NCBI GenBank assembly: GCA_017450645.1 | Contig: JAFSTE010000004.1 | Location: 1 to 38,674 of the forward strand | From: Eubacterium sp. | Lineage (GTDB): Bacteria; Bacillota; Clostridia; Oscillospirales; Acutalibacteraceae | Length of the DNA stretch: 38,674 nt | Reading direction: 5' to 3' | Shown: piece after piece, positions 1 through 38,674 of the stretch | How the letters are laid out: every line of letters starts with the position of its first letter | Numbering within the stretch: position 1 is the stretch's first letter | Notes under the pieces: generated by a model | What the model was told of the DNA's origin: nothing | Seen by the model: only the letters and a program-made list of their open reading frames with translations | Database searches by the model: none | Translations under genes and position numbers: made by a program

Positions 1-10
1 AACATATTAT

Positions 11-94
11 GTGTTCGGAGCATTTTGCAAGCAAAATACTAATGAACACTCCATATGTTTCTCCTCTCCCCAAAAAATCTAACGATTTTTCGGG
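11..94. repeat. Two adjacent inverted repeats at the window start
   Basis: The first palindrome has outer arms GTGTTC (11-16) and GAACAC (45-50) around an inner ATTTTG/CAAAAT stem. The second, at about 69-94, pairs CCCCAAAAAATC with GATTTTTCGGGG around a TAAC loop, with one mismatch. Neither is followed by a T-run, so they are not convincing intrinsic terminators. Whatever gene lies to the left is outside the window. Confidence 0.5.
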
Positions 95-112
95 GTCCCC
101 GTTTGGACTCGC

Positions 113-221
113 CAGCTCCTACAGGAGCCGTCCCTTTTGTCGCCTGTGGCGACATTTCCCCACACTGTGGGGAATCACCCCTTAGCAGGGGCGCCAAATC
201 GGTTTTTGCCTTCGGCAAAAA
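113..221. repeat. Interspersed modular hairpin repeat, type B copy 1
   Basis: This stretch is a string of short hairpins: GCTCCT/AGGAGC (115-128), GTCGCC-tgt-GGCGAC (139-153), CCCCAC-act-GTGGGG (158-172), CCCC/GGGG (178-191) and TTTTTGCC-ttc-GGCAAAAA (203-221). A near-identical string occurs at 28663-28753, and shorter relatives lie at 8615-8699, 16313-16387 and 37621-37651. Open frames across it exist only because stop codons are rare in this composition, and they have no coding support. Confidence 0.8.
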
Positions 222-259
222 ATTAAAGTCAAAAAAAATCAAAAAAGTCTGAAAATATT

Positions 260-276
260 CTTGACTTTTTCTGACC
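260..276 (-). promoter_or_regulatory. CtsR operator 1 overlapping the -35 element
   Basis: The sequence CTTGACT-TTT-TCTGACC matches the complement of the CtsR operator (two RGTCAAA heptads separated by three bases), with one mismatch per heptad. It covers the -35 box of the promoter at 261-289, so CtsR bound here should block RNA polymerase. The operator consensus is established for Firmicutes; its use here is inferred. Confidence 0.75.
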
Positions 277-289
277 TTTGTGTTATAAC
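261..289 (+). promoter_or_regulatory. Sigma-A promoter of the ctsR-clpC operon
   Basis: TTGACT (261-266) and TATAAC (284-289) are separated by 17 bases. The predicted transcript start near 296 falls between the two CtsR operators and about 65 bases before the ctsR start codon. Confidence 0.75.
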
Positions 290-298
290 TAAATCGAA

Positions 299-315
299 GG
301 ACAAAGAAAGTCAAA
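299..315 (+). promoter_or_regulatory. CtsR operator 2 just downstream of the promoter
   Basis: GGACAAA-GAA-AGTCAAA is a direct heptad repeat with the correct 3-base spacer. The second heptad matches the consensus RGTCAAA exactly and the first has one mismatch. It lies at the predicted transcription start and is in the opposite orientation to operator 1. The pair brackets the promoter, consistent with autoregulation of the operon. Confidence 0.8.
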
Positions 316-359
316 GACAAATTTTGTCCACCACTAATTTGAAAGAAGGCGATTATCAA

Positions 360-809
360 ATGAAAATGAGCGATATAATTGCTGATATGATACTTGATAT
401 GTTCGACGACGACAACACAAGCGTCCAGATTCAGCGTAACGATTTAGCTAACCGTATCGGCTGCGTGCCAAGTCAGATAAATTATGTTATAACCTCGCGA
501 TTTACCCCCGAAGCGGGCTACAGGATTGAGAGCCGCAGGGGCGGCGGAGGATACATTATGATTACGAGAGCCGAAACTAAGGACAGCGCCCTTATGGCGC
601 TGGTAAACAGCATTGGCGACTCTATTGACGAGCGTAGCGCCAAAGCGAATGTTTACAATCTTAATTATCAAAAACTCATTGACGATAAAAGCGCACGGCT
701 TATGATGGCTGCTGTTATGGACAGCAACTTCAGGGGGCTTGATAAAGAAGCGGCTAACATTATCCGCGCAAAGCAGCTAAAACAGATGCTGCTGTCGTAC
801 GTGGGTTAA
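360..809 (+). CDS. ctsR: Transcriptional repressor CtsR
   Basis: Heat-shock repressor of the clp genes; as a dimer it binds heptad operators and is removed when McsB/ClpCP are activated by stress. The 149-residue length is typical. The N-terminal half is a winged helix: the DNA-reading segment is QIQRNDLANRIGCVPSQINY, and the wing carries a glycine-rich RGGGG tip, the known heat-sensing loop of CtsR. The C-terminal half is the helical dimerization part. An upstream in-frame start at 261 would include the promoter and both operators, so it is rejected. ATG 360 has an AGAAGG ribosome binding site 10 bases upstream; ATG 366 is an alternative. It is the first gene of ctsR-mcsA-mcsB-clpC. Function is near certain from motifs and context. 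Confidence 0.95.
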   Translation: MKMSDIIADMILDMFDDDNTSVQIQRNDLANRIGCVPSQINYVITSRFTPEAGYRIESRRGGGGYIMITRAETKDSALMALVNSIGDSIDERSAKANVYNLNYQKLIDDKSARLMMAAVMDSNFRGLDKEAANIIRAKQLKQMLLSYVG

Positions 810-828
810 ACCAAAGGAGGACTTAATT

Positions 829-1347
829 ATGAAATGCACACACTGTAACGAAAGACAGGCAAATACACATATCAAAAGAATAATTAACGGAAAGAGGGAA
901 GAAATGCACCTCTGCTCGGAATGTGCAAAGGAGCTTGGCGTTATGAGCGATTTTGAGTTCGAGCCGTTCTCGATGGATTCCTTCTTCGGTAATCTTCTCG
1001 GCGCCGGCGCACACGCGCTCAACCAGCTTGCGGGTATTGACCGCTGCACCTACTGCGGCACAACCTTTAACGATGTTATAAACTCCGGTCAGGTCGGTTG
1101 CGCGCACTGCTACGATAAGTTTGAAAACGAGCTTGCCCCGAGTATCGAAAAGCTTCACGGTAAGACTAAACATATCGGCAAAAGCGTAACCTATACCGAG
1201 GAAGCAGACGATAAAAAGCCTGAGCCTAAGCTCAGCGAAAAAGAGCAGCTCAAGGCTGAACTCAAGCTTGCAGTTCAGGAGCAGCGCTTTGAGGACGCGG
1301 CGGTACTAAGGGACAAAATAAATGCACTCGGCGAGGAGGATAAATAA
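829..1347 (+). CDS. mcsA: McsA, zinc-finger activator of McsB arginine kinase
   Basis: McsA is the partner that activates McsB and helps deliver CtsR and damaged proteins to ClpCP. The 172 residues show paired CxxC motifs near the N-terminus (CTHC, CSEC) and in the middle (CTYC, CAHC), the expected zinc-binding layout. A UvrB/UvrC-like motif lies near the C-terminus, around ELKLAVQEQRFEDAAVLRDK. The start is preceded by AAAGGAGG with normal spacing. The gene begins 19 bases after ctsR, and its stop codon is directly followed by the mcsB ATG, so the two are translationally coupled. No odd features. Confidence 0.94.
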   Translation: MKCTHCNERQANTHIKRIINGKREEMHLCSECAKELGVMSDFEFEPFSMDSFFGNLLGAGAHALNQLAGIDRCTYCGTTFNDVINSGQVGCAHCYDKFENELAPSIEKLHGKTKHIGKSVTYTEEADDKKPEPKLSEKEQLKAELKLAVQEQRFEDAAVLRDKINALGEEDK

Positions 1348-2340
1348 ATGAGCAGATGGTATAGTAACGACGGTAAAAACAGCGATGTTGTGCTGTATTC
1401 AAGGGTAAGGCTGGCGCGTAATTTAGCCGACTCACCGTTCCCTGCAAAGATGAGCGAGGAGATCAGAAAAAGCGTTACAAAAAAGCTTTATGCAACGCTT
1501 AAAAGCTCGCCCTTCGCAAACGAATTTGACCTCATAAACCTTGCGGATTGCACAAGGGAAAGGGCGCTTTCGTATGCCGAAAAATGCCTTGCAAGCCCAC
1601 AGCTTGTAAAGGAGGGCGGACAGCTTATGATATCAAAAAAAGAGGACGTATCGATAATGCTTTGCGAGGAGGACCATATCAGAATTAACGCCTTCTCGTC
1701 AGGGCAGAATCTCGAAGATGCGTTCAACAAGGCAAACGACATCGACGATGTGTTTTTGAACTCGCTAAAAATTGCGTATTCGGACAAACTCGGCTTCCTC
1801 ACCGCGTCACCTATGAATCTCGGTACGGGACTTAAGGCGTCGTTTATTCTGCACCTTCCGGCACTGAGAATGGAAAACTCGCTTTATCGCATATCTGCAA
1901 TGGTCGGCAAGCTCGGGCTCAACCTTACCGAGCTTTACAAAAACGGCGCAGGCGACCTGTATGTACTGTCAAATCAGGTATCGCTTGGCATAACCGAAAA
2001 AAGCGCGATAGACAATGTCAGCGCTATCTGCGACCAGATTGTTAAGCAGGAGCGCGAGGCGAGAGAGGAACTTAAAAAAGACTTTGAATTTGAGGACAGA
2101 ATTTTCAGAAATCTGGGCATACTCAAATCAGCAAGAATATTAAAAACAGACGAATTTTTGAAGGGTATTTCGCTTGTAAGGCTCGGAATATCGCTTGGAT
2201 ATTTCGACATAGATTACAAAACTGTCGGCGATATGCTTTACACGCTGCACTCGGCAACGCTTGCCGCGGACACAAACGGCGAGTATACCGAGGAAGCGTG
2301 CGGCAGAATGAGAGCTAAAATTGTAAGAGAGAAACTGTGA
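1348..2340 (+). CDS. mcsB: Protein arginine kinase McsB with a Ser in place of the active-site Cys
   Basis: McsB phosphorylates arginines on proteins, marking them for ClpCP degradation. The SRVRLARN phosphagen-kinase motif is near residue 18, and EEDHIRI near residue 107 carries the catalytic acidic residues. The nucleotide-binding loop reads LTASPMNLGTGLKAS, around residues 151-165. Family members have CPTN here, and the Cys (Cys167 in B. subtilis) is important for activity. In this gene it is TCA, Ser154. The protein is about 330 residues, shorter than the roughly 350-365 of typical McsB. Near the C-terminus the allosteric phosphoarginine-pocket motif RDxxRA appears replaced by CGRMRA. Start is the ATG abutting mcsA. 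It may be a low-activity or regulatory kinase; identity as McsB is secure. Confidence 0.93.
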   Translation: MSRWYSNDGKNSDVVLYSRVRLARNLADSPFPAKMSEEIRKSVTKKLYATLKSSPFANEFDLINLADCTRERALSYAEKCLASPQLVKEGGQLMISKKEDVSIMLCEEDHIRINAFSSGQNLEDAFNKANDIDDVFLNSLKIAYSDKLGFLTASPMNLGTGLKASFILHLPALRMENSLYRISAMVGKLGLNLTELYKNGAGDLYVLSNQVSLGITEKSAIDNVSAICDQIVKQEREAREELKKDFEFEDRIFRNLGILKSARILKTDEFLKGISLVRLGISLGYFDIDYKTVGDMLYTLHSATLAADTNGEYTEEACGRMRAKIVREKL

Positions 2341-2366
2341 TTTGCCGAGTTACACTCGACAAATCA
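2338..2366. repeat. Palindrome overlapping the mcsB stop codon
   Basis: TGATTTGCCGAGT pairs with ACTCGACAAATCA around a TAC loop (12 of 13 bases paired). The first three bases are the mcsB stop codon. No T-run follows, so it is not a normal terminator. It could slow 3' decay or mark a processing site between mcsB and clpC. Confidence 0.6.
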
Positions 2367-2420
2367 GCTTCAAGCTACAAGCTTTGAGCTATGAGCTTGT
2401 GGTTTCTCGCTACGCTCAAT
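2366..2420. repeat. AGCT-rich interspersed repeat, type C copy
   Basis: Repeated AAGCT/GAGCT words are followed by a segment resembling TTGTGGTTACTCGC-n-GCTC. The same arrangement occurs at 14381-14440 and 29448-29509, and inverted at 19175-19231. Together with the palindrome before it, it fills the 124-base mcsB-clpC gap. I see no clpC promoter here. Confidence 0.6.
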
Positions 2421-2464
2421 CAATAATTAGATGAGAAATACACAGCTAAAAGGAGGTATTTACT

Positions 2465-4891
2465 ATGTACAAGTTTAATTCCTTCACGCAAAAGGCAAAC
2501 GAGGCTCTTAACCTCGCAATCAGCGCTGCTGAGGAATACGGCCACAACTACATCGGCAGCGAGCATATTTTAATAGGTCTGCTTAAAGAGGGCACGGGCG
2601 TTGCTGCTTCTGTCCTCGAGGATAAGGGCATAACCTATGACGAAATTGATAATCTTATTAAAACAGAAATCGGCTCGGGCAGACCTACAAGGCTTACGCC
2701 CGAGGACTTCACCCCGCGTTCAAAGCGCATAATCGAGCTGTCGTTCCAGATAGCAAGGTCAATGCAGCACTCATTTGTCGGCACCGAGCATCTGCTTATC
2801 TCGCTTGTAAAAGAGAGTGACTCGTACGCAGTTAAGTTTATTAACGAGCTCGGCGCGGACGAAAACAGAATAATCGAAGCTATTGCAGACTCTCTCGGTT
2901 CGGAGGACGACCCGCGCCACAACGCTAAGGGCGGCAAAAAAGGCAAGAGCAAAACTCCCACCCTTGACGAGTTCGGCAAGGACCTTACCGCCGAGGCTAA
3001 GGACGGCAAAATCGACCCCGTAATCGGCAGGGAGAACGAGATTAAAAGGGTTGTTCAAATCCTTTCAAGGCGTAATAAAAATAACCCCTGCTTAATCGGC
3101 GAGCCGGGCGTCGGTAAAACCGCAATCGCCGAGGGTCTCGCGCTTAAAATCGTTCAGGACGAGGTTCCCGAAATGCTTCGCGGCAAGAAGATTGTAGCCC
3201 TCGACCTTACCTCTATGGTTGCGGGTACTAAGTACCGCGGCGACTTTGAGGAGCGTATCAAAAAGGCTATGGACGAGGTCAAGGCGGCAAAGGACGTAAT
3301 CCTGTTTATCGACGAGGTGCATACCATTATGGGCGCAGGCGCTGCAGAGGGCGCGGTTGACGCTGCAAACATCTTAAAGCCGTCGCTCGCAAGGGGCGAA
3401 CTGCAGGTTATCGGCGCTACCACAATCGACGAGTACCGTAAGAATATCGAAAAGGATGCGGCGCTTGAAAGACGCTTCCAGCCCGTAACTGTAGGCGAGC
3501 CTACGGAGGACGAAACAGTAGAAATTCTGCGCGGACTGCGCGACAGATACGAAGCGCACCACAAGGTAAAAATCACTGACGAAGCTATTGACAGCGCGGT
3601 TAAACTCTCCTCGCGCTATATCGCCGACAGATACCTGCCCGATAAGGCTATCGACCTTATCGACGAGGCTGCGTCTGTCGTAAGGCTTAAGGCGTACACA
3701 ATGCCGCAAAACCTTAAGGATATGGAGGAGGAAATCAAGCGCTTGGAGCAGGAGAAGCAGGCAGCCGTTGCCGCTCAGGACTTTGAAGCTGCCGCTAAGC
3801 ACCGCGACAAGCAGACTAAGCTGCAGGAGCTTTTAAACGGCGAAAAAGACAAGTGGCGCAACTCCTCGTCACACGAAGTGAAGTCCGTTACAACCGACGA
3901 GATTGCAGCGGTAGTATCCTCTTGGACGGGTATCCCCGTAAATCAGCTTACTAAGGAGGAGAGCGAAAGACTGCTTGATATGGAGAATATTCTCCATAAG
4001 AGAATTGTAGGTCAGAACAAGGCGGTGTCCGTTATTTCCAAGGCTATCCGCCGCGGCAGGGTAGGACTTAAAAATCCTAACAGACCTATCGGCTCGTTTA
4101 TCTTCCTCGGTCCTACGGGCGTCGGCAAAACCGAGCTTTGTAAGACTCTTGCAGAGGCTATGTTCGGCGACGAAAACGCAATTATCAAGCTCGATATGAG
4201 TGAGTATATGGAAAAGCATACTGTGTCTAAGCTTATCGGCTCGCCGCCGGGTTATGTCGGCTTTGACGAGGGCGGTCAGCTTACCGAAAAAATCCGCAGA
4301 AAGCCTTACAGCGTAGTGCTTTTTGACGAGATTGAAAAGGCACATCCCGATGTGTTCAATATGCTCCTTCAAATTCTCGAGGACGGCGTTCTCACCGATT
4401 CTCAGGGCAGAAAGGTATCGTTTAAAAATGCGATTATCATTATGACCTCTAATGTCGGCGCACAGAAACTCACCGACGGCACACAGGCACTCGGCTTCGG
4501 CTCGGACGATGGCGACTCCAACAAGACTATCGAAGAGCTTGTAATGCCCGATTTAAAGCGCACCTTTAAGCCCGAATTCCTTAACAGACTTGACGAGATT
4601 ATTGTGTTCACACAGCTTGAAAAGGAGGATATTAAGGAAATCGCAAGGCGTATGCTTAAGACCCTTGAAAAAAGGCTTGAGGATATGGATATCGAGATTG
4701 AGTTCTCCGACGACGCAATCACAGCGCTTGCTGACGAGGGCTTTGACAAGGCGTACGGCGCAAGACCGCTTCGCCGCGCAATTCAGTCCAAAATCGAAGA
4801 CAGACTCAGCGAGCTTATCCTCGAGGACAAAATCAAGCCCGCCTCAAAATGCACCGTTGATTACAAGGACGGACAGTTTACATTCAGCTAA
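2465..4891 (+). CDS. clpC: ATP-dependent Clp protease ATPase subunit ClpC
   Basis: ClpC is a Hsp100 AAA+ unfoldase that forms hexamers, partners with the ClpP peptidase and degrades phosphoarginine-tagged proteins. At 808 residues it is full length. Order of domains: Clp N-domain double repeat (about 1-145), first AAA+ module with Walker A GEPGVGKT (212-219) and Walker B ILFIDEVH, a central UVR-type middle region around residues 415-455, and a second AAA+ module with GPTGVGKT (549-556) and [13 protein letters not shown]. The ClpP-contact region follows in the second module. The start has AAAGGAGG ahead. It is the last gene of the CtsR operon, and a terminator follows directly. Confidence 0.97.
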
Positions 4892-4897
4892 TAAAGC

Positions 4898-4935
4898 GGG
4901 GGCGCCCTCTTACACAGGGTGCCCCTTTTCTTTTT
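4898..4935 (+). terminator. Intrinsic terminator after clpC
   Basis: GGGGCGCCCT (4899-4908) pairs with AGGGTGCCCC (4916-4925), with one G-T wobble, followed by TTTTCTTTTT. It ends the ctsR-clpC operon. Confidence 0.9.
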
Positions 4936-4967
4936 CATTTTTTAAGCGATGAAATTATTCTAATAAG

Positions 4968-4996
4968 TTGACAATCGTTTATTAAAGCGTTATTAT
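4968..4996 (+). promoter_or_regulatory. Sigma-A promoter of gdhA
   Basis: TTGACA (4968-4973), a 17-base spacer and TATTAT (4991-4996). It lies between the clpC terminator and the gdhA ribosome binding site and predicts a leader of about 40 bases. Confidence 0.8.
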
Positions 4997-5041
4997 ATAT
5001 CTGTTATACATATAACAATCAATTCAAAGGAGTGACTATTT

Positions 5042-6391
5042 TTGAACAAGTACATTGAAAGTGTTATCGCAAGAGTCGAGCAGCGCGACAGCGAAAAACC
5101 CGAATTTATCCAGTGCGTTAAAGAGGTTCTTCGTTCTCTTGAGGGCGTTGTTGAGGAAAGACCCGAGCTTGAAGAGTTCGACATCCTCGGCAGAATGGTA
5201 GAGCCCGAGAGATTTATCTGCTTCCGCGTTGCATGGGTTGACGATAACGGAACCACACAGGTTAACAGAGGCTTCCGCGTGCAGTTTAACTCTGCAATCG
5301 GTCCGTACAAGGGCGGTCTTCGCTTCCACCCGAGCGTAAATGCATCTATTATGTATTTCCTCGGCTTCGAGCAGACATTTAAGAATTCTCTTACCGGTCT
5401 CCCGATGGGCGGCGGCAAGGGCGGTTCGGACTTCGACCCCCGCGGCAGAAGCAACGGCGAAATTATGCGTTTTTGCCAGGCATTTATGACTGAGCTTCAG
5501 CGTCACATCGGTCCCGATGTCGATGTTCCCGCAGGTGATATCGGTGTTGGCGGACGCGAAATCGGCTACCTTTTCGGTCAGTACAAGAGAGTACGCGACG
5601 CTTATCAGAACGGCGTGCTTACGGGTAAGGGACTCACCTATGGCGGTTCTCTTATCAGACCCGAGGCTACCGGCTACGGCGCAGTTTACTATGCTTGCGA
5701 AGTATTCAAGCACGAAAACGACGACATCAAGGGCAAGACTTTTGCTCTTTCGGGCTTCGGTAATGTTGCCTGGGGCGCTGCTAAAAAGATTGCAGAGCTT
5801 GGAGGTAAGGCTGTTACAATTTCCGGTCCTGACGGATATGTTTACGACCCCGAGGGTATCGTAACCGACGAAAAGATTAACTTCCTTCTTGAGATGCGTG
5901 CATCAGGCCGCGACAAGGCTCAGGATTATGCCGACAAGTTCGGTTGCGAGTTCCACGCCGGCGAGAAGCCATGGGGCGTTAAGGTTGACGTTGCTATGCC
6001 TTGTGCTACTCAGAACGAGGTAACAATCGACGAGGCTAAGAAGATTCTTGCAAACGGCACGAAGTACTACATCGAGGTTGCTAATATGCCTACTACTGAG
6101 GAAGCATTTGACCTCTTTATGGAAACAGAGGACGTTATCATTGCTCCTTCGAAGGCTGTTAACGCAGGCGGCGTTTGCGTATCGGGTCTTGAAATGAGCC
6201 AGAACTCTCAGAGACTTCGCTGGACAGCAGAGGAAGTTGACGAGAGACTTCACAGCGCTATGGTTGAAATCCATAAGATTTCAATGGAAGCTGCAGAGCG
6301 TTACGGTATGGGCTACAATCTTGTTGCAGGCGCTAACATCGCAGGCTTCGAGAAGGTTGCACAGGCAATGCTCGAGCAGGGCGTATATTAA
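5042..6391 (+). CDS. gdhA: NADP-type glutamate dehydrogenase, TTG start
   Basis: Catalyses reversible amination of 2-oxoglutarate to glutamate, a main ammonium assimilation route in anaerobic gut bacteria. At 449 residues it fits the hexameric family I enzymes. The substrate half carries PMGGGKGGSDFDP with the catalytic lysine; the Rossmann half begins at GFGNVAWGAA. Late motifs NAGGVCVSGLEMSQN and AGANIAGF are typical. The start is TTG at 5042: the first in-frame ATG lies well inside the conserved N-terminus, and AAAGGAG sits 9 bases upstream of the TTG. It is a single-gene unit with its own promoter and terminator. NADP preference is inferred from the family, not tested. Confidence 0.95.
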   Translation: MNKYIESVIARVEQRDSEKPEFIQCVKEVLRSLEGVVEERPELEEFDILGRMVEPERFICFRVAWVDDNGTTQVNRGFRVQFNSAIGPYKGGLRFHPSVNASIMYFLGFEQTFKNSLTGLPMGGGKGGSDFDPRGRSNGEIMRFCQAFMTELQRHIGPDVDVPAGDIGVGGREIGYLFGQYKRVRDAYQNGVLTGKGLTYGGSLIRPEATGYGAVYYACEVFKHENDDIKGKTFALSGFGNVAWGAAKKIAELGGKAVTISGPDGYVYDPEGIVTDEKINFLLEMRASGRDKAQDYADKFGCEFHAGEKPWGVKVDVAMPCATQNEVTIDEAKKILANGTKYYIEVANMPTTEEAFDLFMETEDVIIAPSKAVNAGGVCVSGLEMSQNSQRLRWTAEEVDERLHSAMVEIHKISMEAAERYGMGYNLVAGANIAGFEKVAQAMLEQGVY

Positions 6392-6397
6392 TTAAAG

Positions 6398-6427
6398 CAA
6401 AAAAGACTTCCCTCGGGAAGTCTTTTT
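6398..6427. terminator. Bidirectional terminator between convergent genes
   Basis: AAAGACTTCC-ctcg-GGAAGTCTTT has A-runs on the left and T-runs on the right, so it can end gdhA on the + strand and the metallophosphoesterase gene on the - strand. Confidence 0.88.
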
Positions 6428-6440
6428 TTAGTGTTCGGTT

Positions 6441-7115
6441 TTATCTGGTTTTAATTACTTCGTTGAATACTGCCGTCATCTTTTTGCTGATGTTCAGGTC
6501 CATATGCAGCGAGCCGAAATACCAGTGGTTATACTCTACGCTTTTCATAAGCTCCTGCAGGTAGGTGTTAAGCGTTGTAATATGTATATTCTGGTTTGTA
6601 TGCAGTCGGATAAAATCCTTTGCGATTGCGGGAGCTTCGTAGGTGATTATGTAATCGACCTTGTTGCCTGCCTCTTTAAGCACCTTTGCTCCGTTTAACA
6701 GCTCCTCTGCGTTTGGCATTTCCTCTTTCCACCAGGTTCTTCCCGGTATACGCATATCCGCGTCGTCGCTTTCGCCGCCGCCCATACAGAAAAATGTCTT
6801 TTTATCAAAGGTAAAGATTTCGCCCCTTGACAGGTGGTAGATGTTGTCGGCAATCTTGTGCGCGTTGCCGCCCTTGTAGCGGTACGGTCTGTATTCGCCC
6901 AGCATATCAAAGTTTTCGTGTACGCCGTCGACAAAGCAGATGGTGTACTTTTTCTTTTTTAGCGCGGCGAGCGCCTTTTTTTCCTTAGAGCTGCCGTCCC
7001 AGAGGAAGCCGAAATCGCCGCAGATAATCAGCGTGTCGTCCTCCGTAAGCTTTTTAAGCTGAGGGTTTTTAAAAAAAGATATGTCGCCGTGAACATCGCC
7101 AGTTATATAAACCAT
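6441..7115 (-). CDS. Calcineurin-like metallophosphoesterase with several ligand substitutions
   Basis: A 224-residue member of the metallophosphoesterase superfamily. The first metal motifs are intact: GDVHG (residues 6-10) and GDFGFLW near residue 34. Later motifs are not. The GNHE box reads DGVHE (Asn to Val). The T-H motif before the C-terminal lobe reads TYEAP (His to Tyr). The final GHxH motif reads GSLH (first His to Ser). These three are usually metal ligands or catalytic residues, so activity is doubtful or altered. The start ATG is preceded on the - strand by GGAG. It is the only minus-strand gene and has no operon partners. The physiological substrate cannot be inferred. Confidence 0.85.
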   Translation of the reverse strand: MVYITGDVHGDISFFKNPQLKKLTEDDTLIICGDFGFLWDGSSKEKKALAALKKKKYTICFVDGVHENFDMLGEYRPYRYKGGNAHKIADNIYHLSRGEIFTFDKKTFFCMGGGESDDADMRIPGRTWWKEEMPNAEELLNGAKVLKEAGNKVDYIITYEAPAIAKDFIRLHTNQNIHITTLNTYLQELMKSVEYNHWYFGSLHMDLNISKKMTAVFNEVIKTR

Positions 7116-7166
7116 AATTTTCTCCGTAAAGCTGTTGTAATTTCAAAATGATTGTGCTAACATATA

Positions 7167-7175
7167 TGATATAAT
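7167..7175 (+). promoter_or_regulatory. Extended -10 promoter of the carboxypeptidase gene
   Basis: TGATATAAT is a perfect extended -10 element, 24 bases before the start codon. No good -35 box is seen at the expected distance, which is usual for extended -10 promoters. Confidence 0.6.
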
Positions 7176-7198
7176 TTATTTTTGCGGGTGTCAAGAGT

Positions 7199-8608
7199 AT
7201 GAAAAAAACATTATCGGTATTTATTGCCTTAATTATAGCCTGCGCGGGTATTTTCAGCGTAAATATCAGCGCTTTTGCAAAAAAAACAGAAAACGAGCCT
7301 CTTTATAAGGTAAGCTCTAAAGTCTACGCAGACGCGTATATGCTTATTAATCTCGACGACGACAGCTTTCCGGTTATCGCCGCTAAGAATATGAACAAAA
7401 AGAAGTATCCCGCGTCGCTGACGAAAATTGCTACCGCGATGGTCGTACTTAATAATGTTAAAGACTTAAAGGCTAAGACGACTGTTAGCGAGTCGGCGCT
7501 CCTTGTGCTCGCTAATACGGGCGCTCAGGTCGCAGGACTTGAAGTAGGGGAGAAAATCAGCATAGAAAAGCTTCTGACCTTAACTATGGTGCACTCCGCG
7601 TGCGACGCCTGCGAGGTGCTTGCGGAGTATGTTGCGGGTACGGTCAGCGACTTTGTTAAGATGATGAACGACTGGGCTAAGTCCATCGGATGCGAGCATA
7701 CTAACTTCGTAAACTGCGACGGACTTCACAGCGACGACCATTATACAACCCCTGCCGATATGGCAAAAATGACGCTTGAAGCGATGAAAAACGAGGACTT
7801 TATGACCTTTGCCACAACGACTGAGGTCAAGTATAAAGGTCTTACGCTTATACATACTAATTTTATGCTGCATAAGCCGCATCTCAGCTATTATTATGAG
7901 TACGCTGAAGGTATCAAAACCGGCTCCACCGACGAGGCGGGCTACTGCGTAATTACCAAGGCTGCGAAGGACGGTTACAACTACCTTGCCATTGTTATGG
8001 ACTCGCCTATAAGAAAAATCGGCGGCTATGATACGAAATGCTCGTTTATCGACGCGGCGACGCTTTTTGACTGGGCGTTCGACTCGCTGAAATACTCTAA
8101 GGTCATACGGATGAACGACCTTGTGAGCGAGCTTCCCGTTAAAAACGGCAGGGACGCGGACACTATACAGCTTGTGGCGCAGGACGATGTTACAACTCTT
8201 GTGCCTGTGTCGCTCGACCCGTCTGCAGTTATGATAAAACCCGTCAACGCTCCCGAAACGCTTGACGCGCCGATTTCGCAGGGCGAAAAAATCTGTAAGG
8301 CGGATATAATCTACGGCGGAAAGGTTATTGCTAAGGTTAATCTCGTAGCTGCAAAATCCGTTGAGCTGTCAACATTTTTGACTATCACTAACGCGATTAA
8401 GAGCTTTTTCGGCCAGAAGATTATACTTGTAATTCTGCTTCTTATGATACTGTGCGTAGTGCTTTATATTGTAGTTTTCGCTAACAGAATGCGAAAGGAC
8501 AAAAAGCGTATCGCCGAAAAGAAGCGCCGTCAGCGCGAACTCGAGGAGCAAATCAACCGCGAATACTACGGCGACGACTACCTGCCACCTCCAACGCGGA
8601 GAAAATAA
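7199..8608 (+). CDS. D-alanyl-D-alanine carboxypeptidase (peptidase S11, DacF-like)
   Basis: Trims the terminal D-Ala from peptidoglycan stem peptides at the outer face of the membrane. The N-terminus has a signal peptide (basic MKK, hydrophobic core, cleavage probably after SAFA). The penicillin-binding motifs follow: SLTK at residues 73-76 with the nucleophilic serine, and KTG at 240-242. The middle motif, normally SxN (SGN), reads S133-A-C135. The C-terminus has a membrane helix (about 408-430) followed by a long, highly charged cytoplasmic tail of basic and acidic residues. The 469 residues include this extra tail. The ribosome binding site is weak. It stands alone with its own promoter; the next 300 bases hold repeats and the infC leader. 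Confidence 0.9.
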   Translation: MKKTLSVFIALIIACAGIFSVNISAFAKKTENEPLYKVSSKVYADAYMLINLDDDSFPVIAAKNMNKKKYPASLTKIATAMVVLNNVKDLKAKTTVSESALLVLANTGAQVAGLEVGEKISIEKLLTLTMVHSACDACEVLAEYVAGTVSDFVKMMNDWAKSIGCEHTNFVNCDGLHSDDHYTTPADMAKMTLEAMKNEDFMTFATTTEVKYKGLTLIHTNFMLHKPHLSYYYEYAEGIKTGSTDEAGYCVITKAAKDGYNYLAIVMDSPIRKIGGYDTKCSFIDAATLFDWAFDSLKYSKVIRMNDLVSELPVKNGRDADTIQLVAQDDVTTLVPVSLDPSAVMIKPVNAPETLDAPISQGEKICKADIIYGGKVIAKVNLVAAKSVELSTFLTITNAIKSFFGQKIILVILLLMILCVVLYIVVFANRMRKDKKRIAEKKRRQRELEEQINREYYGDDYLPPPTRRK

Positions 8609-8614
8609 TAATAA

Positions 8615-8699
8615 TCAGGTGTGGACAGCGTCCCCTTGGAGCGGGCGCCAGACCCTTTTGTCAGCTGCGCTGACATTTCCCCTATCAGGGGAATCACCC
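8615..8699. repeat. Interspersed modular hairpin repeat, type B copy 2
   Basis: Begins with GGTGTGGACAGCGTCC. It contains GTCAGC-tgc-GCTGAC (8660-8674) and CCCCT-atc-AGGGG (8679-8691), in the same order and context as the hairpins at 139-172 but with different, still paired, arms. Short ORFs drawn across it are artefacts. Confidence 0.75.
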
Positions 8700-8735
8700 T
8701 TAATTCTCAATTCTCAATTTTCAATTCTCCATTCA
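8700..8735. repeat. AATTCTCAATT-type short repeat (type D)
   Basis: About four AATTCTC/AATTTTC words in a row. Related runs lie at 25985-26016 (opposite orientation) and 26070-26100. Confidence 0.6.
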
Positions 8736-8744
8736 AAAAAGGGC

Positions 8745-8773
8745 TTGACAAGTCCTTTTTTATATGCTATTAT
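8745..8773 (+). promoter_or_regulatory. Sigma-A promoter of infC-rpmI-rplT
   Basis: TTGACA (8745-8750), a 17-base spacer and TATTAT (8768-8773). It predicts a leader of about 150 bases before infC. Confidence 0.85.
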
Positions 8774-8779
8774 ATTCGC

Positions 8780-8919
8780 ACAACAAAGCAGAACGCAGTC
8801 CGTTCTCCCCTCCAGCGTTAGTAAAGAGGGCAATACTTATTGATTACACTATAAGTACGGACATTCTGCGTGTTCGTACTTTTTTTGGGCTATAAACCCT
8901 AAGCTAAAGAAAATGAGAG
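8780..8919 (+). ncRNA. infC leader with attenuator, L20-leader type
   Basis: An intrinsic terminator, AAGTACG/CGTACT followed by TTTTTT, lies at 8853-8886, before the coding region. An upstream segment, GCAGAACGCAGTCCG (8788-8802), can instead pair with CGGACATTCTGC (8858-8869) inside the terminator hairpin, apart from a small bulge; it can also close on itself as GAACG/CGTTC (8791-8805). This is a classic either/or attenuator. In other Firmicutes the same operon is controlled by ribosomal protein L20 binding its leader; equivalence here is inferred from position and architecture, not from a model search. Confidence 0.75.
8853..8886 (+). terminator. Attenuator terminator in the infC leader
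   Basis: AAGTACG (8853-8859) pairs with CGTACTT (8875-8881), and a six-T run starts at 8881. It sits 43 bases before the likely infC start codon, so read-through is required for expression. Confidence 0.82.
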
Positions 8920-8928
8920 GTGTTTTTT

Positions 8929-9450
8929 ATCAGCAAGGATGCTCCACAACTTAACGGCGAAATCAGGGACAAGGAAGTTCGCGTTATTTCCGACACAGGT
9001 GAACAGCTTGGCATTATGAGCGCTAAAGAGGCTCAGCAGCTTGCCGACGCCAAAGGTGTAGATTTAGTTAAAATCGCTCCGCAGGCTAAGCCCCCTGTTG
9101 TAAAGATAATGGATTATTCCAAGTTCAGATACGAACAGTCAAAGCGCGAAAAAGAAAATCGCAAAAAGCAAAAAACTGTTGAAACTAAGGAAATCAGACT
9201 GTCTATCAACATTGACATCGGCGACTTTAACACTAAGTTAAACCAGGCTCGCAGATTTCTGTCAAAGGGCGATAAGGTTAAGGTTTCTATAAGGCTCAGA
9301 GGTCGTGAGATGGCTCACAGTGACCTTGCGGTTGAGAATATGCTGCGCTTTGCAGACGAGCTTGGCGAGGAAGCAACTATTGATAAAAAGCCGAAGCTCG
9401 AGGGCAGACAGGTACTTATGTTTATGTCGCCCAAGGCTTCTAACAAATAA
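8929..9450 (+). CDS. infC: Translation initiation factor IF-3, likely ATC start
   Basis: Binds the 30S subunit, discriminates against wrong start codons and keeps subunits apart. The sequence has the full IF-3 pattern: N-domain with IRDKEVRVISDTGEQLGIM, a basic linker and a C-domain rich in RLRGREMAHSDLA. The nearest standard start, GTG at 8920, lies inside the ribosome binding site GAGGTG (8917-8922), so it cannot be used with it. ATC at 8929 is spaced 6 bases from that site and gives a product beginning SKDAPQLN after the initiator. Known infC genes use AUU or similar codons, which IF-3 itself rejects, giving autoregulation. Gene callers will place the start at 8920. First gene of infC-rpmI-rplT. 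Confidence 0.93.
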   Translation: MSKDAPQLNGEIRDKEVRVISDTGEQLGIMSAKEAQQLADAKGVDLVKIAPQAKPPVVKIMDYSKFRYEQSKREKENRKKQKTVETKEIRLSINIDIGDFNTKLNQARRFLSKGDKVKVSIRLRGREMAHSDLAVENMLRFADELGEEATIDKKPKLEGRQVLMFMSPKASNK

Positions 9451-9478
9451 GTTAATTAATTTTACGGAGGAATAAATT

Positions 9479-9676
9479 ATGCCAAAAATTAAGACACACA
9501 GCGGTGCTAAAAAGCGTTTTAAGACCACTAAGAGCGGCAAGGTTAAGAGATCACACGCTTACACATCTCACATCCTTACCAAAAAGTCCACTAAGCGTAA
9601 GAGAAATCTTCGCAAGCAGTCTGTAGCTGATGTAACAAATCAGAAGCAGTGCAAGAGACTTATCCCTTATAAATAA
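9479..9676 (+). CDS. rpmI: 50S ribosomal protein L35
   Basis: A 65-residue, very basic protein beginning [15 protein letters not shown], the standard L35 signature, with [19 protein letters not shown] in the middle. ACGGAGG precedes the ATG. It sits between infC and rplT, the usual order. Its codon use is strongly biased, as for highly expressed genes. Confidence 0.97.
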
Positions 9677-9721
9677 TTCAGATTTTAACGCATTTTTATA
9701 CACAAACGGAGGTAAATAACT

Positions 9722-10075
9722 ATGGCAAGAGTTAAAGGCGCTATGGCTACTCGCAAAAGAAGAAAAAAGGTATTAAAGGCTGCTAAGGGTTACTACGGCT
9801 CGAAGCACGCTCTGTTCAAGACAGCTAAGCAGGCTGTTATGAAGAGCGGTCAGTATGCATATATCGGCAGAAAGCAGAAGAAGAGAGATTTCAGAAGAAT
9901 GTGGATTACCCGTATTTCAGCTGCTTGCAAGGCAAACGGTATGAACTACTCAACATTTATGAACGGTCTCAAGAAGGCAAATATCGACCTTAACAGAAAG
10001 ATGCTTTCGGAGATTGCTATTTCTGACCCGACTGCATTTACAGCACTCACAGAAGCAGCAAAGGCAGCTTTATAA
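9722..10075 (+). CDS. rplT: 50S ribosomal protein L20
   Basis: A 117-residue basic protein starting [16 protein letters not shown]. The long basic N-terminal helix (first ~60 residues) is followed by the globular part with [15 protein letters not shown] and [15 protein letters not shown]20 is an early assembly protein of the 50S subunit and the usual feedback repressor of this operon. ACGGAGG precedes the start. Last gene of the operon; a terminator follows. Confidence 0.97.
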
Positions 10076-10082
10076 TTGAGCT

Positions 10083-10109
10083 AAAGGACTCCCTGAGGGG
10101 AGTCTTTTT
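10083..10109 (+). terminator. Intrinsic terminator after rplT
   Basis: GACTCCC (10087-10093) pairs with GGGAGTC (10098-10104), with A-T extension and five T's. Confidence 0.88.
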
Positions 10110-10171
10110 ATGTGCTTTCCGGGCTGAAACTTGCCTTAATATTACAAAATATTAAAAAATGAAATTTACTA

Positions 10172-10200
10172 TTGAATTTTAAGATAAGATACTGTATATT
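10172..10200 (+). promoter_or_regulatory. Candidate promoter of the SPOUT methylase-dprA unit
   Basis: TTGAAT (10172-10177), a 17-base spacer and TATATT (10195-10200) in an AT-rich gap just after a terminator. Confidence 0.55.
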
Positions 10201-10288
10201 ATATAAATAATAAAAGACAAGTGATTTGTTTAAACGAATAATGGGCTTTGCTCGAAAACAGCACGACAGGTGTATGGGAGAAATCACA

Positions 10289-11056
10289 GTGGAAACTATC
10301 AGCAGTAAATCTAATACTATAATTAAGGACACAAAAAAGCTGTTGACCTCTTCATCGGCAAGGCAAAAGAATTCTTTGTTCGTGCTTGAGGGCGCAAGGC
10401 TATGTTTTGATGTCCTTAATTCTGTTTATAGAGTAAGATATCTGTTGCTTACGCAAAAGGCGATGGATAAATACGCCGACAGAATTGACAGCCTGATTGC
10501 TGTTTCGGATAAGGCATATATCATTACGGACGAGATTAATTCTAAGCTTTCGGATACCGCCACTCCGCAAGGTATTTACGCCGTCTGCGAAATGACGGAG
10601 CAAAAGGTTGAGTTAAAGAATAAGGTGGTTGCGCTTGACAGGGTGCAGGACCCGTCGAATGTCGGCGCTCTTATCCGCACCGCCGAAGCGCTCGGTATCG
10701 ACAGCATAATTCTTTACGATTGCTGCGATATTTATAACCCTAAGGCGCTGAGAGCGTCAATGGGCTCGGTGCTTAGGCTCGGCTGTGTTCAGTGCGACAG
10801 CCTGGCGGATACCTTAAATAACCTTAAGGACGAGTATAAAATCTATTCAACCGTACCGCAGAGAGATGCAAAAAGCATTACCGAAATCGACTTCACTGCC
10901 CCCTCGGTATGCGTTATCGGCAACGAGGCTAACGGCGTTGAGGAAAACATTAAGGCGCTCAGCGACGAGCTTATTACAATTCCCATGCTCGGCAGGGCAG
11001 AGAGCCTTAACGCAGGTGTTGCGGGCGCAATCACTATGTGGGAAATGATGAGGTAA
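10289..11056 (+). CDS. TrmH-family (SPOUT) RNA 2'-O-methyltransferase
   Basis: Uses S-adenosylmethionine to methylate a ribose in rRNA or tRNA; the exact nucleotide cannot be told. The N-terminal substrate-binding part (about 1-95) contains LFVLEGARL. The SPOUT knot carries all three motifs: ALDRVQDPSNVGALIRTAEA (motif 1), CVIGNEANGVEE (motif 2) and IPMLGRAESLNAGVAGAI (motif 3). The start is uncertain. TTG 10226 and ATGs 10241 and 10274 are in frame, but only GTG 10289 has a well spaced GGGAG, and it gives the family-typical N-terminus (initiator, then ETISSKSN). Followed after 4 bases by dprA, so probably co-transcribed. Confidence 0.88.
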   Translation: METISSKSNTIIKDTKKLLTSSSARQKNSLFVLEGARLCFDVLNSVYRVRYLLLTQKAMDKYADRIDSLIAVSDKAYIITDEINSKLSDTATPQGIYAVCEMTEQKVELKNKVVALDRVQDPSNVGALIRTAEALGIDSIILYDCCDIYNPKALRASMGSVLRLGCVQCDSLADTLNNLKDEYKIYSTVPQRDAKSITEIDFTAPSVCVIGNEANGVEENIKALSDELITIPMLGRAESLNAGVAGAITMWEMMR

Positions 11057-11060
11057 CGCG

Positions 11061-12230
11061 ATGTGCGAGGTAAAATACTGGGTCTGGCTTTCGCTCTGCC
11101 TCGGCGCAGGCGCTAAGATAAAAGAGCTGCTCGACTACTTTTCGACACCTAAAAAGATTTATGAGTCGGACATATTTGACTATCACGACTCAGACTTAAT
11201 CAGCGAAGCTAAGCTTGACTCAATCGCAAAGTACAGCCTTGAGGACGCGTGCAGGATAATTGATGTTTGCGAACAAAACGGCTGGGATATTATAGCGTAC
11301 GACGACATAAGATACCCGGATATCTTAAAGGATATTTCAAATCCGCCCGCCGTACTTTATGTAAACGGCGAGATGCCCGATTTTGACAACGCTCTTACAA
11401 TAGCCGTTGTAGGCACGCGCAAGGCGTCGCCGTATGCAAAAAAGGCAGCCGAGGTTATTTCTAAAGAGCTTGCCGAAAGCGGCGCGATTATTGTAAGCGG
11501 CGGCGCGCTCGGTATTGACTCCGCGGCGCATCTCGGCGCAATAAAAGCTAAGGGCAAAACCGTTGCCGTGCTCGGCTGCGGACTCGCGTCAAATTATCTT
11601 AAAACAAATAAAGAGTTAAGAGAACAGATTATAAACAGCGGCGGCGCTGTAATTTCAGAGTTTGCCCCTTCGGTTGGCGCGGGCAAGCACACCTTCCCGA
11701 TAAGAAACAGAATAATAAGCGGTCTTTCAAGGGGCGTTCTTGTAGCTGAGTCAGCAAACAAAGGCGGCTCGCTCATAACCGCGGAATGTGCAAAAAAGCA
11801 GGGCAGGGATGTTTTTGCAATCCCCGGCTCGATATTCGACACTGCGTTTTGCGGTAATAATAATCTTATCGACGAGGGCGCGTATGTCGTTACGGGAGCA
11901 CACAGCGTGCTTAAGCACTATGCCTTTGATTATCCCGAGCTTAATCCCGCCGTGCCTGAAACGGTCTATAATCTGCCTTCCGACAGACAGTACACATTTG
12001 ATAACATTGTGTCCGAGCGCAAGGCGGAAAACGAAAGGCAGGAGCAGGCTTTAACGCTTAGCGAAAACGAACGCAAGGTATATTACGCGCTCAGCGATGA
12101 ATATATAAACATAGAGGTGCTGCAAAGTGAAACCGGGCTGCCTTCTTCGATGCTGATGGCTATGCTGTCGCTGCTTGAATCCAAGGGGCTTGCCGAAAAC
12201 AAGGGCAGCGTTCTATTCAGAAAAAAGTAA
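11061..12230 (+). CDS. dprA: DNA-processing protein DprA (Smf)
   Basis: Binds incoming single-stranded DNA during natural transformation and loads RecA. The 389 residues show an N-terminal helical part (about 1-80), the Rossmann-like core with VVGTRKASPYAKKAAE, SGGALGIDSAAHLGAI, FPIRNRIISGLSRGVLVAE and GSLITAECAKKQGRDVFA, and a C-terminal winged-helix segment beginning near LTLSENERKVYYALS. The ATG lies 4 bases after the methylase stop. dprA next to topA is a common Firmicute pair. Presence of dprA does not prove competence; no other competence gene is in the window. Confidence 0.95.
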   Translation: MCEVKYWVWLSLCLGAGAKIKELLDYFSTPKKIYESDIFDYHDSDLISEAKLDSIAKYSLEDACRIIDVCEQNGWDIIAYDDIRYPDILKDISNPPAVLYVNGEMPDFDNALTIAVVGTRKASPYAKKAAEVISKELAESGAIIVSGGALGIDSAAHLGAIKAKGKTVAVLGCGLASNYLKTNKELREQIINSGGAVISEFAPSVGAGKHTFPIRNRIISGLSRGVLVAESANKGGSLITAECAKKQGRDVFAIPGSIFDTAFCGNNNLIDEGAYVVTGAHSVLKHYAFDYPELNPAVPETVYNLPSDRQYTFDNIVSERKAENERQEQALTLSENERKVYYALSDEYINIEVLQSETGLPSSMLMAMLSLLESKGLAENKGSVLFRKK

Positions 12231-12260
12231 TTTATATCCATTGAAAGGAAATAAACATAT

Positions 12261-14363
12261 ATGTCAAAATTAGTAATTGTAGAGTCGCCTGCAAAGGCAA
12301 AGAACATTAAAGGCTATCTCGGCGCAGGCTACGATGTAGTAGCTTCTATGGGACATGTTCGCGACCTTCCCGCAGCACGACTCAGTGTTGATGTATCAAA
12401 TAACTTTGAGCCCAAGTATGCGGTTATCAAGGGTAAGGAGAATTTTGTAACCGACCTTAAAAAGAAGGCGGACAAAGCCGACTATGTCTATCTCGCAACC
12501 GACCCCGACCGCGAGGGAGAGGCTATTTCGTGGCACCTTGCATATCTTTTAGGGCTTGACCTTGACGAAAAGAACAGGGTGACCTTTAACGAGATTACAA
12601 AAACGGGCGTCCAAAAAGGTATGGCGAACCCGAGAGAGCTTGACATCGACCTTGTTAACGCTCAGCAGGCGCGCCGTATTCTCGACAGACTTATCGGCTA
12701 CAAGCTCTCTCCCTTTGTAAGCCAGAAAATCAGACGCGGTCTCTCCGCAGGTCGTGTTCAGTCCGTTGCGCTCAGGCTCGTTGTTGACAGAGAGAACGAA
12801 ATCAGAGCCTTTAAGCCCGAGGAATACTGGTCGGTGGACGCTAAGTTCACTAACCCGCCCGACAGAAAGACTTTCAGCGCAATTCTTGTGTCCGACCCCG
12901 AGGGCAATAAGCTTAAGCTCGGCGAAAAGAATATCGAGAATAAAGAACAGTCGGACAAAATCCTTGCTGACCTTGACGGTGCGGAGTATGTTGTGACCTC
13001 AGTAAAAAAGGGTACAAGGAAAAAGAATCCCACACCTCCGTTCATCACCTCAACTCTTCAGCAGGAGGCGTCGCGCAGACTCTCCTTCCAGGCTAAGCGC
13101 ACTATGAAGGCTGCTCAGGAGCTTTACGAGGGCGTTGATGTTAAGGGTATGGGCACAGTCGGTCTTATTACCTATATGCGTACCGACTCGCTTCGTATCT
13201 CCGAGGACGCAAGAGCTGCGGGTAACGCGTACATCCTTAAGGCTTACGGCGAAAAGTATCTCCCCGCAAAGCCGAGATACTATAAAACCAAGGGCAACGC
13301 GCAGGACGGTCACGAGGCTATCAGACCGTCAATGCCTAATGTTACTCCCGACAGCGTTAAGGACTCGCTGACATCAGACCAGTACAAGATTTATAAGCTC
13401 ATCTGGGAGCGCTTCACAGCTTCTCTTATGGAGTCCTGCCAGCAGGAAACCATGAAGATTGAGATTGAAGCTAACGGCTATATCTTTAACGCAACCGGCT
13501 ACACAGTTAAGTTTGACGGCTTTACCGCGCTTTATGAGGAGAAGACCGACGATGCGTCTAAGAGCCAGGCAGAAGCACCGCTTCCGCCTATGACTAAAGG
13601 CGATGTGCTCAGGCTCAAGTCAATCCTCGGCAATCAGCACTTTACCCAGCCGCCCGCAAGATATACCGAAGCGTCGCTCACCAAAGCGCTCGAGGAAAAC
13701 GGCGTCGGCAGACCGTCAACATATGTTACGATTACTTCAACTATTCTTGCTAAGGAATATGTTGTTCGCGAGGGCAAGCAGTTCGTTCCTACCGAGCTCG
13801 GCGAGGCGGTAACTAATCTGCTTAAGGATAAGCTCCCGAACATCGTTAATGTTAAATATACCTCTAAAATGGAGGACGACCTCGACAAACTCGACTCGGG
13901 CGAAAAGGATTATATTGATATGATTCGCCTTTACTATAACGATTTTGAAGAGCCGCTCGAAAAGGCTAAGCAGGATATGCAGGGCGTTAAGATTAAGCTT
14001 AAGGAAGAAGAAACCGATGTTGTCTGCGACAAGTGCGGACGCAATATGGTTATCAAGGTCGGCAGATTCGGCAAGTTCCTTGCCTGCCCGGGCTATCCCG
14101 AGTGTAAGAACACTAAACCTCTTGTCTTTAAGACTAACGCAAAGTGCCCCGACTGCGGCGGCGATGTTATAGAAAAAAAGACGAGGAGAGGTTCAAGCTT
14201 CTACGGCTGTTCGAATTATCCTAAGTGTAACTTTATGACCTGGGATTTACCCACCGACGAGGTGTGCCCGAACTGTGGCAAATCTCTCTTCCGCAAAAAA
14301 GGCGGCGGACTCTACTGCCCCGATAAAGAGGGCTGCGGCTTCACCAAGTCAAAGAAAAAATAA
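12261..14363 (+). CDS. topA: DNA topoisomerase I
   Basis: Relaxes negative supercoils through a 5'-phosphotyrosine intermediate. The 700 residues contain a Toprim domain at the N-terminus (LVIVESPAKAKNIKGYL; DPDREGEAISWHL with the acidic metal site) and the catalytic tyrosine in GLITYMRTDSLR (Tyr305). The C-terminus has three zinc ribbons: CDKCG...CPGYPEC, CPDCG...CSNYPKC, and CPNCG...CPDKEGC. AAAGGAAAT precedes the ATG. It follows dprA after 30 bases. In many Firmicutes topA is directly followed by trmFO; here a four-helix-bundle gene and repeats lie between. Confidence 0.97.
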   Translation: MSKLVIVESPAKAKNIKGYLGAGYDVVASMGHVRDLPAARLSVDVSNNFEPKYAVIKGKENFVTDLKKKADKADYVYLATDPDREGEAISWHLAYLLGLDLDEKNRVTFNEITKTGVQKGMANPRELDIDLVNAQQARRILDRLIGYKLSPFVSQKIRRGLSAGRVQSVALRLVVDRENEIRAFKPEEYWSVDAKFTNPPDRKTFSAILVSDPEGNKLKLGEKNIENKEQSDKILADLDGAEYVVTSVKKGTRKKNPTPPFITSTLQQEASRRLSFQAKRTMKAAQELYEGVDVKGMGTVGLITYMRTDSLRISEDARAAGNAYILKAYGEKYLPAKPRYYKTKGNAQDGHEAIRPSMPNVTPDSVKDSLTSDQYKIYKLIWERFTASLMESCQQETMKIEIEANGYIFNATGYTVKFDGFTALYEEKTDDASKSQAEAPLPPMTKGDVLRLKSILGNQHFTQPPARYTEASLTKALEENGVGRPSTYVTITSTILAKEYVVREGKQFVPTELGEAVTNLLKDKLPNIVNVKYTSKMEDDLDKLDSGEKDYIDMIRLYYNDFEEPLEKAKQDMQGVKIKLKEEETDVVCDKCGRNMVIKVGRFGKFLACPGYPECKNTKPLVFKTNAKCPDCGGDVIEKKTRRGSSFYGCSNYPKCNFMTWDLPTDEVCPNCGKSLFRKKGGGLYCPDKEGCGFTKSKKK

Positions 14364-14380
14364 TCGCAGATTATTTTTCC

Positions 14381-14440
14381 GGCTATGAGCTTGGAGCCAT
14401 GAGCTATGAGCTTATGGTTACTCGCTTTGCTCGGACAATT
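14381..14440. repeat. AGCT-rich interspersed repeat, type C copy
   Basis: Direct words GCTATGAGCTT and GAGCCATGAGC, then GGTTACTCGCTTTGCTCGGACAATTA. It is nearly the same as 29448-29509, and in both cases it ends in TCGGACAATTAT. Confidence 0.7.
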
Positions 14441-14460
14441 ATAAGGATAAGGTGATTGTT

Positions 14461-14829
14461 ATGCCTTGGAGAGATTATAAGGAACTAAAAATCTGGCAAA
14501 AGTCAATGGCGCTTGTTGACGAGGTGTATAAGCTGATTTCAAAATTGCCAAGCGATGAAAAGTATGCACTTGCTTCTCAAATAAGAAGGGCAGTAGTTTC
14601 TGTTCCTTCAAATATTGCAGAAGGTAATGCAAGGTCATCTCAAAAAGAGTTTGTACATTTTTTGGAAATATCAAAGGGTTCTTTGTTTGAACTTGACACA
14701 CAGCTTATGATTTGCCAAAGACAGAATTATTTAACAAAAGAAGAAACAGATAGTGTCTTAGTACAAACTGATGAATTGATAAAAATGCTTTCTAAGCTGA
14801 TTATCAAAATAAACGAAACTAACAGCTAA
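14461..14829 (+). CDS. Four-helix-bundle protein (S23/23S rRNA intervening-sequence family)
   Basis: A 122-residue, all-helical protein with the family pattern: YKELKIWQKSMALVDEVYK at the start, then QIRRAVVSVPSNIAEGNAR and FVHFLEISKGSLFELDTQL. Related proteins are encoded in intervening sequences of some 23S rRNA genes and as stand-alone genes; members of the wider fold serve as accessory proteins of diversity-generating retroelements. No rRNA, reverse transcriptase or template repeat is seen here. Function is unknown. ATG 14461 is chosen because AAGGATAAGG sits 8 bases upstream; GTG 14452 overlaps that site. Codon use is more A/T-rich than topA or trmFO, and repeats flank it on both sides, suggesting it arrived later. 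Confidence 0.85.
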   Translation: MPWRDYKELKIWQKSMALVDEVYKLISKLPSDEKYALASQIRRAVVSVPSNIAEGNARSSQKEFVHFLEISKGSLFELDTQLMICQRQNYLTKEETDSVLVQTDELIKMLSKLIIKINETNS

Positions 14830-14835
14830 TACAAT

Positions 14836-15014
14836 GGGTGTGGGCGTAGCCCACCCTCAAGCTCACAGCTCACAGCTCATAGCTTGTGACTAAATTGGGT
14901 GTGGGCGCAGCCCACCCTCAAGCTCACAGCTCACAGCTCACAGCTTGTGACTAAACTGGGTGTGGGCGCAGCCCACCCTCAAGCTCATAGCTCACAGCTC
15001 ATAGCTCTAAGCTA
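14836..15014. repeat. 61-bp tandem repeat, three units
   Basis: Units start at 14836, 14897 and 14958, giving a period of exactly 61. Each begins GGGTGTGGGCG-n-AGCCCACCCTC, which forms a GTGGGC/GCCCAC hairpin, continues with AAGCTCACAGCTCACAGCTCA and, in the first two units, ends CTTGTGACTAAA. The third unit runs into the trmFO leader. Units differ at only a few bases. Confidence 0.88.
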
Positions 15015-15026
15015 AATTTTTGAAGT

Positions 15027-16313
15027 ATGAAAAAATTTACCGTAGTTGGCGCAGGTTTGGCTGGATGCGAGGCGGCGTGGCAGATTGCCCAAAGCGGGTA
15101 CGATGTTACTCTTGTTGAAATGAAGCCGCTTAAACACTCGCCTGCACACAAAACCGAATATTTTGCAGAGCTTGTGTGCTCAAACTCGCTAAAGGCTGCG
15201 CGTATCGAAAGCGCGGCGGGTCTGCTTAAAGAGGAGATGTTCCGCCTTGGCTCGCTTTGCGTTCCCGTTGCGAGGGACTGCGCGGTTCCGGCGGGCGGTG
15301 CGCTTGCGGTAGACAGAGAGGTTTTTGCAAAAACAGTTACCGACAAAATCACCTCTAACCCGAAGATTAATATCGAGCACCGTGTTTACGATAAGATTGA
15401 GCCTGAAAAGGATGAAATACTTATTATCGCAACCGGTCCGCTGACCGACGGCGCACTCAGCGACGAGATACAAAAGCTTTGTAACAATATGCTTTCGTTT
15501 TACGACGCAGCGGCTCCGATTGTTACCGCGCAGAGCGTTGATATGAACAAGGCGTTCGGCGCTTCCCGATACGACAGGGGCGGCGAAGCGGACTACATAA
15601 ATTGCCCGTTTAATAAGGCGGAGTACGAAAGCTTTATAGACGAGCTTGTACATGCCGAGGGTGCAATAACTCACGACTTTGATGTGTACGAGGGCTGTAT
15701 GCCTATCGAAAAGCTTGCTAAGCGCGGGCTTGACGCGCCGCGATTCGGACCTATGAAGCCTGTCGGACTTGTTGACCCGAATACCGGACACAGACCGTGG
15801 GCGTGCGTGCAGCTAAGGCGCGAAAACGACGCGGGCACGATGTTTAACCTTGTAGGATTTCAGACTAATCTGAAGTTCGGCGAGCAAAAGAGGGTGTTCT
15901 CTATGATACCCGGTCTTGAAAACGCCGAGTTTGTGCGCTACGGCGTTATGCACAGAAATACTTTTATCGACTCGCCGCGAGTGCTAAACAGCGACTTTTC
16001 GCTGAGAAAAAACCGTAATATATTCTTTGCGGGTCAGATTACGGGCGTTGAGGGCTATATGGAGTCAGCGGCGTCGGGCATTATGGCGGGCAAAAACGCC
16101 GTGCTCTGTGCCGAGGGTAAGGACACCGTAACGCTAAGCGAGCTTACTATGATAGGCGCGCTGTCAAGATATATCAGCGACGAAAGTGTTACCGACTTTC
16201 AGCCGATGGGCGCAAACTTCGGAATACTTCCGCCAATCGAGCCTAAAATCAGAGATAAAAAACAGAGATATGCGGCTCTCGCCCAAAGGGCATTAAAATT
16301 GATTGAGCCATAG
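15027..16313 (+). CDS. trmFO: Folate-dependent tRNA (uracil-54-C5)-methyltransferase TrmFO
   Basis: FAD-dependent enzyme that makes m5U54 in the T-loop of tRNA using methylenetetrahydrofolate. The N-terminal dinucleotide fold GAGLAGCEAA is at residues 8-17. The two functionally important cysteines are visible: Cys51 in ELVCSNSLK and Cys224 in YEGCMPIEK. Later motifs RPWACVQLRREN and GQITGVEGYMESAASG are typical, and the 428-residue length is normal. The ribosome binding site is poor (only GAAG close to the ATG) because the last tandem repeat unit ends there. The stop codon is immediately followed by a type B repeat. Confidence 0.95.
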   Translation: MKKFTVVGAGLAGCEAAWQIAQSGYDVTLVEMKPLKHSPAHKTEYFAELVCSNSLKAARIESAAGLLKEEMFRLGSLCVPVARDCAVPAGGALAVDREVFAKTVTDKITSNPKINIEHRVYDKIEPEKDEILIIATGPLTDGALSDEIQKLCNNMLSFYDAAAPIVTAQSVDMNKAFGASRYDRGGEADYINCPFNKAEYESFIDELVHAEGAITHDFDVYEGCMPIEKLAKRGLDAPRFGPMKPVGLVDPNTGHRPWACVQLRRENDAGTMFNLVGFQTNLKFGEQKRVFSMIPGLENAEFVRYGVMHRNTFIDSPRVLNSDFSLRKNRNIFFAGQITGVEGYMESAASGIMAGKNAVLCAEGKDTVTLSELTMIGALSRYISDESVTDFQPMGANFGILPPIEPKIRDKKQRYAALAQRALKLIEP

Positions 16314-16387
16314 GCGAGTAACTGATTTGGCTTCCCCTTGGGGGGAAGCTGTCCGCGAACACCTGCAGCGGACTGATGCGGGGAACG
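16313..16387. repeat. Interspersed modular hairpin repeat, type B copy (inverted)
   Basis: Starts GGCGAGTAACTGATTTGGC, the reverse complement of the end of the 28663-28770 copy. It contains CTTCCCC/GGGGAAG (16331-16348) and GTCCGC/GCGGAC (16351-16373). The rest of the 16314-16534 gap is a linker and the type A copy below. Confidence 0.7.
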
Positions 16388-16467
16388 GATTTCAAGTTCG
16401 TTTGATTGAGCATTATTTAATAACGCAAAATCTGATTGCTTTATTTTTAGTATTCGCTAAATCAAGC

Positions 16468-16515
16468 GACCATCCCTCCACCACTTCGTGGTCCCCCTCC
16501 CTTTAGCAAGGGAGG
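16468..16515 (-). repeat. Interspersed repeat type A (inverted copy)
   Basis: On the - strand it reads CCTCCCTTgctAAAGGGAGG, then a CCAC-gaa-GTGG hairpin, then GGAGGGATGGTC. It matches the copies at 28543-28589, 37445-37492 and 37517-37564. The linker beside it (TTTTTAGTATTCG-n-TAA) also resembles the reverse complement of 28590-28625. Confidence 0.85.
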
Positions 16516-16534
16516 CAATAAGGAAGATGATTAT

Positions 16535-17524
16535 ATGAAGATTATTGTTGACGCGATGGGCGGCGACAACGCCCCGCTTGAAATAATTAAAGGCTCAATG
16601 CTCGCCCTTGACGAGTTTGATATCGACGAGATTATACTTGTAGGCGACGAGCAAAAAATAAACGCCTGTATTAAGGACAATTCTATCGAGATTAAAAATA
16701 CGAGTATAGTGCACTGCAGCGACGCTATTGATATGTGCGACGACCCGACGAGCGTGCTTAAAGCTAAGCCCGATTCGTCTATGGCAGTCGGCTTCAGACT
16801 GCTTAACGAGGGCAGGGGAGACGCTTTTGTAAGCGCAGGCAATACCGGCGCAATCACTGTCGGCGCAACACTTATTACAAAACGCATTAAGGGCGTTAAG
16901 CGCCCCGCGATTGCGTCCGTTATGCCGAGCGCTAAAAAGCCGTTTTTGATGATGGACTGCGGCGCTAACGCTGAGTGCAAGCCCGAGTTTTTGTACCAGT
17001 TCGGACTGCTCGGCTCGATTTATATGAAAAATGTTATGAAGTACGACAACCCGACCGTTGCCCTTGCAAATAACGGCACCGAGGACACAAAGGGCACTCC
17101 GCTTGTTAAAGAGGCGTACGCGCTTATGAAGGATGCGCCGTACAACTTTATCGGCAATATTGAGGGCAGACAGATTCCGTTCGGCGACGCGGATGTTGTT
17201 GTAGCTGACGGCTTTACAGGCAACCTTATACTTAAGACCTATGAGGGCGTAGCCAAGGTGCTTATGAACGGCATTAAAGAAGCGTTTTATAAAAACACGC
17301 TGTCTAAGCTTTCGTACCTCGGCGTGCGCTCGGGTATTAACGATATGAAAACGCAGTTTGATTATAAAGAGTACGGCGGCGCGGTAATGCTCGGCGTTAA
17401 AAAGCCTGTTATTAAGGCTCACGGCTCGGCAGACGCGCGTACATTTAAAAACGCAATCAAGCAGGCGGTTTGGTTCTTGGAAACCGATTTGATTAAGATA
17501 ATAGAAAACGAATTAAGCAAATAA
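16535..17524 (+). CDS. plsX: Phosphate acyltransferase PlsX
   Basis: Makes acyl-phosphate from acyl-ACP for the PlsY route to lysophosphatidic acid; a peripheral membrane enzyme. The 329 residues start MKIIVDAMGGDNAP, the family hallmark, and include SAGNTGAITVGATL, MDCGANAECKPEFLYQF and VVADGFTGNLILKTYEG. The ATG is preceded by AAGGAAG. The gap to rnc is only 10 bases, so the two are an operon. Many Firmicutes have acpP between plsX and rnc; it is absent here. Confidence 0.96.
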   Translation: MKIIVDAMGGDNAPLEIIKGSMLALDEFDIDEIILVGDEQKINACIKDNSIEIKNTSIVHCSDAIDMCDDPTSVLKAKPDSSMAVGFRLLNEGRGDAFVSAGNTGAITVGATLITKRIKGVKRPAIASVMPSAKKPFLMMDCGANAECKPEFLYQFGLLGSIYMKNVMKYDNPTVALANNGTEDTKGTPLVKEAYALMKDAPYNFIGNIEGRQIPFGDADVVVADGFTGNLILKTYEGVAKVLMNGIKEAFYKNTLSKLSYLGVRSGINDMKTQFDYKEYGGAVMLGVKKPVIKAHGSADARTFKNAIKQAVWFLETDLIKIIENELSK

Positions 17525-17534
17525 CGGTGTAGAT

Positions 17535-18215
17535 ATGCAAAATCTTGAAAAGAAAATTGAATACACCTTTAAAGATAAGAAGTACCTTAAAGAAGCACTG
17601 ACTCATTCGAGCTACGCTAACGAGAATCCCGCTTCGAGCGCTCCCTGCAACGAGCGTATGGAGTTTTTGGGCGACGCGGTGCTGTCGATAATTTCCGCTC
17701 AGTACCTCTATGATAAGTTCCCGAAAATGCCGGAGGGTAAGCTCACTAAGCTTCGCTCGTCCCTCGTTTGTACGCAGTCGCTGTCCGCGTTTGCTAAGGA
17801 GATTGACCTCGGCTCGTATCTAAAGATGGGCAAGGGCGAAACAGCCTCGGGCGGCGCACAGCGTCCGTCGGTGCTCGAAAACGCCTTTGAAGCGCTGATT
17901 GCAGCTATTTACCTCGACGGCGGTATGGAGGAAGCTAAGCGCTTTGTGCTGCGCTTTCTGAGCCGGGAGGTTGATAATCACCATGTTAATTTCAGGGATT
18001 ATAAATCGCAGCTTCAGGAGATTATTCAACAAAATCCCGACGAGGTTCTGACCTATACTGTTACGGGCACAAGCGGTCCCGACCACGATAAACGCTTTGA
18101 GGTAGAGCTAAAGCTCAACTCTAATGTTATAGGCCACGGCGTCGGTACAAGCAAAAAGAACGCAGAACAGCTTGCAGCTCGCGAGGCGCTTATGCTGATG
18201 GGTGTCGAAGTATGA
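17535..18215 (+). CDS. rnc: Ribonuclease III
   Basis: Cuts double-stranded RNA in rRNA processing and mRNA decay. The 226 residues carry the signature NERMEFLGDAVL (39-50), the second catalytic segment LENAFEALIAAIYLDGG, and a C-terminal double-stranded-RNA binding domain ending GVGTSKKNAEQLAAREAL. The stop codon overlaps the next ATG (ATGA), so the radical SAM gene is translationally coupled. Confidence 0.96.
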   Translation: MQNLEKKIEYTFKDKKYLKEALTHSSYANENPASSAPCNERMEFLGDAVLSIISAQYLYDKFPKMPEGKLTKLRSSLVCTQSLSAFAKEIDLGSYLKMGKGETASGGAQRPSVLENAFEALIAAIYLDGGMEEAKRFVLRFLSREVDNHHVNFRDYKSQLQEIIQQNPDEVLTYTVTGTSGPDHDKRFEVELKLNSNVIGHGVGTSKKNAEQLAAREALMLMGVEV

Positions 18216-19189
18216 AAAAGGGCAACATAAGCATTTTTGTACCGCACCTCGGCTGCCCGCAGCAATGCTCGTTTTGTAACCAAAAAACGATTACGGGTAA
18301 GCAGACTCAGCCCACTCCCGACGATGTGAAATCGGCGGTTCAGACTGCGCTGAAGCGCAAGGGCTATGAGTATGAGATTGCGTTTTTCGGCGGCTCGTTC
18401 ACCGCGATTGACCGCGAGTATATGGAGTCGCTGTTAAAGGCTGCCGCTGAGTTTATCGACAACGACAGAATTAAGGGCATACGCATTTCAACCCGTCCCG
18501 ACTTTATAGATAATGAGGTTCTGCAACTTCTAAAAAGCTACGGCGTTACGGCTATAGAGCTCGGCGCTCAGAGTATGGACGACGAGGTGCTTAAAGCTAA
18601 CCTGCGCGGTCACTGCGCCGAGGATGTCGCCGTAGCCGCTAAGCTGATTAAAGATAACGGCTTTGAGCTTGGCGTGCAGATGATGACGGGGCTTTACCGC
18701 GACACTGACGAAAAGGCAATTAAAACAGCCGAAAAGCTGATTGAGCTTAAACCTGATACGGTAAGGATTTACCCGACCGTTGTGCTAAAGGGTACATACC
18801 TTGCCGAGCTTGTTGAACGCGAGGAATACACTCCTCAGACAGTGGACGACGCGGCGGCGCTTTGCACTACGCTTGTGCCTATGTTTGAAAGCGCGGGCGT
18901 AAGGGTTATCAGGCTCGGGCTTCACGCGTCAGACGATATTAAAAAGAATATGGTCGGCGGAGCTTATCACGACTCGTTCGGCGAAATAGTGCAGTCGCGC
19001 TTTATGCTGAATAAAGTCCTCGCGTATCCGCCGGGAAATTACGAAATCTTTGTAAACCCAAAGAGCGTATCAAAGCTCAAGGGTCAGCAAAAACGCAACG
19101 CCTACTTCCTTATGGAGCAGGGGTACAACATAAAATACACGGTTACCGATAAAATTATTGCGGGCGAATTAAAGATTGTCCGAGCGTAG
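18212..19189 (+). CDS. Radical SAM protein, Elp3/HemN-like
   Basis: A 325-residue radical S-adenosylmethionine enzyme. The cluster motif is CPQQCSFC (CxxxCxxC) near residue 15, followed by AFFGGSFTAID (the GGE-like SAM contact) and GIRISTRPDFID, the pattern of Elp3-type radical SAM domains. There is no C-terminal acetyltransferase domain as in true Elp3. The substrate is unknown. The gene sits between rnc and smc and overlaps rnc by four bases. The last four residues (IVRA) and the TAG stop lie within a type C repeat, so the native C-terminus may have been trimmed or replaced. Confidence 0.85.
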   Translation: MKKGNISIFVPHLGCPQQCSFCNQKTITGKQTQPTPDDVKSAVQTALKRKGYEYEIAFFGGSFTAIDREYMESLLKAAAEFIDNDRIKGIRISTRPDFIDNEVLQLLKSYGVTAIELGAQSMDDEVLKANLRGHCAEDVAVAAKLIKDNGFELGVQMMTGLYRDTDEKAIKTAEKLIELKPDTVRIYPTVVLKGTYLAELVEREEYTPQTVDDAAALCTTLVPMFESAGVRVIRLGLHASDDIKKNMVGGAYHDSFGEIVQSRFMLNKVLAYPPGNYEIFVNPKSVSKLKGQQKRNAYFLMEQGYNIKYTVTDKIIAGELKIVRA

Positions 19190-19231
19190 CGAGTAACCAA
19201 AAGCTTAAAACTTAAAGCTAAAAGCTTAAAA
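19175..19231. repeat. AGCT-rich interspersed repeat, type C (inverted), overlapping a stop codon
   Basis: ATTGTCCGAGCGTAGCGAGTAACC is the reverse complement form of the 14381-14440 and 29448-29509 copies (the text here is quoted in part only for recognition). AAGCTTAAAACTTAAAGCT words follow. The TAG of the radical SAM gene lies inside it. Confidence 0.65.
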
Positions 19232-19248
19232 CAAAAAAGGACAAGAAT

Positions 19249-22200
19249 ATGCTTCTCAGAACACTTGAAATGCAGGGATTTAAATCATTCCCTGACAAAA
19301 CTGAACTGAATTTCGGAAAGGGAATAACGGCTGTTGTCGGACCTAACGGCTCGGGTAAGAGTAACATCTCCGACGCTGTTCGCTGGGTACTCGGCGAAAC
19401 GAGTATGAAGTCGCTGCGAGGCTCCAAAACCGAGGACGTTATCTTTGGCGGTACCTCGTCGAGAAAGGCGCTCGGCTTTGCTCAGGTTATGCTGACGCTC
19501 GACAACTCCGACGGCTCGCTTAAGGACAAGGGCGATATCGTTACCGTGTCGCGCCGCTACTACCGCTCGGGAGAGAGCGAGTATAAGATTGACGGCGAGT
19601 CAGTGCGCCGTAAGGATATACACGAGCTGTTTATGGATACGGGTCTCGGCGCTGACGGATACTCTATGGTAGGTCAGGGTAAGATTGACTCGATTATTTC
19701 CGCTAAAAATGAGGACAGGCGTGAGCTGTTTGAGGAGGCTGCGGGTATTTCGCGCTTCCGTCATAAAAGGCGCGACGCTGAGCGCAGGCTCGAGCAGGCG
19801 CAGGAAAACCTTGTAAGACTTCTCGACATTCTCGGCGAGCTTGAAGGCAGGGTAGGTCCTCTTAAAACCCAGAGCGAAAAGGCTCAGAAATTCCTCGAAT
19901 TTTCCGAGGAGAAAAAAGAGCTTGAAATAGGCGTATGGCTTGGAAAAATTAATAACTTCACCAACGCTTTAAGAGAGCAGGAGCATAAGCTTGACGCTGC
20001 AGGCGCGTCGTACGAAATCTGCGAAAAAGAGCTTGCCGACATCGAAAACGAGATGCAGGAGCTTGCGGATAAAATGGTACATTTTAACACGCTTATCGAG
20101 CAGCTAAGGACAGGCGCTTCCTCGTTTGAGGAGGAGGCTGTTCGCCGCGACGGTGAAGCTAAGCTGCTTGAAGCCACTGCAGCACATAATTTAGAAACTA
20201 TCGAAAGACTTAAAGCGGATATAAATTCCGCCGATAATTCGAGCGAAGCTATCGACACTCAGATTGCCGAAAAAGAGGCGTTTATCGCAGAGTCCGATGA
20301 AAAGGCTGCGGCAAAACGCAAGGAGCTCGAGAGCGTAGCCTTAGAGCTTCAAAAGCTTCAAAGCGACAACGAGGAGATTGCAAATAAAAACTCCGAGCTT
20401 AACAAAAACCTTGCCGAGCTTACTATTAAACTTTCGGACAGCAGGGTTAAGGCTTCGCAGGCACAGTCCTCGATTGACGAGATTAATTCGCGCTTCTCGG
20501 TGATTGACGAAAGTATTGCCGAAGTTCAAAAAGAGATTGACACAGCTACCGCTCAAAAGGACGAGCAACAGGCAAATCTTGACTTCATTAAGGCGCGTAT
20601 CGAGGAGGGCGAAAACTCACTCGGCGGCTATCAGCTTAAATTAAAAACAAAGACCGAAGCCGCACAGAAAAAGAAGGACGAGCTTGACAGGTGCGAGCGC
20701 GCCCTTGCCGAAAAGCGTTCAAGAGCTAAAATGCTCTCCGACCTCGAAAAGAATATGGAGGGCTTCTCGGGTGCCGTTAAGGCTGTTATGAAGCAAAAGG
20801 ACGCCAAGGCGCTTTCGGGTATTCACGGCGTTTTGTCGCAGCTTATCAGCGCGGATAACGAGTACTCGACCGCCGTTGAGGTGGCGCTCGGCGCAGCTAT
20901 GCAAAACATCGTCGTGTCGTCCGAGGGCGACGCAAAGCGCGCTATTAACTTCTTAAAACAGAACAACCAGGGACGCGCTACCTTCCTTCCTGTTTCGGCT
21001 ATTAAGCCGCGCAGCATTGACGAAAACGACCTTGACGACAACTTCGGATTCGTTGATATTGCCGCTAATCTTGTTGAGTGCGACAAGCAGTACGAAAGCA
21101 TTATTTCAAACCTTCTCGGCAGAGTTATCGTTGCCGAGGATATCGACTGCGCTATCGGCATTTCAAAAAGGTATAAAAACAGATATAAAATTGTAACCCT
21201 TGACGGTCAGGTTATGAACCCCGGCGGCTCGATGACGGGCGGCAGCCGTTCAAAGGGTGCGGGTATTCTGTCAAGAGCTAATCAGATTGAGGAGCTTAAC
21301 GCCGAAGCGGACAAGCTCGAAAAAGAGTTTGGCTCGCTCTCCGACGAGTACAAAAAGCTTATCGAATCCTCTAATAAAGCTGCTGCAGACCTGCAGGGTG
21401 CGGATGCCGATTTGCGTAACGCAAAAGAGGACTTAATCCGCGCAGAGGGCGATTTAAAGCTTGTAAACGACAGGATTACTTCGTTAAACGAGCAGATTAC
21501 CGCAATGACGGGCGAAAAGGAGAATTCCGAGTCCAGAATTATGCTCTTTAACGAAGCGCTTAAGAAAGCTTCGCAGGAAGAAGCCGAGATACAAAGTGAG
21601 ATTGACAAAACCGAGAATGCGCTTACCGAGGTGAACTCGGGCGCGGATATTCTCGGTGAAGAGCGCGAGAAAATCAGACAGCGCAGCGAGGAGATTAACC
21701 TCGAAATCGTAACGCTTGCTAAGGACGCCGAGAGCGCTAAACTCTCCGTTGAGGAGCTAAAACTCAGACAGTCCACGCAGTCCGACAGGGTGCGCAGCAT
21801 TAACGACGAGATTGCAAGTATTGAAGAAAAGAATAAAAATCTCGAGCTTTCAATTAACGATGTTAAGGCGCAGGCTGAGGAGCTCAGAGGTAAGGCTAAG
21901 GGCAAGAACGACGAGGTTGCGGACATTATCGAAAACCGTAATCAGCTCGAAAAGAAAAACGGCGAGCTTCGCGCAACCGAAAAGGAAAAGCAGGAGGATA
22001 AAGAAAAACTATCCGCTGAGCTTGTGCGTATTGAAGAGCGCAAGAATAATATGAAAAAGGAATATGACGAGCTTAACGATATGCTCTTTGAGCAGTACGA
22101 GCTTACGCGCGTTGAGGCGCAGGCGCTTGGTATCGTTATCGAGGATATGACTGCCGCTAAGCGCAGACTTCACGAAATCAAGGTGTCGATTAAGAAGCTC

Positions 22201-22818
22201 GGCTCGATTAATGTCGGCGCTATCGAGGAGTATAAGGAAGTGTCCGAGAGGTACGAATTCCTTAAGGAACAGACCGACGATATCGAGGCGTCTAAGCGCG
22301 AGCTTCAGACTATTATTACAGACCTTACTAAGTCTATGAGCGAAAAATTCCTTTTTCAGTTTAACAGGATTAACGAGCAGTTTAAGCTGTCGTTTGCGGA
22401 CTTCTTCGGCGGCGGTAAGGGCGAGATTATTCTCGAAAACCCCGAGGACTGTCTTGAATCACCGATAGAAATTAAGATTCAGCCACCCGGAAAATCGGTA
22501 CAGAATATTAACCTGTTCTCGGGCGGTGAAAAGTCGCTTGCGGCTATGGCGCTGCTTTTCAGCGTGCTTAAGGTTACGCCGTCACCGTTTTGTATTTACG
22601 ACGAGGTTGAGGCGGCGCTCGACGATGTCAATGTAGAGCGCTTTGCAAAATATATGCGTAAAATGACAGACAGAACACAGTTTATTTCTATCACTCACAG
22701 ACGCGGTACTATGGAAGAAGCCGATGTACTTTACGGCGTTACTATGCAGGAAAAGGGCGTATCTAAGCTTCTTGAACTCCAGAGCGCCGAGCTCGCTGAG
22801 CAGATGGGACTTGAGTAG
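19249..22818 (+). CDS. smc: Chromosome segregation ATPase SMC
   Basis: Forms the bacterial condensin with ScpA/ScpB. The 1189 residues show the complete layout: N-terminal ATPase half with GPNGSGKS (31-38), long coiled coil (about 170-510), globular hinge (about 515-640, with MNPGGSMTGGS at its end), returning coiled coil, and C-terminal half with signature FSGGEKS (1090-1096) and Walker B ending YDEVEAALDD (Asp1118-Glu1119). The signature starts with Phe rather than the usual Leu, a mild change. AAAGGA precedes the ATG. The rnc-smc-ftsY neighbourhood is standard. Confidence 0.97.
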   Translation: MLLRTLEMQGFKSFPDKTELNFGKGITAVVGPNGSGKSNISDAVRWVLGETSMKSLRGSKTEDVIFGGTSSRKALGFAQVMLTLDNSDGSLKDKGDIVTVSRRYYRSGESEYKIDGESVRRKDIHELFMDTGLGADGYSMVGQGKIDSIISAKNEDRRELFEEAAGISRFRHKRRDAERRLEQAQENLVRLLDILGELEGRVGPLKTQSEKAQKFLEFSEEKKELEIGVWLGKINNFTNALREQEHKLDAAGASYEICEKELADIENEMQELADKMVHFNTLIEQLRTGASSFEEEAVRRDGEAKLLEATAAHNLETIERLKADINSADNSSEAIDTQIAEKEAFIAESDEKAAAKRKELESVALELQKLQSDNEEIANKNSELNKNLAELTIKLSDSRVKASQAQSSIDEINSRFSVIDESIAEVQKEIDTATAQKDEQQANLDFIKARIEEGENSLGGYQLKLKTKTEAAQKKKDELDRCERALAEKRSRAKMLSDLEKNMEGFSGAVKAVMKQKDAKALSGIHGVLSQLISADNEYSTAVEVALGAAMQNIVVSSEGDAKRAINFLKQNNQGRATFLPVSAIKPRSIDENDLDDNFGFVDIAANLVECDKQYESIISNLLGRVIVAEDIDCAIGISKRYKNRYKIVTLDGQVMNPGGSMTGGSRSKGAGILSRANQIEELNAEADKLEKEFGSLSDEYKKLIESSNKAAADLQGADADLRNAKEDLIRAEGDLKLVNDRITSLNEQITAMTGEKENSESRIMLFNEALKKASQEEAEIQSEIDKTENALTEVNSGADILGEEREKIRQRSEEINLEIVTLAKDAESAKLSVEELKLRQSTQSDRVRSINDEIASIEEKNKNLELSINDVKAQAEELRGKAKGKNDEVADIIENRNQLEKKNGELRATEKEKQEDKEKLSAELVRIEERKNNMKKEYDELNDMLFEQYELTRVEAQALGIVIEDMTAAKRRLHEIKVSIKKLGSINVGAIEEYKEVSERYEFLKEQTDDIEASKRELQTIITDLTKSMSEKFLFQFNRINEQFKLSFADFFGGGKGEIILENPEDCLESPIEIKIQPPGKSVQNINLFSGGEKSLAAMALLFSVLKVTPSPFCIYDEVEAALDDVNVERFAKYMRKMTDRTQFISITHRRGTMEEADVLYGVTMQEKGVSKLLELQSAELAEQMGLE

Positions 22819-22894
22819 AATTCGGAATTCGGAAAGCGGAATTCGGAATTATTGTCCGAGGAAGCGAGTAACCCTAAGCTCATAGCTTAAAACT
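22819..22894. repeat. GAATTCGG direct repeats plus type C repeat
   Basis: Three GAATTCGGAA-type words, then ATTGTCCGAG-n-AGCGAGTAACC and AAGCTCATAGCTTAAA. This fills most of the smc-ftsY gap. Confidence 0.6.
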
Positions 22895-22921
22895 ATTTCG
22901 ACCAGAGGGAGAAATTAATAA

Positions 22922-23893
22922 ATGGGATTATTTGACAAATTCAGAAAAGGACTTAAAAAGACTCGTGACGAGGGTATCACCGCACAGATGGACGAGGTTA
23001 TCGAAACCTATGACGAAATCTGCGACGAGCTTTTTGAAGAGCTTGAAGAAATACTGATTATGGGCGATGTCGGTATGCCCACCGCCGAGCGTGTTATCGG
23101 CGACCTTAAGGATAAGATTGAAAACGACGGTATAACCTCCGTTCGCGAGGTGCGCGAAACTATGAAGGATATCGTAGCCGGCGTTGTATGGGGCGGTTCG
23201 TACCTTAAAATCAGAACCAAGCCGTCAATTATCCTTGTAATCGGCGTAAACGGCGTAGGTAAGACTACGACTATCGGTAAGCTTGCGCTTTATCTTCAGG
23301 ATATGGGCAGAAGCGTTATTCTCGGCGCTGCGGACACCTTCCGCGCCGCTGCAATCGAACAGCTGCAGGTTTGGGCTGACAGAGCTAATGTAGACCTTAT
23401 TAAGCACGGCGAGGGTGCTGACCCCGCAGCCGTTGTTTACGATACTATCCAGGCAGGCAAGGCGCGCGGAAACGATGTTATTATTATCGACACCGCGGGC
23501 AGACTCCATAATAAGAAAAACCTTATGGACGAACTTAATAAAATCAGCCGCGTTATCGACCGCGAGCTTCCCGACGCGTCGCGCGAAACGCTTCTCGTTC
23601 TCGATGCTACAACCGGTCAGAACGCTGTTAATCAGGCTAAGGACTTTAAGGACGCTGCCGGCATTACGGGCATTATCCTTACTAAGCTTGACGGCACCGC
23701 GCGCGGCGGCGTTGTGCTTGCAATAAATAACGAGCTTGATGTACCCGTTAAGTTTGTCGGCGTGGGCGAGGGAATTGACGACCTTCAGCCGTTTGATGCG
23801 GATGCCTTCGCGTCAGCCCTCTTTGATATGAAACCAAGCCACGAAGACGACGAAACTCTGACAGAATTTGTAACAGGCACAGAGGAAGAATAA
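22922..23893 (+). CDS. ftsY: Signal recognition particle receptor FtsY
   Basis: GTPase that docks SRP-ribosome complexes at the membrane. The 323 residues comprise the N helical bundle (about 1-90) and the G domain with [10 protein letters not shown] (from residue 108), [21 protein letters not shown] and [10 protein letters not shown]. The long acidic A domain of enterobacterial FtsY is absent, as usual in Firmicutes. AGGGAG is about 9 bases upstream. The TAA stop overlaps the next ATG (TAATG). Confidence 0.97.
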
Positions 23894-24480
23894 TGACCTT
23901 TATTTTAGCTTCAAATAATAAGAAAAAACTAATTGAAATGCAAAGAATACTATCTCCTCTCGGTATTGACGTTGTAACCGCAAAGATGATTGGCAAAACA
24001 CTTACAGACGTTGTTGAGGACGGCGAAACCTTTGAGGAAAACGCACAAAAAAAAGCACGCCACGCATGTGCAGAGATGGGTATGCCCGCTATCGCTGACG
24101 ACAGCGGACTATGCGTTGATTATCTTGATGGCGCGCCGGGTATTTATTCTGCACGTTTTTCGGGCGGTCACGGCGACGACGAAGCTAATAACGACCTGCT
24201 GCTCAAAAAGCTTGACGGTGTACCTATTGAGGAACGCACGGCATACTATGTGTGCGCTATTTGCTGCGTGTTCCCCGACGGCAGAGAAATAACCGTAAGG
24301 GGCGAGTGTCACGGACATATCGGCTTTGAGCGCGACGGCAACGCAGGTTTTGGCTACGACCCGCTGTTTCTTGTAGACGGCAAAGCCTTCGGACGTTATT
24401 CAGCTGAAGAAAAAGATAAAATATCCCACCGCGGCAACGCATTACGCAAACTAACAGTAGAATTGGAGAAAATTATATGA
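23893..24480 (+). CDS. rdgB: XTP/dITP pyrophosphatase (RdgB/HAM1)
   Basis: Hydrolyses non-canonical purine triphosphates to keep them out of DNA and RNA. The 195 residues show LASNNKKKLIEMQRIL at the N-terminus, the DDSGLCVDYLDGAPGIYSAR active site, and GFGYDPLFLVDG. The start overlaps the ftsY stop by one base and the end overlaps the yhbY ATG by four bases (ATGA), so ftsY-rdgB-yhbY-yqeK form one tightly packed unit. Confidence 0.95.
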   Translation: MTFILASNNKKKLIEMQRILSPLGIDVVTAKMIGKTLTDVVEDGETFEENAQKKARHACAEMGMPAIADDSGLCVDYLDGAPGIYSARFSGGHGDDEANNDLLLKKLDGVPIEERTAYYVCAICCVFPDGREITVRGECHGHIGFERDGNAGFGYDPLFLVDGKAFGRYSAEEKDKISHRGNALRKLTVELEKII

Positions 24481-24926
24481 CTTCAAAAGAAAGAGCAGCA
24501 TGGCGCGCAAAGGCAAACTCGCTTGAGCCGATTATCCAAATCGGTAAAGAAGGTATCAGCGACAATTTAATTGCTCAGATTGACGACACGCTTGACGTGC
24601 GCGAACTTTTAAAAATAAGAGTACATCTTGAAACAAGCCCCAAAACACCTAAAGAGCTTGCAAACGAGCTTGCAAGCGCACTCGGTGCCGAGGTTATTCA
24701 GGTAATCGGCGGAGTAATTGTGCTTTACCGCGAGGCGGACGAAGCCCGTATTATGGAAAAAAAGAAAAAGCGCGGCTCGGGCACAGCAAAAGCAACCGCT
24801 AAGAAAAAAGTCAAAATTAAGGGTATGCGAGCACGTCAGCGCGAAAAAGAAAGTAAAAACCCTTACGCAGTATACGACAGACCGCGTTATAAAAACGACC
24901 GCGACAAAAAGCAGGGCAGAAAGTAA
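24477..24926 (+). CDS. yhbY: YhbY-family RNA-binding protein
   Basis: A 149-residue protein with the CRS1-YhbY domain in the first ~95 residues (LEPIIQIGKEGISDNLIAQI; ELLKIRVH; GAEVIQVIGGVIVLYR). Family members associate with pre-50S particles. The extra C-terminal ~50 residues are lysine/arginine-rich and low complexity, probably a disordered RNA-binding tail. Overlaps rdgB by four bases and yqeK by one base. In most Firmicutes nadD follows yhbY; here yqeK follows directly. Confidence 0.92.
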   Translation: MTSKERAAWRAKANSLEPIIQIGKEGISDNLIAQIDDTLDVRELLKIRVHLETSPKTPKELANELASALGAEVIQVIGGVIVLYREADEARIMEKKKKRGSGTAKATAKKKVKIKGMRARQREKESKNPYAVYDRPRYKNDRDKKQGRK

Positions 24927-25498
24927 TGAACAGTAAAGAAGAATATATTGCACTGATTCAAAAACGCCTGTCGCCCTACCGTTTTAACCACAGTATGTGC
25001 GTTGCAAAAAAGGCAAAAGAGCTTGCACAAAAGCATGGCTTAGACGGGGATAAGGCTTACATTGCGGGCATACTGCACGATGTTACTAAAGAGGAGGACT
25101 ACGATATTCAGCGCGAACTTATTGAGCGCGAGGAAAAAATGACCCCTCTTGAAATTAATAATAAAAAGGTATATCATCAAATGAGCGGTGCTTCTTTTGT
25201 AAAGAATGTGCTGGGTATTGAAGACGAGGATATTATCGGCGGTATCCGTTATCATACCACGGGGCGCGAGAATATGACGCTCTTTGAAATGATAATCTAT
25301 CTCGCTGACTTTACGAGCGACGACAGAGATTACCCCGATGTTGATATAATGAGAAAAAAGACGGACGAAAACCTGCTTGACGGTATGCTGTATTCGCTGA
25401 GCTATACGATTACGAGCATAGTAAAGCAGGGCAGACAGATACATCCGGATACGATAAATTGTTACAATTATTGTTTGGCTTTAAGTGTTAAGCATTAA
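24926..25498 (+). CDS. yqeK: YqeK-type HD-domain Ap4A hydrolase
   Basis: HD-superfamily protein; characterised YqeK enzymes cut Ap4A symmetrically to two ADP. The 190 residues show RFNHSMCVAKKAKELA (first His), AGILHDVTKEEDY (HD pair), a further His region around KVYHQMSGA, and IRYHTTGRENMTLFEMIIYLADF, the expected metal and substrate residues. Overlaps the yhbY stop (TAATG). The last residues, about LSVKH, are read from a repeat (TAAGTGTTAAGCATTAAGCG). nadD, often fused or adjacent, is missing. Confidence 0.93.
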   Translation: MNSKEEYIALIQKRLSPYRFNHSMCVAKKAKELAQKHGLDGDKAYIAGILHDVTKEEDYDIQRELIEREEKMTPLEINNKKVYHQMSGASFVKNVLGIEDEDIIGGIRYHTTGRENMTLFEMIIYLADFTSDDRDYPDVDIMRKKTDENLLDGMLYSLSYTITSIVKQGRQIHPDTINCYNYCLALSVKH

Positions 25499-25603
25499 GC
25501 GTTAAGCTTGTGGATACTCGCTTCGCTCAGACAATTAAAATCAGGTGCGGACAGAGTCCGCCATAAAGCTTAAATCTTAAAACTCTGAGCTTAAAGCTAA
25601 CAG
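25486..25603. repeat. Mixed type C repeat between yqeK and rsfS
   Basis: TTAAG words, then GCTTGTGGATACTCGCTTCG, CTCAGACAATTAAAATCAGG, a GGTGCGGAC/GTCCGCC hairpin and further AAGCTTAAA words. It separates rsfS from yqeK by 117 bases. Confidence 0.65.
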
Positions 25604-25615
25604 AAAGGGAAATAA

Positions 25616-25978
25616 ATGGAAAATAACTATCTTGACATTGTAAAAACCGCTGTTAAGGCGATTGACTCAAAGCGCGGCAGCGAGATTGAGGTTATAAGAG
25701 TAAACGATATTACGGTGCTTACTGATTACTTTGTAATTGCCACCGCTACCTCTAATACTCAGCTTAAGGCGATTGCCGACGAGGTTGAGTATAAGCTCTC
25801 GGAGCAGGGAATAGAGCCGCATCATATCGAGGGTAAGGCATCCGACTGGATTTGTCTTGATTATATCGGTGTGGTAGTGCATATTCTTTATAAAGAGAGC
25901 CGCAGCTTTTACCAAATCGAGCGCCTTTGGGAAGACGGCGAAAAGGTAGAAATTGACGATTTGGTTATTAAAGAATGA
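25616..25978 (+). CDS. rsfS: Ribosome silencing factor RsfS
   Basis: Binds L14 on the 50S subunit and blocks subunit joining in poor conditions. The 120 residues have the family landmarks VNDITVLTDYFVIATATSNT, EGKASDWICLDY and VVHILYKESRSFYQIERLW. AAAGGG precedes the ATG. It follows yqeK as in most Firmicutes, although repeats separate the two here. Confidence 0.96.
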   Translation: MENNYLDIVKTAVKAIDSKRGSEIEVIRVNDITVLTDYFVIATATSNTQLKAIADEVEYKLSEQGIEPHHIEGKASDWICLDYIGVVVHILYKESRSFYQIERLWEDGEKVEIDDLVIKE

Positions 25979-26104
25979 ATAACAAATTGAGAATTGAGAA
26001 TTGAGAATTGAGAATTTATGGTCGCTTCGCTCCGATTAAATAATCAGGTGTGGACAGCGTCCACCCAAAATTCTGCATTTTCAATTCTACATTCTCCATT
26101 GTTT
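25979..26104. repeat. Type D repeats flanking a GTGGAC hairpin before leuS
   Basis: Four copies of ATTGAGAA (25985-26016) and a later set of complementary ATTCTnnATT words (26068-26100) flank GGTGTGGAC-agc-GTCCACCC. The two sets could pair over a distance. No T-box elements are seen. The in-frame extension of leuS across this stretch is not coding. Confidence 0.6.
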
Positions 26105-26119
26105 ACGGAGGAAACATAT

Positions 26120-28525
26120 ATGGACTATAATTTTAAAAAGATTGAGAAAAAGTGGCAGGACATCTGGGACGAAAAGGGCACTTTTAACGCTGTTGACGGC
26201 TCTGATAAAGAGAAGTTTTACGCTCTTGTAGAGTTCCCGTATCCGTCGGGCGCAGGTATGCATGTAGGTCATATCAAGGCGTATTCGGGCCTCGAGGTTG
26301 TATCGCGTAAACGCAGACTTCAGGGCTATAATGTGCTGTTCCCGATAGGCTTTGACGCTTACGGTCTGCCAACCGAAAACTATGCTATTAAAACGGGCAT
26401 CCATCCGCGTAAGGTTACGGATATGAATATCGAAAAGTTTACTTCTCAGCTTAAACGCGTAGGCTTTTCGTTCGACTGGAACAGAGTTATTGACACCACC
26501 GACGAGGACTACTATAAGTGGACTCAGTGGATTTTCCTTAAAATGTTTGAAAACGGTCTTGCTTTCCGCGACAAGACGCTTGTAAACTACTGCCCGTCGT
26601 GTAAGGTTGTACTCTCTAACGAGGACTCTCAGGGCGGCAAGTGCGACATCTGCCACAGCGATGTTGTACAAAAGTCAAAGGATGTTTGGTACCTTCGTAT
26701 AACCGAGTATGCCGACAAGCTCCTTGAAGGTCTTGAGGAGGTTGACTATCTGCCTAATGTTAAGCTTCAGCAGATTAACTGGATCGGTAAATCACGCGGC
26801 GCATTTGTAGATTTTGCTATCAACGAGGTGCCCGAGTCGCTCAGGATTTACACGACCCGTCCCGATACTCTCTTCGGCGTTACATTTATGGTTATCGCTC
26901 CCGAGCATCCGCTTATCGACGAGTATAAGGCTAAGATAGCCAACTTCTCGGACGTTGAGGATTACCGCAAGGAGTGCGCTAAAAAGACAGAATTTGAGCG
27001 CACGCAGCTCGTTAAGGATAAGACGGGCGTAAGACTTGACGGCATTACCGCTAAGAATCCCGTTAACGGTAAGGACATCCCGATTTATATTTCCGACTAT
27101 GTTATGATGGGCTACGGTACGGGCGCTATTATGGCTGTACCTGCTCACGACCAGCGTGACTGGGAATTTGCTAAGAAATTCGGCATAGATATTATTGAGG
27201 TAATCAAGGGCGGCGACATCACCGTTGAAGCGTACACAGGCGACGGCGAGATGGTTAACTCCGAGTTCCTCAACGGTCTTGATAATAAGAAGGACTCTAT
27301 CGCCAAGATGATTGACTTCCTCGAAGAGAAGGGCATCGGTGAGGCAGGCGTACAGTACAAGATGAAGGACTGGGCGTTCAACCGTCAGCGTTACTGGGGC
27401 GAGCCTATTCCGATTGTTCACTGTCCCGATTGCGGACTTGTTGCAGTGCCTTATGACGAGCTTCCGCTCAGACTGCCTGAGGTAGAAAATTTTGAGCCCG
27501 GTCAGGACGGCGAAAGCCCGCTTGCAAAGATTGACTCCTTTGTTAACTGCAAGTGCCCCAAGTGCGGCGGCGACGCTAAGCGCGAAACCGATACAATGCC
27601 TCAGTGGGCAGGCTCTTCGTGGTACTTCCTCAGATACATTGACCCGCATAATAACGAGGCGCTTGCCGATATGGATAAGCTCAGATACTGGGGACCCGTT
27701 GACTGGTACAACGGCGGTATGGAGCATGTTACACGCCATATGATTTATTCGCGCTTCTGGCATCGTTTCCTTTACGATATCGGCGTTGTTCCGTTTAAGG
27801 AGCCGTATCTTAAGAGAACTGCTCAGGGACTTATCTTAGGTCCCGACGGCGTTAAAATGAGTAAGTCGCGCGGTAATGTAATCGACCCGAACGAGGTTGT
27901 TGATGTTTACGGCGCAGATGTACTTCGTACCTATGTACTCTTTATGGGTGACTACGAGCAGGCGGCACCCTGGAGCGAGTCAAGCGTTAAGGGCTGCAAG
28001 AGATTTATCGACAGACTCTGGAAGCTTCAGGATATGCTTGAGGACGGTGACGAGTATTCGAGCGAGCTCTCAAGCGCTATGCATAAAACAATTAAAAAGG
28101 TGTCCGAGGACATCGAGGCTATGAAGTTCAACACCGCGGTTGCAGCGGTAATGACGCTTCTTAACCAGATTTACGACAAGGGCAGTATCAACCGCGCTGA
28201 ACTTCGCGACCTGCTTCTTATCGTAAATCCGTTTGCGCCTCACGTAACCGAGGAAATCTGGCAGCAGGCAGGCTTCGACGGTATGCTTAACGAGGCTTCG
28301 TGGCCGACCTTTGACGAGTCCAAGACTGTTGACGACACTGTAGAAATCGTGCTTCAGGTAATGGGCAAGGTAAGGTCAAGAGTTACTATCCCCGTTGATA
28401 TGCCTAAGGATGAGGTAATCGCACTCGCAAAAGAGGACGAAAAGATTAAGGAGCTCATCGACGGTAAGCAGATTAAGAAAGAAATCTATGTTCCCGGCAA
28501 GCTTGTTAATATAGTAGCCGTTTAA
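26120..28525 (+). CDS. leuS: Leucyl-tRNA synthetase
   Basis: Charges tRNA-Leu and edits mischarged products. With ATG 26120 the product is 801 residues starting MDYNFKKIEKKWQ; ACGGAGGAAA lies just upstream. The longer frame from 26018 reads through repeats and is rejected. The class I motifs are HVGH (48-51) and KMSKS (579-583). The CP1 editing domain contains YTTRPDTLFGVTFMV and AVPAHDQRDWEFA. Zinc-binding cysteine pairs appear at CPSCK and CPKCGG. The C-terminal anticodon region is complete. No T-box leader was found, unlike many Firmicute leuS genes. Confidence 0.96.
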   Translation: MDYNFKKIEKKWQDIWDEKGTFNAVDGSDKEKFYALVEFPYPSGAGMHVGHIKAYSGLEVVSRKRRLQGYNVLFPIGFDAYGLPTENYAIKTGIHPRKVTDMNIEKFTSQLKRVGFSFDWNRVIDTTDEDYYKWTQWIFLKMFENGLAFRDKTLVNYCPSCKVVLSNEDSQGGKCDICHSDVVQKSKDVWYLRITEYADKLLEGLEEVDYLPNVKLQQINWIGKSRGAFVDFAINEVPESLRIYTTRPDTLFGVTFMVIAPEHPLIDEYKAKIANFSDVEDYRKECAKKTEFERTQLVKDKTGVRLDGITAKNPVNGKDIPIYISDYVMMGYGTGAIMAVPAHDQRDWEFAKKFGIDIIEVIKGGDITVEAYTGDGEMVNSEFLNGLDNKKDSIAKMIDFLEEKGIGEAGVQYKMKDWAFNRQRYWGEPIPIVHCPDCGLVAVPYDELPLRLPEVENFEPGQDGESPLAKIDSFVNCKCPKCGGDAKRETDTMPQWAGSSWYFLRYIDPHNNEALADMDKLRYWGPVDWYNGGMEHVTRHMIYSRFWHRFLYDIGVVPFKEPYLKRTAQGLILGPDGVKMSKSRGNVIDPNEVVDVYGADVLRTYVLFMGDYEQAAPWSESSVKGCKRFIDRLWKLQDMLEDGDEYSSELSSAMHKTIKKVSEDIEAMKFNTAVAAVMTLLNQIYDKGSINRAELRDLLLIVNPFAPHVTEEIWQQAGFDGMLNEASWPTFDESKTVDDTVEIVLQVMGKVRSRVTIPVDMPKDEVIALAKEDEKIKELIDGKQIKKEIYVPGKLVNIVAV

Positions 28526-28542
28526 ATTATTAAACCTATTTG

Positions 28543-28589
28543 CCTCCCTTGCTAAAGGGAGGGGGACCGCTTGCGGTGGAGGGATGGTC
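28543..28589 (+). repeat. Interspersed repeat type A
   Basis: CCTCCCTT-gct-AAAGGGAGG, then CCGC-tt-GCGG, then GGAGGGATGGTC. It begins 18 bases after leuS. The strong hairpin could protect the transcript end, but no T-run follows. Confidence 0.85.
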
Positions 28590-28644
28590 GCTCTACTTAA
28601 CGAATACTAAAACCAAGCAATCATATTTACAACACATCTTAAAA

Positions 28645-28770
28645 GGCATTGACCACCCCTCAGTCACTTCGTGACAGCTCCTACAGGAGCCGTCCCTTTT
28701 GTCACCTGCGGTGACATTTCCCCACACTGTGGGGAATCACCCCTTGGCAGGGGCGCCAAATCAGTTACTC
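28645..28770. repeat. Interspersed modular hairpin repeat, type B copy 3
   Basis: Hairpins in order: GTCAC-ttc-GTGAC (28663-28675), GCTCCT/AGGAGC (28677-28690), GTCACC-tgc-GGTGAC (28701-28715), CCCCAC-act-GTGGGG (28720-28734) and CCCC/GGGG (28740-28753). With the type A copy and linker before it, this makes a composite of about 230 bp; the same A-linker-B order occurs at 37517-37651 and inverted at 16313-16515. Confidence 0.82.
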
Positions 28771-28803
28771 GCTTATAGCTCAAACAATTTGAAAGGAAAA
28801 ACA

Positions 28804-29421
28804 ATGAAAGTATTACTATTAAACGGCTCGCCCAGAAAAAATTCCAATACCGGTATTGCACTTGACGAGATGGTTAAAATTTTTAACGAAAACGGTGTAG
28901 AAACCGAGGTTGTTCAAATCGGCAACAAAAACATTCGCGGCTGTATGGCTTGCGGCGGATGCAACAAGCTCGGCAAATGCGTTATCGACGACGTTGTAAA
29001 CGAGCTCGCCCCGAAGTTTGAGGAGGCTGACGGTCTTGTCGTTGCAAGCCCCGTGTATTATGCTTCTGCAAACGCAACGCTTATTGCGGTGCTTGACAGG
29101 CTCTTTTTCTCGGCAAAGTTTAACAAGACGATGAAGGTCGGCGCAAGCGTTGTCTGCGCCAGAAGGGGAGGGCTTTCCGCAACCTTTGACGAGCTGAATA
29201 AGTACTTTACAATTTCGGGTATGCCCGTTGCCTCCAGCGCTTACTGGAACAGTATCCACGGCGGCGCACCGGGTGAGGCTCAGCAGGACGCCGAGGGACT
29301 TCACACAATGCGCCAGCTTGCGCGCAATATGACGTTCCTGATGAAGTCGATTGCCCTTGGCAAAGAAAAATACGGCGACCCCGAAGTCGAGCCGAAACAG
29401 TTTACGAACTTTATAAGATAA
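28804..29421 (+). CDS. Flavodoxin-fold NAD(P)H-dependent FMN reductase/iron-sulfur flavoprotein-like
   Basis: A 205-residue flavodoxin-like protein. MKVLLLNGSPRKNSNTG is the FMN phosphate loop; SPVYYASANATL is the second flavin loop. A cysteine group, CMACGGCNKLGKC around residues 47-59, resembles the cluster-binding or redox cysteine site of iron-sulfur flavoproteins. The substrate is unknown; quinone, nitro or flavin reduction are all possible. ATG 28804 is chosen because AAAGGAAAA lies just before it; the longer frame starts inside the type B repeat. Single gene with its own terminator. Confidence 0.87.
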   Translation: MKVLLLNGSPRKNSNTGIALDEMVKIFNENGVETEVVQIGNKNIRGCMACGGCNKLGKCVIDDVVNELAPKFEEADGLVVASPVYYASANATLIAVLDRLFFSAKFNKTMKVGASVVCARRGGLSATFDELNKYFTISGMPVASSAYWNSIHGGAPGEAQQDAEGLHTMRQLARNMTFLMKSIALGKEKYGDPEVEPKQFTNFIR

Positions 29422-29447
29422 AAAAAGAGCCGTCCGGCTCTTTTTTT
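29421..29447 (+). terminator. Intrinsic terminator after the FMN reductase gene
   Basis: AAAAAAGAGCC-gtcc-GGCTCTTTTTTT, starting at the stop codon of the gene. Confidence 0.92.
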
Positions 29448-29509
29448 ATCGACTATGAGCTCAGAGCTGTGAGCTATGAGCTTGTGGTTACTCACTGCGC
29501 TCGGACAAT
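29448..29509. repeat. AGCT-rich interspersed repeat, type C copy
   Basis: GACTATGAGCTCAGAGCTGTG, GAGCTATGAGCTTG, then GGTTACTCACTGCGCTCGG and ACAATTAT. It closely matches 14381-14440. Confidence 0.7.
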
Positions 29510-29598
29510 TATGACCGGGATGACCAGGGTAAATATAGGTTTTTATATATTTTATTTTTTTCAAATATTATATATTTAGTCTGGTCACTCTGGTCATA
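29510..29598. repeat. Long AT-looped stem-loop 1 upstream of rpoB
   Basis: Left arm TATGACCGGGATGACCAG (29510-29527) pairs with CTGGTCACTCTGGTCATA (29581-29598): 15 Watson-Crick pairs and two wobbles of 18. Each arm is itself a direct repeat of TGACC. The 53-base loop is almost pure A/T. It is paired in layout with stem-loop 2. Confidence 0.85.
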
Positions 29599-29616
29599 TT
29601 GTATTTTTATAGTATA

Positions 29617-29704
29617 TGTTCCGGATGTTCCACACTAAAATAGGTTTTTTTATATTTTTATTTTTTTTAGAAAACTATGTATTTTGTTTGGAACATGTGG
29701 AACA
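29617..29704. repeat. Long AT-looped stem-loop 2 upstream of rpoB
   Basis: Left arm TGTTCCGGATGTTCCACA (29617-29634) pairs with TTTGGAACATGTGGAACA (29687-29704): 15 of 18 pairs plus a wobble. Each arm repeats TGTTCC. The 52-base loop resembles that of stem-loop 1 (shared ATAGGTTTTT and TATATTTTTATTTTTTTT-like segments), although the arms differ. The spacing between the two elements is 18 bases. The 120 bases after it hold nothing recognisable before the rpoB promoter. Confidence 0.85.
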
Positions 29705-29824
29705 CTTTTATTTTTTATATAAAAAACAGGGGATTTAACGCTGATATTGCGCTATATTTAGGGAACACCCGACGCCGTTGTTAAAAAAGTTTTGCCTTTT
29801 GGTAAAATTTAATAAAAAATTATG

Positions 29825-29853
29825 TTGACTTATCAGTCTTTATAGTATATACT
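29825..29853 (+). promoter_or_regulatory. Sigma-A promoter of rpoB-rpoC
   Basis: TTGACT (29825-29830), a 17-base spacer and TATACT (29848-29853). It predicts a 5' leader of about 140 bases. Confidence 0.85.
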
Positions 29854-29885
29854 GTTTACCACGATTAAAATGGAATTATCTGCCC

Positions 29886-29906
29886 TTATGGCACTTTTTG
29901 CCATAA
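29886..29906 (+). promoter_or_regulatory. Hairpin in the rpoB leader
   Basis: TTATGGCA-cttttt-GCCATAA-type palindrome with 8 perfect pairs (29886-29893 with 29899-29906). It is not followed by a T-run. It may be an RNA stability or protein-binding element. Confidence 0.55.
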
Positions 29907-30001
29907 TTTCGGAAACAAAAAATTTACAATTTTTCCGTCCGATCGGCGCATAAAATTCCTAATTTTAAACGAAATAAGCTAAGAAACGGAGTGAAACCTT
30001 T

Positions 30002-33000
30002 ATGGTAAATGTGAAGGATGTTCAGCTCGGCACAACCACACGAAAAAGCTTTGCAAAAATCAACGAGGTTATGCAGATGCCTAACCTTATTGAAGTGCAG
30101 AAAAAATCGTATCAGTGGTTCCTTGACGAAGGTCTTAAGGAGGTATTCCGCGACATCGGCTCTATCACCGATTACACCGGCAATCTTGTGCTTGACTTCA
30201 TCGACTACTCAATGGACGACGAACCGAAGTATTCGATTATGCAGTGCAAGGCGAGGGATACCACCTACGCTAAACCCCTTAAGGTAACGGCAAGACTGCA
30301 GAATAAGGAAACGGGCGAGGTTAAGGAAAACACAATCTTTATGGGTGATTTTCCGCTTATGACCGAAGCCGGCACCTTTGTAATCAACGGTGCGGAGAGA
30401 TGTATCGTATCTCAGCTCGTCAGAAGCCCGGGCGTATATTATCATATGGAGCATGACAAGACCGGTAAGGAGCTTTACACCAATACCGTAATTCCTAACC
30501 GCGGCGCATGGCTCGAGTATGAAACCGACGCTAACGACCTGTTCTACGTAAGAATCGACAAGAACAGAAAGATATTTATCACTACCTTCCTTCGTTCCCT
30601 CGGTCTTTCCACCGATGAGCAGATTAGAGAGTTCTTCGGCGACGACGAGAGAATCGAGGCAACGATTGAAAAGGATACTACCAAGAATCAGGAGGAGGCA
30701 CTTCTTGAGGTTTACAAGAAGCTTCGTCCCGGCGAGCCGCCTACGCTCGAAACAGCTCAGGCTCACCTTGACGGCCTTTTCTTCGACGCTCACCGTTACG
30801 ACCTTTCGAGAGTCGGCAGATACAAGTATAACAAAAAGCTTGGTATTGCTGACAGACTTACGGGTCAGGTTGTATCTCAGCCTGTTGTATCACCTCTTGG
30901 CGAGGTGCTCGCAGACGAGGGCGAAAAGATTTCTGCCCAGAGAGCTAAGGAAATCGAGAATGCAGGTGTTATGTTTGCGTTCGTTCGTCTTGAAACAGGC
31001 GAAGAGGTTAAAATCGTATCAAACGGTATGGTTGATATCGAGAATTTCGTAGATGTTGACAAGAAGGCGCTCGGCATTAACGAGAAGGTGTCATACGCTG
31101 TTCTTTCCGAAATACTTGACAAATGCGGCGACGACAAGGCTGCACTTGAAGAGGAAATAAGAATTAAGCACGACGACCTTATTCCTAACCACATTATCGT
31201 TGACGATATTTTTGCAACCGTATCTTACCTTTGCAACCTTGCTAAAGGCGTTGGTACTACCGACGATATCGACCACCTCGGTAACCGTCGTATCCGCGCA
31301 GTAGGCGAGCTCCTGCAAAATCAGTTCAGAATCGGTTTCACCAGAATGGAGCGCGTTATCCGCGAGCGTATGACGCTTCAGGCTCAGGATGACGAGGAGG
31401 CTATCACTCCGCAGGCTCTTATCAATATCAGACCTGTAGTTGCTGCAATTCGCGAGTTCTTCGGTTCATCACCGCTGTCGCAGTTTATGGACCAGAACAA
31501 CCCGCTTGCAGAGCTTACGCACAAGAGGCGTCTTTCGGCGCTCGGTCCCGGCGGTCTTTCGCGTGACCGTGCAGGCTTCGAGGTTCGTGACGTACATTAT
31601 ACTCACTACGGAAGAATGTGTCCTATCGAGACACCTGAAGGACCTAACATCGGTCTTATTTCGTACCTCGCTTGCTACAGCCGTCTTAACGAGTACGGTT
31701 TCATTGAAGCTCCGTACCGTAAGATTGATAAAGAAACCGGCGTCGTAACCGACGAGGTTGTTTATATGACAGCCGATATGGAGGACGAGTTCGTTGTAGC
31801 ACAGGCTAACGAGCCGCTTGATGAAAACGGCAGATTTGCAAACAACAGAGTTACCTGCCGTTACCGCGACGAGTTCCTCACCAAGTCACCCGACGAGGTT
31901 GACTATATGGACGTATCGCCTAAGATGGTTGTATCCGTCGCAACGGCGATGATTCCGTTCCTCGAAAACGACGACGCAAACCGTGCTCTTATGGGTGCTA
32001 ACATGCAGCGTCAGGCTGTTCCGCTTCTTAAGACGGAAGCTCCCGTTGTCGGCACAGGTATGGAATACAAGGCTGCTTACGACTCAGGCGTTGTAGTTGT
32101 TGCTCAGCGCGGCGGTAAGGTTGTTGCTCTTGACGCTGACACTATCGAGATTCAGACTAAGGACGGCAGCATTGACAAGTACGAGCTTACAAAGTTTGCC
32201 GGCTCTAACCAGGGCACCTGCATTAACCAGAGACCTATCGTATCACTCCATCAGGAGATTATCGACGGACAGGTTATCGCGGACGGTCCTGCAACACAGG
32301 GCGGCGAAATCTCGCTCGGTAAGAACGCTCTTATCGGCTTTATGACCTGGGAGGGTTATAACTACGAGGACGCTGTTCTTATTAATGAAAAAATAGTACG
32401 CGACGATGTATATACTTCTATCCATATTATAGAACACGACCAGGAGGCTCGCGATACTAAGCTCGGCCCCGAGGAAATCACAAGGGATATCCCGAATGTT
32501 CCCGAGGACGCGCTTAAGGACCTCGACGAGGACGGTATTATCCGTATCGGCGCTGAGGTTAAGAGCGGCGACATCCTTGTCGGCAAGGTAACGCCTAAGG
32601 GCGAAACCGAGCTTACAAGCGAAGAAAGACTCCTTCGTGCAATCTTCGGCGAGAAGGCGAGGGAAGTCAGAGATACTTCGCTTAAGGTGCCTCACGGTGA
32701 GTACGGTATCGTTGTTGATGTCAAGGTATTCACAAGGGCTAACAGCGACGAGCTCGGCCCCGGCGTCAACAAGGTAGTAAGAGTATATATCGCACAGAAG
32801 AGAAAGATTCAGGCAGGCGACAAGATGGCAGGTCGTCACGGTAACAAGGGTGTTGTATCCCGTGTACTTCCTCAGGAGGATATGCCATTCCTTCCCGATG
32901 GCAGACCGCTTGACATCGTGCTTAATCCTCTGGGCGTACCTTCCCGTATGAACATCGGTCAGGTGCTCGAGGTACATCTCGGCTACGCTGCTAAGGCGCT

Positions 33001-33745
33001 CGGCTGGAAGATGATGACTCCTGTATTCGACGGCGCACACGAGGAGGATATCCGCGAGTGCTTAAAGCTTGCAGATATCGGTTACTATATTGACGAAAAC
33101 GGCAACAAGGTATTTGACGGTAAGACTCAGCTTATCGACGGCAGAACGGGCGAACCGTTTGATAACCGTGTAACAGTTGGTTATATGTATTACCTTAAGC
33201 TTCATCACCTTGTTGACGACAAGATGCACGCAAGGTCAACCGGACCGTACAGCCTTGTAACCCAGCAGCCGCTCGGCGGTAAGGCTCAGTTCGGTGGTCA
33301 GCGTTTCGGTGAGATGGAGGTTTGGGCGCTCGAAGCATACGGCGCAGCTTACACCCTTCAGGAAATTATCACCGTTAAGTCTGACGATGTTGTGGGCAGA
33401 GTTAACACATACGAATCAATCGTTAAGGGCGAAAATATTCCGCCTGCAGGTATTCCTGAGGCATTTAAGGTACTCTTTAAAGAGTTCCAGGCACTCGGTC
33501 TTGACACCCGACTTTATGATAAGCAGGGCGAAGAGATTGAGCTTAAGCAGGAGCTTGACGACGACGGTATTCAGCCTATTGACGAAAGCGCGTTCACCGA
33601 GGTCAACGATTTTGATAACGACACAGAGGGTTACGGATTTGTTGACGCAGAGGACGGTGACGAGGAAGCAGGTCAGGAGGACGACCTCTTTGCAAGCTTT
33701 GCAGACGCTTTTGCAGCGAGCGAAGATGACGACGAGGATTTCTAA
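30002..33745 (+). CDS. rpoB: RNA polymerase beta subunit
   Basis: The 1247 residues show the full beta-subunit pattern. The rifampicin pocket reads [19 protein letters not shown] then LSALGPGGL. The residues matching E. coli Asp516, His526 and Ser531 are Asp497, His507 and Ser512, all wild type. [11 protein letters not shown] (catalytic-centre contact) and the C-terminal [19 protein letters not shown] clamp segment are present. The last ~55 residues are a strongly acidic tail rich in Asp/Glu. GGAG lies 10 bases before the ATG. It forms an operon with rpoC. rplJ-rplL, usually just upstream in Firmicutes, are not here. Confidence 0.98.
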
Positions 33746-33784
33746 TCCCACCTGATTAAAAATAACGAAAAGGAGTGCTTCCAT

Positions 33785-36700
33785 ATGGATAACAATACAA
33801 ACGATTTCAGTTCAATCAAAATCGGACTTGCTTCCCCCGAGCGTATCCGCGAATGGTCATACGGCGAGGTTACGAAGCCCGAAACTATAAATTACAGAAC
33901 ACTTAAGCCCGAACGCGACGGTCTTTTCTGCGAAAGGATTTTCGGTCCCATGAAGGACTGGGAGTGCCACTGCGGTAAGTACAAAAGAGTTCGCTATAAG
34001 GGTAAGGTCTGCGAGCGTTGCGGCGTTGAAATCACACGCGCTAAGGTACGCCGTGAGCGTATGGGTCATATCGAGCTTGCAGCTCCCGTATCGCATATCT
34101 GGTACTTCAAGGGTATCCCGAGCCGCTTGGGTCTTGTGCTTGACATCAGCCCGAGATATCTCGAAAAGGTGCTTTACTTTGCGCTTTACATCGTAACAGA
34201 CCCCGGCGATACTCCACTTGAGAAAATGCAGATACTCAACGAAAAAGAGTATGCCGAGATGCGCGAGAGATACGAGGACGACTTCGAGGCAGGAATGGGC
34301 GCAGAGTCTATTAAAAAGCTGCTTCAGGATATCGACATTGTACAGCTCAGAGACGAGCTTACCGAAGAGCTTGAAACCGCAACAGGTCAAAAGAGAGTTA
34401 AGCTCCTCAAGAGGCTTGATGTTGTAGACGCTTTCTACAACAGCGGAAATAAGCTCGAGTGGATGATTATGGATGTAATTCCGGTAATTCCTCCGGATAT
34501 CCGTCCTATGGTACAGCTTGACGGCGGACGCTTTGCGACCTCCGACCTCAACGACCTTTACAGACGAGTTATTAACAGAAATAACCGTCTTAAGAGACTT
34601 ATCGAGCTCAATGCTCCCGATATTATCGTAAGAAACGAAAAGAGAATGCTTCAGGAGTCCGTTGACGCCCTTATTGATAACGGCAGACGCGGAAGGCCTG
34701 TTACCGGACCTTCAAACCGTCCGCTTAAATCTCTTTCGGATATGCTTAAGGGAAAGCAGGGACGCTTCCGTCAGAACCTTCTCGGTAAGCGTGTTGACTA
34801 CTCCGGCCGTTCGGTTATTGTAGTAGGCCCCGAGCTTAAGATGTATCAGTGCGGTCTTCCTAAGGAGATGGCTATCGAGCTCTTCAAGCCGTTTATTATG
34901 AAGCGTCTTGTTGAGGTTGGCGTATCCTCTAACATCAAGTCCGCAAGAAAGATGGTAGAAAAAGCAGACCGCTCAGAGGTTTGGGACGCATTAGAGGTTG
35001 TAATTAAGGACCATCCCGTAATGCTCAACCGTGCTCCCACACTTCACCGTCTCGGTATTCAGGCATTTGAGCCCGTACTCGTAGAGGGCAGGGCAATCAA
35101 GCTCCACCCGCTTGCTTGTACAGCGTTTAACGCTGACTTCGACGGTGACCAGATGGCTGTCCATGTACCGCTTTCTGCAGAAGCTCAGGCAGAGGCAAGA
35201 ATGCTTATGCTTGCTGCTAATAACCTTCTTAAGCCGTCCGACGGTAAACCCGTTGCTGTTCCTACACAGGATATGGTTATCGGTTCATACTACCTCACCA
35301 TGATTAAAGAGGGTGAGGCTGGCGCACCGAGAACCGAAATTGTAGACGGCGAAGAAGTTACAAGATACAATATCTACCGCGACAAGGACGAGGCTATGAT
35401 GGCGTTCCAGGAAGGCTCGCTCGGTCTTCACTCCGAGTGCCTTATCCGCTTCACTAAGGAAGTTGACGGCGAAACAAAGTCAAAGCTTGTTAAGACCACA
35501 ATCGGTAGAGTAATCTTTAATAACCCCGTTCCTCAGGACCTCGGCTTTGTTGACAGAAGCCTGCCCGAGAACGAATTTGAGCTTGAAGTTTCCTTCGTAG
35601 TTAAGAAGGGCGGCCTTGGTAAAATCGTTGATAAGTGTATAAGAAAGCACGGCGTTGCGGTAGCTTCCCGTATGCTTGACGAGCTTAAGGCTCAGGGCTA
35701 TAAGTACTCTACAATTTCGGGTACAACAGTAGCCGTTATCGACGCACTTATCCCTGAAAAGAAAAAGGAATACCTTGCTGAGGCTGAGTCAAAGGTTGAC
35801 GAAATTACACTTCACTATAACTTCGGTGAAATCACTAACGAGGAGCGCTCACAGGCTGTTATCAAGGCTTGGGAAGAGTGCACCGACAAGGTTTCAAACG
35901 AGCTTACAAGTAACTTCGACGGTACTCACAACCCGATTCATATGATGGTAGACTCGGGTGCTCGTGGTAGTACATCACAGCTTCGTCAGCTCGCAGGTAT
36001 GCGCGGACTTATCGCTAATACCTCGGGTAAGACAATCGAGGTACCTATCCGTGCTAACTACCGTGAAGGTCTTAACATTCTCGAATACTTCATCTCCTCG
36101 CGCGGTGCGCGTAAAGGTCTTACCGATACAGCGCTTCGTACGGCTGACTCGGGTTACCTTACCCGTAGGCTTGTTGATGTATCACAGGATGTAATTATCC
36201 GTGATAACGACTGTAAGTGCCACGAGGGTATTGATGTATACGCTATTATGGACGGTAACCGTGTTCTTGAATCACTCGAGGACAGACTCGTCGGCAGATA
36301 TGTTGTTGAACCCGTTGTTCACCCCGAAACCGGCGAAGTTCTTATGGATACCGACAGAATTATGAACGAAGAGGATGCTCAGCGTATCGTTGAGGCAGGT
36401 ATCACTTCTGTTAAGATTCGTTCGCTCATCACCTGTAAGTCAAGAAACGGCGTATGCTGCAAGTGCTACGGTTCTAACCTTGCGTTTAACGAGCCGGTAC
36501 AGGTCGGCGAGGCTGTTGGTACTATCGCAGCTCAGTCAATCGGTGAGCCGGGTACTCAGCTTACAATGAGAACCTTCCACACCGGTGGTGTTGCAGGCGG
36601 CGAGGATATCACTCAGGGTCTTCCCAGAGTCGAGGAACTCTTCGAGGCTCGTAAGCCTAAGCAGCTCGCAATCCTTACCGAAATCGAGGGCGATGTTCGC

Positions 36701-37429
36701 TTTGAGGAAATCAAGAAGAGCCGCCATGTTGTTGTATATAATAACGAAACGGGCGACGAGAAGAAGTATCTTATCCCTTACGGCGCAAGACTTCACGAGA
36801 ATATCTTAGAAGGCGCTCATGTTGATAAGGGTCAGGAGCTTACTATCGGTTCTAAGAACCCGCACGATGTACTTGCTATTCTCGGTAAAGAGGCTGTATA
36901 TAATTACCTTATTAAAGAGGTACAGTTCGCATACCGTACACAGGGTGTTGATATCAACGATAAGCACATTGAGGTTATCGTTCGTCAGATGCTTAAGAAG
37001 TGTACCGTTGACGACGCAGGCAGCACAGACCTTATCGCAGGTACAATGGTTGATGTAAGCCAGGTAGACGAGGCTAACGACGAAGTAGATAAGCGTATTG
37101 CTGCGGGCGAGGAAGGTCTTACCCACGCAACATATATCCCGATTCTTATGGGTATTACAAAGGCTTCGCTTGCTACGGATTCGTTCCTTTCGGCAGCTTC
37201 ATTCCAGGAAACCACGAGAGTTCTTACCGACGCTGCAATCAAGGGCAAGAGCGACCCGCTTATCGGTCTTAAAGAAAATGTTCTTATCGGTAAGCTTATC
37301 CCTGCCGGTACTGGTATGGATATCTTCCGCGAGGTTGATGTCGTACCGAGCTACTTCTCGGCAGAGGGCAAGGAGGAAATCCTTAACCTCGAGCAGCTCC
37401 AGGAACTATTAACAAGTTCTATGGAATAG
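33785..37429 (+). CDS. rpoC: RNA polymerase beta' subunit
   Basis: The 1214 residues begin with the zinc-binding segment [20 protein letters not shown] (near 58-77), followed by the clamp. The catalytic NADFDGD motif is at 449-455 with the three magnesium aspartates. A second zinc site is seen around CKCHEG and [13 protein letters not shown], and the bridge-helix/trigger-loop region contains [23 protein letters not shown] precedes the ATG, 39 bases after rpoB. No terminator with a T-run was seen; type A hairpin repeats follow the stop. Confidence 0.98.
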
Positions 37430-37444
37430 AACTTAACCTTATGA

Positions 37445-37492
37445 CCTCCCTTGTCAAAGGGAGGGGGGACCGCTTGCGGTGGAGGGATGGTC
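37445..37492 (+). repeat. Interspersed repeat type A, first of a tandem pair
   Basis: CCTCCCTT-gtc-AAAGGGAGG, then CCGC-tt-GCGG and GGAGGGATGGTC. It starts 15 bases after rpoC; the second copy begins 72 bases later. Confidence 0.85.
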
Positions 37493-37516
37493 AAATATAA
37501 TCATCAATCCGTTTTG

Positions 37517-37564
37517 CCTCCCTTGCCAAAGGGAGGGGGACCACGAAGTGGTGGAGGGATGGTC
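37517..37564 (+). repeat. Interspersed repeat type A, second of a tandem pair
   Basis: Same as the first copy except that the second hairpin is CCAC-gaa-GTGG instead of CCGC-tt-GCGG: both arms changed together. Confidence 0.85.
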
Positions 37565-37599
37565 GTATAGTATAAGTAGACTTTAAACACCACATCTTA

Positions 37600-37660
37600 T
37601 AAGGCGATGACCACCCCTCTGTCACTATGTGACATCTCCCCTTAAAAGGGGCGACAAAAA
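37600..37660. repeat. Short type B repeat before the rpsL promoter
   Basis: GTCAC-tat-GTGAC (37621-37633) and CCCCTT/AAGGGG (37638-37651), preceded by GATGACCACCCCTCT as in the 28645 copy. Confidence 0.75.
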
Positions 37661-37683
37661 GGTTTGATTGATAAATATTGTGC

Positions 37684-37712
37684 TTGACAAAGTATTGTAA
37701 TCATTGTATAAT
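37684..37712 (+). promoter_or_regulatory. Consensus sigma-A promoter of rpsL
   Basis: TTGACA (37684-37689), 17 bases, TATAAT (37707-37712): both hexamers match the consensus exactly. It predicts a leader of about 200 bases. Confidence 0.92.
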
Positions 37713-37718
37713 ATTTAA

Positions 37719-37921
37719 TCGTGTCAGTGTGATTTTGTCGATTTTAACAAAATTTACACGAATTATTTGTACAAATCGCTATACAGAGTACGGCTCGTCC
37801 GTACTCTGTAGCGTTCGTATAAGTAAGGCTTCAAGCTTGTGGGCGGGACACCCGTACCCGATTATATTGAAACCTTACTTATGCGTACGACGCATAAATT
37901 TTACAGAAAGGAGATAAACTA
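37719..37921 (+). ncRNA. Structured rpsL leader with alternative hairpins
   Basis: Five paired regions are readable. P1: CGTGT/ACACG (37720-37760) with inner ATTTTGT/ACAAAAT. P2: TACAGAGTACGG-ctcgt-CCGTACTCTGTA (37782-37810), extended by CGC/GCG. P3: CGTATAAGTAAGG (37816-37828) with CCTTACTTATGCG (37873-37885), one wobble. P4: inside P3, CGGG-aca-CCCG with flanking GGG/CCC. P5: TTATGCGT-acg-ACGCATAA (37879-37897), 8 perfect pairs. P5 and P3 share 37879-37885, so they exclude each other. P5 ends 9 bases before the ribosome binding site GAAAGGAG. There is no terminator T-run, so control of translation or decay is more likely than attenuation. I do not recognise it as a named RNA family. Confidence 0.75.
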
Positions 37922-38341
37922 TTGCCTACCTTTAATCAGTTAGTTAGAACAGGACGCAAGTCCCTCGAAAAGAAGGCAAAAGCACCTGCACTTTTGAAGG
38001 GTCTTAACACTAAGAAAAATGTTATGACCGATAACGCTTCACCCCAGAAGCGCGGCGTTTGCACAGCAGTTAAGACAGCTACACCTAAGAAGCCTAACTC
38101 AGCACTTCGTAAGATTGCCAGAGTTCGTCTTACAAACGGTATGGAAGTATCTGCTTACATTCCCGGTGTTGGTCACAACCTTCAGGAGCACTCAGTTGTT
38201 ATGGTTCGCGGCGGTCGTGTAAAGGACCTTCCCGGTGTGCGTTACCACATCATCCGCGGCACACTCGATACTCAGGGTGTAACCGGCAGAATGCAGAGCC
38301 GTTCAAAGTATGGCGCTAAGAAGCCAAAGGTTAAGAAATAA
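37922..38341 (+). CDS. rpsL: 30S ribosomal protein S12, TTG start
   Basis: Decoding-centre protein of the small subunit. The 139 residues include [34 protein letters not shown] (Lys56/Lys57 match the streptomycin-determining region, wild type), and [20 protein letters not shown] followed by [12 protein letters not shown] with the conserved aspartate. The start is TTG 37922, with GAAAGGAG 8 bases ahead; the product from it begins exactly at the family N-terminus. It is transcribed from its own strong promoter and followed by rpsG after an unusually long 262-base gap. Confidence 0.97.
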
Positions 38342-38459
38342 TTGATTAAAATCCGGTTTAATTGCGAATTTGCACATTTTTCCGATTTGAAATTCAGGCG
38401 TATGTCTGCATCGAAAAAATGCACAACTTCATCAATTTTCCCATGATTTTAATTCAATT
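38340..38459 (+). promoter_or_regulatory. Long-range fold in the rpsL-rpsG spacer, part 1
   Basis: The outer arms AATTGATTAAAATC (38340-38353, overlapping the rpsL stop) and GATTTTAATTCAATT (38445-38459) pair with one bulged base. Nested inside, TGCACATTTTTCCGA (38371-38385) and TCGAAAAAATGCACA (38411-38425) pair at 12 of 15 positions. No T-run follows the outer stem. Confidence 0.6.
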
Positions 38460-38488
38460 ATTACAAACTTAAAAAACTAAACAGGACT

Positions 38489-38539
38489 AACAATAGTTTA
38501 TCTATTATATAGCTTTTAGCTGATAAATGACCTATTGTT
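38489..38539 (+). promoter_or_regulatory. Hairpin in the rpsL-rpsG spacer, part 2
   Basis: AACAATAG (38489-38496) pairs with CTATTGTT (38532-38539), and TTTATC (38497-38502) pairs with GATAAA (38522-38527), separated by a 4-base bulge (38528-38531). An inner AGCT-ttt-AGCT may close the top. It ends 64 bases before rpsG. Confidence 0.65.
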
Positions 38540-38603
38540 GGCTCCACGGAAAAACCGAGTACCTATGAACTCATATAAATTTTAATGAAGGAGGGAAGCG
38601 AAG

Positions 38604-38674
38604 ATGCCAAGAAGAGGTCAAATCGCTAAGCGTGATGTACTTCCGGACCCGCTTTACAACTCAAAGGTTGTAAC
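38604..38674 (+). CDS. rpsG: 30S ribosomal protein S7, 5' fragment
   Basis: The first 23 codons (MPRRGQIAKRDVLPDPLYNS, then KVV) are present and the window ends inside the gene. GAAGGAGGG lies just upstream of the ATG. S7 nucleates assembly of the 30S head, and in enterobacteria it represses its own operon by binding the rpsL-rpsG spacer. rpsL-rpsG order is standard. Confidence 0.95.
   Translation, partial: MPRRGQIAKRDVLPDPLYNSKVV

Follow-up and report, generated by a model that had tools for sequence, protein, structure and literature searches.

Does the leader of rpsL in this locus hold two mutually exclusive hairpins that evolution has kept, as an RNA switch would require, or do they compete only on paper? 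The locus lies at the end of the window, i.e., the whole stretch of DNA that was analysed (38,674 nucleotides of an Eubacterium sp. genome of the Clostridia). Its landmarks are the following.

30002-33745: rpoB, in the window
33785-37429: rpoC, the 5' neighbour of rpsL
37684-37712, + strand: promoter TTGACA-17-TATAAT, 12/12 consensus
37922-38341, + strand: rpsL (ribosomal protein S12) with a TTG start; Pfam PF00164, E 2.5e-36
from 38604: rpsG, read from the sequence

The perfect consensus promoter claimed in the first-pass annotation is thus found, and we infer a transcription start near 37719. The leader is predicted to be the 5' UTR of a ribosomal protein operon with its own promoter, the S12 gene lying directly downstream. 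rpsL was found in 55 of 63 genomes of the genus (at least 80% complete) and in 112 of 120 genomes of a family sample (at least 85% complete; two belong to the genus). This gave 121 distinct upstream regions, 58 from the genus and 63 from other genera. A promoter score of 11/12 or more is found in 55/58 genus leaders and 56/63 other-genus leaders; the genus leaders below that score are L022 and L115, whose contigs start too late, and the aberrant L125. The start codon of rpsL is TTG in 93 of the 121 regions. In the rpoC-rpsL spacer of the window (about 37443-37660), a CTCCCTTGYCAAAGGGAGGGGGACC...GGTGGAGGGATGGTC stretch is seen by eye in two near-copies, together with a similar one in reverse; from the end of the rpoC match to rpsL there are 288 bases in the relative L014 vs. 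495 in the window.

The leader contains the following elements, each given with its basis.

37721-37725, + strand: strand z, at the 5' end, with a possible partner at 37889-37893 (P0); predicted fold
37727-37759, + strand: hairpin P1, 37727-37738 with 37747-37752 and 37754-37759; predicted fold
37778-37780 with 37810-37812, + strand: extension of P2 (y:a); predicted fold
37783-37809, + strand: G+C-rich hairpin P2, 37783-37793 with 37799-37809; fold and covariation
37816-37828, + strand: 5' arm of P3, CGTATAAGTAAGG, whose lower end is strand a; covariation
37873-37885, + strand: 3' arm of P3, CCTTACTTATGCG, including strand b (37879-37885), common to P5; sequence, fold and covariation
37879-37897, + strand: hairpin P5, TTATGCGT-ACG-ACGCATAA, with strand c within 37890-37897; sequence and covariation
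37907-37933, + strand: Shine-Dalgarno AAAGG (37907-37911), able to pair with CCTTT (37929-37933, rpsL codons 3-4); predicted fold

The predicted fold of 37719-37940 has an energy of −73.9 kcal/mol vs. a shuffled mean of −46.4 (z −5.96; 0/200 shuffles as good). It pairs 58% of the 203 leader bases, so that the earlier statement that nearly every base can pair was too strong. P3 has 13 pairs, one of them G-U (37816-37828 with 37873-37885), and P5 has 8 perfect pairs and a loop of 3. Both helices lie where they had been placed and have seven bases in common, 37879-37885. Since both use strand b, the base of P3 and P5 are mutually exclusive.

Covariation was analysed on an alignment of 49 leaders (47 from the genus) out of 60, i.e., the 58 of the genus and 2 from other genera. 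The leaders left out are: (i) L022 and L115, whose promoters are cut by contig ends, the leader of L115 itself being complete; (ii) the aberrant L125, and L029, L069 and L123, without P3; (iii) L015, L016, L018, L019 and L104, with long inserts. RNAalifold recovers P2 and P3 de novo from these 49 leaders, with compensatory change in 25 of 29 pairs. In this structure 90.1% of the cells are paired vs. 72.3% after shuffling, and the covariation score is 0.554 vs. 0.231 (0/500 shuffles as good in both cases). Slid registers pair at most 56.7% of the cells; this is a soft control, because the structure derives from the same alignment.

For the two competing helices, 48 rows were used (L023 is gapped in strand b). 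The base of P3 is paired in 94.9% of the cells and has 15 two-sided cells vs. 2.4 in shuffled data; P5 is paired in 90.6% of the cells and has 19 vs. 5.6 (0/2000 for each). The number of pair types is unexceptional, 243 (P5) and 194 (base of P3) of 2000 shuffles being as high. Since P5 needs its downstream strand in register, strand c was anchored by a sequence-based rule, i.e., by the A-run after P5. It must be noted that this rule was revised once after the pairing counts of each row had been seen: the last AAAGG is taken and not the first, and AGAAT is allowed as the A-run. By this revision L036 and L071 came in, and L106 and L073 were shifted.

Kinship inflates covariation counts, and changes were therefore mapped by parsimony on a tree of rpoC, built from at most 160 codons of its 3' end (35 in the window's own row), several nodes of which have low support. 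Two-sided compensatory change is seen on 8 branches in P5, where the wrong-partner control gives no more than 1; the corresponding figures are 6 and 2 for the base of P3, 52 and 12 for upper P3, and 22 and 8 for P2. Some one-sided changes break a pair, 15 in P5 and 10 in the base of P3. An alignment-free duplex test on 48 leaders (L032, with N letters, being omitted) asked each strand to prefer its own partner to a foreign one: upper P3 has a z of −16.5, P5 −6.2, P1 −5.1 and the base of P3 −4.9. P2, P3 and P5 thus all covary across relatives, on which the first-pass annotation had staked its reading, and the leader has a secondary structure supported by covariation, as ribosomal protein leaders do. 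The support for P1 in the alignment is weak, with 59.8% of the cells paired vs. 54.9% shuffled (0/500) and 53.3% in the best slid register.

Other pairings were tried in the same duplex test. P0 (strand z with strand c), attractive in the fold, was rejected (z −1.3, 470/5000 permutations as good), and so was the pairing of the 5' end with strand b (z:b; z −0.9), own partners being no better than foreign ones. The pairings a:c, y:b and z:y and two other pairings of P1 give no advantage to the own partner.

The shared strand was then considered cell by cell. Both a and c are possible partners in 169 of the 192 shared cells. Where b has changed (28 cells), pairing is retained with a and c alike in 19 cells, with a alone in 3, with c alone in 1 and with neither in 5. 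The single c-only cell belongs to the window's own row, in which one shared position pairs with c and not with a; the five «neither» cells come only from L033, L039 and L108, divergent rows which fit the register of b poorly. Both competing shapes thus appear, from comparison of sequences, to be preserved by evolution: the rival helices are kept in most relatives of the genus, and the shared strand tracks both partners. Such conserved exclusive helices point to an RNA switch, and since both covary on the tree of another gene, the case rests on evolution and not on a drawing alone. By predicted energy the two states lie a median of 1.35 kcal/mol apart (quartiles −0.95 and 4.75, with some outlying rows), and the P5 state is favoured in 18/48 leaders.

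What would the two states do? On balance we lean towards the reading that the rpsL (str) operon has as its leader a two-state RNA, which sets translation initiation under feedback by a ribosomal protein. In the first state, strand a, i.e., the lower 5' side of P3, would pair with strand b and P3 would be complete. In the second, b would pair with the downstream strand c into P5, some 12 bases upstream of the ribosome binding site; the base of P3 would open and upper P3 could stay. The states would set the initiation of rpsL translation: P5 would block it, and P3 would leave strand c open as a landing ground for the ribosome. The TTG start and a Shine-Dalgarno that may pair with codons 3-4 would leave room for such control. 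A ribosomal protein of the operon would shift the balance as feedback, more probably S12 than S7.

The output was looked for at the ribosome binding site. P5 ends a median of 12 bases before the Shine-Dalgarno, which makes an effect on ribosome loading plausible. The predicted exposure of the Shine-Dalgarno is equal in the two states (mean unpaired 0.32 with P3 vs. 0.30 with P5, n=48). GAAAGG and ACCTTT occur together in 57/58 genus leaders vs. 18/63 leaders of other genera, in which the Shine-Dalgarno often differs (GAAAGG in 21/63) and ACCTTT is still common (44/63). That equal exposure fits a constitutive structured leader which serves the stability or the processing of the mRNA; P3 and P5 would then be folds reached one after the other during transcription, their balance being unregulated. 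The order of synthesis, which lets a:b form before c appears, and the close energies of the two states in many leaders agree with it as well. Nevertheless, covariation in two exclusive helices of 6-7 pairs over about 48 leaders exceeds what a passive leader would seem to need, and we regard this explanation as possible but doubtful.

A second alternative is transcription attenuation: P5 would act as a weak terminator hairpin, with P3 as antiterminator and the extended P2 (y:a) as anti-antiterminator. This is the three-step logic of the rplJL leader of B. subtilis (PMC4538822), and it is similar to that of the rpsL leaders described in PMC2965389. The extended P2 is conserved and is seen in the cross-species pairing when the subclasses are pooled (z −3.5, 3/5000 permutations as good); in the main class (35 rows), however, it is paired in 73.8% of the cells vs. 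74.5% shuffled, i.e., it does not covary, and the overlap of y:a with P3 is slight in the window itself. By a loose terminator rule of our own, 5/58 genus leaders qualify, four of them at P5, and 3/63 other-genus leaders have a terminator-like site. Against this, the 8 bases that follow P5 directly hold 2.6 T on average and 4 at most, so that none of 48 leaders reaches 5, and a terminator scan of 37430-38674 in the window found none. Without a U-tract at that place simple attenuation is disfavoured, and we consider attenuation rather unlikely in this leader. In other genera, the rpsL leaders L080 and L082 carry terminator-like hairpins with T-runs, so that attenuator-type rpsL leaders seem to exist in the family beside terminator-free ones. 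A more elaborate scheme, i.e., an exchange of up to four short strands during transcription, with S12 as the ligand and with neither a terminator nor direct masking of the Shine-Dalgarno, is to our mind distinctly unlikely.

The tip of P3 in the window raises a further question, since it is a copy of an interspersed repeat.

37841-37866, + strand: tip of P3, a copy of a 26-base interspersed repeat; genome-wide repeat count

The repeat, GGGYGGGACACCCNNACCCGATTATA, is found at 8 places in its own genome (up to 3 mismatches) vs. 0 for the reversed control, and it recurs in several related genomes; the observation covers 37841-37866 of the window and L002-L012. Some of the four other copies that were read are flanked by A+T-rich inverted arms. 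In the same loop of P3, L015, L016, L018 and L019 carry longer copies in both orientations. The P3 palindrome could hence be nothing but a mobile repeat inserted in the leader. Most relatives read, however, have a P3 tip without the repeat, and their P3 arms still covary; in L017, arms resembling those of the window surround a different loop. The arms thus exist without the repeat, by which this explanation is rejected as very improbable indeed. The four insert-bearing leaders are mutual nearest neighbours on rpoC, and there is no insert in L014, which of the genus sample matches the window's DNA best and is placed as its sister by the rpoC tree (with very low support). This suggests at least two insertions into one P3 loop, or one followed by loss. 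The rpsL leader L076, from another genus of the family, contains a long insertion, in which a similar GGGCGAGACACTCGC... repeat and inverted arms are seen by eye.

As for the distribution, P2, P3 and P5 with the same ribosome binding site are present, by alignment or by reading, in 54/58 genus leaders, i.e., the 47 aligned ones plus L015, L016, L018, L019, L022, L104 and L115. L029, L069 and L123 lack P3 and P5 and keep the promoter and the ribosome binding site, which makes them useful natural comparisons; L125 is unlike the other genus leaders and lacks the P2-P3-P5 architecture. The architecture is thus dispensable. Two other genera share it (L073, L074). The other-genus leaders differ and are mostly shorter, with a median of 107 bases (63 leaders) vs. 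196.5 in the genus.

A covariance model spanning P2 to the ribosome binding site was built from 42 of the 49 aligned rows. It matches 50 of 80 genus genomes, once each and always directly before rpsL by coordinates; 40 of these are training rows and match by construction. The ten others are G013, G022, G041, G043, G044, G045, G056, G066, G639 and G642. In L210 and L233, which are among these ten and stand in no alignment, P3 and P5 can be read directly in the sequence. Among the 30 genus genomes without a match, rpsL was not found in several, and others have inserts or lack P3; G005 and G053, rows left out of training, are missed by the model. In the family sample 6/300 genomes and 3/135 genera are matched; beyond the genus these are only two genera, both training rows. 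In the order sample 3/295 genomes are matched, one of them by chance. Stricter filters apply in the large searches and cost weak matches, so that a diverged relative could be missed. The match taken as chance, L209 (outside the family; E 9.2e-5), lies before a reading frame whose translation looks topoisomerase-like, and neither S12 nor RpoC was matched near it. A search for P3 and P5 by best complementarity in unaligned rows does not discriminate and was set aside save for L210 and L233: L029, L069 and L123, without P3, reach 5/6 for P5 and 5 to 7/7 for the base of P3, and L019 reaches only 4/6.

An exact search with the ribosome binding site and start of the genus gave 42 records, judged by their titles only: Eubacterium sp., Clostridia, Clostridiales, Ruminococcaceae bacterium etc., and one labelled Bacteroides sp. 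MAG opens 40 of the 42 titles. The leader, as judged from sequences, was found only in a genus of mostly uncultured Clostridia and in two other genera among those sampled in the family.

Which protein of the operon could be the ligand? The first-pass annotation had named S12 or S7. A separate, strongly conserved element lies downstream of rpsL.

38342-38603: conserved element between rpsL and rpsG, most conserved at about 38480-38603

GAGTACC and ATGAAGGAGGGAAG are present in 66/66 rpsL-rpsG loci (38 from the genus, 28 from other genera) and invariant across 41 aligned sequences. The exact pattern occurs in 4 of 398 genomes of a phylum sample, i.e., the window's own and three from other families of the same order; the sole other genome of the same family in that sample gives no exact match. 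No Rfam family matches the element at its gathering score (two weak matches on the other strand were set aside), and RNAalifold gives 8 pairs with no compensatory change. To our knowledge, autoregulation by S12 has no proven case. In E. coli, S7 is described as acting between rpsL and rpsG (PMC2704228, PMC10931766). The element found here is thus, on this analysis, a candidate S7 feedback site, and S7 is less likely for the 5' leader, since a separate conserved element sits where S7 acts in E. coli.

The leader was compared with known ones. With Rfam 15, no family reaches its gathering cut-off in the window or in 12 relative loci, and ten weak matches, all far below the gathering scores, were rejected. 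A literature search, to which most subscription journals were closed, gave no rpsL leader of this form, and none of the 20 leaders in Table 1 of PMC7247131 is for S12 or S7. The first-pass annotation knew of no named leader of this form for Firmicute rpsL; rpsL leaders with alternative structures have been published for other bacteria, Listeria included (PMC2965389). Section 8 of that paper calls the rpsL leader multiform, with no globally conserved sequence or structure, and the paper gives attenuators in the rpsL leaders of Listeria (a Firmicute), Xanthomonas, Pseudomonas and Rickettsia.

The likeness to known systems is partial in each case: (i) the rpsL attenuators of PMC2965389 have mutually exclusive pairings in the 5' leader of the same gene, as here, but are described as terminator/antiterminator pairs with a T-stretch, which is lacking after P5; (ii) the rpsL motif of Candidatus Pelagibacter is also a structured, lineage-restricted RNA between rpoC and rpsL, but is described as a bulged P1 leading into a three-stem junction, exclusive hairpins not being part of that description (PMC2704228); (iii) the rplJL leader of B. 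subtilis, bound by L10(L12)4, is likewise a ribosomal protein leader of a Firmicute built as a series of mutually exclusive helices, but as described it ends in an intrinsic terminator and belongs to another operon (PMC4538822); (iv) the S7 site of the E. coli str operon shares the operon and the feedback by a ribosomal protein (PMC10931766, PMC2704228), but is placed between rpsL and rpsG, whereas the leader here is upstream of rpsL. In mechanism, the rplJL leader as described is the closest.

Alternative structures in bacterial leaders are often drawn from a single sequence. The present leader adds to the known multiform rpsL leaders a form from Clostridia, limited to a genus, with comparative evidence of switching. 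Its analysis pinpoints the bases that mutants should target, and the repeats inserted at the P3 tip suggest what part of that helix the RNA can do without.
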